Part shown: one piece after another, positions 1 to 64,000 of the stretch
Layout: each line of letters opens with the position of its first letter
Numbering within the stretch: position 1 is the stretch's first letter
Source of the DNA: Puniceicoccaceae bacterium K14
Lineage (GTDB): Bacteria; Verrucomicrobiota; Verrucomicrobiia; Opitutales; Opitutaceae
Length of the DNA stretch: 64,000 bases
Assembly (NCBI GenBank): GCA_022538095.1
Contig: JAKYXN010000013.1
Span: forward strand, 1-64,000
Direction: 5' to 3'
Program-made: the position numbers and the translations under genes
The notes under the pieces: model-generated
Seen by the model: the letters and a program-made list of their open reading frames with translations, nothing else
The model's database searches: none
What the model was told of the DNA's origin: nothing

Positions 1-96
1 TTCACTCTCTCAGACTCGCTCGGAGACTACCGCTACTTCCGAAACGGATTTCACGAAATGGCCATGGAAGCATGGTACAACGATATCTCAAAATAG
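1..96 (+). CDS. C-terminal end of an unidentified protein (cut by window edge)
   Basis: An open frame enters from the left edge and gives 31 residues ending in the aromatic-rich tail EAWYNDISK before a TAG stop. The start lies outside the window. The fragment is too short and not distinctive enough to name a family. It runs in the same direction as the nucleoside phosphorylase-like gene downstream, about 230 bases away. Nothing convincing is coded in the interval between them. Confidence 0.5.
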   Translation, partial: FTLSDSLGDYRYFRNGFHEMAMEAWYNDISK

Positions 97-326
97 TAGA
101 CGATACTGATATAGGTAACTCTTCAGAGCCCTTCTGCAGCTGTTGGATACCTTCTTATATCGACCTTAAAAGTAGTCAATGGCTGCTCATAGGCTCGTCG
201 AACAACTATCTCAACAATACGTTTCCCCAAGAACTACATACGAATGCGCTCCACAGAATTTTCCCCCTTAAAGCCATCGATTAATTAATTGACCTATTAA
301 TGCGAAAACGGATTCATTATCGGTCT

Positions 327-638
327 ATGGAATTTTCAAACGTAACAGCCTTCGCAAAAGCAAACTTATACTTCGGCGGAAAAGTCGTTTCCCATGCGAT
401 TCAAATGGAGGACGGCTCGAAAAAGACATTCGGAATTATTTTCCCCGGAGAGTACCATTTCGACACGGAAGCCGCCGAGCGCATGGAAATCACCGACGGT
501 AGTTGCACTGTGAAAATCGACGGCCAAGAATCTTCGGTCAAATATAGCTCAGGGCAACACTTCGATATTGAAGCAAATTCCGGATTCTCCATAGAAATCG
601 CAGAAGGAACTACACAGTATATTTGTTCCTACAGATAA
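327..638 (+). CDS. ppnP: Pyrimidine/purine nucleoside phosphorylase PpnP (YaiE/DUF1255 cupin)
   Basis: Small single-domain cupin of 103 residues matching the PpnP/YaiE family, which phosphorolyses a broad range of nucleosides to free base and ribose 1-phosphate in the cytoplasm. Recognisable features are the NLYFGGKVVSH start (family: NEYFxGKVKS), the GEYxF motif (GEYHFDTE), the EMxxxxG turn and the terminal YxCxY (QYICSY). Length fits the usual 94-105 residues. The frame is open from an ATG at 300, but the ATG at 327 (MEFSNV) gives the better family length; neither has a clear ribosome site. It stands alone and converges on the secreted protein at 663-1202. Confidence 0.85.
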   Translation: MEFSNVTAFAKANLYFGGKVVSHAIQMEDGSKKTFGIIFPGEYHFDTEAAERMEITDGSCTVKIDGQESSVKYSSGQHFDIEANSGFSIEIAEGTTQYICSYR

Positions 639-642
639 TCCT

Positions 643-658
643 AAGGCAAATGCCTTAA
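643..658. other. Short perfect inverted repeat between convergent genes
   Basis: TAAGGCA and TGCCTTA are separated by two bases, in the 24-base gap between two convergent stop codons. The position suits a bidirectional terminator, but no T-run follows on either strand, so this is only a possible transcript end. Confidence 0.25.
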
Positions 659-662
659 ATAA

Positions 663-1202
663 TTAGCGACCGTCGCCGGTCTTTTTCTTACCGCCAAAAA
701 GTTGCCCAATCTTATTAAATGTCGCTTCAAGAGCATCGGCCATTTGCGTAACTGAAAGGTTCGCCGAAGTGCCGGTATTGGCATCACGGCTGTCAGCTGT
801 AGGGGAAAAAAAGTACTCGTCGTTACGCGCCGCAGTCTGAAGATCATAGGCGGCATCCGGATTAACACGAGCCAATCGTCGTATGCGATTCTCCGGTCGT
901 GGATCCAGTTGGTTCATCAAAGCACGCTCGTTATTTATGTGGTTCGCATTAACTTCGATACTTTTGAGCTCTATGAGCTCCATATCCTCGTAATCGTAAT
1001 CACTGGCGGCTGCAGCTGCTTCCGCTTCATTCCTCTTTTTATATTCGATAAAAAGCTCTTGGACAGAAGCAGCATCATATAGCCGTGTCCCACGCTTGAC
1101 TTTCACTTCTTCAGCCGGCTGCTCCACTTGAGGAGTGTCCTCTGCATATGCAATTGGCGAAATAAGCGAAACCATAGCGGCTATAGGCAATAAAAGCTTC
1201 AT
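663..1202 (-). CDS. Secreted or periplasmic hypothetical protein
   Basis: 179 residues from the ATG at 1202, chosen because it puts a signal peptide at the N-terminus (MKLLLPIAAMVSLISPIAYA, cleavage after AYA). The open frame extends upstream but that would bury the signal. The mature part is charged and low-complexity: an acidic Glu/Pro stretch, an alanine run near residue 65, an Asp/Tyr-rich patch, then a basic GGKKKTGDGR tail. No family was recognised. It lies about 100 bases downstream of trpF on the same strand and may be read through from that operon. Function unknown. Confidence 0.65.
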   Translation of the reverse strand: MKLLLPIAAMVSLISPIAYAEDTPQVEQPAEEVKVKRGTRLYDAASVQELFIEYKKRNEAEAAAAASDYDYEDMELIELKSIEVNANHINNERALMNQLDPRPENRIRRLARVNPDAAYDLQTAARNDEYFFSPTADSRDANTGTSANLSVTQMADALEATFNKIGQLFGGKKKTGDGR

Positions 1203-1304
1203 AGGGATAGATATACCAAGGTTTTGTTTTAATAATAGAAAAGAGTGATTTCTAACAAGATACGAACAAAAAAACTTCCCCACAATTTAAGGGACATCGT
1301 TATT

Positions 1305-1949
1305 TTAATCGCTACTTAACAGTGATTTGACTGCTGACAGCTTCTCATGATCCTTAATTCCGGGAGAAATTTCCACACCGCTGTTCAAATCAACGAAACT
1401 TGCATCGGTTTTTGCAATCGCCGCAGCCAAATTCTCAAGGCCCAACCCACCAGACAAAATCCACTGTTTTTGAGAAAAACGCTCTTTGAGTTCACGAAAT
1501 TGATCCCAATTGCTAGTTTTGCCCGTTCCACCAAACGCGTCTTTTTTAAAGCCGTCCCACAAAATTGTATCTGCCAACTCAAGTAAGGCTTCGTCGAAGC
1601 ATTCATCAGGCGCAATCTTAGGAACCAACCAAAGTCGCTTGCTTCCAGTAGTCTGCGCCCAACCTGAAATCCGCTCCTTTGCGAGACCTACGGGAAAATG
1701 AACCTGAAAAAAATCGAAACCTTCATCGACAAACTCCTGAAGTTCTTCGGTCTCAGGGGTCACCAAAACAGCGACTTTTGGCAAATCGGGCAAACCTGCC
1801 TTCATCGCACGAAAATCTGCCAAACTTATTCCGCGGGGAGATTTCGGATAGAAAATGAAGCCTAGGCAATTCGCCCCAGCGCCAGCTGCCGCCACAGCGT
1901 CTTCCGCTCGGGTCAAGCCACAAACCTTAAACTTTATTTTCTCTCCCAC
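1305..1949 (-). CDS. trpF: Phosphoribosylanthranilate isomerase
   Basis: TrpF catalyses the Amadori rearrangement of N-(5'-phosphoribosyl)anthranilate to CdRP in tryptophan synthesis. The 214-residue TIM barrel starts with the family hallmark KVCGLT, whose Cys is the general base, followed by GANCLGFIFYPKSPR. The phosphate-binding end of the barrel is WILSGGLGLENL and the family close DLNSGVE is present. Start is GTG at 1949, preceded by a GGTGAAG ribosome-like site. It lies 9 bases after the aminotransferase gene and reads as the last core member of the ilvN-hemC-cobA/hemD run. No other trp gene is in the window, so the pathway is dispersed. Confidence 0.94.
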   Translation of the reverse strand: MGEKIKFKVCGLTRAEDAVAAAGAGANCLGFIFYPKSPRGISLADFRAMKAGLPDLPKVAVLVTPETEELQEFVDEGFDFFQVHFPVGLAKERISGWAQTTGSKRLWLVPKIAPDECFDEALLELADTILWDGFKKDAFGGTGKTSNWDQFRELKERFSQKQWILSGGLGLENLAAAIAKTDASFVDLNSGVEISPGIKDHEKLSAVKSLLSSD

Positions 1950-1958
1950 TTCTTCACC

Positions 1959-3053
1959 CTAATAGTTGTTGATACATTCGATCACATAATCGACTTCATC
2001 GTCAGTTAACTCTGGAAATATTGGCAAACTCAAACAACGTGCTGCACTTTTTTCCGACACTGGAAAATCTCCTTCGTTGTAGCCAAGGTACGCAAAGCAA
2101 GGCTGAAGGTGTAGGGGCACAGGGTAGACGATATCTACCCCAACCCCTTTTGAGGTTAGGTAGTCTTTAAATTCATCACGTTTTTCGTGTAAAACCGTGA
2201 ATACATGGTTAACGCATTTGCCCCACTCCACTGGCTGTGGCAATATAACCGCCGGGTTTGTGATTCTCGCTAAATATCTCTCAGCGATTGCTTGCCTGCG
2301 TTCGGTCTTCTCTGGCAAAGCTGGTAATTTTACGTTGAGCGAAGCCGCTTGAAGCCCCTCCATACGGTTATTGTAACCAACATGGTGGTTCAAATAGCGC
2401 ACTTCCGAGCCATGTGCCCGGAGGACCGCTACACGATCTAATACTTCAGCATGTTTGGAAACAACACAGCCCCCCTCACCCAACGCACCCAAGTTCTTAG
2501 TGGGATAAAACGAAAAGATACCCGCATCTCCTATTGTACCAACCGCCCGACCTTTATATTGAGCTAGGTGGGCTTGAGCTGCGTCTTCCACGACTTTTAA
2601 GTCATGCTTCTGCGCAATGTCCATAATCGGATCCATATCGGCTGCTTGCCCGTAGAGATGAGTGACAACAATCGCTTTCGTCTTATCCGTGATAAGCTTT
2701 TCAATACAATTAGGATCTAGCGTATAAGTTGTTGAATCTACATCGGAAAAAACAATCTTTGCACCTGTGTATTGAGCTAACCATGCAGATGCAATAAAGG
2801 TAAACGCGGGCGTAATTACTTCGTCTCCAGGGCCAATTCCAAGAGCGAGTCCTGCCAAATGCAGGGCTTCAGTGCCACTACCGACCGCCACTACTCGATC
2901 AAAACCTGAAAGGGAGGCAAAACCTTCTTCAAAGGCTTTTACGTCCGGCCCCAGACAATACCCTCCGTGATCGATTGTTTTCGAAAACGCATCGAGCAAT
3001 TCACTTTTCAACTCTTGGTGCGAGCGATTCAAATCAATGTACGGTACCTTCAC
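1959..3053 (-). CDS. DegT/DnrJ/EryC1 family PLP-dependent aminotransferase
   Basis: 364 residues of a fold-type I sugar aminotransferase. The PLP-binding lysine sits in SFYPTKNLGALGEGG (about K186). The cofactor-anchoring aspartate is in VVEDAAQAH (about D157), and the GSGTEAL phosphate-binding loop is near residue 60. Members transfer an amino group to keto-sugar nucleotides for cell-surface glycans; the exact substrate cannot be read from sequence. Start is a GTG that overlaps the cobA-hemD stop (GTGA), so translation is likely coupled. It is unusual to find a sugar aminotransferase between tetrapyrrole and tryptophan genes; an operon of convenience is the simplest reading. Confidence 0.92.
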   Translation of the reverse strand: MKVPYIDLNRSHQELKSELLDAFSKTIDHGGYCLGPDVKAFEEGFASLSGFDRVVAVGSGTEALHLAGLALGIGPGDEVITPAFTFIASAWLAQYTGAKIVFSDVDSTTYTLDPNCIEKLITDKTKAIVVTHLYGQAADMDPIMDIAQKHDLKVVEDAAQAHLAQYKGRAVGTIGDAGIFSFYPTKNLGALGEGGCVVSKHAEVLDRVAVLRAHGSEVRYLNHHVGYNNRMEGLQAASLNVKLPALPEKTERRQAIAERYLARITNPAVILPQPVEWGKCVNHVFTVLHEKRDEFKDYLTSKGVGVDIVYPVPLHLQPCFAYLGYNEGDFPVSEKSAARCLSLPIFPELTDDEVDYVIECINNY

Positions 3054-4573
3054 TTTCCTAAATTCTCTACAATTCGCTCTACCAAACTTTCTAAACTTGC
3101 TTCCTTCGCCTCAAAATCCACGGGCATATGCTGCTGCTTCATCATCGCAGAAGTGATCGGACCGATACTAGCTGTTTTCGGTCGAATTGCATCCGCTCCC
3201 AAAGCTAAGTCTTTAGCCTGATTCATAAACGACGTCACTCCCGATGAGCTAGTGAAAATAATAGCGTCTGCCCCCTGTTCTCGAAAACGCTTAGCATCTG
3301 GATTCTCAGAGAGATCGTTTGCCTCCGTCTTGTAAACTTCGAATTTGTCTACGATAGCGCGTGCCTCATCAAGTTTTGCTATCAAAGAGTCCCTTCCCAA
3401 ATTTCCGGATACGATCAGAACCTTGGAGCTATCTAGGCTATCAGTTTTCACCAACGCGTCACCCAAACTATCCGCATTGGCCTCATCCGGTATTAGGTCA
3501 ACTGAGACAAAAAATCTTTCCACTTCCTTTGCTGTCGCTTTTCCGACCGTAGCAATTCGAATAAAGCCCAAAGAACGTATATCCTTAAATCGCTCAAAAA
3601 AGGCTTCGAAGAAGTAGCGTACCCCATTCGGACTGGAAAAGACCAACCAGTCGTAGCTAGCAATCTCAGAAAAAACGTCTTCCGCAGTCTCTACATCGAC
3701 ATTTCGAGTAATATTAATCAAAGGCAGCCCAATCACTTCCGCACCTAAGGCTTCGAGCTTTTGGCTCAACTCGCTCGCCTGGCCTTGGCTACGGGTCACC
3801 ACCAACCTGCGACCCTGCAATGGCTTCTTTTCGAACCAAGATAAATTTTCAGTCATACCTGCTGTTTCTCCAATTATAATTATAGACGGAGCTTTAAGCT
3901 CAAACGCTTTGGCATCCTCCACAATTGTTTCCAAATTCCCGCGACACACTCGTTGGTGCCCCATTGTAGCCCATTCGACACAAGCCACTGGAAGTGTTTT
4001 CGCAAACCCTCCCTTTAAGAGCTCCCCTGCGATTCGAGGTAATTGGCCCACTCCCATATAAATACAAATCGTCGAATTCTTTTTTGGCAAATTCGCCCAG
4101 TCGACCATAGTTGATTCCTTTTCGGGATCTTCATGGCCAGTGACGACGACTAAGGTTGAGTTGGTATTCCGCTCAGTTAAAGGCGTACCGCTAAACGCAC
4201 CTGCTCCTGATGCTGCTGTAACTCCTGGTACCACCTCAAAATCGATTCCCGCGTCAATAAGTTGTCTCGCTTCCTCGCTACCTCGACCAAAGATGTAGGG
4301 GTCACCGCCTTTTAAGCGCACCACACTTTTTCCAGCTTCCGACTTTTCAACAAGCAATTTTTGAATATCCTCCTGCTTCATCGAATGGAAACCAGCTTGC
4401 TTTCCCACATAGATCGTTTCGCAACCGTCTTTCACAAAATGCAAAAGTTTGGGGTGTACTAAGTAGTCGTATACAAGAACGTCCGCCTGTTCGATCAATT
4501 CCTTTGCTCTCAGCGTTAGCAGTCCTGGGTTTCCGGGTCCCGCCCCTACCAAATAAACGGTTCCGCTAGGCAT
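3050..4573 (-). CDS. cobA-hemD: Fused uroporphyrinogen-III C-methyltransferase / uroporphyrinogen-III synthase
   Basis: 507 residues in two domains. Residues 1 to about 245 are the SAM-dependent methyltransferase (CobA/SumT): VGAGPGNPGLLTLRA loop, VVRLKGGDPYIFGRG motif and PGVTAASGAGAFSGTPLT. Residues about 255-507 are HemD: GRRLVVTR, the DWLVFSSPNGV segment and the late IIFTSSSGV. HemD closes hydroxymethylbilane into uroporphyrinogen III; CobA methylates it to precorrin-2 for sirohaem or cobalamin. The start overlaps the end of hemC by 8 bases and the stop overlaps the aminotransferase start, so the three are co-translated. No separate sirohaem dehydrogenase/ferrochelatase gene is visible here. 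Confidence 0.94.
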   Translation of the reverse strand: MPSGTVYLVGAGPGNPGLLTLRAKELIEQADVLVYDYLVHPKLLHFVKDGCETIYVGKQAGFHSMKQEDIQKLLVEKSEAGKSVVRLKGGDPYIFGRGSEEARQLIDAGIDFEVVPGVTAASGAGAFSGTPLTERNTNSTLVVVTGHEDPEKESTMVDWANLPKKNSTICIYMGVGQLPRIAGELLKGGFAKTLPVACVEWATMGHQRVCRGNLETIVEDAKAFELKAPSIIIIGETAGMTENLSWFEKKPLQGRRLVVTRSQGQASELSQKLEALGAEVIGLPLINITRNVDVETAEDVFSEIASYDWLVFSSPNGVRYFFEAFFERFKDIRSLGFIRIATVGKATAKEVERFFVSVDLIPDEANADSLGDALVKTDSLDSSKVLIVSGNLGRDSLIAKLDEARAIVDKFEVYKTEANDLSENPDAKRFREQGADAIIFTSSSGVTSFMNQAKDLALGADAIRPKTASIGPITSAMMKQQHMPVDFEAKEASLESLVERIVENLGK

Positions 4574-5441
4574 CTTCGAGTTCTAGTTGCGTGATCAAAT
4601 TCGAAGCGATCAAACCCGGAGATTTTGCAGCGTATTCGTACGGGATCGTTCTCATTTCTTTCCCACATTGTTTGTGATACAACCGCAAGGTTTCATCTTG
4701 ATAATTCACCGCAAACGCGACCTGACAACCGCCCCCAAGGCGAATCATAAACTCACGCTCTAATGTTACCGCTACAGCTGTCGCTTCATCCAACAATGGA
4801 GCAAAACGCGCGACATCTTCTTCACGACATTGAAGAGCGACTGCTGCTTGGCCCACTGCAGGGACGCTTTCATCTACAGTCAGGGTTCGAAAAGTTACGC
4901 CTTCCCAACTATCAATGCCTAAACGCTTAAGCCCAGCGGCAGCTAATACTGTCGCATCGGCCAGACCATCTTTGATCTTATTCAGGCGCGTATCCACATT
5001 TCCACGGATTTCTATAAACTCAGCTTCCGGAAAAAGAAAACGTAACTGAATACGACGGCGGGGGCTACCGGTAGCAATAACCTTTGGAACCTCCACCCCC
5101 TCACGCAGCACTAACACATCCTCCGGTGTTTCGCGTGGCAAAAAGCCTGCTAAAGCCAAGCCCTCAGGCATGTCAGACGGCAGATCCTTAGAACTATGTA
5201 TCGCAATATCGGCACGCTTCTCCAACAAGGCATCCTCAAGCTCCTTAGTAAAAAGCCCCTTCCCTCCCTGTTTTTCTAGCGACCACTCCGTGCGACGATC
5301 ACCCGTCGTCACCATCTTTTCGATGCGAAAACTGTGTTCGGGTAATTTATTTTGCAAAAGCTCCAGCGTCATATCCGTCTGCGCTAGAGCAAGCGGACTT
5401 TTGCGAGTAGCTAATACAATTTCGTTGGCAGTTTCGCTCAT
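4566..5441 (-). CDS. hemC: Porphobilinogen deaminase (hydroxymethylbilane synthase)
   Basis: 291 residues, slightly short for the family (about 305-320). HemC polymerises four porphobilinogens into hydroxymethylbilane. Seen: ATRKSPLALAQ near the N-terminus, catalytic Asp in HSSKDLP (about D86), substrate-binding arginines in GSPRRRIQL and RGNVDTRLNK, and the dipyrromethane cofactor cysteine in LGGGCQVAFA (about C239). The C-terminal domain 3 is trimmed. It directly precedes cobA-hemD, matching the order of the pathway, and follows ilvN by 47 bases. Confidence 0.96.
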   Translation of the reverse strand: MSETANEIVLATRKSPLALAQTDMTLELLQNKLPEHSFRIEKMVTTGDRRTEWSLEKQGGKGLFTKELEDALLEKRADIAIHSSKDLPSDMPEGLALAGFLPRETPEDVLVLREGVEVPKVIATGSPRRRIQLRFLFPEAEFIEIRGNVDTRLNKIKDGLADATVLAAAGLKRLGIDSWEGVTFRTLTVDESVPAVGQAAVALQCREEDVARFAPLLDEATAVAVTLEREFMIRLGGGCQVAFAVNYQDETLRLYHKQCGKEMRTIPYEYAAKSPGLIASNLITQLELEDA

Positions 5442-5488
5442 TTCAAAGAGATGCCTTATTTAAAGTGATATCACGCTTAAGCGCGAAC

Positions 5489-5959
5489 TCAGCGTTTCAT
5501 CGCCAAATTTCCAGTACGGGCCAACTCCATTATTCCGTATTTTTCGATCAAGCCTAAGAAAGCAGAAATTTTCCCTTCGTCTCCGGTTAGCTCAGCCACC
5601 AAGTCGTCGTGGCGTACATTGATGATTTTCGCTCGGAAGAGCTCACACAGTTGGATTATTTCACCACGATTCTCAGCCGTCGACTCCACTTTAACGAGTA
5701 TTAACTCGCGAGATACAGCTTCGTCCCGCTCAAAGTCATCCACTTCGACAACGTTAATGAGTTTTTTTAGCTGTTTTGTAATCTGATCGAGAACAGTATC
5801 ATCTCCCTTGACCACTGCGGTTACTCGGGAAAGCTCAGGATCGTGAGTGGGAGCCACGTTCAAGGTGTGAATATTGAATCCACGCCCACTAAAGAGCCCG
5901 GAAATGCGAGCCAATACGCCAAACTTATTTTCTACGAGTACGGAGATGGTATGTCTCAT
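5489..5959 (-). CDS. ilvN: Acetolactate synthase small (regulatory) subunit
   Basis: 156 residues of the typical IlvN/IlvH regulator. The N-terminal ACT domain carries ENKFGVLARISGLFSGRG and FNIHTLNVAPT, where valine binds at the dimer interface. A second ACT-like C-terminal half spans residues about 80-156. It stabilises and confers valine feedback on the catalytic subunit IlvB at the first step of branched-chain amino acid synthesis. The catalytic gene, normally immediately upstream, is absent; the upstream neighbour is a tRNA gene on the other strand. ilvD lies 29 kb away in this window. Confidence 0.96.
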   Translation of the reverse strand: MRHTISVLVENKFGVLARISGLFSGRGFNIHTLNVAPTHDPELSRVTAVVKGDDTVLDQITKQLKKLINVVEVDDFERDEAVSRELILVKVESTAENRGEIIQLCELFRAKIINVRHDDLVAELTGDEGKISAFLGLIEKYGIMELARTGNLAMKR

Positions 5960-6124
5960 TGTTATGCTGTGTTATTGAAAAAATGAATCGCAGGAGTAAC
6001 AACTCCCTTTGGAAACGTTTCATCTAAGTCCATAATCCCGCATTCATTCAACAAAGAAACAACAGGAAATGATAAATCGATAATAGCCGAATTCGACCCT
6101 CTTCAATTTTTTTCGAATTTGCGC

Positions 6125-6153
6125 TTGCCAAGCCATTCAAGATGCAACTTATT
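6125..6153 (+). promoter_or_regulatory. Likely sigma-70-type promoter for tRNA-Val
   Basis: A TTGCCA -35-like box and a CTTATT -10-like box are separated by 17 bases and end about 19 bases before the tRNA. Spacing and position are right, but the -10 is only a partial match to consensus. Confidence 0.4.
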
Positions 6154-6171
6154 TCGAGCCTTTCACAAATC

Positions 6172-6248
<77 letters not shown>

Positions 6249-6260
6249 TTTGAAAAAATG

Positions 6261-6286
6261 GCCGCCATTCAAATGGCGGCTTTTTT
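6261..6286 (+). terminator. Rho-independent terminator after tRNA-Val
   Basis: A stem GCCGCCAT/ATGGCGGC with a four-base loop is followed directly by six T residues, just downstream of the tRNA CCA end. Confidence 0.88.
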
Positions 6287-6300
6287 GTGCCTGCATAATT

Positions 6301-6351
6301 GGTAGGGTCTCAGCTTGCTGAGTGCCGTAAAAGCGTCAGAGCTGGTGCCCT
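6301..6351. other. Two-arm palindromic element, possible dispersed intergenic repeat
   Basis: Between the tRNA and asd there is no gene over about 350 bases. Within it, CTCAG-CTTG-CTGAG (6309-6322) forms one hairpin. GCGTCA-GAGC-TGGTGC (6333-6348), using G-T pairs, forms a second, and AGG/CCT flank both. The arrangement resembles an extragenic palindromic repeat, but only one copy is present in this window, so its repeated nature is unproven. The rest of the gap (6418-6642) is AT-rich and shows nothing clear. Confidence 0.3.
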
Positions 6352-6379
6352 CCAAGCAAAAGGGTTGATCAAACTACGC

Positions 6380-6417
6380 AAAAAATTGCCGCGTCCCCAG
6401 CCCTAGGAACGCGGCAA
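6380..6417 (-). terminator. Rho-independent terminator for asd
   Basis: On the minus strand TTGCCGCGT pairs with ACGCGGCAA around a loop and is followed by six T residues. It lies about 225 bases beyond the asd stop codon, an unusually long 3' untranslated stretch. Confidence 0.72.
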
Positions 6418-6642
6418 AGCATCATTCTCTTTTTGATTTTTAAACAGACAAATAGATCAAACGCTAGCAACTGGCCACTTTACCCACTGCAACAGCCTAG
6501 CCAGTCTCTCGCATTTGCTCTGCTTTGCAATATCGACAGCAAAGAACAATTTCTTTACCATTTATATCCGAAAAAGATAGTTTTTGCGAAAATGTCGTAA
6601 ACAAATCGCTTGTCTGGTAAAAATGAACTGAGCACGAAAGGG

Positions 6643-7641
6643 TTACTTAATTAAGCATTCCATTATCTGGATTGCATTTAATGCAGCCCCTTTCCAGAGC
6701 TGGTCGCCCACCACCCAGAATGCGAGTCCATTGTCAAAAGCGCAATCGCGGCGAATGCGGCCTACCCCGCAATTAACCTTACCTGCAAAATCAAGTGGCA
6801 TCGGATACAAATTGTCTGCTGGACTATCAATTAAGTCCACCCCAGGAAAGGCTTCGATCGCGGCACGAGCTTCCTCGATATCAACCGGACGCTCAAACTC
6901 TGCATTGATAGAGATTGAGTGAGAGCGCATCACCGGAACACGCACACAGGTGCAAGAAACTTTCATATCCGGAAGGTCCATTATCTTACGACCTTCGTTT
7001 TCCATCTTCATCTCTTCGCGCGTGTAGCCTGTATCTAAGAAAGAATCGACATGGGGAAGAGCGTTGAATGCGATTTGGTGCGGGTAAACGTTTTTCTCCA
7101 TCGGCTTGTCAGCCGCCCAAGCTTTCAATTGATCGCCCAATTCCTGCATCGCCTCTGCCCCACTTCCACTAACAGCTTGATAAGTAGAGGCAAACATACG
7201 TTTAAGTCCAAATACCTTGTGCAATGGATACGCGCCCATAAGCGTGATCGCAGTCGAACAATTTGGGTTTGCTATGATCCCGTTGTTATTTCTCGCAGCC
7301 TCTGGATTGATTTCAGGCACGACCAACGGAACGTTTGGATCCATACGAAATGCTGAGCTATTATCAACAGCAACTGCTCCGGCCGCCGCCGCTGCTGGAC
7401 ACAATTCCTTGGAAATCGAACCACTCGCACTAAAAAGTACGTAATCAAGCCCATCAAAACAGGTTTTCGTAGCTTCTTCTATAGTGTATGTTTGCCCATT
7501 CGCTTCGATCTGCTTTCCTGCAGAACGAGCGGAAGCAAATAGCTTAAGTTCGGAAACAGGAAAATTCCGTTCCTTCATAAGCGAAACAAACTCTTGGCCG
7601 ACAGCTCCTGTCGCACCCACGATGCCTACTTTATAACCCAT
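6643..7641 (-). CDS. asd: Aspartate-semialdehyde dehydrogenase
   Basis: 332 residues, normal length. It reduces aspartyl phosphate with NADPH to aspartate semialdehyde, the branch point to lysine/diaminopimelate, threonine and methionine. Seen: the Rossmann loop GIVGATGAVGQEF at the N-terminus, the catalytic cysteine in NPNCST (about C128), the QAVSGSGAEAMQEL segment and the catalytic-histidine region VPVMRSHSISI. Its ATG is only five bases from that of a divergent L,D-transpeptidase gene, so the promoter of each must lie inside the other's reading frame or they depend on distant promoters. Confidence 0.97.
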   Translation of the reverse strand: MGYKVGIVGATGAVGQEFVSLMKERNFPVSELKLFASARSAGKQIEANGQTYTIEEATKTCFDGLDYVLFSASGSISKELCPAAAAAGAVAVDNSSAFRMDPNVPLVVPEINPEAARNNNGIIANPNCSTAITLMGAYPLHKVFGLKRMFASTYQAVSGSGAEAMQELGDQLKAWAADKPMEKNVYPHQIAFNALPHVDSFLDTGYTREEMKMENEGRKIMDLPDMKVSCTCVRVPVMRSHSISINAEFERPVDIEEARAAIEAFPGVDLIDSPADNLYPMPLDFAGKVNCGVGRIRRDCAFDNGLAFWVVGDQLWKGAALNAIQIMECLIK

Positions 7642-7646
7642 TTTAT

Positions 7647-8189
7647 ATGTCCTCTAAGATAATTGAATCGTACAGCGATACCTGCAAACGACTGAATATC
7701 AAGCCAACAGCGCGACACGCTGTTGTTTCCATCGAAAAGCAAACGCTCACTTTGATCACTGAATCGGGCGAAACGCGCACTTTCACCGTCTCTACTTCGA
7801 AAAATCCGCCGAGCTGCCTACAAGACTCTGGAGGCACTCCAAATGGTTTGCATCGCATTAAAACCAAAATCGGCGAAAATGCTTCACTAGGAGAAGTCTT
7901 CAAAAGCCGTGTTCCACAAAACCGTCCCTATTGGGAATTTTCGGAGGAGGAGCAAACAAGCAATTTAATCACAACGCGCATCCTTTGGCTTGATGGTCTA
8001 GAAGCGAATAAAAACAAGGGCGACAATTGCGACAGCTACCAGCGCTACATCTATATACATGGAACGAATCACGAAGACAGAATCGGCAGGCCAGCCAGCG
8101 GTGGCTGCGTCGTACTAAAAAACCAAGAAGTCATCGAGCTATTCGACCTTCTCTGCGAAAGCGACCACGTTTACATATCCCTGAGCTAG
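7647..8189 (+). CDS. L,D-transpeptidase catalytic-domain (YkuD) protein, no signal peptide
   Basis: 180 residues. A beta-rich YkuD core has VSIEKQTLTL near residue 27, the conserved histidine in IYIHGTN (H138) and the nucleophile cysteine in RPASGGCVVL (C154). The usual signature is SHGCxR; here the histidine is Gly and the arginine is Val, so active-site support is altered. Such enzymes crosslink peptidoglycan through diaminopimelate or attach proteins to it. No signal peptide or membrane segment is visible, so export or a cytoplasmic role is open. The asd neighbour feeds diaminopimelate synthesis, which fits a cell-wall theme. Confidence 0.8.
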   Translation: MSSKIIESYSDTCKRLNIKPTARHAVVSIEKQTLTLITESGETRTFTVSTSKNPPSCLQDSGGTPNGLHRIKTKIGENASLGEVFKSRVPQNRPYWEFSEEEQTSNLITTRILWLDGLEANKNKGDNCDSYQRYIYIHGTNHEDRIGRPASGGCVVLKNQEVIELFDLLCESDHVYISLS

Positions 8190-8200
8190 CCGTTAAGAAT

Positions 8201-8230
8201 CTTGCTAGTTTTCCTGAAAGGCCTAGCAAG
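8201..8230. other. Stable hairpin without T-run, downstream of the transpeptidase gene
   Basis: CTTGCTAG and CTAGCAAG flank an inner TTTC/GAAA pairing, starting 11 bases after the stop codon. It may protect or end the transcript, but it lacks the T-tract of an intrinsic terminator. Confidence 0.3.
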
Positions 8231-8284
8231 TAAGAACTTTGGAGCAATAGTCGGCGACTCGCTCCAACCTTGTCTTATCGCAAA

Positions 8285-10381
8285 ATGATCTCTCCGAACG
8301 ACGGGCACGAAAGCTCTACCAGTCCAATAATCACTTCGAATACCGTTTCTCGCGTCTTCGCGCCAGGTGGATGGTTGCAGGAAATCCTCGGGCTCGAACA
8401 TCGGCCCCAGCAGGAGAAAATGGCAAAGGCCGTGTCGCGTTTTATGGACGCAGACCAGCCGCTCATTTTCGAAGCAGGCACCGGCGTCGGAAAAAGTTTA
8501 GCTTATTTGATTCCGGCTATCATTCGCTCAATCGAAACCAAACGGCCTTGTGTTATTTCGACCAATACAATTGCCCTTCAAGAACAAGTTAAATTTAAAG
8601 ATCTCCCTATTTGTCGCACTCTTTTTTCCAAAGTCCCCGAACTTGAGAAATACGTAAACTTCAAATCGACCATTCTGGTGGGCAAAGGAAATTACCTCTG
8701 CTCAACCCGCCTAGCGAATTCTAACAAAAACCAAGGCGAACTATTCCCCAACGAAGAACTCGATGAGCTGCATCGCATAACAGCTTGGGCAGAAACCACG
8801 AAAACCGGCCTTCGCCAGGAACTCACACCACTGCCCAATCCTGAAATTTGGGAAGCTGTCAATGCCGAAGGATCCGCTTGCAATCGTCGAAATTGCTCGC
8901 CTGAAACTTGCCCTTACCAAAAAGCGAAAGCGGAAATGCGCAAAGCTCAGTTGGTTATCGTCAATCACAGTTTGCTATTCGCGCTTTTGAATTCAGGCGG
9001 GGTGTCTCATGGAGGGAAAGGAATTTTGCTTCCAGACGATTTTCTGGTGATTGACGAAGCCCATACAACAGCCGAGGTCGCTACCGAACACTTCGGAGCC
9101 CGTATCAGTTCCTACGGTCTCGATCGCCAACTCAAAGCGCTTTTCAATCCCAAGAGAAATTCGGGTATCGTACGGAAACTGGCATATAAGCAACATTTAC
9201 AAGCCATCATCGACGCCCAAGACGCTGCTCAAGAATTCTTTGGCTACTTAGCAGCCACCTTTCTCGAAAAGCGTTCGATTGTTCGGATATCTGAAGAAGG
9301 TTGGTGTGTTCCCACATTGAACAAGCCGCTCAAAATCGTCGTAGAAATAATGGATACGATCCTCTCGAAAGTAGAAGATGGCCCCCTCCTCGATGAGCTC
9401 AAAGATCATCGTGCTCGTATCCACAGCTACTATGCAGGCGTTCGGCGCTTCATAGACCTCGCTGAAGAAGACCACGTTCATTGGCTCGAAAAAAGTGGGC
9501 GCAAAGGGCAAATCGTGACCCTAAGAACAGCCCCGGTAGATATTGCTCCCTACCTTCGCGAAGAATTATTCAACAAAGAAATCTCGGTCACACTAACAAG
9601 CGCCACCCTATCAATTGCGCACGACATGGCGCCAATGCTTAAGAAAATTGGCGCGGATCATGAAGAAGCTCGAAGTGAGGACTCACCCTTTGACTACGAG
9701 AATAACACGCGTGTCTATGTCGCTTCCGACATTCCGCAACCCTCCAAAGACAATGCCATGCTCGCCATGGATACGCTCATCGATTATATTCGCTACTGCG
9801 TATCCAAAGTCCAAGGTGGAACTCTCGTCCTCTTCACGAGCTACTCCGACCTGAGAAAAGCGCAAAATGCCCTTGAAGAAGATTTCCGATGCATGGGAAA
9901 AACTTTATTTGCTCAAGGAGCAGGACTCTCTCGATCGGAAATTACCAATGCATTCAAGGAAGCTCGCAACGGAGTCTTGTTTGGTACAGACAGTTTTTGG
10001 ACAGGAGTCGATGTACCGGGACCGGCATTAAGCCAAGTTATTGTAACTCGACTCCCATTCGACGTTCCCACGCATCCGATACCAGAAGCAAAGTCCGAAA
10101 AGATCAAAGAAGCTGGAGGCAACCCATTCGCTGAGCTAAACCTCCCCGAAGCCCTAATAAAATTTCGCCAAGGTATTGGCCGTCTAATCCGAAGTAAGAT
10201 AGATAGAGGCCTTATAACTGTCCTCGATTCTCGGATTTTGCACAAATCCTACGGGAGACAGTTTCTGCAAAGTTTACCAAAAACTAAATTTATCCGAATC
10301 ACTCAAAGTGACCGAGACGATCGATTTTGTGACATAGAGTTAACACCAGCCGCTTTACAACGACGCCCGCCTCGACATTGA
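8285..10381 (+). CDS. dinG: DinG/XPD-family ATP-dependent DNA helicase
   Basis: About 698 residues; superfamily 2 iron-sulfur helicase. Seen in order: a Q-motif-like RPQQEKM; Walker A EAGTGVGKS near residue 65; motif Ia STNTIALQEQ; the iron-sulfur cysteines (one in NYLCSTR, three in CNRRNCSPETC); VNHSLL; Walker B VIDEAH; SATL; and the motif VI region QGIGRLIRS. DinG proteins unwind 5'-tailed DNA, R-loops and replication-blocking structures. The ATG at 8285 is preferred; a TTG at 8270 would add five residues. The TPR gene follows 56 bases on in the same direction. The cysteine count supports an intact cluster. Confidence 0.9.
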   Translation: MISPNDGHESSTSPIITSNTVSRVFAPGGWLQEILGLEHRPQQEKMAKAVSRFMDADQPLIFEAGTGVGKSLAYLIPAIIRSIETKRPCVISTNTIALQEQVKFKDLPICRTLFSKVPELEKYVNFKSTILVGKGNYLCSTRLANSNKNQGELFPNEELDELHRITAWAETTKTGLRQELTPLPNPEIWEAVNAEGSACNRRNCSPETCPYQKAKAEMRKAQLVIVNHSLLFALLNSGGVSHGGKGILLPDDFLVIDEAHTTAEVATEHFGARISSYGLDRQLKALFNPKRNSGIVRKLAYKQHLQAIIDAQDAAQEFFGYLAATFLEKRSIVRISEEGWCVPTLNKPLKIVVEIMDTILSKVEDGPLLDELKDHRARIHSYYAGVRRFIDLAEEDHVHWLEKSGRKGQIVTLRTAPVDIAPYLREELFNKEISVTLTSATLSIAHDMAPMLKKIGADHEEARSEDSPFDYENNTRVYVASDIPQPSKDNAMLAMDTLIDYIRYCVSKVQGGTLVLFTSYSDLRKAQNALEEDFRCMGKTLFAQGAGLSRSEITNAFKEARNGVLFGTDSFWTGVDVPGPALSQVIVTRLPFDVPTHPIPEAKSEKIKEAGGNPFAELNLPEALIKFRQGIGRLIRSKIDRGLITVLDSRILHKSYGRQFLQSLPKTKFIRITQSDRDDRFCDIELTPAALQRRPPRH

Positions 10382-10437
10382 TAGGAGCTCAAACTCTAAA
10401 ACAAACGTGGCGGCGAAACATTAATAATCAGAATTTT

Positions 10438-10740
10438 ATGAAATCTGAAAGATTCAAAAAACTCGTCGACCAAAACCCAAACAACGAACTTTTCCGCTTT
10501 TCCTTAGCTCAAGCGTTGATAGATGAAGGCGAAGCCGTTGAGGCAATCGAGGCTCTCGATTTTTGCCTTGAGAAGAAAAACAACTGGATGATGGCTGCGA
10601 TTCTCAAAGGGAAATGCCTCATCTCTCAAAAGCGAAAAGAAGACGCCAGACCTGTTCTCGAACACGCGCTAAAACTAGCAATCGAACAACACCACGAGGC
10701 ACCCGAAGCCGAGCTACGTAAGCTTTTAGACACTCTTTAA
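10438..10740 (+). CDS. Small tetratricopeptide-repeat protein
   Basis: 100 residues from the ATG at 10438 (MKSERFKKLV). The sequence is made of helix pairs with TPR spacing: NELFRFSLAQALIDEGEAVEAIEALDFCLE, then MMAAILKGKCLISQKRKEDARPVLEHALKLA (each recognised as a whole repeat of about 30 residues). No signal peptide is present, so it is a cytoplasmic adaptor or chaperone-type protein. It follows the DinG-like helicase and may share its transcript. Specific role unknown. Confidence 0.75.
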   Translation: MKSERFKKLVDQNPNNELFRFSLAQALIDEGEAVEAIEALDFCLEKKNNWMMAAILKGKCLISQKRKEDARPVLEHALKLAIEQHHEAPEAELRKLLDTL

Positions 10741-10791
10741 ACTGCTGGTCCACGATTCTGTAGGCCATGCATACTCACTGCTGTAACACCT

Positions 10792-12081
10792 ATGGTTATC
10801 GTTATCACAACCCACGGCTCCACCGGAGACATTTATCCGCTTATTGGCCTAAGCCGAGAGCTCTTAAACGCAGGACATGAAGTTCGATTTGCTACAAGCA
10901 AACCCTTCAAAAACGACGTTGAGTCCGCAGGCGTACCCTTTTACCAAATACCACCGAATTGGGACAAAACCGAACTCGCAGATTGGATGGGACGCCTTCA
11001 ACATCTCAAGTCGCCTGTACGCCAGTTACAAGAACTCTACAAAGCGGCATCACCTCACCTGGAAGCGATCATCGAAGAAATGGGCAAAGTTTTACAAGGC
11101 GCAGATTGCGTAATATCGTCCTACCTCTTTCCAATCAATAAGGCTATCGCGGACAAACATTCACTCCCCTATATATCATACGCCTTTGCCCACAACTCGG
11201 TCCCATCGCGCTACTACGCTCCCCACGGTCTCCCAAGGCTACGTGGCTTCCCAGATTGGATACAAATGCGTTGGAATATCTTAACATGGAAAATCGCTAA
11301 TTTCGCAGTCGATGCAGCTGTAAACAAAACGATCCTTCGACACCTCAAACGAAAGGGGTTGCCCCCGATAAAGGATTTCTTTTCAAAACCTGCAGAGCTT
11401 GTTTTGGTCGCCGTATCCCCCAAATTGATGCGCCCTAAGATCGAGCTTAATCCACGCTTTCAATTTACTGGTTACTGCCGGTGGCAATCGCCTCGGAGCC
11501 AAGAAGCCGAGGAAAAAATCAAAGCCTTTCGAGGAGATTCACTCGTACCAGTCATCAGTTTCGGAAGCATGGTATACGACAAACCAGACGAAGTAATCGA
11601 TCGACTCATCAAAAACTGGCCCAAAGAGCGCAAGCTCATCATACAAACCGGCTGGTCTGGCTTCACTGTGCCAGGATCCGCTTCCCATATATTGCAGGTC
11701 GATCCGATGTCCCACGATCAATTGTTCGCCCACGCATCTGTAGTCATTCACCACGGAGGAGCCGGGACAACAGCCTCAGTACTACATGCAGGGAAGCCCC
11801 ATATAGTCGTACCACATATTGGAGACCAAGATTTTTTCAGTGCCGAAGTTGTGAGGATCGGATGTGGTATCAAGTGCCGTAAAACCACCTGGCCAGAGAA
11901 ACTCTTGAGCAAAGTAGAAAAAATCGAGAGCAACCCCAAGTACACAACGAACGCACGTAAACAGCTAGAGATCTTGAAAACAGAAAACGGTCCCAAAGAG
12001 GCGGTCCATCAAATCGAATTGTACCTCAAATGGAAAAAATCTCAAATTGGCGAGCCACTGCGTGACCTAGAAGATTTTTAG
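10792..12081 (+). CDS. UDP-glycosyltransferase-like (GT1, GT-B fold) protein
   Basis: 429 residues of a macrolide/sterol-type glycosyltransferase. The N-terminal acceptor domain opens with THGSTGDIYPLIGLSREL, with the catalytic-type His early in the chain and GHEVRFATS after it. The C-terminal nucleotide-sugar motif is VIHHGGAGTTASVLHAGKP followed by the GDQDFF sugar-contact region. Such enzymes glucosylate lipids, sterols or hydrophobic small molecules from UDP-sugars. No transmembrane segment is evident. It stands between the TPR gene and the convergent GH5 gene; the acceptor cannot be inferred from context. Confidence 0.86.
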   Translation: MVIVITTHGSTGDIYPLIGLSRELLNAGHEVRFATSKPFKNDVESAGVPFYQIPPNWDKTELADWMGRLQHLKSPVRQLQELYKAASPHLEAIIEEMGKVLQGADCVISSYLFPINKAIADKHSLPYISYAFAHNSVPSRYYAPHGLPRLRGFPDWIQMRWNILTWKIANFAVDAAVNKTILRHLKRKGLPPIKDFFSKPAELVLVAVSPKLMRPKIELNPRFQFTGYCRWQSPRSQEAEEKIKAFRGDSLVPVISFGSMVYDKPDEVIDRLIKNWPKERKLIIQTGWSGFTVPGSASHILQVDPMSHDQLFAHASVVIHHGGAGTTASVLHAGKPHIVVPHIGDQDFFSAEVVRIGCGIKCRKTTWPEKLLSKVEKIESNPKYTTNARKQLEILKTENGPKEAVHQIELYLKWKKSQIGEPLRDLEDF

Positions 12082-12130
12082 TATACATCAAAATGGTCTA
12101 GTGAGATTTTCTGCCGAGAAGGAGCCGCTT

Positions 12131-13132
12131 CTAGTGACGCCACTCTCGAATCAATTCCTTTACCAACAACCCCGATTCAGTTAGGGAAACATCTGGCCAA
12201 GATTCTTGATCGGGGTCCGAATTCGGCACTAAAATTGAAGCGCCTTCATCCTTATCGTTAAACGCCCATACACAGTGACTCAAATTGTGCGTTTTCATAA
12301 ATGAGGCCCACTCTGCAACCGATTCATGATCGACTGCTCCATCGCCAGACGCCTCAACCGTTCCCCATTCTGTCACCATTAGGGCTATTCCATTTTCCAA
12401 AGCTACTTCCGCTTTTTTCCGTAAACCCTCTTTATGTGTTCCAGCATAAAAATGAAGAGTGTACACAATATTTTCGTATCCAATTATTGGATTTTTAGAT
12501 GCGACATCAACATCCTGAGACCACGTGGGCGAACCTACCACAATCAAGTTATCAGGATCTATCTTTCGAATCGCCGCAATCACGTGCTCTGAGTACGGAA
12601 CCACATCCTCCTCCCATGAAGCGGTATTTAGAGGCTCATTATAGATTTCATAGATCAGGTTCGGATACTCTCCGTACTCAGAAGCTACCTTTATAAAAAA
12701 ATCCACTGCCGCTTGCGGATAATCCTCCGCATGATGTGAATGCCAGTCCACTATAACGTATATACCATTCTCAATCGCCGCATCGACGGCTGTCTTCAAG
12801 TTCTCCCAGTTCTCCTTTGGGTTTTCTAAATAGCTGCCGTCACCATCGACTCCAATCGCAGCTCTCACAATCGTCGCATCCCAATCATTTTTCAGATAAG
12901 AAATCGTGTTCTCATTGTAAAAGCGATTTCCACCCCAACCCTCATTGCTCCAAAATAGGCTTACACCCGCAAGCGAAACTGCCTCACCCGACTTATCCAC
13001 AATTCTGTTTCCATCTACGGACAAAGATCCGTGCCTTTCGACAGGAGTAACCGACTCAACGGGAACACTCCCCATCGCAAGTCCAAGCCTAGAGCACATT
13101 AGTAAAACTACAATCAGGGAAAAATTCTTCAT
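12131..13132 (-). CDS. Secreted GH5 endoglucanase (cellulase-like)
   Basis: 333 residues with an N-terminal signal peptide (about residues 1-20). The GH5 barrel shows the acid/base glutamate in YEIYNEPLNT (E166) and the nucleophile in LMVTEWGTVE (E255). It also shows YVIVDWHSHHAED and the VYTLHFYAG histidine/tyrosine pair. This set fits subfamily-2-like beta-1,4-glucanases, though mannan or mixed-linkage activity is possible. There is no carbohydrate-binding module or dockerin. Immediately upstream on the same strand lie the two tandem RNA-like units, whose last terminator ends about 97 bases before the ATG, so a leader-type control of this gene is possible. Confidence 0.93.
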   Translation of the reverse strand: MKNFSLIVVLLMCSRLGLAMGSVPVESVTPVERHGSLSVDGNRIVDKSGEAVSLAGVSLFWSNEGWGGNRFYNENTISYLKNDWDATIVRAAIGVDGDGSYLENPKENWENLKTAVDAAIENGIYVIVDWHSHHAEDYPQAAVDFFIKVASEYGEYPNLIYEIYNEPLNTASWEEDVVPYSEHVIAAIRKIDPDNLIVVGSPTWSQDVDVASKNPIIGYENIVYTLHFYAGTHKEGLRKKAEVALENGIALMVTEWGTVEASGDGAVDHESVAEWASFMKTHNLSHCVWAFNDKDEGASILVPNSDPDQESWPDVSLTESGLLVKELIREWRH

Positions 13133-13228
13133 ACTAGTGCTGCATTATCAACAATGACCGCAGTTTGAGAAACCCAGCATTAATTCATACTTAAGCACAT
13201 GTTCGTAGCACACGCCAGTCAGTCCGAT

Positions 13229-13267
13229 AAAAAGCAAAGAGGCGCTCGATTCCCGCCGAACGCCTCT
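13229..13267 (-). terminator. Intrinsic terminator of RNA copy 1
   Basis: On the minus strand AGAGGCGTTCG pairs with CGAGCGCCTCT (11 pairs, one G-U) around an eight-base loop and is followed by TTGCTTTTT. Confidence 0.8.
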
Positions 13268-13345
13268 TCTTTGACCATTTTTCCGAGTATGAACCGAACC
13301 TCGCTGGCCTTCCGCAGCCTTAATTGCGAAGTACGCTACATGGTT
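13229..13345 (-). ncRNA. Candidate structured small RNA, copy 1 (promoter-distal of the tandem pair)
   Basis: Read on the minus strand from about 13345. A 5' hairpin (ACTTCGC/GCGAGGT at 13298-13332, with an inner GGC/GCC stem and a CGGAA loop) is followed by the unpaired stretch CGGAAAAATGGTCAA and then an intrinsic terminator. The same layout recurs 235 bases away with compensatory changes in the stems, which argues for a folded RNA product. No convincing peptide is coded. The 5' end is inferred from a GATAAA box at 13351-13356. It may be a free small RNA or an attenuating leader for the GH5 gene. Confidence 0.6.
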
Positions 13346-13350
13346 TAGAC

Positions 13351-13411
13351 TTTATCACATCGATTTAGCCTAATCCACTCCAAGGCGGATTTTGAAGACC
13401 CCGAGACGGAT
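13351..13411 (-). promoter_or_regulatory. Putative activator-type promoter of RNA copy 1
   Basis: Minus-strand order: ATCCGTCTC (13403-13411), ATCCGCCTT (13382-13390), then TGTGATAAA with the -10-like box at 13351-13356. The two nonamers are 21 bases apart, two helical turns. No good -35 box is present, as expected of an activator-dependent promoter. Spacing is identical in copy 2. Confidence 0.5.
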
Positions 13412-13463
13412 ACAGTGGCCTATTTCGTTTCACTCAACAAACTGAACCATTCCCTTGTGTCTG

Positions 13464-13501
13464 AAAAAACAAGAGGCGTCCGATTCCCGTCGAACGCCTC
13501 T
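13464..13501 (-). terminator. Intrinsic terminator of RNA copy 2
   Basis: On the minus strand AGAGGCGTTCG pairs with CGGACGCCTCT (11 pairs, one G-U, at a different position from copy 1) and is followed by TGTTTTTT. Confidence 0.83.
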
Positions 13502-13577
13502 CTATTGACCATTTTTCCGAATATGACAAACACCGCAGACCTTCCGAAGTCTTAAATGCGGCGTTTGCTACATTGGG
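13464..13577 (-). ncRNA. Candidate structured small RNA, copy 2
   Basis: Minus-strand unit matching copy 1. The 5' hairpin AAACGCCGCA/TGCGGTGTTT (13528-13566, ten pairs, one G-U) has an inner GACTT/AGGTC stem. The linker CGGAAAAATGGTCAA follows, then an intrinsic terminator. Relative to copy 1, one outer pair changes from T-A to C-G, one inner pair from G-C to A-T, and a T-G becomes G-T. On the plus strand the wobble pairs would be C-A mismatches, which fixes the RNA strand as minus. The 5' end is inferred from the GATAAT box at 13583-13588. In this copy AACGCC of the first hairpin could also pair with GGCGTT of the terminator, an antiterminator-like option not kept in copy 1. Confidence 0.63.
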
Positions 13578-13582
13578 GATAC

Positions 13583-13643
13583 ATTATCACATAAAATCCA
13601 CGAATTCGACTCTGAGACGGATTTTGGAGACCCTGAGACGGAT
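13583..13643 (-). promoter_or_regulatory. Putative activator-type promoter of RNA copy 2
   Basis: Two exact ATCCGTCTC repeats on the minus strand (13635-13643 and 13614-13622) are spaced by 21 bases. The proximal one starts 34 bases before the GATAAT box (13583-13588), exactly as in copy 1. The distal repeat begins just beyond the stop codon of the His-rich gene. Confidence 0.52.
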
Positions 13644-13653
13644 TCTAATTCAT

Positions 13654-14142
13654 TTAGTGCCCACAGACGCAGGCATATTCCAGGTAATCACAACTTCCGC
13701 ACGAATGAGTAGCCAGGCGAATACGTTCCCGCACTGGATCAGAGTCCTTCGTCTGTCTGATTTCAAGAACTAGCGGCAAAGCCTTCCCCTCCGGAAAACT
13801 GGCGGACGAAACCATCGCATCTCCCTTATCCTCAAAGACCAATTCAGTTGGAGCAGAACGATCTCCCCCCACCACCGTTATAACCTGACCCGATGGCTTT
13901 ACGATTGCTCCATCTTCGTCCAAAAATCGGATTTCGATAAATCGATCATCGGTCAGCAAAAACTCACACGTCACGCCTCCTTTATTAATGACTCGCCCGC
14001 CATTTGGCCCAGCTTTCTTCTTTGAATCAGCATGTGAGTGGCTATCGTGAGTATGCCCATGACCTTCTCCAGCCTCCAACACTGCGCCACAAAAAGTTAG
14101 AGACAGAATTACCGTTAGGATTTTAGATATTTTTGTATTCAT
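13654..14142 (-). CDS. Exported His-rich metal-binding protein of the efflux operon
   Basis: 162 residues with a signal peptide (MNTKISKILTVILSLTFCGA and on to about residue 25). A dense His stretch HGHTHDSHSHADSKKK follows, then GPNGGRV, a beta-rich middle, and a Cys-rich end HSCGSCDYLEYACVCGH. Histidine clusters and the four-cysteine tail point to periplasmic zinc, cobalt or copper binding. It follows the RND pump by 30 bases and is likely the last gene of that operon, acting as a metallochaperone or buffer. No named family is assigned with confidence. Confidence 0.72.
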   Translation of the reverse strand: MNTKISKILTVILSLTFCGAVLEAGEGHGHTHDSHSHADSKKKAGPNGGRVINKGGVTCEFLLTDDRFIEIRFLDEDGAIVKPSGQVITVVGGDRSAPTELVFEDKGDAMVSSASFPEGKALPLVLEIRQTKDSDPVRERIRLATHSCGSCDYLEYACVCGH

Positions 14143-14172
14143 AATTTTATTGTATCAATATTTAATATAAAC

Positions 14173-17100
14173 TCATTCGGTTGCCGCCGCTTTCAGAGCA
14201 ATTGCTCTTTCTGCAGGCTTTCGACAAAAGAAATAGAACAAAGCAGGCGTTAAACAGAGCCCAAGAAATGTTGCGCTTATCAAGCCACCCACAATTACGA
14301 CCGCGATTGGGTTTAAAATTTCTTTCCCGGGCTCCTCGGCTGCCATCAAAAGAGGCACCAAGGCAAGACCCGCCGAAATAGCCGTCATCAAGATAGGTGT
14401 CAGGCGCTCCAATGTGCCTCGCTCAACCATCGATCTGGAAAACTCCTCCCCTTCATATCGCATCAAATGAAGATAGTGCGATATCAGCATAATGTTGTTC
14501 CGAGACGCGATTCCACAAACCGCAATGAACCCAACCAAAGTCGCGATGCTGATATTGTTTAAGGTGACGCTATTGTATAAAATCCCTCCCATTAGAGAAA
14601 TGGGGACAACAGTCAGCACCAAGCCTACAAAAGCGAAATTCTTAAAATAGCTATATAGCAAAAACACAATCACTAAGAGAATCAACGCCGAGGTTAACAA
14701 AATGGTCTTCTTCGCTTTCGCTTGAGCTTGGTATTCGCCCTCAAATGACAAACTATACCCTTGTGGCAAATTCACTTGATCAGTGACTTCTCGCTGTAAT
14801 CGCTCAACTACTGTATTCAAATCGCTTACAGTAGGATTGATCGATACCACAAAGCGTCTCATTGAGTTTTCACGCAAGATGGCATTCGGCCCCGTAGCAT
14901 TTCGAATGTTAGCGACATAGCTCAGTGGAATCCGCTGCCCACTCAGCGTATCGATGTACAAATTAGCTAAACGCTCAGGAGACTCCCTCCATTCCGAAGG
15001 CAATCGTACCACCATATCGTAGGCTTGCTGCCCTTCATAGACCTCGGAAACTTTTCGCCCGCCAAGCAATTCAGACAATTGCTCGTTCAATTCACCAGAC
15101 CTCACTCCATATGCCATAGCTCTCTCTCGATCCACTTCTATCCGCAACTGTGGGATTGATGCTTGCTGCTCCATTCTCGCTTCTTCCAACCCAGGAATAC
15201 TTCTCGCGATATTTGCGACTTGAGCCCCCAAGTTTCGGAGAGCATCTAACTCGGGACCATAGATTTTCACCGCAACCTTAGCCGATACACCACTGAGCAT
15301 ATGACCAATTCTATCTGCCAATGGACCGCTGATAGCACTAAACGTACCCGGAATCCCATTCATCGCTTGGCGTATATCAGACAAAATTTCGTTCCGATCA
15401 CGCTCGCTCGACTCATCAAACTCGACATCAAACTCAACCGTCGAAACCGGAACCACATGATCTCCACGCTCCGCTCTTCCGACTCGATACCCAACCGTCT
15501 TTACCTCGGGTATCTCTAAAAGCAAGTCTTGGGCAATCGCAGCAACTTGATTGGTCTGTTTCAAGGATGTGCCTGGGGCAGTCGTCGTAGCAATCAGTAC
15601 GGTTGGCTCCCGAAACGGAGGCAAAAAGTTGCCACCCATCGACTGCAATGCTGAAAAAGAAAAATATATCAGAATTCCCGTTACGAAAACCAATACAAGT
15701 GGATACGACAACGAAACTTTTAAACAGGTATTTTTAAAACCAGCTTTAAATCCACGGGACAAAAAGCTATCACCCTGCTCTTTCCCCGCCTTGGGCTTCA
15801 AAAGGTAGGAACTCAAAACGGGAATCACGGTAAGCGAAACGACAAACGAAGCGGCCATGCTAACAATAGTCGCAATCGCAATAGGCGTAAACAATCGCCC
15901 TTCCACCCCATTCAAGGCTAATAACGGCAAAAACACCAAAATTATCAATACCGTCGCATAAAGAATTGAAGCTCGAACTTCAGCCGATGCTCGAGCGATT
16001 ACTTCTATTCGTGGTTTTGGTTCATCCAAACTGGCATTTTGTCGCAGGCGGCGAAACACGTTTTCCACATCTACAATAGCATCATCGACTACCATCCCAA
16101 TCGCGACCGCAAATCCACCAAGCGTCATTGAATTTACGCTCAAGTCGAAAAAATCAAAGACAAGCACTGAAATTCCTAAAGACAGCGGAATCGAAGTCAG
16201 CGTAATCAATGCGATTCGGATATTCAGCAAAAAGAGCACTAAAATGATGGATACCATTATCGCTCCATCAAAAAGGGCCTCTTTTAAATTCCCAATCGAA
16301 AGCTCTATGAAATCCGCTTGCCGATAGGAAATTACAACCTCCACTCCTTCCGGCAATGTCGCTTCGAGATTTTTTAGAGCATCCTCAATCTTACTCGTTA
16401 AGGCCAAGGTATCGAAACCAGGTGACTTCGTAACACTCAGGATAACGCCCGGATACCCTTTAACCGGCAGCCCATTCTGCTCCTCTCCTATTTTTGTACC
16501 GGACCCAGCATCACCCCGCATAGGCTCGATATCCCAAACAACCTCAGCAACGTCTTTCAGCAGCACAGGTCGATCCTCCTCATAGACCACCACCGTATTT
16601 CCAATCGCGTCAAGATTCGTTGTCATGCCAAGATTGCGAACCATTATTTCTTGAGCCGACTCAGTTAAAAAGCCACCCGTGGTATTCTTTACAGAATTCT
16701 CTGCTGCTTCGCGTATTTGTTGGTAACTTACGTCAAGAGCGAGCATTTTCTCTGGAATCGGTTGTATTTGAATTTGCTTGATACCACCGCCCATCGCAAG
16801 GACCTCTGCGATACCAGGAATCGCCTGCAATCGACGTGAAACAGTCCAATCAGCCAAAACACGTAAATCCCTCGGTTCCATGCCTCCCGTCGGATCTATC
16901 AAACCGACGAGCATAATATTCCCCATTAAAGACGCAACCGGCGTCATGTACGGAGTTACGCCTTCTGGCAAATATTCCACACTTCCCGAAAGCCGTTCCT
17001 GAACTGCTTGGCGTGCTCGAAAAATATCGGTGTCCCACTCAAACTCTACAAAGATGAGCGACAATCCAACATCATTAATCGAGCGAAGACGCGTCACACC

Positions 17101-17331
17101 CGTTACTCCCATTAAAGAATTTTCCAAAGGAATAGTGACCAATGTCTCAACCTCTTCTGGAGCAAAACCCGCCGACTCGGTCAAAATTGTAACGGTCGGC
17201 TTCGTCAAATCCGGCAAGACCTCAACTGGGAGTTCAGCAGTCTTCTTCGTTCCCATAAAAAGAGCAACCAAGGCGAGCCCCAATATCAAAAGGCGCTGTT
17301 TTAGCGAAAAACGTATCAGTGCATTCAACAT
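14173..17331 (-). CDS. Heavy-metal efflux RND pump (CzcA/CusA family)
   Basis: 1052 residues, full length for the HME class of RND transporters, which exchange periplasmic or cytoplasmic metal ions for protons. Seen: the N-terminal first membrane helix, two large periplasmic loops, a TM4 motif AIGMVVDDAIVDVENVF with the proton-relay acidic residues, and a second membrane half ending near residue 1045. The DDAIVDVEN form differs from the classical CzcA and CusA signatures as recalled, so the metal cannot be assigned. It is four bases after the adaptor gene and forms the inner-membrane part of the tripartite pump with genes at 17336 and 18491. Confidence 0.93.
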   Translation of the reverse strand: MLNALIRFSLKQRLLILGLALVALFMGTKKTAELPVEVLPDLTKPTVTILTESAGFAPEEVETLVTIPLENSLMGVTGVTRLRSINDVGLSLIFVEFEWDTDIFRARQAVQERLSGSVEYLPEGVTPYMTPVASLMGNIMLVGLIDPTGGMEPRDLRVLADWTVSRRLQAIPGIAEVLAMGGGIKQIQIQPIPEKMLALDVSYQQIREAAENSVKNTTGGFLTESAQEIMVRNLGMTTNLDAIGNTVVVYEEDRPVLLKDVAEVVWDIEPMRGDAGSGTKIGEEQNGLPVKGYPGVILSVTKSPGFDTLALTSKIEDALKNLEATLPEGVEVVISYRQADFIELSIGNLKEALFDGAIMVSIILVLFLLNIRIALITLTSIPLSLGISVLVFDFFDLSVNSMTLGGFAVAIGMVVDDAIVDVENVFRRLRQNASLDEPKPRIEVIARASAEVRASILYATVLIILVFLPLLALNGVEGRLFTPIAIATIVSMAASFVVSLTVIPVLSSYLLKPKAGKEQGDSFLSRGFKAGFKNTCLKVSLSYPLVLVFVTGILIYFSFSALQSMGGNFLPPFREPTVLIATTTAPGTSLKQTNQVAAIAQDLLLEIPEVKTVGYRVGRAERGDHVVPVSTVEFDVEFDESSERDRNEILSDIRQAMNGIPGTFSAISGPLADRIGHMLSGVSAKVAVKIYGPELDALRNLGAQVANIARSIPGLEEARMEQQASIPQLRIEVDRERAMAYGVRSGELNEQLSELLGGRKVSEVYEGQQAYDMVVRLPSEWRESPERLANLYIDTLSGQRIPLSYVANIRNATGPNAILRENSMRRFVVSINPTVSDLNTVVERLQREVTDQVNLPQGYSLSFEGEYQAQAKAKKTILLTSALILLVIVFLLYSYFKNFAFVGLVLTVVPISLMGGILYNSVTLNNISIATLVGFIAVCGIASRNNIMLISHYLHLMRYEGEEFSRSMVERGTLERLTPILMTAISAGLALVPLLMAAEEPGKEILNPIAVVIVGGLISATFLGLCLTPALFYFFCRKPAERAIALKAAATE

Positions 17332-17335
17332 ATAA

Positions 17336-18478
17336 TTACAGCTCTCCCTGTTTTCTAGCTTTCAAGAAAAGTTGCAACGTGATCAAAAATGCCCCGCTGA
17401 TAGCGATTGCATACACTAAAAGCCAGGGTTGAGACGATTTTTCTGGCTCGCCTCCTTGCTTTGCCTCTCGCTTTCTCCTGCGATCTTCTTCCGTCATTTC
17501 CGAACCGTCTTCGTTGTGTTCATGCCCATGAGCGAGGTCCAGGGCTTCCTTAAGGGACATGCCGCTACTCGAGGACGAAAAACTCAATGCGTACGAGCCT
17601 TCAGTCACAACTTCGTCGCCAAGGAACAAACCGCTTAAAACCTCTACGTATTCATTGTTTTCTTCACCTAATTCGACGCTCATCCGCACGAACGAATTTG
17701 GTATTTCAAAGTCTCTTACAAAAAGGACACGATTGAGTGGGTCACCTTGAACTGCCTTTCGGGGCACCGCTAGAACATAAGGGCGTTTGTTCAAAACAAT
17801 AGAAAACTCCGCCCGCATACCGGGACGTAGCCTTTGCTCGCTGTTATCGATTTCGAAAATACCATCAATTGTTCCGGCTTCTTGGTTCGCCTTCACTCCA
17901 AACCGAGTCAGGGTCGCCTCCACCCACTCATTCCCCAAAGCAGGAATATGAATTCGAGCTACCACACCGATTGCCAATTTTGAGGACTCTTGTTCCGGGA
18001 TTTTCGCTACCGCCCACAATTTCGAGTAGTCGGCAATATCCATAATTTCCTCGTCAGGTGAAACGGGTTGTCCCAAATGTGCATGAGATGAAACGACAAT
18101 TCCGCTTTGTGGCGCGTTGAGCTCAATCGTTGGTGGTGGATCGCCCAATTTACGGCTCTCCACAGTTACTAACTTGTCCCCCTTCGAAACGACGTCTCCC
18201 TCAAACGCATTGAGTTCCACAACCCTCCCTTCAATACGAGTCGACAATACTGAGCGACTTGCTGGAATTTCCTCCAAGCGCCCAATCGAGAACAAACTTG
18301 TTTCGAAAACGCGCTCATCCACTTCAACCGTCTCGACACCTAAATTTTTGACTGCATGCGAGGTCAGAAAAATCGTATCGTTGCCATTGTTCGGCACTGA
18401 AAATCCAATAACAAAAGATTTGGATACAATACCGACAATTAGAATTCTCATTAAAATGCTTTTAGTGTTAAATCTCAT
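17336..18478 (-). CDS. RND efflux periplasmic adaptor with C-terminal His-rich segment and membrane anchor
   Basis: 380 residues. After an N-terminal signal or anchor come split biotinyl-lipoyl halves (VVELNAFEGDVVSKGDKLVTVE and the ELNAPQSGIVVSSHAHLGQPV region), beta-barrel and membrane-proximal domains. The family role is to link the RND pump to the outer-membrane channel. Unusual for this family, the C-terminus has HGHEHNEDGSE, a charged KREAKQGGEPEK stretch and a clear transmembrane helix (LLVYAIAISGAFLITLQLFL) near residues 350-370. It lies 12 bases after the outer-membrane factor gene. Confidence 0.88.
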   Translation of the reverse strand: MRFNTKSILMRILIVGIVSKSFVIGFSVPNNGNDTIFLTSHAVKNLGVETVEVDERVFETSLFSIGRLEEIPASRSVLSTRIEGRVVELNAFEGDVVSKGDKLVTVESRKLGDPPPTIELNAPQSGIVVSSHAHLGQPVSPDEEIMDIADYSKLWAVAKIPEQESSKLAIGVVARIHIPALGNEWVEATLTRFGVKANQEAGTIDGIFEIDNSEQRLRPGMRAEFSIVLNKRPYVLAVPRKAVQGDPLNRVLFVRDFEIPNSFVRMSVELGEENNEYVEVLSGLFLGDEVVTEGSYALSFSSSSSGMSLKEALDLAHGHEHNEDGSEMTEEDRRRKREAKQGGEPEKSSQPWLLVYAIAISGAFLITLQLFLKARKQGEL

Positions 18479-18490
18479 AGTTAGAAAAGT

Positions 18491-19777
18491 TTAATTTTCT
18501 TCGCTAAAACTGAAAAGGGGTCCGTAATACGCAGTGGTATAGCGCCATTCAGTAAGGGCATGATTCAATTCGTAAAGATGCTTTAGATGTTCTGATTCTA
18601 TTTCCAACCGCTGCTCTTTCGCTCGAAAAACGTCGTTAGCACTCGCACGCCCCTGTTCGTAAGCCGTATTCACATCTTCCAGATTCTGATCTGCAAGCTC
18701 TATGATTTCCGTTTCATGCTGCTCGACCTGAGTCGCTATGCGTTCCATTTTTTGCTTCAAGGCAGATGCTCGAATTTTCAACTCAAACTCAGTGGATTCA
18801 AGTTCGAGTTGAATCTGTTTCTTATAGGCGATTTCCTCTTTCATTGCCCCCTCGGCATAGCGCTTTCTCGGTAGTGGTATCGATACACCTAAACCAAGAG
18901 CAGAGTCATTTCCTAAACCGTAAGGTTGATCTACTCCGCGTTCGTTCTTCCAAAATACGGATACTGCAAAATCTTCCCATTTATTCGTCCTAGCAAGCGA
19001 CAAACGATTTTCAGCCACCTCAGCCAATAGATTTTTGAGATAAACTTGTGGATGCTTTTTCACCATCGTTTCTGTAAAATTCGGTAGCTCGTCTTCTGGG
19101 TGAAAATGATCGAGAACATAGTCGATTTCCAAAGTTTCTTCCATTCCCAACAACGCCTGTAGTTCCGCCAAGGTATCAATCTTCTTGTTGAACAATTCTT
19201 GATGCTCAAGCTTCATTGAATACAGCTTTATATTCACTTGATTTGCTTCAAAAACCGAAAGCTCTCCTTTCTCTACGCGAGATTCGATGAAATCGAATAA
19301 CTGCTCATCCAACTCGATTAAACGTTCACCGAGGTCAAGTTGAGATTGGATAGCTGCTGCCTCAACAACCAAAACTTCCACCTTTTTAATGAGCTCACGT
19401 TCCTGTTCATTGATTTCAGCCCTCGCCAAATCAACGGCAGATTCAGCAAGCTTACGCTCGAACCGCAGTCGGTTCGTTATTGGAAAACGCTGCCCCAACC
19501 CAATTGAAACAACTTGCTCGCCTTCATTATTAAAAAAGGTATCGGACCCATAGGAAAAAGACACTTCCGGGCTGTCCAACCGTCCCTGTCTACTACTTCT
19601 CCCCTTCACTTGTTCGATCACAGTGCGAGCTGCAGCCAAATCCTTATTGTTCGCTAACGCCCATTGGATCGCCTCGTCTTTGCTTAGACGATTAGGATAA
19701 TTATCCTGGCAGAACGAATACGGCGTTATTGCCGTTGTTAAACTAAATGCCCCAAAGGCAACCAATTGTCTTATCAT
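18491..19777 (-). CDS. TolC-like outer-membrane efflux protein
   Basis: About 428 residues from the ATG at 19777 (a TTG at 19789 would add four). A signal peptide is followed by two long alpha-helical repeats rich in Glu, Leu and Gln, typical of the outer-membrane factor family; SLARTNKWEDFAVSVFWK and LGLGVSIPLPRKR mark the beta-barrel strands. It forms the exit duct of the metal pump. It is the first gene of the pump operon and has about 280 bases upstream with a 17-base palindrome. Confidence 0.88.
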   Translation of the reverse strand: MIRQLVAFGAFSLTTAITPYSFCQDNYPNRLSKDEAIQWALANNKDLAAARTVIEQVKGRSSRQGRLDSPEVSFSYGSDTFFNNEGEQVVSIGLGQRFPITNRLRFERKLAESAVDLARAEINEQERELIKKVEVLVVEAAAIQSQLDLGERLIELDEQLFDFIESRVEKGELSVFEANQVNIKLYSMKLEHQELFNKKIDTLAELQALLGMEETLEIDYVLDHFHPEDELPNFTETMVKKHPQVYLKNLLAEVAENRLSLARTNKWEDFAVSVFWKNERGVDQPYGLGNDSALGLGVSIPLPRKRYAEGAMKEEIAYKKQIQLELESTEFELKIRASALKQKMERIATQVEQHETEIIELADQNLEDVNTAYEQGRASANDVFRAKEQRLEIESEHLKHLYELNHALTEWRYTTAYYGPLFSFSEEN

Positions 19778-19853
19778 CTTGAAATTCAAAATTAAGGTGT
19801 TTCAGAAACAAATTTCGCTTCTAACAAAACACAGCTAACATAAGCCGTGAATA

Positions 19854-19870
19854 ACAGTCTTAGAGACTGT
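19854..19870. promoter_or_regulatory. Perfect palindrome upstream of the efflux operon, candidate operator
   Basis: ACAGTCT-TAG-AGACTGT, 7+3+7 bases, lies 65-81 bases from the TTG (19789) of the outer-membrane factor gene, where a metal-sensing dimer could bind over the promoter. No regulator gene is adjacent, so its partner is unknown. Confidence 0.4.
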
Positions 19871-20039
19871 CCGATAAGTCTTTTTGGCAGATGAATTCTA
19901 CATCTCAGGTAGAAATTCGGATTGCTATTCGATCCTAATCCGGGGATCAATATCTCGCTTTTTGGGACCTCACCCTATAATATGGGCAGGCAAATTAATA
20001 CCCCAAAAAACAAGAATTCGAAAGCAACCGACTTATCGG
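19871..20039. repeat. Nested imperfect inverted repeats, possible degraded mobile-element remnant
   Basis: CCGATAAGTC at 19871-19880 is matched by its reverse complement at 20030-20039. Inside, TTTTTGGG (19959-19966) is matched by CCCAAAAA (20002-20009). A further stretch near 19918-19932 (CGGATTGCTATTCGA) is similar to the reverse complement of 20018-20030. No coding potential is present and no target-site duplication was confirmed. It could be a MITE-like remnant or simply a structured leader. Confidence 0.3.
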
Positions 20040-20060
20040 CATCTCCCTCAATCTTGAACC

Positions 20061-20513
20061 TTACAAACGAAACACAGTCGTTTCCGCTACCAACACTGGA
20101 GTAGCACACACCCACGCTTTAAAATCCGAAGCCGCTTTATCGCAGGTTTCATTCACACTCAAAAGCCGAATACTGGGTAGCAAGTCAACGATAGCAACAA
20201 GCTCTACCGCTTGAGAGGGAGAGGCCTTCATCCTTTGCGAACTTTGGACAACATCGTCTAACTCTCCTTCGATATCGATATCCCAACAATGAGCTTCGTT
20301 TCTTTGACGCTCTCCGTGATTCGTGTCGCAGCAAGAAGAATTAGCATCACTACAGTGAATCTGGCCCCCTGCGTGAGTTTCCTCTTTCGCATCGATCCCT
20401 ACAAGCTCATGAACGCACAATGCAAAACCCGCCGTCCCCAACAATCCATTGAAAACTGTTGCGAAAAGCAAAATAACGCCAAGCGCCATACGGCTTATAG
20501 GGGGTTTTATCAT
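20061..20513 (-). CDS. Exported Cys/His-containing protein next to the metal efflux operon
   Basis: About 150 residues from the ATG at 20513, with a hydrophobic leader (MALGVILLFATVFNGLLG) and then HAGGQIHCSDANSSCCDTNHG, which would bind metal. The C-terminal half is ordinary and ends in a hydrophobic VLVAETTVFRL. An upstream ATG at 20594 would add a second hydrophobic stretch; the shorter form is preferred because it gives one normal signal peptide. It lies upstream of and in line with the pump genes, reminiscent of small CzcI-like accessory proteins, but no homology is claimed. Confidence 0.6.
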   Translation of the reverse strand: MIKPPISRMALGVILLFATVFNGLLGTAGFALCVHELVGIDAKEETHAGGQIHCSDANSSCCDTNHGERQRNEAHCWDIDIEGELDDVVQSSQRMKASPSQAVELVAIVDLLPSIRLLSVNETCDKAASDFKAWVCATPVLVAETTVFRL

Positions 20514-20669
20514 AAAGATTAATAGAAGCAAAACGAGCAATACGTCCCAATGCAAGACATGATGGCATATCAATTGGATCCAAAGCCTTTTCATAATTTA
20601 TCGACATCGTTGAAGACAAACTAAAACACTGGCTTGAACACGCCCAAGATTTCCCTAAATTTTGCCCCT

Positions 20670-21416
20670 ATGTCGGTTGAATCAGAAAAAGACCTCGAAT
20701 CTCTCAGGAAAATCGGTCGCATCGTTGCATCAACCGTACAAGAAATGTTTCGGCATCTCCGAGTTGGCATGACGACCCACGAGCTCGACCAAGTCGGGGC
20801 TGAAATTCTCGCACGTCACGGAGCCAACTCCGCCCCTAAACTCTGCTACGGATTCAACGGTAGCACCATAATTAGCATCAATGAAGAAGCCGCCCACGCT
20901 ATTCCAGGCAATCGGCGTATCCATGAGGGCGACCTAGTAAATATCGATGTCTCTGCCGAGCTAGGTGGGTACTTCGCCGACACCGGTTACACTCGCCCCG
21001 TCGGAAGGGCACACCCAATCACTCACAGACTTTGCGCCGCTAGCCAAGAAGCCCTAGCCGAAGCCCTCAAGTGCGTCAAAGCGGGTTCCCCAATTTCATC
21101 CGTTGAACACGCCATTCGAAAAGTCGCACGCAAACGAGGTTTTTCCGTTATCGAAAATCTTGCTGGCCATGGCGTCGGTCGCCACATCCACGAAGAACCC
21201 AACTACGTGCCGGACTTCGGAAACCGAAAAGACAAACGACGCTTCAAAAAGAATTGCGTACTCACGATCGAGCCCTTTCTCTCTACTGGCCCACGCCACG
21301 CTTACAACACCTCAGATGGTTGGACTTTAGTGACTCCAAAGGGCAACTACACAGCTCAATTCGAGCACACAATCATCGTTACTGACGGCGACCCCATAAT
21401 TTTGACAGCCGCTTAG
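20670..21416 (+). CDS. map: Methionine aminopeptidase, type I
   Basis: 248 residues from the ATG at 20670 (a TTG at 20634 is possible). It removes the initiator methionine from nascent proteins. The five metal ligands can be placed: two Asp in NIDVSAELGGYFADTGYT, His in GHGVGRHIHEEP, Glu in LTIEPF and Glu in QFEHTI. Length and order are those of the bacterial type I enzyme without an N-terminal extension. It stands alone, divergent from the Cys/His protein. The 200 bases after it hold no gene and no convincing terminator. Confidence 0.95.
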   Translation: MSVESEKDLESLRKIGRIVASTVQEMFRHLRVGMTTHELDQVGAEILARHGANSAPKLCYGFNGSTIISINEEAAHAIPGNRRIHEGDLVNIDVSAELGGYFADTGYTRPVGRAHPITHRLCAASQEALAEALKCVKAGSPISSVEHAIRKVARKRGFSVIENLAGHGVGRHIHEEPNYVPDFGNRKDKRRFKKNCVLTIEPFLSTGPRHAYNTSDGWTLVTPKGNYTAQFEHTIIVTDGDPIILTAA

Positions 21417-21618
21417 CTACCTGTTAAATATCTTGGGAGCTTGAACAGCGAAATAGAATAAAGCGGTCTATTTCAATAGAGTTCTTCCGACTGGAAGAAA
21501 GCTAAATCAATTTAGAAACATCTGAAATAACGTGCCCGGTTACAATCTGATCTCCTAAAGATCACAGGTCTTTGAGCGGTGTAATTGCGAAGCTATATCT
21601 CGATTGAGAGAGATAAAC

Positions 21619-22320
21619 TCAATTCAATTTCGTAAAGAACCGACTCAATCGCGGTTGATACCAATCCAAGATATCGAATGAGACTAAAACGCGTTCTGCT
21701 CTTCCTAGAAATAGTTCACGATCAACCAAACCAATCGCCCTCGAATCTCGACTGTTATCGCGATTATCACCCATAACAAAATATTTCCCTTCCGGCACAA
21801 CGAATGCTCCAAAACTACTCGAGCTACCTCTCAAAGCGGGTGTCGACATAACAGCGTGGGGCTGATTACCGAGAACCTCTGTAGCAAAAATTGAGTTCTC
21901 GCGTAATTGCTTCTCAACATCAGCGCTTTTATTTTCTGGCAATGGTCCGTACTCCAGTGGCTCTCCGTTAATGAGCAAAATTTGGTCTCGCATTTCAACG
22001 CGATCACCTGGAATTCCAATTACTCGTTTTACCAAGCGTTTTTCATCTTCGGGCGAAAGTAGTACTGCGATGTCTCCTTTCTTTGGGTGCCCCCATTCAT
22101 TGATTCTTTTCAGCGTTAGAGGAATACGTAGATCATACGCTAGTTTGTTGATATAGACCATATCGCCTTCCACTATCGTTGGATTCATTGAACCGGTTGG
22201 TACCCAGTTCCAATCCGCGAAACTCGATTTTACCATGACAAGGGCAACGAAAAACAGGAGTGTGTTACGCCACTCGGACCATTGATTGCCAAGCCAATTG
22301 CGAAGAGCAAATTTATTCAT
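21619..22320 (-). CDS. lepB: Signal peptidase I
   Basis: 233 residues, one N-terminal membrane anchor (about 18-32). The Ser/Lys dyad shows as PTGSMNPT (S44) and RLVKRVIGIPGD (K98), with the later box GDNRDNSRDSR. It cleaves signal peptides of exported proteins on the outer face of the inner membrane. The insertion between the boxes is modest. It follows the histidine-kinase gene by 36 bases on the same strand and could be co-transcribed with it. Confidence 0.96.
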   Translation of the reverse strand: MNKFALRNWLGNQWSEWRNTLLFFVALVMVKSSFADWNWVPTGSMNPTIVEGDMVYINKLAYDLRIPLTLKRINEWGHPKKGDIAVLLSPEDEKRLVKRVIGIPGDRVEMRDQILLINGEPLEYGPLPENKSADVEKQLRENSIFATEVLGNQPHAVMSTPALRGSSSSFGAFVVPEGKYFVMGDNRDNSRDSRAIGLVDRELFLGRAERVLVSFDILDWYQPRLSRFFTKLN

Positions 22321-22356
22321 GACAAAACGCAGACCACAAGATTTACCTCAAGTTCC

Positions 22357-24432
22357 CTAGGCACTTGCGTGCTGCAAAGACAAGCCACGAACCAAGGCGG
22401 TCTTTAGTTTTTCCTGATTCACAGGTTTCGAGACATAGTCATCCATACCAGCAGCAAGGCAGAGCTCACGATCACCCGACATCGCATTCGCTGTCAACGC
22501 GACTATGTGGGAAGCGCCTCTCGAAGGATCCTTGCGCTCAAGATTTCGCAAGTTCTTAGCAAATTCGTAGCCGTCCATACGAGGCATTTGGCAATCGAGA
22601 AGTATCAAGTCGTATCTATTTTTCTGACAATTCTCCAGTGCCTCCAGACCGTCTTCAGCGACATCGCATTCGTATCCAATTTTGTGCAAAACTTTGACCA
22701 ACAATTTTCGGTTTATGTGGTGATCTTCGACCAAAAGCAACTTTGGGGGATGGGCTAAATTGGCCTCGTTCAGACTCGCATCAAAGACTGGCCCTTTCTT
22801 TTTTGTCAGTAAAGAACCCTCTGGTTTTCGCAACAGTCGATTCAGTGCTCGATCGAGTAAACTTGTTCTAAATGGTCTACGAATATACGCAACACCATCT
22901 TCCACATTGTCTTTTGGACAGCTGTGAGACGGTCGTAATAGAATTCTCGGGACACGATGTTTAGATAGACACTCGCATTCAGGCTGACATCCCTCCTGCG
23001 CGATGATTACATGCTTACTATTGCTGCCGAAGGTGATCGATTCGTTCGCTTGAATACCAGAACCGCAAACAACGACTTCCAGTCCTCTGATTCTGAGTTC
23101 GCGCACGATAATATCCGTTTCACGCGATTTTGGTAAGAACACGATAGCCTTTGAGTTTCCCTCAATCTTTTGAGGGCGATAACCATCGCAAGATCCATTT
23201 GCTTGAGCGAGTGGAAGATCGAAGCCAAAGGTCGAACCTATGCCTAATTCGCTTTTGAGATCGATATTACCACCCATAACTTTTACGAGTTTCTGGCAAA
23301 TCGCTAAGCCTAGTCCTGTCCCCCCAAATTTTCTCGTCGTGGAAGAGTCGGCTTGAACAAAAGGCTGGAATAATTTCGCTTGGGCGTCCTCGGAGATTCC
23401 AATACCTGTATCCGATACTTCAATGCGTATTTTCGAGGCGTTTTCATCATTTCGCGAGAAGACAATACGAAGGCAAACTTCACCGCTTTTAGTGAACTTA
23501 ACAGCATTTCCTACCAAATTCGCTATAACTTGCCTTAAGCGGCTGCTATCGCCATTGACAACTCTAGGAACGTCCAAAGCTATGTCACAATGTATTTCGA
23601 TTTGAGATTCGTTTGCACTCTCAGCCATTAATGAAATCACAGACTCTCCCAGTTTTCGAATATCAAAATCTTCGGATTCTAGTTCGATACTACCTGAATC
23701 GAGGCGAGAGAAATCAAGGATATCGTTTAAAATCGATAGTAAAGCGTGCGAACTATCTGTTGCCGCTTTAGCTAAGTCGTCCTGCTCCTCGTTCAGTTTT
23801 GAATACGACAGTAAGTCTAGCATTCCAATAACTCCGTTAAGAGGCGTTCGAATTTCATGACTCATAACTGCAAGAAACTCCGACTTAGCTCGAGCTGCTT
23901 GCAAGCCTTGATCCCTAGCAATTTCAAGTTTCCGATTAGAGTTTCGTAGTTGATCCGCCATTTCATGTAATTTGCGGTTAGCTTCTTCAAGCTCAGCTTT
24001 TCTACGATTGAGATGCAGCATTTTTTCCTCAACCAGTTCATTCTGCAATCTCGCCAAATCGCTTGCTTTCAAAAGACCAAAATAATCTCCGCTTGAGTCT
24101 AGAGCAATTACATCATGATGAAAAAATCGACTCGAGCGCGTCAAGGTTTGGTTGCAGATTTCCACTAAAGGCTGCTTAAGATTTATTATGACTTCCCCAT
24201 CTTCCATGTACTTTTTGATGGGAGAACGTCCGAGCACATCGTGACCGAATCTTTTTCCTAAAAGATTGTTAACGGAAAGTCTTGAACATAGTCCGATTAT
24301 TTTCCCTTTATCCGCGATCGCCAAAAAATCTAAATCCAACTCCGAGAGCAACTTAGCTGCATCTGCGAGTGATGTATTAGAAAATAACAGCGGCGCAGCT
24401 TGCGCAAATCTTTGCCAGATCAGTGTTCTCAA
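22357..24432 (-). CDS. Hybrid sensor histidine kinase with CBS-like sensor and receiver domains
   Basis: 691 residues. Residues 1-130 look like a pair of CBS motifs (DFLAIADKGKIIGLCSR; DVIALDSSGDYFGLLKASD), which usually sense adenine nucleotides. A coiled coil spans about 131-185. HisKA follows, with the phospho-acceptor in MSHEIRTPLNG (H192), then HATPase_c with GGTGLGLAICQKLV. Next is a degenerate receiver (about 425-545) without a clear Asp pocket, then a true receiver LLLVEDHHINRK...LILLDCQMPRMDGYE. No membrane helix is seen, so it is a cytoplasmic sensor. The only usable start is TTG at 24432, directly after a stop codon. No output partner gene is adjacent. Confidence 0.9.
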   Translation of the reverse strand: MRTLIWQRFAQAAPLLFSNTSLADAAKLLSELDLDFLAIADKGKIIGLCSRLSVNNLLGKRFGHDVLGRSPIKKYMEDGEVIINLKQPLVEICNQTLTRSSRFFHHDVIALDSSGDYFGLLKASDLARLQNELVEEKMLHLNRRKAELEEANRKLHEMADQLRNSNRKLEIARDQGLQAARAKSEFLAVMSHEIRTPLNGVIGMLDLLSYSKLNEEQDDLAKAATDSSHALLSILNDILDFSRLDSGSIELESEDFDIRKLGESVISLMAESANESQIEIHCDIALDVPRVVNGDSSRLRQVIANLVGNAVKFTKSGEVCLRIVFSRNDENASKIRIEVSDTGIGISEDAQAKLFQPFVQADSSTTRKFGGTGLGLAICQKLVKVMGGNIDLKSELGIGSTFGFDLPLAQANGSCDGYRPQKIEGNSKAIVFLPKSRETDIIVRELRIRGLEVVVCGSGIQANESITFGSNSKHVIIAQEGCQPECECLSKHRVPRILLRPSHSCPKDNVEDGVAYIRRPFRTSLLDRALNRLLRKPEGSLLTKKKGPVFDASLNEANLAHPPKLLLVEDHHINRKLLVKVLHKIGYECDVAEDGLEALENCQKNRYDLILLDCQMPRMDGYEFAKNLRNLERKDPSRGASHIVALTANAMSGDRELCLAAGMDDYVSKPVNQEKLKTALVRGLSLQHASA

Positions 24433-24796
24433 CTAAATTACAAATAGTCACGCTCTCAGTCATCTGTCAGTATTAATAAATCTGATATCGTCAGTATCGA
24501 GCATCCGATTGTAACAAATTGATGACAAATACTAGAATTAGTAATTATTGGTGCCTGTCGCAAGGTGTGCTTACTTGTTCTAAAGTCTATTGACTCCCAA
24601 GAATGAATAATTTTATTTTGCGGATCAGGGTTTTACGATTTCTTAGCAATTAATTCTCTGCACACAAATAACTTAAAAAATCCCCAGTCCGAATGCTAAT
24701 CGATACTAAATAAATTCACTCTTTGCAAAACCTTGCATCCGTGCGTCCCTAACTCTCCTTTCATAAGGGTTACTTTCTTAAAAAAGATACCAAAAG

Positions 24797-24825
24797 TTGA
24801 TATTTCATAACATTTATTTTACTGT
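24797..24825 (+). promoter_or_regulatory. Likely sigma-70-type promoter of glpK
   Basis: TTGATA and TACTGT are separated by 17 bases, 30 bases before the glpK ATG. It lies in a 420-base, strongly AT-rich non-coding gap (24433-24854) between the kinase gene and glpK. No open frame, tRNA or clear terminator was found in the rest of that gap. Confidence 0.45.
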
Positions 24826-24854
24826 ATTCAACATTCAAAGATCCAAAAATTCCC

Positions 24855-26351
24855 ATGCCCCAAAACGAATTCGTCCTAGCCATCGACCAAGGCACAACAA
24901 GTTGCCGAGCCATACTCTTTGATCGATTTGGAAAGATAGCGTCTGTTAAACAAAAAGAATTTACCCAGATTTATCCGAAACCAGGTTGGGTTGAACACGA
25001 CGCCAAGAAAATTTGGGAGGTCCAAGCACGGGTTGTCTCCGAAGCGGTTGAAGAGATAAACCTCTCTCCAAAACAAATTGCGGGAATCGGCATTACCAAC
25101 CAACGAGAAACAATCGTTCTCTGGAATAAGGAAACGGGCGAGCCGATTCACAACGCCATCGTATGGCAGGATCGCCGTACCGCGGGAATATGCCAACAGC
25201 TCAAAGATGAAGGACACGAAGATATCGTTCGCGAGAAAACGGGCCTTTTGCTCGACCCTTACTTTTCGGGCACAAAGATAAAGTGGATTTTAGATTCCAC
25301 CCCAGGCGCAAGAGTACTTGCTAGCGAAGGAAAACTGCTTTGTGGCACAATCGACACCTGGCTAGTCTGGAAACTAACAGGCGGTAAATGCCACATCACA
25401 GATGTTACCAATGCAAGCCGCACCCTACTCTTCAACATCCACACCTTATCGTGGGACAGCACCCTTTTACAGTTACTCAGTGTACCTGCCCGTATCCTTC
25501 CAAAAGTAAAATCGTGTAGCGAAGTGTATGGAGAGGTCACTGAATTGGACGCGATTCAAGGCGTTCCCATTTCCGGTATAGCTGGCGATCAGCATGCAGC
25601 TTTGTTTGGACAGTTGTGTTTTGAAAAAGGTATGGCTAAAAACACATACGGCACTGGTTGTTTCCTCCTAATGAATACAGGAGCCAAAGCCATACCTTCA
25701 AATAACAAACTCCTTACCACTTTGGCTTGGAAAATTGGTGACGAGATAAACTACGCATTGGAAGGATCTGTATTTATTGGAGGAGCAACCATCCAATGGC
25801 TTCGCGACGAATTGGAACTCGTGCAAAGCGCCGAAGAATGCAGTCGTTTAGCCGCTACAGTAGACAATTCCAATGGAGCCTATCTCGTCCCTGCCTTCAC
25901 TGGATTGGGAGCCCCTTATTGGGATCCAGACGCTCGTGGCACCCTCGTAGGGGTCACGCGCGGCGTCACGCGAGCTCATATTTGTCGAGCTGCCTTAGAA
26001 TCTATCGCGTTTCAATCGGCTGATGTATTAAACTGTATGGAAAAAGATTCTGGGGTAACACTTAAGGAACTAAAAATTGATGGCGGCGCTTCGCAGAGCG
26101 ATCCATTGATGCAATTTCAAGCAGACCTTCTTCAAAAACAAGTGGCCCGGCCAGCGATTTACGAAACGACAGCCCTCGGAGTCTCATATCTCGCAGGCCT
26201 CGCAGTTGGCTTTTGGAAAGACCGCGAAGCCCTCAAAGAAAATGCAGCCAATTGCACACGCTTCTCACCGCATAAAGACTTAGCTTCCGTTAGCCTCCAA
26301 AAAGAGGAATGGCAGAGGGCTGTACAGCGCTCGCTAAACTGGGCCCAATAA
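24855..26351 (+). CDS. glpK: Glycerol kinase
   Basis: 498 residues, standard length for this FGGY kinase that makes sn-glycerol 3-phosphate from glycerol and ATP. Seen: [16 protein letters not shown] (phosphate-1 loop), [22 protein letters not shown] with the glycerol-binding residues, [26 protein letters not shown] and the C-terminal [15 protein letters not shown] adenosine motif. No glycerol facilitator or glycerol-3-phosphate dehydrogenase gene is adjacent. Instead a glycolate-oxidase-type pair follows 51 bases later, which may be co-transcribed. Confidence 0.96.
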
Positions 26352-26402
26352 GAGCCCGAATTTAAGTCGCTATTTCAAAGATGTTCGCATAGACAATATC
26401 CA

Positions 26403-27788
26403 ATGGGCAGCCCTGAATCGTTTCTACGCTCACTCAAACAAGCACTCAAACCAGAGCAGATAGTCTCGGACAAAATTGACGTGCTTCCCTACAGCTTCGA
26501 TGGCACATCAGGCCTCAAAGAATATCCCTTAGCAGTCGTCTTCCCTGAGTCCACAAAAGACGTACAATCAATTGTGAAATTGTGTGCCTCAGAAAAAATC
26601 CCGATCGTTTCCCGTGGTAGCGGCACAGGTCTTTCTGGGGGAAGCGTTCCCATAAGAGGTTCGATTGTTCTCTGTTTGGTTCGCATGAATTGCATCGAAG
26701 AAATAGATACAAACAACCTCACTTTGCTCGCTCAAGCAGGGGCTATCACACTTTCAATTGAAGAAGCCGCGGCGGACGAAGGTCTTTTTTATCCTCCCGA
26801 CCCGGGCTCAATGAAGATCTCCACAATTGGAGGGAATATCGCCAACAATTCTGGCGGCCTTCGCGGCCTCAAGTATGGTGTCACACGTAACTACGTCATG
26901 GGGTTGGAAGTCGTCATGCCCGATGGCGAGCTGGCTTGGTTGGGCAACAAGTGCGTTAAGGATGTCGCTGGGTATTCTCTCAAAGATCTCTTTATCGGAA
27001 GCGAGGGTACCCTTGGGATTATTACACGCGCATTGCTTCGCCTGCTCCCGATGCCACCAAGCAGGAGGACATTACTTGCCACCTACGATAAAATCGAAGC
27101 AGCTTCAGATACAGTCTCTGCCATCATCGCAGCCAAAATCATCCCCTGCACCCTAGAATTTCTCGACCAAACGACAATCCAATGCGTCGAAGAGTTTGCC
27201 AATATAGGATTACCTACTGAGGCCAAGGCACTCCTTCTAATGGAAACAGACGGACATGAAAGCGTTGTCCAGGAAGAGGCTGCCGCGATGGAAAGAATCG
27301 CACGCGAAAACGGTGCCATCGAAGTCAATATTGCCAAAGACGACCTCGAAGCCGCCAAACTAGCATCTGCCCGACGTTCTGCGTTCAGTGCCCTTGCTCG
27401 TATAAAACCAACTACTATTCTGGAAGACGCTACCGTGCCGCGAAGTGAACTCTCGAAAATGGTTCGCTTCGTCGAAGATGTCGCTCAGAAATACCAACTC
27501 AAGATTGCCAATTTTGGTCACATGGGCGACGGCAACTTACACCCAACCATTTTGACGGATGACCAAAATCAAGAGGAAATGAAAAAAGTCCATTACGCGA
27601 TGGATGAGATTTTCGAATACGCTCTCAGCCTTGGGGGAACGATCACCGGAGAACACGGAGTCGGGCTTGCGAAAAAGAAACATCTCGGGCATCAATTTCA
27701 TGACGCGAGCTTTCCGATGCTCAAAGCGATCAAACGTTCGCTCGACCCAGGCAATATTCTAAACCCAGGAAAGATCTTCGACCTTTAA
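26403..27788 (+). CDS. glcD: FAD-linked oxidase, glycolate oxidase subunit GlcD-like
   Basis: 461 residues. The N-terminal FAD-binding (PCMH-type) half shows VFPESTKDVQSIVKLC, IVSRGSGTGLSGGSVP and PPDPGSMKISTIGGNIANNSGG. The C-terminal oxidase half ends in the typical GEHGVGLAKK and LDPGNILNPGKIF. Members oxidise glycolate, D-lactate or other 2-hydroxy acids and pass electrons to a partner iron-sulfur protein. The iron-sulfur gene starts four bases later, so this is a GlcDF-type complex; no GlcE is present. Substrate assignment as glycolate is by family only. Confidence 0.9.
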   Translation: MGSPESFLRSLKQALKPEQIVSDKIDVLPYSFDGTSGLKEYPLAVVFPESTKDVQSIVKLCASEKIPIVSRGSGTGLSGGSVPIRGSIVLCLVRMNCIEEIDTNNLTLLAQAGAITLSIEEAAADEGLFYPPDPGSMKISTIGGNIANNSGGLRGLKYGVTRNYVMGLEVVMPDGELAWLGNKCVKDVAGYSLKDLFIGSEGTLGIITRALLRLLPMPPSRRTLLATYDKIEAASDTVSAIIAAKIIPCTLEFLDQTTIQCVEEFANIGLPTEAKALLLMETDGHESVVQEEAAAMERIARENGAIEVNIAKDDLEAAKLASARRSAFSALARIKPTTILEDATVPRSELSKMVRFVEDVAQKYQLKIANFGHMGDGNLHPTILTDDQNQEEMKKVHYAMDEIFEYALSLGGTITGEHGVGLAKKKHLGHQFHDASFPMLKAIKRSLDPGNILNPGKIFDL

Positions 27789-27791
27789 GGC

Positions 27792-29114
27792 ATGCCGTCA
27801 ACTGACACAAAACCAAGCCTCGCCAAGCTGGATTACTCCGTTCTGCAGCAGTGTATTCACTGCGGTATGTGCCTACCTAGTTGCCCGACATATAAGGAGA
27901 CGCTAGTCGAACGTCACAGCCCACGGGGGCGCATATCCTTGATGAAAGCTGTCGCGGAAAAGGAAATCCCCCTCGATAAAGCATTTGCCGAAGAAATGTA
28001 CTATTGCCTCGGATGCTTAGCGTGTACTTCCGCATGCCCCGCTGGCGTCGACTACGCAAATATGTTCGAGACAGCTCGTGCGGAAGCAGAGGCCAGCGAA
28101 ATTAGCACGACAACATCTAGGCGTATTTGGAGATGGTTAACGCTCAGATTCCTTTTTATGGGATCGCGACGACTTCGATTGATCGGTGTTTTCATCAGAC
28201 TGTATCAACAGCTCGGTTTACAAAGTCTCGCTAGAAAGTCTGGAGTATTCAAAATTCTACCAGAAAACCTGCAAGCGCTTGAACCGAGCACCCCAACGAT
28301 CAGTAGTCGCTTTTCGGATTCACAAATAAAAGACGTTGAGGGAAATTTCGCAAACATTCGCCACAGAGTGGGTTTACTTACTGGGTGCGTCCAGGATCTA
28401 GCGTTCTCCGAAGTGAATTGCGACACAGTCACCGTTCTTAAAGAGAACAATTGTCTGGTGGTAACTCCGCGAAATCAACCTTGTTGTGGGTCTCTCCACG
28501 CCCACAACGGTGAATTAGAGCAAGCCCGAGTACTCGCAAGGCGAACAATTGATAGTTTCGACATCGAGTCACTTGATGCCATAATCAGCAATTCTGGAGG
28601 CTGTGGCAGTCATCTGAAACATTATGGAAAGCTTTTAAAGGATGATGCAGCATACAGCGAAAAAGCGCGTCTTTGGGATTCAAAACTGAAGGACATTCAC
28701 GAATGGCTTTTAGAAATCGAATTCAGGCCCCCTCCTCCGCTACAGTCTCCTATCTCCGCTACTTACCATCCATCTTGCCACTTGAGCCACGGCCAGGGGA
28801 TCAAAACGGAGCCACAGTCTCTCTTGCGAAAGATAAAGGGGTTAACCTTAATACCATTAAAGGGTGCGGACAATTGCTGCGGTAGCGCTGGGATTTACAA
28901 CATTACACACCCAAAGCTTTCACAAAAATTGCAGCAAGAAAAAGTGACCTCCATCAAAAGTACAAAAGCTCCCGTCGTATTAACTGCAAATCCTGGGTGC
29001 CACCTCCAAATCTCAAACGGCCTCAAACACTCTAGCCAAATCGTGATGCATCCTGTATCCCTGCTCGCTAAAGCCTATTCGGGAAATGATCCCCTCAAAC
29101 CAGTTCAAAGTTGA
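27792..29114 (+). CDS. glcF: Glycolate oxidase iron-sulfur subunit GlcF-like
   Basis: 440 residues. Two 4Fe-4S motifs lie at the N-terminus: CIHCGMCLPSCPTY and CLGCLACTSACPAG. Two CCG (DUF224) domains follow, with their cysteine clusters at QPCCGSLHAHNG and DNCCGSAGIYN, as in GlcF, LldE and HdrB-like electron carriers. It accepts electrons from the adjacent FAD subunit and likely hands them to membrane quinone. The start is four bases after glcD and the stop overlaps the transporter start, so the three form one translational unit. Confidence 0.92.
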   Translation: MPSTDTKPSLAKLDYSVLQQCIHCGMCLPSCPTYKETLVERHSPRGRISLMKAVAEKEIPLDKAFAEEMYYCLGCLACTSACPAGVDYANMFETARAEAEASEISTTTSRRIWRWLTLRFLFMGSRRLRLIGVFIRLYQQLGLQSLARKSGVFKILPENLQALEPSTPTISSRFSDSQIKDVEGNFANIRHRVGLLTGCVQDLAFSEVNCDTVTVLKENNCLVVTPRNQPCCGSLHAHNGELEQARVLARRTIDSFDIESLDAIISNSGGCGSHLKHYGKLLKDDAAYSEKARLWDSKLKDIHEWLLEIEFRPPPPLQSPISATYHPSCHLSHGQGIKTEPQSLLRKIKGLTLIPLKGADNCCGSAGIYNITHPKLSQKLQQEKVTSIKSTKAPVVLTANPGCHLQISNGLKHSSQIVMHPVSLLAKAYSGNDPLKPVQS

Positions 29115-30064
29115 ATAGTATCGAAACAGTACTCCTCGCAGTCGTAAAAATTGCAATTGTTGTCAGCATATCAGGTTTCTTAGTACGAAAACGCGTCGTA
29201 GCCATTGAGACGATTAGGCCACTTTCATCGCTGGTGGTCACCTTCTTTTTGCCGTCGCTCATTCTCTCTAATATTCTTGAAAAATTCGATACAAGCGAAT
29301 CCACCGATTGGTGGTACATGCCGTTATCAGGTTTAGGGCTTTGCGCAATCGGCCTAGTGGTCGCCTTAGTCGGCCCGCCTAAGGTTTTGAAAGAACGACG
29401 GGAATTGATCCCAGCTTCTTTCCTACAAAATGCTGCGTTTCTCGTATTGCCGCTAGCTCAATCGCTTTTAAGCGATTCCGACTTCGACACTTTCTCACTA
29501 ACGGTCTTTCTATTTTTGGTGGGCTACAACCCTATGCTCTGGCTCTTCGGAAAACACTTCATGCGCCCAAGAGAAAGCGACGAGCGCTTCGCTTGGAAAA
29601 ATGTTTTAAGCACGCCACTTGTGAGTTGCTTGAGCGCAATTTTTCTAGTCCTCACCGGGATCCGTAATTTCATTCCAGACTTGGCGATCGAAACTCTCAG
29701 TTTTGTCGGAGGCGCTACTGTTCCAGTCGCTACCTTTATTCTAGGGGCCACTCTCGGTGGAATGAAAATTGACTTCCGCAAATACTGGAAGGACACGCTC
29801 TTCGTTTCTTTCAAAAAATTAATAGTAGTCCCTGCCATCGCTCTTCTATTGATGACCCTCATACCATGGACCTATTCCACACCACTCATTAGCCTATTGC
29901 TCATTCTGCAAGCCTCCTCGCCTCCAGCGACTTCGCTAGCGATTCAATGCCAGGCCTATGGTGGAAATACTGAGCGAATAGCGTCGATTCTTCTAGGCAG
30001 TTACATCCTTTGCATTTTCACCATTCCAATGTGGATACTTATTATGCAGAAAATTCTAAACTAA
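29111..30064 (+). CDS. AEC-family permease
   Basis: 317 residues, strongly hydrophobic, with about ten predicted membrane helices (for example VVTFFLPSLILSNIL, FLQNAAFLVLPLAQSLL and TVPVATFILGATLGG). These fit the auxin-efflux-carrier/malonate transporter family, including the conserved ASSPPATSLAIQCQAYGG near the end. The TTG start overlaps the glcF stop (TTGA), which suggests coupling. Together with GlcDF it may move the hydroxy-acid substrate, but the AEC substrate is not readable from sequence. Confidence 0.85.
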   Translation: MNSIETVLLAVVKIAIVVSISGFLVRKRVVAIETIRPLSSLVVTFFLPSLILSNILEKFDTSESTDWWYMPLSGLGLCAIGLVVALVGPPKVLKERRELIPASFLQNAAFLVLPLAQSLLSDSDFDTFSLTVFLFLVGYNPMLWLFGKHFMRPRESDERFAWKNVLSTPLVSCLSAIFLVLTGIRNFIPDLAIETLSFVGGATVPVATFILGATLGGMKIDFRKYWKDTLFVSFKKLIVVPAIALLLMTLIPWTYSTPLISLLLILQASSPPATSLAIQCQAYGGNTERIASILLGSYILCIFTIPMWILIMQKILN

Positions 30065-30450
30065 TATTTAGGTACGCGCTTTGCCTTGGGCAAGCTACGC
30101 CTAACAGTTGGACTTGCATTTGGCACTCGAGCATGGAGGATTTCTCGCCAGACCGAATACATTACCCATATTCCAAATACACAGGGTGCCAACGCTATAA
30201 CCGTTGAAGTAAACAGACTCGGTCGAATAATTTCTAAAATAGTCGGAACACTCATGAATAGGGCGAATCGACGGCATTTCACCGCTTTCAATATTAGGCG
30301 TTTAGGCGATCCAGGTGACCGGGCAAATTGACTATTAGGATGAAATTTCACCGCTACGTACTTAAAGTATAAGCTATAGCAGATTGAATATCCAATCCAC
30401 AGACATCCCCATAGCCAAGTCGAAGATGTTGTTTCAGGTTCTAAATTCAT
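30061..30450 (-). CDS. Small membrane protein of unknown function
   Basis: About 129 residues from the ATG at 30450 (an upstream GTG at 30504 is possible). Two hydrophobic helices, LWGCLWIGYSICYSLYF and ALAPCVFGIWVMYSVW, are separated by a basic loop, and the C-terminal tail is basic (RRSLPKAKRVPKY). Its stop overlaps that of the AEC transporter by four bases in convergent orientation. No family recognised. Confidence 0.5.
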   Translation of the reverse strand: MNLEPETTSSTWLWGCLWIGYSICYSLYFKYVAVKFHPNSQFARSPGSPKRLILKAVKCRRFALFMSVPTILEIIRPSLFTSTVIALAPCVFGIWVMYSVWREILHARVPNASPTVRRSLPKAKRVPKY

Positions 30451-30631
30451 CGGTAGTTGTGTTTGTGTAAGTAGAAATCGCTCATGAATATGAAACGACG
30501 CCACCCTTTGTAACCTAAAGTTCTATATTTGTTCCGTCCGGCAGCTCTACGATTCCTCCGCAACCTTACAGATTTCAAAAACGAGCAATATTTTTCTGGA
30601 TTCGATCAAAGCGGATTGCCAGCTTACTGGA

Positions 30632-31201
30632 ATGCAATCGACTCAAGACGAAGTCCTCGACATTTTCAAAACAACTAAGGCTCTGCTTCAGGGGCATTTC
30701 ATTCTACGTTCAGGCTTGCGCAGCGAATATTTCTTCCAGTGCGCTCAAGTTTGCCAACACATGAAAGAAGTGACTCGCTTAATCGAATTGCTTCTGCCTC
30801 AGCTCGCAGACTTGGAAATCGATACAGTACTTGCTCCCGCAATGGGTGGGCTCGTCGTTGGGCAAGAAGTTGCTCGCCAACTAGATAAGCGCTACATATT
30901 CGTTGAAAAGGAGAACGATAAGCTCGTTATGCGACGCGGCTTCAAAATCGCCGAAGGCGAACGAGTTCTTATCGTAGAAGACGTAATCACTCGCGGAGGC
31001 CGAGCCAATGAAGCGATAGACATCGTCAAAGAAAACAAAGGAATCGTTGCAGGGCTCGCGGTCCTTGTAGACCGAAGCCAAGGAAATGCCTCATTCAACG
31101 TTCCCTTGTTTTCTTTGCTAGAACTCGGCTTCCCAACCTACCACCCAGACAATCTGCCAAATCATTTGGTCGATATTCCTGCAATTAAACCAGGAAGCTG
31201 A
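30632..31201 (+). CDS. pyrE: Orotate phosphoribosyltransferase
   Basis: 189 residues. It forms OMP from orotate and PRPP in pyrimidine synthesis. Seen: GHFILRSGLRSEYFFQCAQV (substrate lid region), VLAPAMGGLVVGQEVAR and the PRPP motif VLIVEDVITRGGRANEAID, which differs slightly from the usual EDVxTTGGS. Length is a little below average but complete. It stands alone, with roughly 180 bases of gene-free sequence before it and a short convergent gap after. Confidence 0.92.
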   Translation: MQSTQDEVLDIFKTTKALLQGHFILRSGLRSEYFFQCAQVCQHMKEVTRLIELLLPQLADLEIDTVLAPAMGGLVVGQEVARQLDKRYIFVEKENDKLVMRRGFKIAEGERVLIVEDVITRGGRANEAIDIVKENKGIVAGLAVLVDRSQGNASFNVPLFSLLELGFPTYHPDNLPNHLVDIPAIKPGS

Positions 31202-31250
31202 AACTCTGCCTATTTTTTTCTTAGAGCTTACTCCCAAAAACCAACAGCCC

Positions 31251-32498
31251 TCAACAAACTGAAGCTCTAAAGCTGTGGAATTGTCGATTCTCAGGATCAA
31301 ACCTCCAGCCCGCTTCACTGAAGAGCTCAACGCCGCCCAAGAAATAGGGATCCGGTTTCAATGAGCTCCAAGGGATTTTTCCTTCAAGGACCGACTCTCC
31401 TGCCTCGCTCAACTTCAACTTTTGCTTGGGGACCCCATCATCACAGGTATCCTCAATAAGTGGTTTCTTTCCATTCGGCTCCAATAGGGGGGATTTACCC
31501 AAAAGCAATCGTTTCACCAAAATCCAGAATGAAGCGTCTCCCATATAAATCGCTTCTTCGCGCTTCTGGCAGTTGATGAAGAGTTTAATAGCCGTCTTAG
31601 GTCCCTGGCTGGCCTCTTCTAGAATTTGGCGTAGGCTACGCGGTAATTCTGATTTGCCGTTAGGAAACTCCTCACACCATCGCATTAATGCATCAGACAA
31701 AAATTTGAGTTTAAAATCCTTCTTTAAGAGGTTCTGCAGCTCAAAAGGGTTCGAATCACGTAATGCATCCCAAACCACTCTGGCTTCAATAAGTACTTCC
31801 TCTGTCGCTAAAACGGCGCTATCGATTGCCCTGATTAGAGCCGGTTGCTTCAAATTTTCGATGTAGTTGCCAAACTGATTCAACCAGATTTTTCCTCGCA
31901 ATTCTGGCTGGCGGCCAAGCTCTGCTAATATTTGAACAAGCTGTAATAAATCGTAGAGATCATGCTCGAACCAAAGCTCGATGCGATCGTAAGTATTGGC
32001 ATTCGAAACGTATTGATCTCGCAGGCGAAATGAGTTTTTGCCCGATTTTTCCGTCACCCAGCCAAGAGACGCCAAGTGCCTTACACGTTCCTCAGATTGA
32101 GCCAGGAGAGATTTTTTTTTGGAAACAGGCCCCTCGTGGAGAACATCGTTCCACGCGACTATTTCCGCATCCGATCCCGCTTTACGAATCCCTTCTGCTG
32201 CTTGTTCACCATTCGTAAAAAGCAACACCCTCCCTCTTGGATTCGGTGATGACGTTCGCTCATGGAGACCAAGTAGCAACTCTGACCAATTTCGGTATCC
32301 ATTTTTACATGCAAGAGCATATTGAACCTCTTGTAATTTTAAACTACTCAGGTTTTTCCCATCGCTATAAGCAGGGTGATACCGCCGAATAATATCTACC
32401 GCAACGCCATCGCCCTGCTTGCAATCTTTCAACAAGCTTTTCGCTTGTTTCTTCATTCCTTCCAATGAACCAATTTTAGCTACTTCCTCATTAGCCAT
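31251..32498 (-). CDS. DUF1835-domain protein
   Basis: 415 residues. The central part (about 88-240) fits DUF1835: RVLLFTNGEQAAEGIRKAG, then IVAWNDVLHEGPV, as in the family pattern of an N-terminal strand and WxDxLxEGP. Before it lies a helical 80-residue segment (MKKQAKSLLKDCKQGD and ALACKNGYRNWSELL) often seen fused to ankyrin or regulatory domains. The C-terminal third is helical with a basic-acidic mix and may match DUF3658. No catalytic motif is recognised. It is monocistronic. Confidence 0.72.
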   Translation of the reverse strand: MANEEVAKIGSLEGMKKQAKSLLKDCKQGDGVAVDIIRRYHPAYSDGKNLSSLKLQEVQYALACKNGYRNWSELLLGLHERTSSPNPRGRVLLFTNGEQAAEGIRKAGSDAEIVAWNDVLHEGPVSKKKSLLAQSEERVRHLASLGWVTEKSGKNSFRLRDQYVSNANTYDRIELWFEHDLYDLLQLVQILAELGRQPELRGKIWLNQFGNYIENLKQPALIRAIDSAVLATEEVLIEARVVWDALRDSNPFELQNLLKKDFKLKFLSDALMRWCEEFPNGKSELPRSLRQILEEASQGPKTAIKLFINCQKREEAIYMGDASFWILVKRLLLGKSPLLEPNGKKPLIEDTCDDGVPKQKLKLSEAGESVLEGKIPWSSLKPDPYFLGGVELFSEAGWRFDPENRQFHSFRASVC

Positions 32499-32740
32499 AA
32501 TGAAACCTACTTCCTCTATCTAAGGCTAGCATCCGCATATTCAAAACCATTTATTCCTATTAAAAGCACAAAACAATGCACTAAGTAAATCAGGTGGGCT
32601 TTCCCCTTACCGCGGATGTGGAGGCTCCCATGCGAGCAACTAAAAACAAGAGACAAATTATCTCCTCAGACGTCAAGAATTGACTGCCACAAACGACATT
32701 CGACCACCCATTGAAAGTGGATCAAATGCTCATCCTATTT

Positions 32741-32762
32741 CTATCGATTGATTTTTCGATAG
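32741..32762. other. Hairpin downstream of pheA
   Basis: CTATCGA and TCGATAG pair around an eight-base loop, about 27 bases beyond the pheA stop codon. No T-run follows on the minus strand, so termination here is only suggested. The remaining 290-base gap shows no gene. Confidence 0.3.
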
Positions 32763-32788
32763 GATTAAACTCGAAGCCTTCAGATCAC

Positions 32789-33859
32789 CTACTGCTTTGC
32801 GCTCGGATAGCTGCCGAGCCACTTAACGAATGGGCAAAGACTCTTCAGTTCCTCAATCGCAGTAGCAACTGACTCTTCTTCGAAATGGCCTTCTACATCT
32901 ACGAAGAAGCTATATTCCCAAACCGCTTTCCCGCTTGGGCGAGATTCAATCTTACTCAGATTCAACCCTCTCTTGGAAAAAACGGCCAAAGCTTTTTCGA
33001 GCGAACCGACTTCGTTGTTTACTGATACAAGGAAGCTACTCTTAAATTTTACTTTATCGATAAAACCACTGGATTCCTTCCCAATTACGATGAAGCGTGT
33101 CGTATTGTCCGACTGGTCTTGAATCCGCTCAGAAACCATTGGGACTCCATAAAGATCGGCTGCCAATGAACTCGCAATCGCAGCTACTTTTTCTTCACCT
33201 TTCGCAATTTCAACTGCCTTGGCCGTGCTCTCGCACTTGTGCAGGGAAGCGTTCGGGAGGTGGGCATGAAGCCAATTGCGGCATTGCAAAATGCCTTGGT
33301 CCTTTGAATACACGCGCTCAATTTCGTTCAATTGTGAATTCGAAATTAAATTATGCGTAATTGTAAGAAATATTTGGGCACAGATTTTGAGATCTGACTC
33401 TATAAACATGTCCATAGAGTCTTCAACAGAACCACCAGTCGTGTTTTCAATAGGAATCACTCCATAATCCGCTTCCCCTTTAGCCACCATGTGAAACACA
33501 TCCGCAATCGATGGCACTGCCATGTAATCGATGCTCGCCCCAAACTTCTTTGTAGCCGCTTGGTGAGTAAACGTTGCCTCTGGTCCAAGATAGGCAATCG
33601 CCATTGGCTTTTCCAACGCGATCGCAGCAGACATAATTTCACGATATATCGCTCGAATCGCCGCTTCGCTCAATGGGCCTTCATTAAGTGAAGATAATTT
33701 TTTGAGGACCTGCTCCTCACGGCTAGCGACGTAGATTTGAGCGCCTTGTTCACGTTTGATGCGGCCGATTTCGGCTGCGTTACGCACGCGTTCGTTGAGA
33801 AGTTTGAGTACTTGCTCGTCTATGGAGTCGATTTTTTGGCGTAGGCTAGATAGGTCCAT
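32789..33859 (-). CDS. pheA: Bifunctional chorismate mutase / prephenate dehydratase (P-protein)
   Basis: About 356 residues. AroQ chorismate mutase occupies residues 1-88 (SLRQKIDSIDEQVLKLLNER; YVASREEQVLKKL). Prephenate dehydratase spans about 90-275 (AYLGPEATFTHQAA, VPIENTTGGSVEDSMD, NTTRFIVIG), and a C-terminal ACT domain has the ESRPSGK phenylalanine-binding loop. It makes phenylpyruvate from chorismate. The ATG at 33859 is preferred; a TTG at 33865 overlaps the scpB stop, and either way translation is likely coupled to scpB. Confidence 0.95.
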   Translation of the reverse strand: MDLSSLRQKIDSIDEQVLKLLNERVRNAAEIGRIKREQGAQIYVASREEQVLKKLSSLNEGPLSEAAIRAIYREIMSAAIALEKPMAIAYLGPEATFTHQAATKKFGASIDYMAVPSIADVFHMVAKGEADYGVIPIENTTGGSVEDSMDMFIESDLKICAQIFLTITHNLISNSQLNEIERVYSKDQGILQCRNWLHAHLPNASLHKCESTAKAVEIAKGEEKVAAIASSLAADLYGVPMVSERIQDQSDNTTRFIVIGKESSGFIDKVKFKSSFLVSVNNEVGSLEKALAVFSKRGLNLSKIESRPSGKAVWEYSFFVDVEGHFEEESVATAIEELKSLCPFVKWLGSYPSAKQ

Positions 33860-33861
33860 GT

Positions 33862-34737
33862 TCAAACAATTTCTTCTCGGGTTTCATCTTCTGCGTCGAG
33901 CTCAGAATTTTCGATTTCTGAATTAGTTTCTTCGATGCTTTCAATGTTTTCCTCTTCAGTCGCAATGGTCTCCACTCCCTCGTCGCCTGAATTATCTGCT
34001 TCTTCGCCTTCCTCTCGCTCGCCTTCAGGTAAGCCCATATCTGTTTCGTCTGGCTTCTTTTGGTTCGACGCTTCGTAGATCCAAGCGTCAATTTGGCGTG
34101 GGGACAAGACGTCAGAAGACGGCAATTCCTCGATTGAGCGAACGCCCACAAATTCTAAAAACTGTTCCGTAGTTCCATACTGGATAGGTCGCCCGGGTAA
34201 GTCCGCTCGGCCTATCACCTGGATAAACTCCCGTTCTAGTAGCCTCCCAATCGCATTGTCGACTGAAACCCCGCGGATTTTTTCGATCTCCGCTCGAACT
34301 GCTGGCTGCCGGTAGGCAATTACAGCCAATGTCTCCAAAGCAGACTGACTTAGTTTTACTGGACGAGGCTCGTCTCGTAACAAGCGCACCCATTCACCCA
34401 CGGACGTCGCAGAAACTAATTGATATCCGCTGTGCTTCTCCTGTAAACGGTAGACCTCGTCGTTTTCCTCAAGGCCGCTCGCGATTCGATCCATGGCTTC
34501 GCGAATTTGCGTCGAAGTGACTAATGACGGCACATCCGAAGTCGGCATTCCGTCTGCTTCTAGGAATGGCTGCTCTACACCTGGTTCTTCTTCCTCTTCT
34601 TCAACGGCCTCTTCTTCCTCAGGCAGCGCTTGCTGCTCGTGATACTTGGTAAACACACGCTGTATGTCCTTGAGAGTCAAAGGACCGCTAGCGCCAAACA
34701 ACAATGCTTTTAATACACGTTCTAAGCTAAATGCCAT
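33862..34737 (-). CDS. scpB: Segregation and condensation protein B with acidic C-terminal extension
   Basis: 291 residues. The winged-helix pair of ScpB is clear: LERVLKALLFGASGPLTLKDIQ at the N-terminus and LSQSALETLAVIAYRQPAVRAEIEKIRG, then DLPGRPIQYGTT. ScpB partners ScpA and SMC in chromosome condensation. Two acidic inserts are unusual: a Glu-rich stretch near residues 40-55 and a long Glu/Asp-rich tail from about 225 onward. scpA is not adjacent. It shares a 185-base divergent gap with ilvD. Confidence 0.92.
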   Translation of the reverse strand: MAFSLERVLKALLFGASGPLTLKDIQRVFTKYHEQQALPEEEEAVEEEEEEPGVEQPFLEADGMPTSDVPSLVTSTQIREAMDRIASGLEENDEVYRLQEKHSGYQLVSATSVGEWVRLLRDEPRPVKLSQSALETLAVIAYRQPAVRAEIEKIRGVSVDNAIGRLLEREFIQVIGRADLPGRPIQYGTTEQFLEFVGVRSIEELPSSDVLSPRQIDAWIYEASNQKKPDETDMGLPEGEREEGEEADNSGDEGVETIATEEENIESIEETNSEIENSELDAEDETREEIV

Positions 34738-34922
34738 GAGGATTGATTCATAAATTTAACGAGGATGCTTTCCTATATTGGAAATCGAGCAAAGTTAACT
34801 TGATCGCAATTAATTCCTTTGATGTAAAGGGCCTTTAGATCAATTAATCACTGCAACGATCGCAATGGGCTAAACGCCAGTCGCGAGAATGCAATGTAAA
34901 CTTCACAAATAAAATAAAGACC

Positions 34923-36629
34923 TTGAGTTCCGAACAAAACAGCACGAACCGTCCTTTTTCATCTTGCGTCGTCGACGGAAACGACCGCGCCCCAGCCCGT
35001 TCAATGCTCCGTGCAGTCGGGTTCAAGGACGATGACTTTAAAAAACCCCAAATTGCGATCGCTTCCACCGGGAGTGATTTGACCCCTTGCAACATGCACA
35101 TCAACGAGCTGGCAACCCACGCCTCTCGCGGGGCCAATGAAGCCGGAGGCAAGGCCGTAAATTTCAGCACGATCACCGTCTCAGACGGGATCAGTATGGG
35201 GACTAAGGGAATGAGCTACAGTCTCGTTTCTCGGGAAGTCATTGCGGATAGTATCGAGACGGTTCTCGGCGCCGAAGGAATGGACGGGCTCGTAGCAATC
35301 GGCGGTTGCGACAAAAACATGCCAGGTTGCATGATCGCTATCGCTCGCTTGAATCGACCGTCTGTTTTCGTTTACGGTGGAACGATCCTACCAGGAATGC
35401 ACAAAGGCAAGCCGACCGATATCGTAAGCATCTTTGAGGCTGTCGGAGCTCACGCTCGTGGCGACATCGACGACGCCGAGCTGAAGCAAATCGAATCAAC
35501 TTGTATTCCAGGGCCTGGTTCGTGTGGAGGGATGTACACTGCGAATTCAATGGCGAGCGCTATCGAAGTTCTCGGTATGAGCCTTCCCGGTAGCAGCGCC
35601 CAACTCGCCGTTAGCGAAGAAAAGCGCAAGGACTGCGAAAACTCAGGCGCCCAGGTCGCCAAGCTAATTGAGATGGACCTGAAGCCACGCGATATTTTGA
35701 CCCGCAAGGCATTCGAAAATGCAATCACGACGCTGATTGCTCTCGGCGGATCCACCAATATCATTTTACATCTTTTGGCGATAGCACACGCAGCGGAGGT
35801 GGAGCTTTCAATAGACGACTTCCAACGTATCGGTGAAACGGTACCGCTTTTGGCCGATGTGAAACCATTCGGTAAATACAACATGTCCCACTTGATCCGC
35901 ATCGGCGGCATCCAGCCAATGATGAAGATGCTCCTCGATCGTGGGTTGCTCCACGGCGATTGCATGACAATCACGGGCAAGACACTCGCGGAAAATCTGG
36001 CAGACGTTCAACCCTACGCCGCATTCCCACATGAACAGGATATCATCTACCCTTGGGATCAACCAATTAAGGAAACAAGCCATCTCCGCGTCCTCCGTGG
36101 AAACCTCGCTCCAACAGGCGCTGTTGGAAAAATCACCGGCAAAGAAGGTCTTTACTTCAAAGGAACAGCCAAAGTCTACGAAGGCGAAGAAGATGCCCTC
36201 CAAGGAATCCTTCGTGGCGACGTCGTTAAAGGTGACGTCGTTGTCATCCGAAATGAAGGCCCAGTCGGCGGTCCAGGAATGCGCGAAATGCTTTCACCCA
36301 CATCTGCCGTCGCCGGTCGAGGGCTTATTAAGGACGTTGCGCTTATTACCGATGGACGCTTCTCCGGTGGAAGTCATGGCTTCGACGTCGGCCATATTAC
36401 ACCCGAAGCTGCCTGTGGTGGCCCTATCGGCATCGTAAAAAGCGGTGACGAAATCGAAATCGACGCAGTTAAAAACACCATCAGCTTAAACATTCCCGAC
36501 GAGGAATACAGGGAGCGGATGGATGCGTTTAAGCCGACAGGTGCTACTGAAAAACGTGGTGTCCTCGGTAAATACGCTCACACCGTAGCCTCTGCATCGG
36601 AAGGCGCTGTCACTGATAAATATTTGTAA
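34923..36629 (+). CDS. ilvD: Dihydroxy-acid dehydratase
   Basis: 568 residues. It dehydrates 2,3-dihydroxy acids to 2-keto acids in valine, isoleucine and leucine synthesis. Iron-sulfur cysteines occur in GGCDKNMPGCM and PGSCGGMYTANSM, with the Mg-site region and the family end DGRFSGGSHGFDVGH. The N-terminus RAPARSMLRA-like region is intact only from the TTG at 34923, which is therefore preferred over the next ATG. pgi follows 57 bases later in the same direction. Confidence 0.96.
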   Translation: MSSEQNSTNRPFSSCVVDGNDRAPARSMLRAVGFKDDDFKKPQIAIASTGSDLTPCNMHINELATHASRGANEAGGKAVNFSTITVSDGISMGTKGMSYSLVSREVIADSIETVLGAEGMDGLVAIGGCDKNMPGCMIAIARLNRPSVFVYGGTILPGMHKGKPTDIVSIFEAVGAHARGDIDDAELKQIESTCIPGPGSCGGMYTANSMASAIEVLGMSLPGSSAQLAVSEEKRKDCENSGAQVAKLIEMDLKPRDILTRKAFENAITTLIALGGSTNIILHLLAIAHAAEVELSIDDFQRIGETVPLLADVKPFGKYNMSHLIRIGGIQPMMKMLLDRGLLHGDCMTITGKTLAENLADVQPYAAFPHEQDIIYPWDQPIKETSHLRVLRGNLAPTGAVGKITGKEGLYFKGTAKVYEGEEDALQGILRGDVVKGDVVVIRNEGPVGGPGMREMLSPTSAVAGRGLIKDVALITDGRFSGGSHGFDVGHITPEAACGGPIGIVKSGDEIEIDAVKNTISLNIPDEEYRERMDAFKPTGATEKRGVLGKYAHTVASASEGAVTDKYL

Positions 36630-36686
36630 TCAATCCAACTTCAATCGGAGCTTGCTCCATCCCTAATCCAAAAAACAAATACGAAT

Positions 36687-38264
36687 ATGTCTTGGGAAAC
36701 GTTTACCAAACTATCCTTCCAATTTTCTGAAGTCGGGCTTGAGCTCGACCTCAGTCGCTTAGGCCTACCAGAAGATTATCTGGGAAGCATGGAAGCGCGC
36801 TTGCAATCCGCATACGAAGCTATGGACGCTTTGGAAAAGGGATCGATCGCCAATCCAGACGAAAACCGCATGGTCGGTCATTACTGGCTACGCGACGCAG
36901 CTTTGGCTCCGACACCTGAGCTTCAATCGGATATCAGTGAAACATTCGCTAAGATCAAAGAATTCGCAGCGAAGGTTCACAGTGGCGAGGTCAAGGGAAG
37001 CAAAGGCGCTTTCACTGACATTCTGGTAATCGGTATTGGTGGCTCCGCGCTCGGTCCGCAATTTATCGACAAGGCGCTCGGTTCGCCAAGCAAAGACAAA
37101 GTACGCGTACACTTCTTCGACAACACGGATCCAGATGGCATGGACGTGACACTCGATGCGATAGGCGAAAACCTTGGCAGTACGCTCTCCATCGTAATTT
37201 CGAAATCCGGCGGCACTGCTGAAACCCGCAATGGTATGCTGGAAGCGAAAACCGTTTACGAAAAGAAGGGGCTAAAATTTTCCGATCACGCTGTCGCCGT
37301 AACAGGCATTGGCAGCAAGCTAGATAGCGTCGCTGTAAGCGAAGGCTGGCTGGAGCGTTTCCCAATGTGGGATTGGGTTGGCGGTCGCACAAGCGTGCTC
37401 TGCGCTGTTGGGTTGGTCCCTGCCGCTCTCCAAGGTTTGGACATCGATGCCATGCTTGAAGGTGCAAAGGAAATGGATACGCTCACTCGTAGCAAAGTCA
37501 CCACCGAAAACCCTGCGGCACTGCTCGCAGCGGCGTGGTACTTTGCCACAAACGGCAAAGGCGAAAAGGACATGGTAATCCTTCCCTACAAAGACAGGCT
37601 CCTCCTCTTCTCCCGCTATTTACAGCAACTCATCATGGAGTCACTCGGCAAGGAATTCGACCTCGATGGCAATGTGGTGAATCAAGGGATTGCAGTTTAC
37701 GGTAACAAGGGTTCCACAGACCAACACGCATACGTTCAGCAACTTCGTGAAGGCGTGCCGAACTTTTTTGCGACATTCATCGAAGTTCTCAAAGATCGCG
37801 CAGGAGACTCTATCGAGGTAGATTCAGGTGTTACTAGCGGTGATTTCTTGCAAGGCTTCCTTCTTGGGACTCGCGAAGCATTGACTGAAAAAAATCGTGG
37901 ATCAGTAACGCTCACAACAACCGAAGTTACTCCAAAAACGGTTTCACACTTGATTGCTCTATACGAACGAGCAGTCGGGCTCTATGCCACGCTAACCAAT
38001 ATCAACGCTTATCACCAACCAGGCGTTGAAGCTGGAAAGAAAGCGGCTGGCGTTGCTATTGATACCGGACTCGCTATCATTAAAGCCCTGAAAAGCAAAA
38101 AAGGCGAGGCACTTAGCGCTCCAGAAATCGCAGTCGCGATCGGCCAGCCCGATAATGCTGAAATAGCCTACAAGCTCTCCAACCACATGGCAGCCAATGG
38201 TAAGGCCGGTATCAGTCGCGTTGAAAACGGAGCGTGGTTCGACGCAAAGTTTGTTGCCAACTAA
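36687..38264 (+). CDS. pgi: Glucose-6-phosphate isomerase
   Basis: 525 residues. It interconverts glucose 6-phosphate and fructose 6-phosphate. Seen: [13 protein letters not shown] (sugar-phosphate binding SIS motif), [29 protein letters not shown], and the late conserved [22 protein letters not shown] and [13 protein letters not shown]. The length is close to that of the common bacterial enzyme. A terminator 28 bases downstream ends the ilvD-pgi unit. Confidence 0.95.
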
Positions 38265-38291
38265 GCACGCTTAAGAATTCCATTCCAAAGA

Positions 38292-38328
38292 ACCGAACAT
38301 AGCAGTTGGCTATGCTCGGTTTCTTTTT
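38292..38328 (+). terminator. Rho-independent terminator after pgi
   Basis: ACCGAACATAGC pairs with GCTATGCTCGGT (one mismatch) around a five-base loop, followed by TTCTTTTTT. Confidence 0.82.
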
Positions 38329-38479
38329 TGTGAATTTTGTATTTTGCAGGGAACTTTGATAGTGCTTCGCATCACAAAAGTCTCGTGTTACCCAACTGGC
38401 GAATCCACTAACGGAATTAAAATTTGCAAAACCCAAAGAAATTTACATTCTGTTTACTTACCTTTTCCACTAAAATCCA

Positions 38480-39232
38480 ATGAACACGGCTTCGAAACTC
38501 CTACATGTCCTAGCAATTCTAGGCGCCATAGGCTCCGCGACACTTTACTATTTGTCGGACAGCGATGCCCAACTCGCACGCGATCAACTAGATCGAAAGA
38601 ATTCACTTTTGACCGAGGCAAACAAAAGGGCCAAGCAAGCAGCTGATGAATCTGCTGAGGTTCAAACCGAATTGACAGAGAAAAATGAAGCTCTGGAAGA
38701 AGCTCGAGCAAACATTACCGTTCTTTCCAGTCGCAACACCCAACTAAAGCGAGAAACCCAACGATTTACTGAAGAGCTAGACGAACGGGTTAAATCCGAA
38801 GAAAAACTTCAGGTAGAAATTGCCCGCTTAGAACGCGAAAACGCCAAGATCAAAGCCAGTTCTGTCGCCTTGGAAGAAGTCCAAGTATACACGCAACAGA
38901 TCGCTAGTCTGGAGGAAGAAGTCCTTCAGTTGAAAAACACAAATGCACGCTTTCCTGGCAACATTGCGAGTGCGAACACCGAGAACTCGACTATCCCGGA
39001 AGATCTTAAGGGTAAAATTCTCACTGTTGGACCACAATCTTCATTTGTGGTTCTCAATGTTGGTTACGAAGATGGTCTTAGACTTACACATTCCTTATCG
39101 GTGGCACGCGGAACAAATACGATTGCCCAAATTGAAATAACTGAAGTTAAGGAAAATTTGAGTATTGCGCGAATTCTTCCTGAATCGCTTAAATTGCACG
39201 TCAAAGAAGGCGACGTAGTCTCGCCGCTCTAA
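38480..39232 (+). CDS. Membrane-anchored coiled-coil protein
   Basis: 250 residues. An N-terminal transmembrane anchor (about 6-26) precedes a long heptad-rich coiled coil (about 28-155) full of Glu, Gln, Arg and Leu. A linker leads to a compact beta-rich C-terminal domain (GKILTVGPQSSFVVLNVGYE; SVARGTNTIAQIEITEV) that resembles the FlgT C-terminal or MreC-like barrels. The anchor plus coil plus barrel build suggests a periplasmic spacer. It is followed by a tiny lipoprotein gene 26 bases on, probably in one operon. No family name is assigned. Confidence 0.7.
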   Translation: MNTASKLLHVLAILGAIGSATLYYLSDSDAQLARDQLDRKNSLLTEANKRAKQAADESAEVQTELTEKNEALEEARANITVLSSRNTQLKRETQRFTEELDERVKSEEKLQVEIARLERENAKIKASSVALEEVQVYTQQIASLEEEVLQLKNTNARFPGNIASANTENSTIPEDLKGKILTVGPQSSFVVLNVGYEDGLRLTHSLSVARGTNTIAQIEITEVKENLSIARILPESLKLHVKEGDVVSPL

Positions 39233-39258
39233 AATCAATTACGCAAATAAACTTTGAA

Positions 39259-39414
39259 ATGAAAAAAGCAACTTCCCTACTTCTACTTTTAGCTGGATTG
39301 GCTGCTACAGCCCTATTTACAGGCTGTGCTACAGACGTAGACGAATCGACAATTCCTTGGAGTCGCCCACAAAGCTGGGAAGGTGGAATACCAGGCTTGG
39401 GCAATACCAATTAA
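39259..39414 (+). CDS. 51-residue lipoprotein
   Basis: ATG-initiated frame with a lipoprotein signal: basic MKKA, a leucine-rich core, and a lipobox LFTGC with the lipidated Cys at residue 23. The mature 29 residues contain PWSRPQSWEGG and end in GIPGLGNTN, rich in Trp, Pro and Gly. The start has AAATGAAAAAAG context, and the gene lies in tandem with the coiled-coil protein and rsmI. The lipidated, very short mature form suggests an envelope structural or accessory role. It is likely missed by length filters. Confidence 0.7.
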   Translation: MKKATSLLLLLAGLAATALFTGCATDVDESTIPWSRPQSWEGGIPGLGNTN

Positions 39415-39459
39415 TTGCGACTGCCACATACCGTCCGCCCACTGAATTAGCTAATCGCT

Positions 39460-40176
39460 ATGTCCAATGAAAATCCGTCGCTCGTTCCCGAAGCGGCTTG
39501 TCTTTACGTCGTGGGTACGCCGATCGGGAATTTGGCTGACTTAAGCGAACGAGCAATTTCGATTCTTTCAAAAGTCGATTGCGTCGCGTGTGAAGACACT
39601 CGCGTTACCGGTTTGTTATTTTCAAGGATCGGTATAAAACGCCCTCTCATTCCTTACCATGATAAGAATGAAGCAAATGCCACCAATGGGCTCATTCAAC
39701 GATTAAAGTCAGGTGAATCTGTCGCAATAGTATCAGACGCAGGGACACCCGCCGTCAGCGACCCCGGTTTTCGCATTGTTCGAGAATGCCGACGCCAAGG
39801 TATCACAGTTGTTCCTGTTCCCGGCCCCTGCGCTTTTACAACGCTTCTCTCTGCGAGCGGTCTTCCAACAGATTCGTTTCTCTACATGGGGTTTCTTCCA
39901 CCAAAATCCGCTGCTCGAATTCGCTTTCTCGAGAAACACAAAGACTATAAGCGAACAATTGCTCTCTACGAATCGTGTCATCGTATCGAAAAATTCATGA
40001 ACGAGATGGAAAAAACGCTCGGTCCTGATCGAGTAATTTGCATTGGACGCGAACTAACAAAGAAGTTCGAGACAATTCACAGTGGCAAAATCGTGGATAT
40101 TCGACCACAATTCGACCAAGGGAGCAAGAAGGGAGAATTCGTTGTCTTAATTGCACCCGCCAATTATGAGCTCTAA
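39460..40176 (+). CDS. rsmI: 16S rRNA (cytidine-1402-2'-O)-methyltransferase
   Basis: 238 residues of the tetrapyrrole-methylase fold. Seen: LYVVGTPIGNLADLSERA at the N-terminus, DCVACEDTR, IVSDAGTPAVSDPGFRIVREC, VVPVPGPCAF, LPTDSFLYMGFLP and the C-terminal ELTKKFE. RsmI methylates the ribose of C1402 in 16S rRNA with SAM. Length is below the 280-residue norm because the C-terminal domain is short. Its end overlaps the start of the phosphatase gene. Confidence 0.95.
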   Translation: MSNENPSLVPEAACLYVVGTPIGNLADLSERAISILSKVDCVACEDTRVTGLLFSRIGIKRPLIPYHDKNEANATNGLIQRLKSGESVAIVSDAGTPAVSDPGFRIVRECRRQGITVVPVPGPCAFTTLLSASGLPTDSFLYMGFLPPKSAARIRFLEKHKDYKRTIALYESCHRIEKFMNEMEKTLGPDRVICIGRELTKKFETIHSGKIVDIRPQFDQGSKKGEFVVLIAPANYEL

Positions 40177-41092
40177 TCCCAAAGTTGCAGTCATAGACAT
40201 TGGCAGTAATTCCATCAAACTCATCGTAGCCTCACATGGGGTCGATGCCCCCTTAGACATAGAGCATTTCTCTATTTTGGAAACTCGTATTGGAGAAGGC
40301 ATCACAGGCACACCCCCAAGACTCGATGACATCGCTATTCGAAAAGGGACAGACGCAGTTCAAAAACTCGTTATCGAAGCCAAAAACTATTCACCCGTAT
40401 CAATCGAAATCGTCGCTACCAGTGCAGTTCGAGACGCAATTAACAGAGATATATTTATTGAGTCGATAAAAGGAGTGACGGGTATTTCTCTTCGAGTCCT
40501 AAGTGGCGAAGAAGAAGCCCGTTTTATTGGTAAAGGAATTCAATGCGACCCCCGACTCTCACATTTGAAGAACTTCACCCTTCTAGACCTCGGCGGCGGT
40601 AGCATGGAATGTGTCCGTTTCAGAGCGGGTGAGCTTGTATCCGCAAACAGTTTACAACTTGGCAGTGTTCGCCTTAGCAACCTCTTTCAACTCGACCGAG
40701 AAAAGCCATTATCTCCAGAAAAAGAAACCGAGATCAACACTCATGTCCTTAAATCACTAGACGAAGCCGGGCTTACGAATTCAGACTCCCCTTCATTAGA
40801 AGCGATTTTGACCGGTGGCGCTTGCTCTGTCATTCAAGAATACTTTGACAGCACAGACCTCGATAGCGAAACGATTCTCAACTATAAAGCAAAGGTCAAT
40901 CAAAGTACCCGGCTAGAAAGAATCGAAAATCTCTCAATTCCCTCTAGTCGAGCAGACATATTTCCAGCAGCAATGACAACAATCGTCGCAACCCTAAATA
41001 AGCTGGGCTGCGACAAGGTCCATTTTTCACGCTACAACCTACGCTATGGAATAGCACAGGCCGCTTTGGATACCGTGAGCTTTAGAACCTAA
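40166..41092 (+). CDS. ppx: Exopolyphosphatase / guanosine pentaphosphate phosphatase (Ppx/GppA)
   Basis: About 308 residues from the ATG at 40166, inside the rsmI end. The actin-like ASKHA fold shows VAVIDIGSNSIKLIVA (phosphate loop 1), GEEEARFIGKG, LLDLGGGSMECV (phosphate loop 2) and ILTGGACSV. It hydrolyses polyphosphate or pppGpp; the single-domain short form cannot separate the two. The stop overlaps the convergent outer-membrane protein gene by 11 bases. Confidence 0.88.
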   Translation: MSSNPKVAVIDIGSNSIKLIVASHGVDAPLDIEHFSILETRIGEGITGTPPRLDDIAIRKGTDAVQKLVIEAKNYSPVSIEIVATSAVRDAINRDIFIESIKGVTGISLRVLSGEEEARFIGKGIQCDPRLSHLKNFTLLDLGGGSMECVRFRAGELVSANSLQLGSVRLSNLFQLDREKPLSPEKETEINTHVLKSLDEAGLTNSDSPSLEAILTGGACSVIQEYFDSTDLDSETILNYKAKVNQSTRLERIENLSIPSSRADIFPAAMTTIVATLNKLGCDKVHFSRYNLRYGIAQAALDTVSFRT

Positions 41093-41921
41093 ACGTCGCT
41101 CCGCCTCGATAAGTGTGGACTTCGTCTTCATAATATTCTCCGTCAATAAAGTCCGTATCCACTTCTACTATCAAAGCTATGGATTCGTTGATGTATTGCG
41201 AATACCCCACGGTTAGGGTAAAAAAGTCAGTGTTTTCTATTTTTTCGTATCCAGCTAGAAATCCAATATCCTCCGAAATATGGTAAGCTGCGTTTAGCGC
41301 AAATGTATAGGGCCCACTTTCAACCTTACCTAATTCCGCATGTACTGAAAGCCATGTATCATTCCCAAGTGAACTGATATATGAAGAATTTAAGGTAAAT
41401 GCATCTAGCTCTTCACTGAAAGAGTCCTCCCCCAAATAGCTTATATATTCTTCTTCTAATTTCGTTCGCGACACACCGACACCTACTATCCAATTGTCGG
41501 AAATGTAATGCCCATAACCTATTTCAAAAACATCAGCAGATTGCTCAAAGCTATTATCGTCTGCTTCTTGTCGGAAATAAGATGCGGAAAATATGTGATT
41601 CGAAGCTGCATTTCGATGAACGTAAGACGCACCCCAGGCACTCACGTCCAATTCATCCAGGTCTAGTGGTTCAGCGTATGCAAGTTCGAAGAAGGACAAT
41701 CGTTCGAAAATTGAGGCCTCCATCTTCGGAAGCGAACTACTACCAAAATCGAGAGAATCTACGTAATATCTTATGCTACCGGCTGCGACCTTCGTATCTC
41801 CAAAATCGCTATCCATGTATTCATACAATCCAGTTAGTTCCCAATTGTAGTCTGCTGCATTTAAACTTGTGAGCCCTAATCCCAATAGAGCTACTTTTAG
41901 AGATTTTGTCATTAATTTCAT
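41082..41921 (-). CDS. Predicted outer-membrane beta-barrel protein
   Basis: 279 residues from the ATG at 41921 with a signal peptide (MTKSLKVALLGLGLTSLNAA). The mature part is a chain of amphipathic beta strands with alternating aromatic and polar residues (YNWELTGLYEYMDS, HIFSASYFRQ, YGHYISDNWIVGVGVSR, FTLTVGYSQYINESIAL) and an ending TYRGGATFRF with terminal Phe, the usual signature for barrel assembly. It could be a porin or small-molecule channel. Monocistronic. Confidence 0.72.
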   Translation of the reverse strand: MKLMTKSLKVALLGLGLTSLNAADYNWELTGLYEYMDSDFGDTKVAAGSIRYYVDSLDFGSSSLPKMEASIFERLSFFELAYAEPLDLDELDVSAWGASYVHRNAASNHIFSASYFRQEADDNSFEQSADVFEIGYGHYISDNWIVGVGVSRTKLEEEYISYLGEDSFSEELDAFTLNSSYISSLGNDTWLSVHAELGKVESGPYTFALNAAYHISEDIGFLAGYEKIENTDFFTLTVGYSQYINESIALIVEVDTDFIDGEYYEDEVHTYRGGATFRF

Positions 41922-42042
41922 AGTAGTTAGTTTGATATTCCTGTGCAATATACCACCCAATGGATCGCAATTACACCTAATACCTAGCACTTACATTTTA
42001 CCGCCTTCTAATTGTCACCTATTAAATTAGTTTTGTACGCTC

Positions 42043-42073
42043 AATCAGGTAAACACCTATAAATTAATCAGGT
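42043..42073. promoter_or_regulatory. Direct AATCAGGT repeat in a divergent promoter region
   Basis: Two AATCAGGT octamers, 23 bases apart, in the gap between the barrel gene and the helical-repeat gene. The first copy also forms AGGT-AAAC-ACCT. A regulator site is possible but unsupported by other copies. Confidence 0.25.
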
Positions 42074-42148
42074 TGGACAAATAAATCTCTTGGTTCTGGC
42101 GTATTTATTATCGGCAAAACGCCATCAATTACTACTTTTCCCAGTCTT

Positions 42149-43501
42149 ATGAGTAACACAACCCCAGAAGGAATTTCTGAAATCGTTAACGAAGCAGCCA
42201 AAGCCCTTGAAGAATCAATCAAGATGCTGCAAGCCAAGGAATTGAAGCCTACCGAAGTGCTAGGCCTTCTTGAAAAAGCCATCGATCCGCTCAACGAGAT
42301 CAATGACTCCCTCGACGAAAAAGGTCGCTACATTCTTGCAAAGTCTTTGATGAATCGAGGCACATTTCTCCTCTCATCAAACGATCCGAAGGCACTTCCC
42401 GAAGCCCAGAAGAACTTTCAGGCAGCGATGGATAATTATAACAAATTACCCATTCGCCACAACGAAACCTATCTCGCAGACTGCACTGCACTATGGTCCA
42501 ATATCGCTCATGGGCAAATGAAGTCCAACAACATGCAAGGAACTCAAGCAGCTATAGAATGTTTCGAGAAGGCTTTGAGTTTTCTCAACATGCTCCCTTG
42601 GGAAAACAATGCTGAATTTCGCAATCATCTTATCGGTATTTGGTTCAACATTGGCAATGCCCACCAAAAACTAAATGGCAAGCCACGCGTGACAGGCGCT
42701 TTGAATGCCTACAATATGGCGATAGTCTTTTCTCAAGACCTTCCAACCGATTCAGCAAATAACGCCCTACTCGTATCCAATATATGGAATAATAGAGGAA
42801 TGGTTTTCAGCAAGGTCAAAGGAGACGAAGCTCAGACAGAGGGAACTCGGTCATTTGATAAAAGCATCGAAATCCTCGAAGGCTTAAAAGGAGTCAAAAA
42901 TCCCAACATCACGCTACAAATCTCTCGTAGTTACGCGAGCAAGGCATCCTTGATCAGTGGTGTGCGTGAAAAAGCGGAAGAAAGTCGCAAGTCGATAGAG
43001 AGCAACGCTCAAAAAGCCCTCGACCTCAGCTCCTCCCTACTAAAACAAGCACCGATGGCGGCCGAGAATACACTCATGGCAAACCGCTCTCTAGCTCAAT
43101 GCTATACTGCAATCATGGCTGATGTTGAAGGTGGCTATTCAGAAGAGCTTTACTCTAAGACAACTGATATCATAGACGAATCCATGTCTTTGATACGGGA
43201 ATGGGAAAAAAAAGGCGCTCAGTTTTTTAGACAAGCAGCTAGGCAACTTTTTTTCCTTGGCACTCAACTTTACCAAGCGCGCCAGCCTCATTTCCTCGCT
43301 GAGTTCATAAACGAAACGATTAATGAAGACGAAGCCATTGCTTCAGATCCCCATCTGATTGAAATCGCAAGAAACAGCATCCAAGAATCTCTCAAGAGAT
43401 TGGACACGAACACAGAACTTTCTCCTGCTGATCTCTCAAAAATCAAAGACCCACTGAACGAATTGTTAGAGCAATTGCCAAAAAAAGCAGGCGAGCAATA
43501 A
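42149..43501 (+). CDS. Large TPR-like helical-repeat protein of unknown role
   Basis: 450 residues, almost entirely helical, without signal peptide or membrane segment. Units of about 35-45 residues repeat the pattern WSNIAHGQMKSNNMQGTQAA, WFNIGNAHQKLNG, WNNRGMVFSKVKGDE: long TPR-like repeats with an aromatic-Asn turn. The last third (from about 340) is more irregular. Cytoplasmic scaffold or interaction role is likely. No family is named. A hairpin follows directly after the stop. Confidence 0.65.
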   Translation: MSNTTPEGISEIVNEAAKALEESIKMLQAKELKPTEVLGLLEKAIDPLNEINDSLDEKGRYILAKSLMNRGTFLLSSNDPKALPEAQKNFQAAMDNYNKLPIRHNETYLADCTALWSNIAHGQMKSNNMQGTQAAIECFEKALSFLNMLPWENNAEFRNHLIGIWFNIGNAHQKLNGKPRVTGALNAYNMAIVFSQDLPTDSANNALLVSNIWNNRGMVFSKVKGDEAQTEGTRSFDKSIEILEGLKGVKNPNITLQISRSYASKASLISGVREKAEESRKSIESNAQKALDLSSSLLKQAPMAAENTLMANRSLAQCYTAIMADVEGGYSEELYSKTTDIIDESMSLIREWEKKGAQFFRQAARQLFFLGTQLYQARQPHFLAEFINETINEDEAIASDPHLIEIARNSIQESLKRLDTNTELSPADLSKIKDPLNELLEQLPKKAGEQ

Positions 43502-43506
43502 TTGAG

Positions 43507-43538
43507 GCAAAGTAGAGTAGCGATTTACTCTACTTTGC
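43507..43538. other. 13-bp perfect hairpin after the helical-repeat gene
   Basis: GCAAAGTAGAGTA and TACTCTACTTTGC flank a six-base loop four bases after the stop. Neither strand has a T-tract, so it is a stabilising or Rho-linked 3' end rather than an intrinsic terminator. Confidence 0.4.
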
Positions 43539-43630
43539 ACTTATTAATGATGAATTATCATCATTATCCTGAGCGAAGCTCCATATCAAACTTCATCAAG
43601 AACGATCGTATCCAAAACTTAGCCGCAAGA

Positions 43631-44500
43631 CTATTTAGCCAATCCGAGTCTAGCCAAAAATCCTTTGGCCTCCTCATACGTCTTTTTATCAGCAGCAATG
43701 GCTTTGTCTCCAAATTTGCTACGGGCAAAATAGGCATGGCCTAGTCCTTCAAATGTCACCAAGCGACACGAACTCCCATTGAGAATCATCCGATCCCTAA
43801 GATCCGCTGAATTAACATAAGGAACTGTTGGATCTCCGGTAGCATGGAAGATTATCGTTGGTGGCATTTTTTCGGGCAAATTGTCTGGTATTGAAGAAGC
43901 GAAGGCACGCTCCACATCTCCTCCAAATCGTTTAGGCCCTCCGTATCCAGTTTCTTTAGTATCTGTCACAGGACATACGAGAATAAGAGCGGCAGGGATG
44001 CTTTCAGGGAGTATAATATCTTCATCTTGATATTTCGGAATCGCTGTCCACGCGGCAAGATGCCCTCCCGCAGAGGATCCTTGCACGATTATTTTGGAAA
44101 CATCTATGCCAAGATCATCAGCATGACTTTGCAACCACCTCATCGCTGCACGTGCATCTGAAACGCAGTCTTCTGGAGTGCCTCCAAATCGTTCACGCGT
44201 TCTGTAATCGGGAGCGATGCCAACGAATCCATTCTCCGCTGCCCATTTCACCCACTTCATACTCCTCTCAGGAGTCCCGCTGCTCCAGCCACCACTGAAA
44301 AAGGCAACCACACACGGTCGGCTATCCGCAGCCGTCCAGCCATCTGGGTAGACCACATGCAAACGTAACTCGGCATCTCCAATTTGCCGATATACGTGCA
44401 CCTCACTACCCGATATCTCAAGTGGAGTAAGCGGAGGCTCCGCTCTTATGACTCCACTTGAGACCCCAAGTAATACCAACAACCTAAAAACACTCGTCAT
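43631..44500 (-). CDS. Secreted alpha/beta-hydrolase esterase
   Basis: 289 residues with a signal peptide (to about residue 20). The fold shows VAFFSGGWSSG (oxyanion loop), the nucleophile elbow VQGSSAGGHLAAW with its Ser, DPTVPYVNS with the acid and FEGLGHAYF with the histidine. The GSSAGGHL elbow and position beside glycan genes suggest a carbohydrate deacetylase or feruloyl/acetyl esterase. It is the last gene of a run that includes the carbohydrate-binding protein upstream. Confidence 0.82.
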   Translation of the reverse strand: MTSVFRLLVLLGVSSGVIRAEPPLTPLEISGSEVHVYRQIGDAELRLHVVYPDGWTAADSRPCVVAFFSGGWSSGTPERSMKWVKWAAENGFVGIAPDYRTRERFGGTPEDCVSDARAAMRWLQSHADDLGIDVSKIIVQGSSAGGHLAAWTAIPKYQDEDIILPESIPAALILVCPVTDTKETGYGGPKRFGGDVERAFASSIPDNLPEKMPPTIIFHATGDPTVPYVNSADLRDRMILNGSSCRLVTFEGLGHAYFARSKFGDKAIAADKKTYEEAKGFLARLGLAK

Positions 44501-44536
44501 TATATTTAATATACAATATTATTGAATTCAGCCGTA

Positions 44537-46594
44537 CTACCAAGCATCGCCCTGGACTTTAATAGAAACATTATCAAAATGGGTTTCTCCACCTGTAACC
44601 GTATAATCACGGTGCCCCAAGACGATATCGATATCGTCAGAAGTACTACTTGGAGAAGTAAACGTAAACGAATACGTCGCCCACGAAGTACCATACACAT
44701 TGTAAGTGGCAATCGTTGAACTCGTGGTATTATTCACAATCCATATGCGCCCATCCGCTCCTGACGAATCTACTTTAGCGTCAAAGGTGACTTCATAAAT
44801 CGTAGAAGCTTCGTATCCAGACCAATCTTGCGTCAGTTTCTGCCACTTCACACCATCTGCGACTAGAGTCAGGCCATAATCGCCTCTATTCGCATTCGAG
44901 CTGTCGCGATAAGCCGTACTTGAGGTTGACAGCAAACGTTCCCACCGTGCGGGTAGCGTCGCATCAACACTATCCGCATACTCCATCCCTTGGTTGGTTA
45001 ATTTAACGGGGTCCCAAGCAATAATTTCAGAGAGTGTTACCGCTTCAGAATGGGATGCGGGCACAGCTGATGCATATTGAATAGCTCCGATGCTCCAAAC
45101 CAGTGGATCAAATTGAGCATAAGAAATCCATCCCCACAACGGACGAGAGAACAAGTAATTCAGACAGTAAGTCCCTTGAGTCCCATTTACCAAATTATTT
45201 TGCTCGGGAGCAGTATAGGACCCGTTCCAGAGGTAATCCGTTTGCGTATCGGTAAACGCTTCCATATCATTTCCTGAAAAGACATTTCCCGAAAGATACA
45301 TGGACATGACAAACTCCATATCGACGTTAGCATGTGAGGCGTCTTCCACCTTCGCCCCTGTATGCGTACCATAATTCCAATTATACGCAGTACCTTGAGT
45401 CGTCAGCAGGTTTGAGAAAAAGGTACCTCCTTTGTCAGCCTTTGTTCTGTAAGCGGAAATAGAATTAACCTCATACAAAATATTTTGTACTGTTAAGAGA
45501 GTGAAATACTGATTGTGAGGCAAAGGGCTGAGCACCGTAGACGATGAAAAGGTATCATAGTTCATTGGCTCTTCATAATAACCTTCAGTTGCGGACGAGT
45601 CTACCCAGGTGTTTCCATAAAACCCAGATGGATCCTCCCACTTCGCAATCACTTCATCCTCAAGAAAATCTTGATACGTGTCCGCCTTGCTTTGAAACGC
45701 AGACAAAGTGAAACTGTTCTTGTTTACCAGACTAACGAACTCCGCAACTGGAGTAGTAATCATTCCATCGATAACATGATAGGAGTAAAAAGGGGCAACA
45801 CGAATGATATCATAGAATATCTCATCCCCTGAAGTCGTTGTAGATTCATGACTGACCCAAACTTCAACATCGTGTCCAGCAACTGGCATTACAAACTCCA
45901 ACGAATAGCTTTTCCAAGAAGACGAATTCACCCAAAGGTTTGCCAATGTTGCCCCGGTCGTACGATCATAAACGAAAACGCGCCCGTCTACACTGCCTCC
46001 CTTTTTCGCATAAAAATTCAACTGATAGCGATGACCTGGTAAATAGCTGGGTATGTCCTGGTAAAGACGCTGCAAAGTCGAACCCGCCGTGGTGATTTTC
46101 AACCCCCAAGTAGTCGTTGAACACGCCCAACCCTCCCTATATTCTCCATCAGCATCCGTACGATAAGCAGTTGTACTATTAGATCCGATTCGTATCCAAT
46201 TTTCAGGTAAAGTCGAGTCTCCAGAATCGGCCGTTTCAAATCCAGAATTCAACACTGGGTTGGGTGAATACCGAGCCGTCGTCCAATCGTCATAGCCATC
46301 GCCGTCAGAATCATAGGCTGTCCCCATTACTGTGTCAAAGTGGCTAGTAAATTTAGTTAGCCAAACAGTGTCTTGTGAAGCTTCGTAAAGATTAAGGTAA
46401 GAGCGTAGCATATAACTTTCCTGCCATGCCAAATTCGCTGCGTCACCAGTCGCCGTATAGAGGCTGCCTCGAGAATCATCATAAGAAACAAAATCGTCAA
46501 ACCACGGATTACCCGAGGCGAATGATTCATTTGACCACGAGAGGGCTAAAAAGGCTGATAAAGCCAAAGAATGCAAAGTGTTGTGAATTCTCAT
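44537..46594 (-). CDS. Large secreted carbohydrate-binding protein, putative glycan-active enzyme
   Basis: 685 residues with a signal peptide (about 1-26). A helical segment (SYDDSRGSLYTATGDAANL, ESYMLRSYLNLYEA) is interrupted by a beta-sandwich (about 112-268) resembling CBM4/9: NPVLNSGFETADSG, LPENWIRIG, SYSLEFVMP, VEVWVSHES. The helical part resumes, rich in aromatic residues (WSIGAIQYASA). A second, similar sandwich fills 555-685 (NQGMEYADSVDATLPARWE). The helical part has alpha-toroid character as in some polysaccharide lyases and glycoside hydrolases, but no catalytic residues can be assigned. It lies upstream of the esterase in a likely glycan locus. Confidence 0.72.
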   Translation of the reverse strand: MRIHNTLHSLALSAFLALSWSNESFASGNPWFDDFVSYDDSRGSLYTATGDAANLAWQESYMLRSYLNLYEASQDTVWLTKFTSHFDTVMGTAYDSDGDGYDDWTTARYSPNPVLNSGFETADSGDSTLPENWIRIGSNSTTAYRTDADGEYREGWACSTTTWGLKITTAGSTLQRLYQDIPSYLPGHRYQLNFYAKKGGSVDGRVFVYDRTTGATLANLWVNSSSWKSYSLEFVMPVAGHDVEVWVSHESTTTSGDEIFYDIIRVAPFYSYHVIDGMITTPVAEFVSLVNKNSFTLSAFQSKADTYQDFLEDEVIAKWEDPSGFYGNTWVDSSATEGYYEEPMNYDTFSSSTVLSPLPHNQYFTLLTVQNILYEVNSISAYRTKADKGGTFFSNLLTTQGTAYNWNYGTHTGAKVEDASHANVDMEFVMSMYLSGNVFSGNDMEAFTDTQTDYLWNGSYTAPEQNNLVNGTQGTYCLNYLFSRPLWGWISYAQFDPLVWSIGAIQYASAVPASHSEAVTLSEIIAWDPVKLTNQGMEYADSVDATLPARWERLLSTSSTAYRDSSNANRGDYGLTLVADGVKWQKLTQDWSGYEASTIYEVTFDAKVDSSGADGRIWIVNNTTSSTIATYNVYGTSWATYSFTFTSPSSTSDDIDIVLGHRDYTVTGGETHFDNVSIKVQGDAW

Positions 46595-46660
46595 CGTTTG
46601 AGTAGTTAAATTTTGAATCGATCTAGCTTTCTAGAAATCAATTTTTGTTAGTTATCATCT

Positions 46661-46679
46661 AAAAGAGCCTAACTCTTTT
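46661..46679 (-). terminator. Weak terminator-like hairpin between deacetylase and binding-protein genes
   Basis: AAAAGAG pairs with CTCTTTT around a five-base loop, about 65 bases past the deacetylase stop; the T residues are in the stem itself. Confidence 0.3.
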
Positions 46680-46742
46680 GGCGTAAACGATCGCTCCTAG
46701 CCTAGCTTTGACTATCGCAATTGTATCCTCCTAAAGGATTCG

Positions 46743-47498
46743 TTACTTACTTTTATCTTCAAGCCAAGTGATGTATTCGCTTGGCAGCATAAAGACCCAA
46801 TCTTTTTCTAGCAAAAAAGTGATCGTCTTTTCGTATTCTACAAAATCTTGATCATCGAAATTTGCTGGATGAAATTGAATAGCGGAGAAGGTTATATCGT
46901 TCTTTTGATTATAGCTATCAATGAACTTTGCTGCGTTTGGGTTTCCAGTTCCATCTGGCTCCCCCCTCAATGCCATGAAAGCAGGAACCACATTCTCAAG
47001 ATTTGGGTCTCGGTAACAAAATAACAAGCGAATCGATTCATCCTCACTGATAACTCGTTTCGTATCAGCATCGAACGCATTGTAAGGAGAGCCAAAACTT
47101 ATAGGGCTCTGACCTAAGATTCGTTTGATCGCATTCTGAGAGTCCACGAAATGCTCTTTTTGATGAGCATACCCACTCCCGCCGAATTCAGAAATCGTTT
47201 CTTCATTTTCATTCCATCGTTTGTGATCCCACCCGTGGTTCCAAAACTCAACAAAGCCCTGTTTTTGCTCCGCGAGCATCCATTCAACGTATTCTTTTTT
47301 TGGATTCTCAAGAGACTCGCAAATAATCCCACAAGATACCTTAATGCCCAAGTTCTTCGAAGTTTCGATAAAGCGTAGGAAGCGCTCATCCACCCCTTTT
47401 ATATCATCCGCCTTGATTATTGCAATTTTCATAGGAGTTTCTGAAAACGCGGCTGAAACAGCTAAGCACATCAGTATGCATTTGCTCAATATTCTCAT
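46743..47498 (-). CDS. Exported polysaccharide-deacetylase-like protein (NodB fold)
   Basis: 251 residues from the ATG at 47498, chosen because GGAG lies six bases before it. A signal peptide (MRILSKCILMCLAVSAAFS) is followed by the NodB-like start MKIAIIKADD with paired Asp, and the zinc-type FWNHGWDH histidines. Later strands carry SFGSPYNAFD and IQFHPANFDD. CE4-type enzymes remove acetyl groups from sugars using a metal; DUF2334-like relatives are also possible. It sits downstream of the TonB receptor but behind a terminator, so it is probably expressed separately. Confidence 0.78.
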   Translation of the reverse strand: MRILSKCILMCLAVSAAFSETPMKIAIIKADDIKGVDERFLRFIETSKNLGIKVSCGIICESLENPKKEYVEWMLAEQKQGFVEFWNHGWDHKRWNENEETISEFGGSGYAHQKEHFVDSQNAIKRILGQSPISFGSPYNAFDADTKRVISEDESIRLLFCYRDPNLENVVPAFMALRGEPDGTGNPNAAKFIDSYNQKNDITFSAIQFHPANFDDQDFVEYEKTITFLLEKDWVFMLPSEYITWLEDKSK

Positions 47499-47553
47499 TA
47501 TCATCTCCAATTATTGGGTTCTAATAGATCGTCGAATTCTGTCTCGTCATTTC

Positions 47554-47580
47554 AAAAGGGGCGGCTAAATCACCGCCCCT
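47554..47580 (-). terminator. Rho-independent terminator of the receptor gene
   Basis: On the minus strand AGGGGCGG pairs with CCGCCCCT around an eight-base loop, followed by TTT, 24 bases beyond the receptor stop codon. Confidence 0.62.
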
Positions 47581-47603
47581 ATCATAGAAACGAATCAACA
47601 AAT

Positions 47604-50324
47604 TTAGTATTCAAGGCTGTATGAGAAATGTAACTGTCGAGAGTCACTCAGATAACCTCCAGCTATGATGTAGACATCATCTAAAACATTCTTCGCAGCC
47701 AATCTCACCGTATGCTTAAAATTCGCATCGTTTGTCTTCCAAGAATAGCTCGCTGCAAAATCTAAGAAAGCGCTTTCCTCAGTCAGGAGATTACTCCGCA
47801 TGTCAGCCGCTGTCGGCGCTCGGTCCTGGGTACGCGCTTCGCCAGCTGCGCGATAGGACGCACTTAATCTCAACCCCTTAAGAGCGCCTTCGGCAAATCT
47901 GTAATTTCCTGATACAGACCAATTCCAATCAGGAACGTTACGGAAACTCCACCCCTCGATCCAGTCGTTAATATTCTCTACATGCTCTGTATCAATGATA
48001 CCAATCGAAGCACGAATACCAAATTGATCAGTCAACTTTCCATTCACGTATAACTCATAACCTTCTGCTCTATCCAAGCCTCCAGGAATATGGGTCGGAA
48101 CTACTAAAGGATCGTCTACAGTCGAATCAAAATCGGGATTGGTCGTTCTAACGTTTTGCCTTTCGATATGAAAGTAGCTAGCTCCAACATCAAGTTTATC
48201 ACCCATAAGACTCGTCCGCACACCGACTTCGCTGCCCTCTCCTTTTTCGTTTGGCATAGGAAGTCCGGTATGTGAATACGTAAAGCCCTTTGGGTTGAAC
48301 GAAGTCGCATGACTCGCATACGCTGTTGTACGAGAGGTAAGCTTATAGTTAACACCCACATTGTAGGTAAAATCATCAACTTCTGTCACTGTATCGCTAG
48401 CCGTAACTGTCGTCTTAGCCTCATCATAACGCCCCCCTAGCATAACAATCATTTTGCCGTCCAATAGCTTTACACGGTGCATCATAAACAAACCGCTAAT
48501 TTCATAGTTCGTTAAACTGTCCTCTGCTACACGGGTATAATACTCAGGAGTATCTTTGAAGCTAATCGAGTTATTCCAATCGATGTAAACGTCTGTTCGT
48601 GGACCATGTAACCCGCCAGCGTCATTCAAATAATTTGGCACACCTCCTACTGGATAATCAACAATATGGGTATCCGTATCTCGTCCGCGAGGCGCGTACA
48701 GCCTATACCGGATATCGTCCAAATCTGAATAGTCGAAAGTAAATAAAGTGGTATGCTTAGTATCTCCAATATCAAAGTCGACTGTCAAATCCGCTTGAAC
48801 CGCCTTCGATTCCGAATCGAGATTTATCATAGCAGGCCAAGGCACTGAATTGTATTGTTCAAATTCACCCGTTGTTGGGTTCACCAAAATAGTGTTACTT
48901 CCCAAGCCGTTATAGTCATAGTGTTGCCCGGTGGAGGAATCGTTTACCGCAACCCTAAAATTCACATTGTCTGCAAACCTATGTTCTAGAGTCGCATTAA
49001 TTGTTTCTAGAGTGCGGTCACTAAACATATTCGGGCCCAAGTTATTCACCCAACCGTATTCTTCGTAAAAATCCCAAGCCCATTCACCCGTGTATCTAAA
49101 GCGTGTGCCATCTTCTTCAGTCCCATTTATCCGTATATCCATAAAAGGCCGACCTCGATTATTGCGACGAAACATATTTTCGTATTCAAGCGTCAATTTC
49201 GTATCTTCAGAAAATCGATGAGCGAAACTCGCCCCATAATTCACAGAGCGTTCATGTGTCCAAATCAAATCGAACTCCCGTTCGAAGTAAGACCCTGCAA
49301 CCAAAATAGCAGTATTTTTTCCAATCGCTGAATTCTGCTCCCACTGCGCTCGATACGTGCTATTTTCACCATACTGCATCGACGCTTTGCCCGAATATTC
49401 GCCAAAGACTGGACGCTTCGGAATATAGTTAATAACGCCTCCAGGTTCCCCTCGTCCATAGATTGCTGCATAAGGCCCCTTAACAACTTCAACGCGATCT
49501 ATCAAAGTCTTACCCACTACACCATTACGGTAAAAGCCATCTCTCAATTGATAAAATTGACCGAATCCACGTATTGCATTTCCCGATCCAGACCCAGTGT
49601 GAGGCGTGGCTTCCGTTGCATTCGCCACATGAGCAAGCACTTCGTCCACGCCGCTAATCATAAAGTCATCCATGAAATCGCTTGTAACAATATCAAGAGA
49701 AAATGGTAATTCTTTTACAGGTACAGCTATGCGTGTCCCGCCGGAAGATTGGTTAATAGTCCATAGACTATTCCCAGCATCGCCTTTAACTTCAAAAGGA
49801 CTTAGAGTCACTATATCACCTTCGCCGCTGGATTCCTGAGCGACCGCATTTGTAGAGTTAGCAAATCCTAATGTTAGAACCCCTTTTAACAAGAGGCCCA
49901 AAGTTCGTTTCTTAGTATTCATTTGTGTAGTTTCAACAGGGTTTGGAGTTACTTTCGCATTATCTGCGAACGAGTTCTTTTTTATTATGTAGACGCCGGA
50001 TTTCTGATGCTGAAATGCGACGAACACTGTACCTGCCAACATGATTTCAAATACTTCCAAAGGAGCATACTCGCCATTCACAGCGGGAGTATTCACTTTG
50101 CGCAACAAACGCCCCGCGAACATTATATCCACGTCTGCTTGAAGAGCTGCTTCCCTTAGGGTGCTTACTGCTTTCCCTTCGGGCACATCGAAGTATACCG
50201 GCCTCACTAACACTTCTTCCATATTGGAAAAAATGCGACAGTCGAAACAAGCAAACAACGAGCACAAAATGCTCAACCGCACGAGGCGCAACAGGTAAAC
50301 CTGTCGTTTGGGGGTATGAATCAT
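47604..50324 (-). CDS. TonB-dependent receptor with N-terminal STN signalling domain
   Basis: 906 residues. An N-terminal hydrophobic leader is followed by an STN domain (about 40-118: VPEGKAVSTLREAALQADVD, APLEVFEIMLAG, GVYIIKK), which in FecA-type receptors contacts FecR. At residue 135 (position 49922) a second Met begins a perfect signal-peptide-like stretch, MNTKKRTLGLLLKGVLTLGF to AVAQ. Then come LSPFEVKGD, the plug (PYAAIYGRGEPGGVINYI) and a 22-strand-type barrel ending HFSYSLEY. Receptors of this type import oligosaccharides or siderophores with TonB energy. It follows fecR and the sigma-factor gene and is ended by a terminator. Confidence 0.92.
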   Translation of the reverse strand: MIHTPKRQVYLLRLVRLSILCSLFACFDCRIFSNMEEVLVRPVYFDVPEGKAVSTLREAALQADVDIMFAGRLLRKVNTPAVNGEYAPLEVFEIMLAGTVFVAFQHQKSGVYIIKKNSFADNAKVTPNPVETTQMNTKKRTLGLLLKGVLTLGFANSTNAVAQESSGEGDIVTLSPFEVKGDAGNSLWTINQSSGGTRIAVPVKELPFSLDIVTSDFMDDFMISGVDEVLAHVANATEATPHTGSGSGNAIRGFGQFYQLRDGFYRNGVVGKTLIDRVEVVKGPYAAIYGRGEPGGVINYIPKRPVFGEYSGKASMQYGENSTYRAQWEQNSAIGKNTAILVAGSYFEREFDLIWTHERSVNYGASFAHRFSEDTKLTLEYENMFRRNNRGRPFMDIRINGTEEDGTRFRYTGEWAWDFYEEYGWVNNLGPNMFSDRTLETINATLEHRFADNVNFRVAVNDSSTGQHYDYNGLGSNTILVNPTTGEFEQYNSVPWPAMINLDSESKAVQADLTVDFDIGDTKHTTLFTFDYSDLDDIRYRLYAPRGRDTDTHIVDYPVGGVPNYLNDAGGLHGPRTDVYIDWNNSISFKDTPEYYTRVAEDSLTNYEISGLFMMHRVKLLDGKMIVMLGGRYDEAKTTVTASDTVTEVDDFTYNVGVNYKLTSRTTAYASHATSFNPKGFTYSHTGLPMPNEKGEGSEVGVRTSLMGDKLDVGASYFHIERQNVRTTNPDFDSTVDDPLVVPTHIPGGLDRAEGYELYVNGKLTDQFGIRASIGIIDTEHVENINDWIEGWSFRNVPDWNWSVSGNYRFAEGALKGLRLSASYRAAGEARTQDRAPTAADMRSNLLTEESAFLDFAASYSWKTNDANFKHTVRLAAKNVLDDVYIIAGGYLSDSRQLHFSYSLEY

Positions 50325-50484
50325 TTAATATCATTAGAATGCGAGCTTCACATTCTAACACGAATTACTACACGAGATTAACTATATGTTTTATTAGAAT
50401 TTTAATTTTATCTGATATTTTTGTATCAATTATCTTGTTAAGCCCAAAAATAGAAAAATCATTAACACGATCGAAACGCTCACA

Positions 50485-51528
50485 CTAGAACGAGTCTTCA
50501 GTCGACCTAAGATGTATCCTACCACGACTATCAATCTCCGAGTCTATGCCAAAAGATATTTCTAATAACTCGACAAAATGTTCCATATTATCGATACGCA
50601 TAGTCGCAACGATTGGCAAATTCTCTAATTCCTTGTCACCTATAACCAACTCAATCGCGCCACGGCGGTTTATTTCCTTAACCGCTTCTTGCAAACGTAT
50701 CGAATTAAACTCTAGACGGTATTTCCAATCAAGTTCCTGCATAATAGCCTCCTCGCTCGCATTCTCAACCACCGGTTTCAATACTCCGCTATCTAGAGGG
50801 ATTTTCGATCGCTGCCCCGCTACCAAGTTTTTAGCCTCTTTCACGGGCTCCAAATTTGTGATTGCGCCATCTAGTGGTTTCTTGGCGGAGCCTAGGCTAA
50901 CCCTGCCTTCAGTGACTAACACCTCTACCTCGTTTTCCGAAACACGCACATTGAAAGCGGTCCCAATGGCGACGACTTCGACACCTCTCGCAGTGACAAC
51001 AAAAGGACGGTCTTTATCCTTCTTAACATGAAAAAGAGCTTCACTCGCAACCAGCTCTATTCGCCGAGAACCAGGTGTGAAATTGACCGAAATTGCGGCC
51101 CCGCTTTTCATTTCAACAATTGAACCATCGGGTAACTCATGGCTTTCATAGGAATTTGCCACATAACTCTGTTGCTCAGGTACATCATTAAGGCCTAGTC
51201 GTTCCGGCAACCACAAAAAGGCCCCTAGCACTATTACAGCTGCTAAGCCGCCCAACCATATCTTTCTCAAAACGCTGCCTCGATTTTTTAGTAAATCACG
51301 ATGTGGTTTCTCGCTATGTTCTGGTGCCCACTCTGCCAATGTATCCATTTTTTTCCAGAGTTCTTGGTACTTCACATAGGCCTCACTATGCAGAGGGCTA
51401 TCAGCCAACCATTCGAAAAACTCATCCTGCTCCGACGCAGAAAACCCAACGAACTCTTGGGCGACCCATTGAGCCGCTTCGCTATCAATTCGCTTTTGGC
51501 GCGACAATTCAGATTCATCTTTACTCAT
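50485..51528 (-). CDS. FecR-family anti-sigma / signal transducer
   Basis: 347 residues. The cytoplasmic N-terminus (about 1-85) has the DUF4880-like AAQWVAQEFVGFSASEQDEF and EWLADSPLHSEAYVKYQELW. One membrane helix sits near 90-110 (IWLGGLAAVIVLGAFLWLP). The FecR beta domain follows (HELPDGSIVEMKSGAAISVNF, VEVVAIGTAFNVRV, VEVLVTEGRVSLG), then a C-terminal STN-like unit. It holds the sigma factor until a receptor signal arrives. Its gene begins 16 bases after the sigma gene, before the receptor. Confidence 0.93.
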   Translation of the reverse strand: MSKDESELSRQKRIDSEAAQWVAQEFVGFSASEQDEFFEWLADSPLHSEAYVKYQELWKKMDTLAEWAPEHSEKPHRDLLKNRGSVLRKIWLGGLAAVIVLGAFLWLPERLGLNDVPEQQSYVANSYESHELPDGSIVEMKSGAAISVNFTPGSRRIELVASEALFHVKKDKDRPFVVTARGVEVVAIGTAFNVRVSENEVEVLVTEGRVSLGSAKKPLDGAITNLEPVKEAKNLVAGQRSKIPLDSGVLKPVVENASEEAIMQELDWKYRLEFNSIRLQEAVKEINRRGAIELVIGDKELENLPIVATMRIDNMEHFVELLEISFGIDSEIDSRGRIHLRSTEDSF

Positions 51529-51544
51529 CTATTCAAGTCTCCAG

Positions 51545-52072
51545 TCAATCACTACAATGGTACTTCATAAATTCCATGCATTTCGCTAAACCCGTTGCAA
51601 TGTGAGCTGCCACAGTATGTTTCGATATGTCCAATTCTTTTCCAATATCCTTATGACTCATCCCATACACCTTCGCCAAAGTGAACACTTGGCGGCAGCG
51701 TTCCGGAAGACCTTCAATTGCTTTTGTCAGCAACTCCCGCTCGTGATTTCGAGCAACCGTTTCTTCAATAGATTCGGATTCATCAATAACTTCCAGTCCT
51801 TCATCGGCGCTAAATGGTCCACAGGTTGACAATTTATTGCGACGCACCCGATCAATTGCCAAGTTTCTCGCAACCGCATAAAAAAACGCTTTAGGCGCTT
51901 TTAGCGGTCGTTTTCTGTTCTCTTTGAGAACTCGCATCAACGCCTCTTGAACAATGTCATCTACTTCAACCTCATTGCGGTAGCGACTTCGAAGCCAACC
52001 TCGAAGCATCGGCTCATAAGGACGTAGGTTTTCAACATACCAACTAGCTTGATCCGAATCTTCAGGGGGCAT
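51545..52072 (-). CDS. FecI-like ECF sigma factor
   Basis: 175 residues from the ATG at 52072 (MPPEDSDQAS). The upstream open frame is hydrophobic and unlike the family, so it is left out. Region 2 shows VDDIVQEALMRVLKENRK and AFFYAVARNLAIDRVRR; region 4 has LPERCRQVFTLAKVYGMSHKDIG with its helix-turn-helix. It should direct RNA polymerase to the receptor and glycan genes when released by FecR. It is the first gene of the sigma-FecR-receptor unit; no autoregulated promoter motif could be verified. Confidence 0.93.
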   Translation of the reverse strand: MPPEDSDQASWYVENLRPYEPMLRGWLRSRYRNEVEVDDIVQEALMRVLKENRKRPLKAPKAFFYAVARNLAIDRVRRNKLSTCGPFSADEGLEVIDESESIEETVARNHERELLTKAIEGLPERCRQVFTLAKVYGMSHKDIGKELDISKHTVAAHIATGLAKCMEFMKYHCSD

Positions 52073-52318
52073 AGCAAAAAGGAAAATATAGGGACTAAAT
52101 AAACGGGAAATCGGCAAACAGCAAACACCATAAGCCCAAAGAAAGAATAACCCCAAGAACGATTGTGATAATTCGGACCTTTTTAAAAAACACCCTACAA
52201 TCAAAATCGCACACGTCTAGGACTAGCCTCAATCTCTTTTACCTTACAGCTTTACTCAGAGCTTAAACGTCTCACTCAAAAAATATAACTAGAAGTTTTT
52301 TTAAAAACTTTTTTGAGC

Positions 52319-55261
52319 TCAAACACCTGAAACCGAATCTGGAATAAAGAGAACCGAGTACATACGACAATCCTTCTCCCCATGCTCGCAATTTGAGCCT
52401 AAAGTAATTGATTCATTTTTTCCCAACCGCTTTTTGTAAAAAGGCAGCCACGCATTCCCTACCTGGAACCCGCTATCCACTCTACTATCAATTTCGCAAA
52501 TCTCAAAAGATTTTAGCCAAGCAGGCATAGGCAGCCGATCATCATGAGCAATGTACAGCGTTCCTGATACGCAGACAGAGAAGTCCATCAAATCAACTGC
52601 TTCATACAATCGTTCGTCGTCCGCGGTTTGGATATAATCTGCGCCACGCATAAACTCTGGGATTTCTTCGATGTAGTCATCTCTGTCTACATAGAGCTGT
52701 AGGCCATCTTCCGCATTGCTCATTACCGGTAAGGTGATGCGGGTCCCCGAGTAAGAAAAACCCTTAATATAGTTTCCTTCCGACTGCTCAATCTCTAGCC
52801 CTTCGACAAATTCGTCGACCAAGATAAGTTCTTCATGGGGCAAAGGTTTTTGTAGTTGTGGCAAATTTTCGACAATGCCTCCACCGGAATCGATTGGCAG
52901 GACTTCAACTACAACTCGAGCTGATTCTATCCCGTCGCATTCAGCAACCAAGACAATCTCTCCTGCCTCGCGCGTCGAGCGAACGGCTACTCGATTTATT
53001 CCACACTCTAGGTCGAGATAGCTATGGTTGGTAGATTGTTCTTTCCCGCTATTGTATCCACCTCTCCATACGCCGGGGCCTTTCAAACTAAAATCGACCT
53101 TTTGTTGAAAAGTGGGACAGCGTCGCCCCGAAGCATCCAATGCTTCACAGTCGAACAAAATGATATCAGAGCCATCTGCAAAAAAGCCCGCTGGTCCGGT
53201 CATTGGGCTCAGCCGCAATCGCCTCGCCTCGCCTACTGTTTCCTTACGTTGGCGTGCAATCTCCAGGCCTTCATCACTGTACGCCACTGCTTCCACAGTC
53301 CCCGGCTCCCACTTAAGGGGTCCAAAAATAAAGAGAAAACGGTACGATACGTCTCCAAATCCCTTCGAAATTCCATTGATAAAAAGTTCCACCTTAGAGC
53401 AATTTGAGACGACATAAAAAGGCTTGATAATATCTCTTTCAGAGGGATAGGTCCAATGACCGATCAAGTGAACCTGCGGCTTGGGATGAAACAATGCCCG
53501 TGAGGCAAAGAAGGCTTCCTTCGGTAAACGCACCGCATCCACAATGCCACCGGCACGCGTCACTTCACAGTCGTTTCGTCCTCCACTGGTAGAATCAGAA
53601 AAAATCCAATTAGCCCCACCACAATGGCTCGATCTTCCAATACGCTGCACGTATTCATAGACTTGATTGGCGGCAAAGGATTCATTCGTCAATTCGTACT
53701 CTTGTTTTCTCGGTACTACATATCCATAATCTGGTGGCGAGTAATCATCCCACACGCGACGCGGGCATTCCTCGCGATTGTACTCGCCTTCCACAACTGG
53801 TTTGTCTCGAAACTTGTGACCGCCTTGAGTGCCGATTTCCAAATCGCTGAAATCAATCGTTGTCTTGCTCGGTCGTCGGTGAGCATACGCTCGTTTTCCA
53901 TACGGATCATAAAGATCGCAGTATGCTTTCAATTCCTTAACATGCTCACGCGTAACCGCTTGATTACCGCCCTCCCAAATCAAAATCGAAGGATGGTTAC
54001 GGAAATACACAATGCTATCGCGAAAGGCATTGGCTCGCACCCTCCATGAATGGCCCTCCAAATCGCCCTCACCATCAACGCCTGGCTGGATCGTAATTAG
54101 GCCGAGCTGGTCAGATGCCTTCAAGTGAACAGGAGCGCCCGCAGTGTGCCCCCATCGCACCAGGTTTCCACCCGCTAGGCGCATCAATTCCAAAGTATGG
54201 TATTGCACCCAATCCGGCAAAGCAGCTCCCAGCCCTGCCCATTCGTTAGTCGATTTTTGTCCCCACCCTTGAAGCTTCATACGACGGCCATTCATCGAGA
54301 AGCCACTATACGTCGAAAACTTCCAAAATCGAATACCAAGTGGGATTTCAATGGTATCCACAACCTCACCTTCAATCTCTATCGCAATCAACACTCGATA
54401 CAAATGGGGACGTTCGGGATCCCACAAAACCGGATTTTCTATTCCTCCTGAAGCACAGATTTTCCGTGTTTCACCACTCCGCAAATGCACCTCTTCTGAC
54501 GTTGAAAAAACCATTTTGTTCTCAAAGTCGACAGCCTCCGCTCTCATTAAAAATTCCCTAGAATCGTCGTACTCATTGCGGATTTCAACTTCCAAACCAA
54601 CCGAAGCATAATTTAGCGAAACTTCAGGCGTGAACACATACGCCCCTACTGTTTCCAGGTTACTGAACAGCGGAAGAGTCACATGCAGATTGTCCTTAAT
54701 GTGCAAGTACACATTGCGATAAATCCCTCCATGAGCCGGATGCCAATGTGGGTTATTCCAAGAATGCTTCGCCCCCCCTTCGAAGCTTGACCATTTCATC
54801 TCTCCCTCCTCGTCAGCGATAAACGAATTATCACACATGACGGCCAATACATTCTCTCCCGAAAAATCGATATGAGCGCTTAGGTCAAAACCAAAGGGCA
54901 AAAATCCGTTTTCGCACTTTCCTAAAAAAACTCCGTTTAAGTATACTTCCGCCAGTTGGCGAACGGCTTCAAATTCGATAAATATTTTCTTTTCCAAGGC
55001 CGATTCAGGAAGACAAAATGATTTGCGATACCAAGTCCGACCTGACCATTGATCACGCTCTCCTGAATGATTTTTGGACTGAAAATGGGCAAAGGTATCG
55101 ACATCATTATATGTATGAGGAGCTGACACCGTACTCCATCCACTATCATCAAACTCACGAAGTTTCCCGCCTTCAACGTCATCTCTCAAAAATTTCCAAT
55201 CGTAGTTGAAATTAAATACAGATTGAATGTTTTCCTCACCTAATATTTTGCTCTGTCTCAA
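52319..55261 (-). CDS. GH2-family glycoside hydrolase (beta-galactosidase/glucuronidase-like)
   Basis: 980 residues, TTG start at 55261 right after an in-frame stop. Sugar-binding jelly-roll at about 15-190 (FNYDWKFLRDD, GRTWYRKSF, AEVYLNG), two immunoglobulin-like domains, then the barrel. The acid/base position reads NHPSILIWEGGNQ (residues 422-434), where classical GH2 has GNE, so the Glu is replaced by Gln. The likely nucleophile is E493 in VVEGEYN. Long C-terminal domains follow (YVVSNCSKVELFINGISKGF). No signal peptide is visible. It sits upstream of and in line with the sigma factor, consistent with glycan degradation. Confidence 0.87.
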   Translation of the reverse strand: MRQSKILGEENIQSVFNFNYDWKFLRDDVEGGKLREFDDSGWSTVSAPHTYNDVDTFAHFQSKNHSGERDQWSGRTWYRKSFCLPESALEKKIFIEFEAVRQLAEVYLNGVFLGKCENGFLPFGFDLSAHIDFSGENVLAVMCDNSFIADEEGEMKWSSFEGGAKHSWNNPHWHPAHGGIYRNVYLHIKDNLHVTLPLFSNLETVGAYVFTPEVSLNYASVGLEVEIRNEYDDSREFLMRAEAVDFENKMVFSTSEEVHLRSGETRKICASGGIENPVLWDPERPHLYRVLIAIEIEGEVVDTIEIPLGIRFWKFSTYSGFSMNGRRMKLQGWGQKSTNEWAGLGAALPDWVQYHTLELMRLAGGNLVRWGHTAGAPVHLKASDQLGLITIQPGVDGEGDLEGHSWRVRANAFRDSIVYFRNHPSILIWEGGNQAVTREHVKELKAYCDLYDPYGKRAYAHRRPSKTTIDFSDLEIGTQGGHKFRDKPVVEGEYNREECPRRVWDDYSPPDYGYVVPRKQEYELTNESFAANQVYEYVQRIGRSSHCGGANWIFSDSTSGGRNDCEVTRAGGIVDAVRLPKEAFFASRALFHPKPQVHLIGHWTYPSERDIIKPFYVVSNCSKVELFINGISKGFGDVSYRFLFIFGPLKWEPGTVEAVAYSDEGLEIARQRKETVGEARRLRLSPMTGPAGFFADGSDIILFDCEALDASGRRCPTFQQKVDFSLKGPGVWRGGYNSGKEQSTNHSYLDLECGINRVAVRSTREAGEIVLVAECDGIESARVVVEVLPIDSGGGIVENLPQLQKPLPHEELILVDEFVEGLEIEQSEGNYIKGFSYSGTRITLPVMSNAEDGLQLYVDRDDYIEEIPEFMRGADYIQTADDERLYEAVDLMDFSVCVSGTLYIAHDDRLPMPAWLKSFEICEIDSRVDSGFQVGNAWLPFYKKRLGKNESITLGSNCEHGEKDCRMYSVLFIPDSVSGV

Positions 55262-55438
55262 AACTTTCTAAAACTTGTTCGGGGTTAGTTCACTTTATAA
55301 CTCAACTTGCCAGTCCATGATAGTGCAAGAACTCTCAATGGCAAACCCACCATTCATGAGCACCTTTGAAGAGAATTCGTAACTAGCAGACACCAAATAA
55401 ACGTTTTCAAGGCATGAAAGTAGCTATAAGTATTTTTT

Positions 55439-57064
55439 ATGGACGCTATTTTTCTCGCAGTCGCATTTGCCTTCGGGTTCATCGCTCAGCAGTTTCGACT
55501 CCCCCCTTTGGTCGGATTCTTGATTTCTGGATTTGTACTACAAGCTTTCGGTCAGACAGGCGGGGATACTCTAGACGTTCTAGCTGACCTGGGTGTCACC
55601 CTTATGCTCTTCAGTATAGGCGTGAAACTGCGAGTCCGCACTTTAGCAAGACCAGAGATTTGGGCGGGGACATCGATTCAGACAATCGCTGTAATTCTGT
55701 TTTTCACACCGATTTTGCTACTTCTCGGAGCCTTTGCAGGTGAAGCGATGGGAATGGATTGGAAATCTGCACTCTTGATTTCTTTTGCGTTGAGCTTCTC
55801 CAGCACGGTTTTCGCAGTCAAGGCCCTGGAAGAGAGCGGCGATATGGGCTCAATACATGGACGGATGGCTATCGGCATGCTCATTATGCAAGATATTCTC
55901 GCAGTCCTGTTCCTGACCTTTTCCACTGGGAAAATTCCTTCCATATGGGCAATCGCCTTATTGGCTGCCTTTTTGCTCGGTCGAAAGTGGATCGGAGCAC
56001 TCATCAGTAGATCCGGTCATGGAGAAATGGTGACACTTTGCGGACTGTTTCTGGCATTATTTCTCGGTGCAGAGGGTTTCGAATCAGTGGGTCTAAAAGC
56101 GGATTTGGGTGCCTTATTTGTAGGGATATTAGTGGGCACTCACTCACGAGCGAAAGAACTGAGCAAGTCACTTATTGGCTTAACCGATTTACTCTTAGTC
56201 GGTTTTTTCTTACGTATCGGGCTCGAGGGCTCACTTAGCTGGCAAGGCGTTTTGCCAGCGCTTCTCTTTATCCTGATACTGCCTTTCAAAAGTGCGGTGT
56301 TCTTCGGCTTGTTAACTCGATTTCACCTGCGCGCCCGCACGTCATGGATGGCAGGCTTCACACTCTCAACCTACAGCGAATTTGGGTTAATCGTCATCGC
56401 ATTAGCTGTCGGCAAAGGGTGGTTGCCTCCTGAATGGCTCGTTACCATGGCAGTTGCCCTGTCACTTAGTATTATCATTATGGCGCCGCTCAATCGCCGA
56501 GCCGAATTACTTTACGATCCGATAAGCGATCCCTTGAAAAAATTCGAGACAGATGGTCAACACCCAGACGACTCCACCATAAAACTCGACGGCGAGCGAA
56601 TTGCGATTTTTGGCATGGGCCGCGTCGGACTCGCGGCGTATAAAAATCTACAAAACCGCTACCCTGGAAAAGTCATTGGATTTGACCGGGATCCCACTTC
56701 AGTCCTCAAACACGAACAGTCTGGCCGAAACGTTCTCCTTGCCGATGCAACTGATTCTGATTTCTGGGAAAAAATCTGCCTGAAAGACAAGATAGATCTC
56801 GTCGTTCTCGCTATGCCCAAACATGGAGCCAATGTACACGCAGCAGAAACGCTCAAGCGGCATGAATTCGAAGGCGTCGTTGCGGCAACGGGTAAATTCG
56901 ACGATGATGTGAAAGAGCTCCGTGAACTCGGTCTCGACACAGCATTTAACCTCTACAACGAAGCCGGAGCAGGTTTTGCCGACCATGTCTGCAGCGTTTT
57001 CACCCAACAAAGACCCGACCTCGCTCATAAATGGAGTTCATCAGCTGATGAACGCCTAACTTGA
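55439..57064 (+). CDS. Kef/YbaL-type cation:proton antiporter with TrkA-N domain
   Basis: 541 residues. The N-terminal 350 are CPA2-type membrane helices (FRLPPLVGFLISGFVLQAF, LGVTLMLFSIGVKLRVR, SALLISFALSFSSTVFAVKAL). The C-terminal half is an NAD-binding TrkA-N domain (IAIFGMGRVGLAAYKNL, VIGFDRDP, LLADATDSDFW). Such transporters exchange K+ or Na+ for protons and are gated by nucleotide. ATG start with no strong ribosome site. It stands alone, followed by a 156-base gap before the MerR gene. Confidence 0.9.
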   Translation: MDAIFLAVAFAFGFIAQQFRLPPLVGFLISGFVLQAFGQTGGDTLDVLADLGVTLMLFSIGVKLRVRTLARPEIWAGTSIQTIAVILFFTPILLLLGAFAGEAMGMDWKSALLISFALSFSSTVFAVKALEESGDMGSIHGRMAIGMLIMQDILAVLFLTFSTGKIPSIWAIALLAAFLLGRKWIGALISRSGHGEMVTLCGLFLALFLGAEGFESVGLKADLGALFVGILVGTHSRAKELSKSLIGLTDLLLVGFFLRIGLEGSLSWQGVLPALLFILILPFKSAVFFGLLTRFHLRARTSWMAGFTLSTYSEFGLIVIALAVGKGWLPPEWLVTMAVALSLSIIIMAPLNRRAELLYDPISDPLKKFETDGQHPDDSTIKLDGERIAIFGMGRVGLAAYKNLQNRYPGKVIGFDRDPTSVLKHEQSGRNVLLADATDSDFWEKICLKDKIDLVVLAMPKHGANVHAAETLKRHEFEGVVAATGKFDDDVKELRELGLDTAFNLYNEAGAGFADHVCSVFTQQRPDLAHKWSSSADERLT

Positions 57065-57220
57065 ACCAAAACCTCAAAACCGTTTTTCATCCAGAGAACA
57101 CCTAAACGACAAAAAGCGTGTGAACTACTCATAGACCACTGTCCGAACCTGATTCATTAACCCAATTAATGATTCATATAAATTTGAAATATCAATGAAT
57201 TCGATTCTTATGGTTCACAA

Positions 57221-58180
57221 ATGAGTCTAAATATCGAAACTTCCAATGATTTCAAAATCGGTGCCGCTGCTAAGCTAGCCGGTATTTCCCCGAATACCAT
57301 ACGTACCTGGATTCGCAGAAACTACTTCACCCCATCACACGTCACAGAAAGCGGTAACCGCCTTATCAGTTCCGAGGACATCAAGCGGCTCGTTATGATG
57401 AAAACACTAATCTCTTCGGGAGATTCAATAAGCAGCATCGCTAGCCTTACAGACGACGCCCTCGCTAAACGCTTGGCTGAGGCAACCTATATCGCAGACA
57501 GTAGCCAGTCCTTACAAAGCAGAAGTTTGCTAACAAACATCAAACCCGCATTTCTCGGTGAAAACGTCCAAGCCCGATACGGACTCATTTCAAAGCGTTT
57601 TTGGTCCCCAGTGCTCATCGAAAAAATTGATGATCTGAAAGTGTATTTAGAGAAAGAAGGCGACATCGATATAATTCTGATCGACTTCAGGCTTTCCTCT
57701 GAACTGCGTGCGCTCGTTGATTACGCGAAAAGCGAAAAAGAACGAACCGTCGTCGCCCTATTCGACTTCCTGCCTAGAGAAATCGTCAAAGAATTGAGCG
57801 ATGCGGATATTCAACTCATTCGGGGGCCAATCAATGCTGATTATCTCGAGAAGGAACTCGGAAGTATCTTGTCCGCAATCCAGCACAAGCGCACCTCCAA
57901 TCCTCTGGACTACACACCCCCTGCTCGAATTTTCGACGACGCTCAATTGAGTCAAATTTCCAACGCTCAACCAACAATCAAATGCGAATGCCCACGGCAC
58001 ATCAGCTCCATTGTCAGCAGCCTTGCGGCCTTCGAGGATTATTCCAAAATATGCGAAGTGCAATCGACCGAGGACCGAGAATTTCACAACTACCTAGCTG
58101 ACGAAACAGCTCGAGCAAGACACATCATGGAACTAGCTCTTGTCCGTCTCTGCGCACACGACGGCATCAGCATAACTTAA
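57221..58180 (+). CDS. MerR-type regulator with pseudo-receiver and conserved C-terminal domain
   Basis: 319 residues. The MerR winged helix lies at 10-75 (FKIGAAAKLAGISPNTIRTW, RLISSEDIKRLVMMKTL). The middle part (about 100-210) looks like a receiver or small-molecule fold (DIILIDFRLSSELRALVDYA). The end (about 250-319) has a CECPRHISSIVSSLAAFEDY block and a helical tail with conserved histidines. Comparable MerR regulators are found in many proteobacteria; ligand unknown. Its stop overlaps the convergent gspF-like gene by four bases. Confidence 0.85.
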   Translation: MSLNIETSNDFKIGAAAKLAGISPNTIRTWIRRNYFTPSHVTESGNRLISSEDIKRLVMMKTLISSGDSISSIASLTDDALAKRLAEATYIADSSQSLQSRSLLTNIKPAFLGENVQARYGLISKRFWSPVLIEKIDDLKVYLEKEGDIDIILIDFRLSSELRALVDYAKSEKERTVVALFDFLPREIVKELSDADIQLIRGPINADYLEKELGSILSAIQHKRTSNPLDYTPPARIFDDAQLSQISNAQPTIKCECPRHISSIVSSLAAFEDYSKICEVQSTEDREFHNYLADETARARHIMELALVRLCAHDGISIT

Positions 58181-59130
58181 TCAAGAATAGATGTAATGTC
58201 GTTCAAGTGGCCCATGTAGAAGACTACAATCTGATAGGCCGCTAAAACGACTGCCGCCAACAACACAATTTTTGGATACAAAATTGCAGCGATCGCCAAC
58301 TTACGCTTCGCCTTTTTCTCGAACTCTTCTGCGAGACGGACGAGGTTCTCAACCAGCCCCCCAGAACGCTCCCCACTCTTGTAGAAACTAACAAAATTCT
58401 TGGGAAGCCAACTCACCTCCTTAAATCCATTGCTCGCGGGTTCACCGCGGTAAATAACCTCCAACACACGCTCTCCAAACACCTCGTAACGCTTAGCATT
58501 CAGGCAACGAACCGCCAAGGCCCAAGAGTAATCAAGATTCAATCCCGCATTCATAGCAGTCGACAAGGTGCGACAAAAGATTCCAAGATCGCGGGATCGC
58601 TTATATCCAGACACGATCGGCAAGAGCTCAGAAAGTCTTCTCCTGATTGCTGGAATTGTCTTCAAAACAAGAATACTTATAAGAGACACACCCCAAAACA
58701 CTGCAAAAATCTTCCCTACCTGCTCTGCGTAACCAGTGAAGTCTCCGTCCATTAGTTTATTAAGCGGAACCGCGAGTAAGGAAAAATGAACCAAAACTGT
58801 TGGATACAAACAAGAGAGTAAAAGCTTGCCTCGAAAATCGCTCTTGGCATCACGTGATATCGCCAATTGCTCCATCGCCTCAGCCAAACCACCTGATTTG
58901 CTCGATGCCTCGCAGATTGCTAATTCGGTCTCATTTAAGAAATCCAAATGCTCACGCAATCCATCCTCCCAGCTTCCCCCCGTCTCCAAGTAATACCGAA
59001 ACGACTCGATAGACGGACTGGATATAGAATCGGCTAATTCGACCGACTCCACCGGCCCTAATCCAGATCGTAGAGAATCGCTCACTTGACGGAACCAAGC
59101 AGCTACTTGCTTATCAGAGGGATACGCCAT
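58177..59130 (-). CDS. GspF/PilC-family inner-membrane protein, isolated
   Basis: 317 residues of two T2SSF domains: WFRQVSDSLRSGLGPVESVE and the SSKSGGLAEAMEQLA half, then IFCRTLSTAMNAGLNLDYSW and FYKSGERSGGLVENLVRLAEEFEKKAK. Three membrane helices are visible (about 105-125, 143-163 and 290-310). It is the platform protein of type II secretion or type IV pili, but no GspE, GspD or pilin gene is near. It lies 50 bases beyond the helicase gene on the same strand. Confidence 0.87.
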   Translation of the reverse strand: MAYPSDKQVAAWFRQVSDSLRSGLGPVESVELADSISSPSIESFRYYLETGGSWEDGLREHLDFLNETELAICEASSKSGGLAEAMEQLAISRDAKSDFRGKLLLSCLYPTVLVHFSLLAVPLNKLMDGDFTGYAEQVGKIFAVFWGVSLISILVLKTIPAIRRRLSELLPIVSGYKRSRDLGIFCRTLSTAMNAGLNLDYSWALAVRCLNAKRYEVFGERVLEVIYRGEPASNGFKEVSWLPKNFVSFYKSGERSGGLVENLVRLAEEFEKKAKRKLAIAAILYPKIVLLAAVVLAAYQIVVFYMGHLNDITSILD

Positions 59131-59180
59131 TGGGAATAACTCTTCGTGAACCTAATACGAATCCTCTTTTATACAAGGTA

Positions 59181-61757
59181 TTAATCACGGATAATATCCA
59201 CGATCGCTTCAATATCCGTAACTTTCAAAGAAACACGCTTTTGCTTTTTCGATTCTTCTAAATCGATTTCGAAAACAATCGCCCAATCGTTCAAATCTTC
59301 CGAATCGACTAAAGTCTGCTCAACGATCCAGACCTTACTTTCTTCATTGATCGAGATTCGTGTATGCTCGGTATTTCGAGCTTCTGGATCCAAACGTATC
59401 CACGATCTAGACTCATAATACGTATCCATTTTCTTGCTAAGCTCTACATCTGCCCATTTACTATTTCCCTCGGCAGCTTCAAACACTTGGCTTAGATCGT
59501 ACTCTTCAGCGATTTCTTGGTAATCCTTATTGGAAAGCATGCGAACAAAGCGGAATACCTCATTTCTCACCAAACGGGTAAACAAACTTTTAGGCTGAGT
59601 TATATCCCCCTCCCCTTCCTTTTCAGGTAGCGAATCCGCGTCTTCGTCGTTTCGCTTATAATCTGGGTTTCGCATCAACTCCCATTCATCTATTAAAGAG
59701 GAATCAACATGCTTCAAGAGGTGTTCCAAATACGTCGATATTTCCTGAACGCTTTCATTCTTAAAGGAAACCGGCACTGTATTCTCCAAAGCTCGGTACA
59801 CATTGGTCAAATGCCTCAACAGCAAACCCTCTGCTCGTTGCAGACCGTATACCTTAACGTAATCACTAAAGCTGCTATAACGCTCGAACATTTCTCGAGC
59901 GATCGATTTTGGCTTAATGTTCTCTTTTCCAATCCACGGATGTTCCTTGGCAAAAATATTAAAGGTCTCGTAGATAAAATCGCCTTCAGGTTTCGGATAC
60001 TCGACCTCTTCCAATTTTTCGATACGCTCTTCGTACTCCACGCCCGCAGCCTTGAGCTCCGCCATTTTTTCATCCTTAGCCACAGAGAGCTGTCGCCGTA
60101 AGATAATATCTGGGTTCTCAAGGATCGATTCCACCAAGCTCAACACTTTTAGAGCATAATCGGGCTCTTCTTTATCCAGTACATCCAATGTATCGATACA
60201 GTACAAAGAAAGCGTTTGATTGAGAGAAAAGTCGTCTTGAAGTTCGACATTAACCCTAAGTTTTTTGCCATTCGCTTCTCTTTCATCTAGGATTTCAATA
60301 ATCTCTCGATCCACCAAAGAACGGAACAACTGGAAAGCTTTCTTGCGCAGACCCTTCTTAGAAAATCCTGTATTATGGCAATCATTGATCAAATTCCGCA
60401 TCGCCCGACATCCATCGCTATCGCGACTCAGAACGTTGAGTAACATCCCATGAGATACGCGAAAACGAGACTCAAGCGATTCTGCCTTAGAATTCTGCAA
60501 GCGATTGTACGTTTCTTCATCCCAATGAACAAACCCACGCTCTGGCGGCTTTTTCTTCACTAGTTTACGCTTCTTTTTGGCATCTCCGCCTACTTTCAAT
60601 TCTTGTCGTTTATTTTCCACGACATGCTCCGGAGCCAGTGCCACCACGTAGCCAACGTCGTCATAGCCCTTACGACCAGCACGACCACTAATTTGGTGAA
60701 AATCGCGTATACTCAAAATGCCTGTCTTTTGTCCGCCGTACTTACAAAGCTGGGTAAACAGAACACAGCGAATTGGGACATTCACACCGACTCCAAGCGT
60801 ATCCGTTCCGCAAATAATTTTGAGCATCCCTTTCTGTGCCAGTTTCTCGACAAGAACGCGGTATTTTGGTAGCAAACCTGCGTGATGAAGACCAATGCCG
60901 TGACTCAAGAAACGCTTAATCTCTCGGCCAAAAGGACTGCTAAACACGACCTCCTTTAACTCCTCCGCAATCGCTTTCTTTTCCTCTTTGCTACAGACGT
61001 TCAAGCTCAGCAAATTTTGAGCAGTGTCCGATGCCGTCTTTTGAGTAAAATGAACAATATACACGGGCACACGGCCAAGTTTCAGCAATTCGTCAAGCTG
61101 CTCGACTAAAGTTCGTTCCTCGTAAGTAAATTCCAATGGAACAGGTCTCACTTGACTGGATACGGTCACCGATTCAGCTCCCGTCAATCGCTCCATCTCC
61201 TTTTCAAAAAATCGAGTTTCTCCCAAAGTCGCTGAGATTAGCAAAAACCGACTTTGCGGCATCGTCAGTAACGGAACTTGCCAAGCCACCCCACGCTCTT
61301 GGTCGGAATAATAATGAAACTCATCCATTATGATATCCAAATACTCCGCGTTCTCACCATCGCGCAATGCGATGTTTGAGAGGATCTCCGCAGTACAGCA
61401 CAGGATTGAGGCATTGCGATTTACACTCGCATCCCCTGTCATCATTCCCACGTTCTCTGGACCGAAATCGCGACAAAGCGACAGAAATTTTTCGTTTACC
61501 AACGCTTTGATTGGGCAAGTATAGATCGATCTCCTTCCTAGCGAACAAGAGCGGTAGTGCATTGCAGCTGCTACAAGCGACTTACCCGATCCAGTTGGCG
61601 TATTGAGAACTACATTCTTTCCGGAAAAAATTTCCAGAATCGCTTCTTCTTGAGCGTCATATAACGAAATATTCTTTTCCGAAACATAATCCAAAAAATG
61701 CTCAAGAATCTCGTCAGAATCCTGAGATCCGACCTTAGGTTGCAAAGGAAAATCCAT
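59181..61757 (-). CDS. Ski2-like superfamily 2 RNA helicase
   Basis: 858 residues. Walker [15 protein letters not shown], motif Ia [12 protein letters not shown], motif [16 protein letters not shown] (DEFH variant), motif [11 protein letters not shown], and motif [19 protein letters not shown] are all present. A long helical C-terminal region (from about 430) with [16 protein letters not shown] and [15 protein letters not shown] resembles DUF3516-type bacterial Ski2 relatives. These unwind structured RNA. It ends 50 bases before the gspF gene and starts 14 bases after the lptG/F stop. Confidence 0.88.
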
Positions 61758-61771
61758 ATAATAATTATCCG

Positions 61772-62935
61772 CTAAGCGGCAGATGCTTTCACAGAAAGGT
61801 CAGCATTCCTAAGCATTTTGAAACCAATCGCTTGGTACACAATATTCGGCACCCAATAAAGTAAATCAGGACGTAACTCTGGCTTGTTCCCCAACCAACC
61901 GACGGCCAACATCATAAAGTAATAGCCTAGAGCGAGACCAAGAGCCAAGAATATGTTAGCCGACGTTTCTTTACGTTGAGCTTGTATCCCCATTGGAATC
62001 CCAAGAAGGATAAAGGATATCGCAGTAAAGCCCATGGCGAATTTCTCATGAAATGCCATTTGCACGTCCATAATTTTTCCTTTGGCCTCTGCCCGCTCCT
62101 CAGGAGTACCGACCGTTGAAGCTTCAACCCATTTCTTACGTTCCCTTACCAAATCGTAAAACGTGAACCACTTGAGTTTTCGTTCGAAAGTAGCCTTCCC
62201 CAAAATTCTATCCAAGGAAAGACTCGTACTCGTCCTTCCAAACGATTGCGTATGAACCTGGGTGTAGTCCTCTGGATCGTCTCCCTTAATGAATTCGTAA
62301 TATCCATTGGTTAGGATCAAATTAAGCGTATTGAGTTCTTCATTATACTCGAAACGGGCAGATTCAGCTCTGGAAAAACGATTCACGCGACCCTCGTCGT
62401 CCAAATCCCAAAACCATATATCCTCCATTCGGCTATCTTCCTTATTACTCACATAAAGAACCGCCCCGTCAAAATCCTTCACAAAGGTCTTCTCGACAAC
62501 AAAACTAAGCGGGTTTTTCTGAACCGTATTTGCCAATTCGCGACGATATTCGGCCTTCGCTAAAGGGCCGTAGTAAAAATTCACAATAAGAGCGGCCACA
62601 GTCGCAATCACCGCTAAAATGAACACAGAGCTCGAAAGCCTAAAAATGCTCACCCCCGCAGAGCGAATCGCAGTCAACTCGCTCTGAGCCGAAAGCCTGC
62701 CCATAGCCATCAAAACTCCGGTCAGCAAACCAAAGGGCAACGCATGGATAAAAACAAAGGGAAAAAGTACAAACAGTAGCTTGAAGAAGGCAGTAAAGGT
62801 CAACTGCCCCTCGGAAAGCAGGCCAAGCATATCCTTCACGACATTACCCGTCAACAGAATGAAGGCAAACATAAGCACAGCGGCTATGCAGGTAGTGAGG
62901 ACATTTCCAAAAATGTAGCGGTGTAACAGTTTCAC
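61772..62935 (-). CDS. LptF/LptG-family lipopolysaccharide export permease
   Basis: 387 residues, GTG start at 62935. Three N-terminal helices ([39 protein letters not shown]), a periplasmic beta-jellyroll (about 130-260) and three C-terminal helices ([39 protein letters not shown]) are the YjgP/YjgQ build. Paired with a partner permease and LptB it extracts lipopolysaccharide. Only one of the two is in the window, so F or G cannot be decided; no lptB is adjacent. It is divergent from rlmN. Confidence 0.9.
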
Positions 62936-63071
62936 TCGCCGCTACATTTGTGCTCGCTCGAAGATGTTCAATAGGAAAATGACACAAGGAGCCATCATTG
63001 GCGATTCCCAAACCTCCAACTGCACTTGACACCGGCCCTGCTTACGTTGTCTTTGCACAACCAAGCCCGCC

Positions 63072-64000
63072 ATGAAATTCGTTCCAAAGAAAAAACCGAT
63101 CTACGGAGAAAGCAAAGACTCGCTCGAGGCTTACCTAGCCGAAATCAAGCAACCCAAGTTCAGAGCCAAGCAAATCCTCGATTGGCTCTATAAAAAGCGG
63201 GCATTCTCCTGGGATGAAATGACAAACCTTCCACAAGCGCTTCGAGAAAAGCTTTCCGAGGAATTCGAAATTACACCCAGCAAACGAATTTTCGATAAGG
63301 CATCTGCCGATAACACCGAAAAACTCCTTCTCGAACTCGGAGACGGTTCCCTTATAGAAACCGTCGTTATCCGAGCTCCCCAAACAGGAGTCGGCCAAGA
63401 AAACTCCCGCAAGACCATTTGCATCTCTACTCAAGTCGGCTGCGCTTACGGTTGTAAATTCTGCGCATCCGGTCTCGCAGGCTGGAAACGCGACCTCTCC
63501 ACCGGAGAAATTGTTTCTCAACTCATTCAAGTGTGTCACCTCGAAGACAGCACCACTCAGCGAGCCAAGGAAGAAATCGCTTCTTTCGACAACATCGTTG
63601 TCATGGGCATGGGTGAACCGATGGCTAACTACAAAAACCTTCTCCCTGCTCTACGCATTCTCAACGCAGATTGGGGACTCAATTTTGGAGCCCGCCGCAT
63701 TACAGTTTCCACCTCTGGCCTCGTCCCGAGAATCATCGAACTCGCCAACGAGCCCGAGCAGTTTCGACTAGCCATCAGTCTTCACGGAGCCACCAATGAA
63801 GTGCGCAACCAGATCATGCCGGTCAACAAGCACTATCCCTTGGAAGAGCTCATCCCAGCCATCAAAAAGTACACCGAGGCAAAAAGTCGTATGGTCACAC
63901 TCGAATTCATCCTGATCGAGGAAATCAACGACACCCTCGACCAATCGGAAAAACTCATCGATATCGCCCTCGATCTCGGAGCTCACGTAAACCTTATTCC
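63072..64000 (+). CDS. rlmN: Dual-specificity RNA methyltransferase RlmN (3' end cut by window edge)
   Basis: 309 residues read from the ATG at 63072; the frame runs off the right edge without a stop. The radical-SAM cluster is CAYGCKFC, with the downstream GMGEPMANYKN and ISLHGATNEVRNQIMP motifs, and an RlmN N-terminal domain (FRAKQILDWLYKKRAFSWDEM). It methylates adenosine 2503 of 23S rRNA and position 37 of some tRNAs. A good TTGACA -35 box at 63026-63031 lies upstream, but the matching -10 is weak. Confidence 0.95.
   Translation, partial: MKFVPKKKPIYGESKDSLEAYLAEIKQPKFRAKQILDWLYKKRAFSWDEMTNLPQALREKLSEEFEITPSKRIFDKASADNTEKLLLELGDGSLIETVVIRAPQTGVGQENSRKTICISTQVGCAYGCKFCASGLAGWKRDLSTGEIVSQLIQVCHLEDSTTQRAKEEIASFDNIVVMGMGEPMANYKNLLPALRILNADWGLNFGARRITVSTSGLVPRIIELANEPEQFRLAISLHGATNEVRNQIMPVNKHYPLEELIPAIKKYTEAKSRMVTLEFILIEEINDTLDQSEKLIDIALDLGAHVNLI

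Follow-up and report, generated by a model that had tools for sequence, protein, structure and literature searches.

Two predicted tandem transcription units on the minus strand

The window, by which we mean the whole stretch of 64 000 nucleotides analysed here, carries two similar units, copy A and copy B, which are encoded on the minus strand and flanked by a heavy-metal RND operon on one side and a GH5 gene on the other (table 1). As the initial annotation of the locus had proposed, the two copies are related: they are 76% identical across 180 bp. No third copy is present in the 5.7-Mb genome. A and B are built alike. A pair of direct repeats comes first and is followed by a −10 element and a 5′ hairpin; next come a linker that is left unpaired and an intrinsic terminator, whose stem of 13–14 pairs precedes a T tract. 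The linker contains the 16-nt sequence TCGGAAAAATGGTCAA, which does not differ between the copies. The hairpins, linkers and terminators had been described correctly in the initial annotation, but the operator and promoter had been missed. Once these two elements are counted in, each unit extends beyond the hairpins, starting some 70 bp before the RNA does. Each copy is a predicted stand-alone transcription unit.

The final gene of the RND metal efflux operon (13654–14142, minus strand) codes for a 162-aa His-rich protein with the C-terminal sequence CGSCDYLEYACVCGH and no Pfam match.

Table 1. Features of the two units in the window and position of the AraC homologue elsewhere in the genome.
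Feature	Position	Strand	Remarks
Copy A, operator to terminator	13463–13643	minus	
Copy A operator	13606–13643	minus	repeats ATCCGTCTCAGGGTC (13629–13643) and ATCCGTCTCAGAGTC (13608–13622), 21 bp apart
Copy A −10 region	13581–13588	minus	TAATGT (13586–13581), conserved G before; offset shared by 55 operator promoters
Predicted sRNA, copy A	13463–13574	minus	about 112 nt; start from −10 spacing, end from terminator
Copy A 5′ hairpin	13523–13573	minus	TTCGGAA also in inner loop
Copy A linker TCGGAAAAATGGTCAA	13505–13520	minus	invariant, unpaired, proposed pairing seed
Copy A intrinsic terminator stem	13471–13502	minus	T tract to 13463
Copy B, operator to terminator	13229–13411	minus	
Copy B operator	13374–13411	minus	repeats ATCCGTCTCGGGGTC (13397–13411) and ATCCGCCTTGGAGTG (13376–13390)
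Copy B −10 region	13349–13356	minus	TAAAGT (13354–13349)
Predicted sRNA, copy B	13229–13342	minus	about 114 nt
Copy B 5′ hairpin	13289–13341	minus	3 non-standard pairs
Copy B linker TCGGAAAAATGGTCAA	13271–13286	minus	invariant
Copy B intrinsic terminator stem	13236–13269	minus	T tract to 13229
AraC homologue gene	G000:C198:38754–39635		own genome; beside ExbB/ExbD-like genes

Structural conservation between the copies

The structure shared by the copies has 32 base pairs, 29 of which are kept in copy B, against 22 ± 1.8 expected when an equal number of changes is placed randomly (P about 1.5e-4); for the 5′ hairpin by itself, random placement gives P = 0.008. Both sides have changed at four pairs of the 5′ hairpin (C-G/T-A, G-T/T-G and, twice, A-T/G-C), and three terminator pairs differ by one-sided wobble changes. 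The three broken pairs sit in the 5′ hairpin. The compensatory changes first noted in the initial annotation are confirmed by this analysis, as is the choice of strand: the minus strand folds more strongly than the plus strand in copy A (z of −5.8 versus −4.0) and in copy B (−2.3 versus −1.3). The hairpin of copy B is the weaker of the two.

In copy A, the loop of the 5′ hairpin repeats the TTCGGAA..GGTC of the linker (window 13505–13574). Because TTCGGAA also appears in this loop, the hairpin may be an internal duplication.

A conserved peptide starting at the linker ATG (MVNREAF..., MVKEEAF...) was considered and rejected: the ATG is absent from the homologues in genomes G018 and G229 described below, and the frame would cross the terminator. 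The locus had been described as free of any evident peptide, and this description stands.

The pair could in principle be duplicated promoter debris or a mobile repeat devoid of function, since just two tandem copies, 76% identical, exist in the genome. However, the parts best kept between them are the operator, the −10, the linker and the terminator, paired positions have changed together, and non-syntenic homologues with the same part order occur in another genus. We therefore regard this origin as very improbable.

Operator and promoter

The operator consists of two 15-bp direct repeats with a spacing of 21 bp (ATCCGTCTCGGAGCG-N6-ATCCGTCTCGGGGTGGA). In both copies it lies some 30 bp ahead of the predicted start and is followed by an extended −10. 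Specificity was controlled by searching the same genomes with the reversed operator pattern. The operator pair was found in seven of 100 genomes of the family (none for the reversed control) and in 17 of 252, representing five genera (reversed control, 0 of 252). Further tandem repeat pairs occur in the window's own genome, many of them on contig C65, upstream of TonB receptor genes and others.

At 55 distinct operator promoters the −10 lies at a fixed offset (T 0.71, A 0.82 and T 0.80 at positions 19, 20 and 24), and both RNA copies carry it. Because the offset is fixed, the RNAs are predicted to start at about 13574 and 13342 and to be about 112 and 114 nt long. With a promoter directly preceded by two direct repeats at a distance of about 21 bp, both copies have the layout of members of an AraC/PchR-type regulon.

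The predicted regulon behind the operator

The genes behind the operator include a TonB siderophore receptor (TIGR01783), a heme TonB receptor (TIGR01785) and a class II fumarase (TIGR00979), all above the model cut-offs, together with a FecI-like ECF sigma factor with FecR, PepSY_TM proteins and, in Pelagicoccus, a ferritin operon. Class II fumarase is the iron-independent type of this enzyme. The same gene runs include Flavodoxin_1 and ApbE, located downstream of TonB receptors that have the operator in front of them. On account of this gene content, the operator-linked genes are identified as a predicted iron-starvation regulon, for which iron starvation would be the inducing state. Through the shared operator, as far as sequence can tell, the pair of small RNAs (sRNAs) is co-regulated with the iron-acquisition genes. 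The suggested connection with the adjacent metal operon finds no support: the upstream genes encode RND efflux with the His-rich protein, and the operator is that of an iron-acquisition regulon elsewhere in the genome.

Several other proteins recur behind the operator. A small conserved Cys-rich protein (MKLKIK.LCGLKK...), without a Pfam match, was seen at loci L072, L137, L142, L147, L199 and L201; it adjoins ferritin in several Pelagicoccus and is possibly a ferritin partner. Many genomes have a conserved gene pair, made up of L151:18825–19691 and a preceding ORF of about 96–107 aa, with a copy in the window's own genome at C65:35592 (minus strand); neither Pfam nor NCBIfam has a match to the longer protein. 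DUF6607 lipoprotein-like proteins are also recurrent (L151:13489–14793; L068:3087–4274).

Homologues in Pelagicoccus

No Rfam family matches the window at gathering threshold, and the iron sRNA families of Rfam (RyhB, PrrF and others) give no match at E up to 5. When the RNA sequence was used to search the DNA of 57 relatives, only short matches resulted, the best of them lying within the operator. RNA genes missed by such ordinary searches were revealed by reading the sequence 3′ of every operator, and a corrected core pattern, with five sites, completed the set. When a core-plus-terminator covariance model was applied to the 252 genomes, the 26 matches read beyond the known members were ordinary terminators without an operator; a weaker match was the second copy of G018, and the copy of G108 was not listed. 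Occurrence beyond the family was assessed by exact pattern over GTDB contigs, which gave two matches in Pelagicoccus and three in unrelated phyla, the latter taken as chance.

The RNA core was found behind the operator at six more sites in five Pelagicoccus genomes (two in G018 and one each in G108, G228, G229 and G231). The distance from the operator start is 74–81 bp at all six. In the second G018 copy the operator is a degenerate one with six mismatches. Apart from small changes in G231, the six sites preserve the core TTTCGGAAACAC..GTC..TAGAGG, whereas the terminator stems diverge; a GC hairpin follows the core everywhere except in G229, where the contig ends. The 5′ hairpin is limited to the window's genome and, because the Pelagicoccus copies lack it, is taken to be an apparent addition in the window's genus. 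Promoter, operator and terminators of its own, compensatory changes and homologues in another genus support the initial view of a functional multi-copy small RNA on the minus strand.

The homologues have aconitase, response-regulator, cation-efflux-like or AraC genes as neighbours. One of the G018 copies lies directly downstream of an aconitase B-type gene (L140; G018:C12:489067–491310).

These surroundings bear on the proposal that the pair forms a double attenuator of the GH5 gene, to which its position upstream of that gene (start 13132) on the same strand lends some plausibility. Each copy nevertheless has its own operator and promoter, the homologues do not adjoin GH5, and no alternative antiterminator was seen. 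About 97 bp separate the end of copy B's terminator from the GH5 start, with a promoter-like site between copy B and GH5. We give this proposal hardly any credence.

Candidate regulator

AraC genes stand directly upstream of the operator and RNA in G108, G228 and G229, and an AraC-family protein adjoins TonB receptors in genome G011. The window's own genome has a single clear homologue (E 1e-53; next match 3e-9), with which the proteins of these three Pelagicoccus genomes are 47–52% identical; no operator was seen by eye upstream of its gene on contig C198. This PchR-like AraC protein is the probable activator of the operator, and we infer its binding to the repeats from co-occurrence and adjacency. 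The label 'PchR-like' reflects genomic context and what we take to be a resemblance of a motif in the DNA-binding domain; family models match the regulator at the general AraC level only.

Proposed mechanism and candidate target

Given the two transcription-unit-like copies with operator and −10, the content of the regulon, the Pelagicoccus homologues and the regulator adjoining three of these, the pair probably represents AraC-activated sRNAs that are induced by iron starvation and act in trans, working like PrrF1/PrrF2 without being their homologues. Production of the RNAs and repression of targets by pairing are what we infer from this arrangement. On iron starvation or siderophore sensing, the PchR-like activator would bind the two repeats spaced by 21 bp and switch on both RNAs together with the genes for siderophore and heme uptake and the iron-independent fumarase. 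Each RNA, about 112 nt long, would go on to regulate in trans. Its exposed linker (TCATAYTCGGAAAAATGGTCAA), either alone or together with the loop of the 5′ hairpin, would pair with mRNAs of iron-using or iron-sulfur proteins and lower their expression. The invariant linker is the likely pairing seed.

Hfq (PF17209) was not found in the window's genome or in seven relatives, while five control genomes were positive. Since Hfq was not found in any of these eight genomes, the RNA would work unaided or through a different chaperone.

A genome-wide search for complements of the linker gave no clear iron-gene target. Among the 142 genes examined, the best pairing of the linker is with the leader of a cysteine desulfurase gene on contig C65 (17 pairs; −20.3 kcal/mol for copy A and −23.4 kcal/mol for copy B). 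Its P of 0.0025 applies to a single gene and is not significant among all 142, shuffled linkers reaching a similar best score. The gene, at 65857, is a class-V aminotransferase by Pfam, and its leader (L069:5790–5860) holds GACCUUUUCCGGUUAUGA, complementary to the whole sRNA linker. As a predicted target it is suggestive and serves as a lead only.

Another mode of action within the iron regulon may be considered, either sequestration of a CsrA-type protein through repeated GGA or a role as cis leader for the neighbouring genes. In the window copies, GGA is present in the linker and in the loop of the 5′ hairpin, and the terminator loop has it as GGGA, but neither the number of these motifs nor their position is preserved in Pelagicoccus. 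No T tract follows the core and hairpin of G108 and G228, which run directly into the small Cys-rich gene and ferritin; in these two genomes the RNA may serve as a leader or be freed through processing. By contrast, the window copies, both G018 copies and that of G231 stand alone, and those of the window and G018 have strong terminators and unrelated neighbours. Either mode is unlikely to be the main one, and we retain trans-acting, pairing sRNAs as the preferred interpretation.

Comparison with known small RNAs and regulons

The PrrF1 and PrrF2 sRNAs of Pseudomonas are roughly 110 nt in size. They too come from tandem genes that have separate promoters and Rho-independent terminators, and they are tied to iron starvation (PMC10597452); the same layout of two adjacent sRNA genes is present here. 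PrrF is, however, repressed by Fur, whereas our pair has the repeats of an AraC-type activator, lacks an Rfam sequence match and belongs to a genome in which Hfq was not found. RyhB, IsrR, FsrA and MrsI share the iron-sparing role proposed for the pair; among them IsrR is Hfq-independent, and the host of MrsI has no Hfq (PMC9410917). All four differ in being repressed by Fur or IdeR and in having no sequence homology to it.

In Vibrio cholerae, the promoters of the sRNAs TarA and TarB are activated by ToxT. Control of sRNA promoters by an AraC-family activator is thus a point of likeness (PMC3136459), but TarA and TarB belong to a virulence regulon, not to iron. The PchR regulon of Pseudomonas aeruginosa likewise has an AraC-type activator of siderophore uptake genes (PMC8477383), whereas the operator described here also drives a small RNA gene, a fumarase and a FecI-like sigma factor.

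Weak Rfam matches to FopS, Ref1C and RsaE were not shared by copy B and the homologues and were judged to be chance. FopS of Bacteroides (RF04319) aligns weakly with copy A over its full length, at 23.7 bits versus a cut-off of 56, and matches neither copy B nor four Pelagicoccus loci.

Implications

The pair looks like a Verrucomicrobiota counterpart of RyhB and PrrF, the iron-saving RNAs of other bacteria. Full-text literature searches, which left most subscription papers uncovered, gave no description of an iron sRNA in Verrucomicrobiota or of a small RNA in Pelagicoccus. The sRNAs may constitute a new, Hfq-independent family of iron-sparing sRNAs in Verrucomicrobiota, activated together with siderophore uptake by an AraC protein of the PchR type rather than freed from a Fur-type repressor as the cited iron sRNAs are; we consider the case for and against such a family to be evenly balanced. 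In some Pelagicoccus the regulator and sRNA genes lie side by side, and as part of the same reading, held with equal reserve, they could form one module. The system offers a test of whether Verrucomicrobiota regulate by small RNAs, and how they would do so without Hfq, and of whether RNAs that spare iron evolved anew under another kind of transcriptional control. A further yield is a predicted iron regulon and operator for Pelagicoccus and its relatives, a group with cultured strains, in which such tests are feasible.
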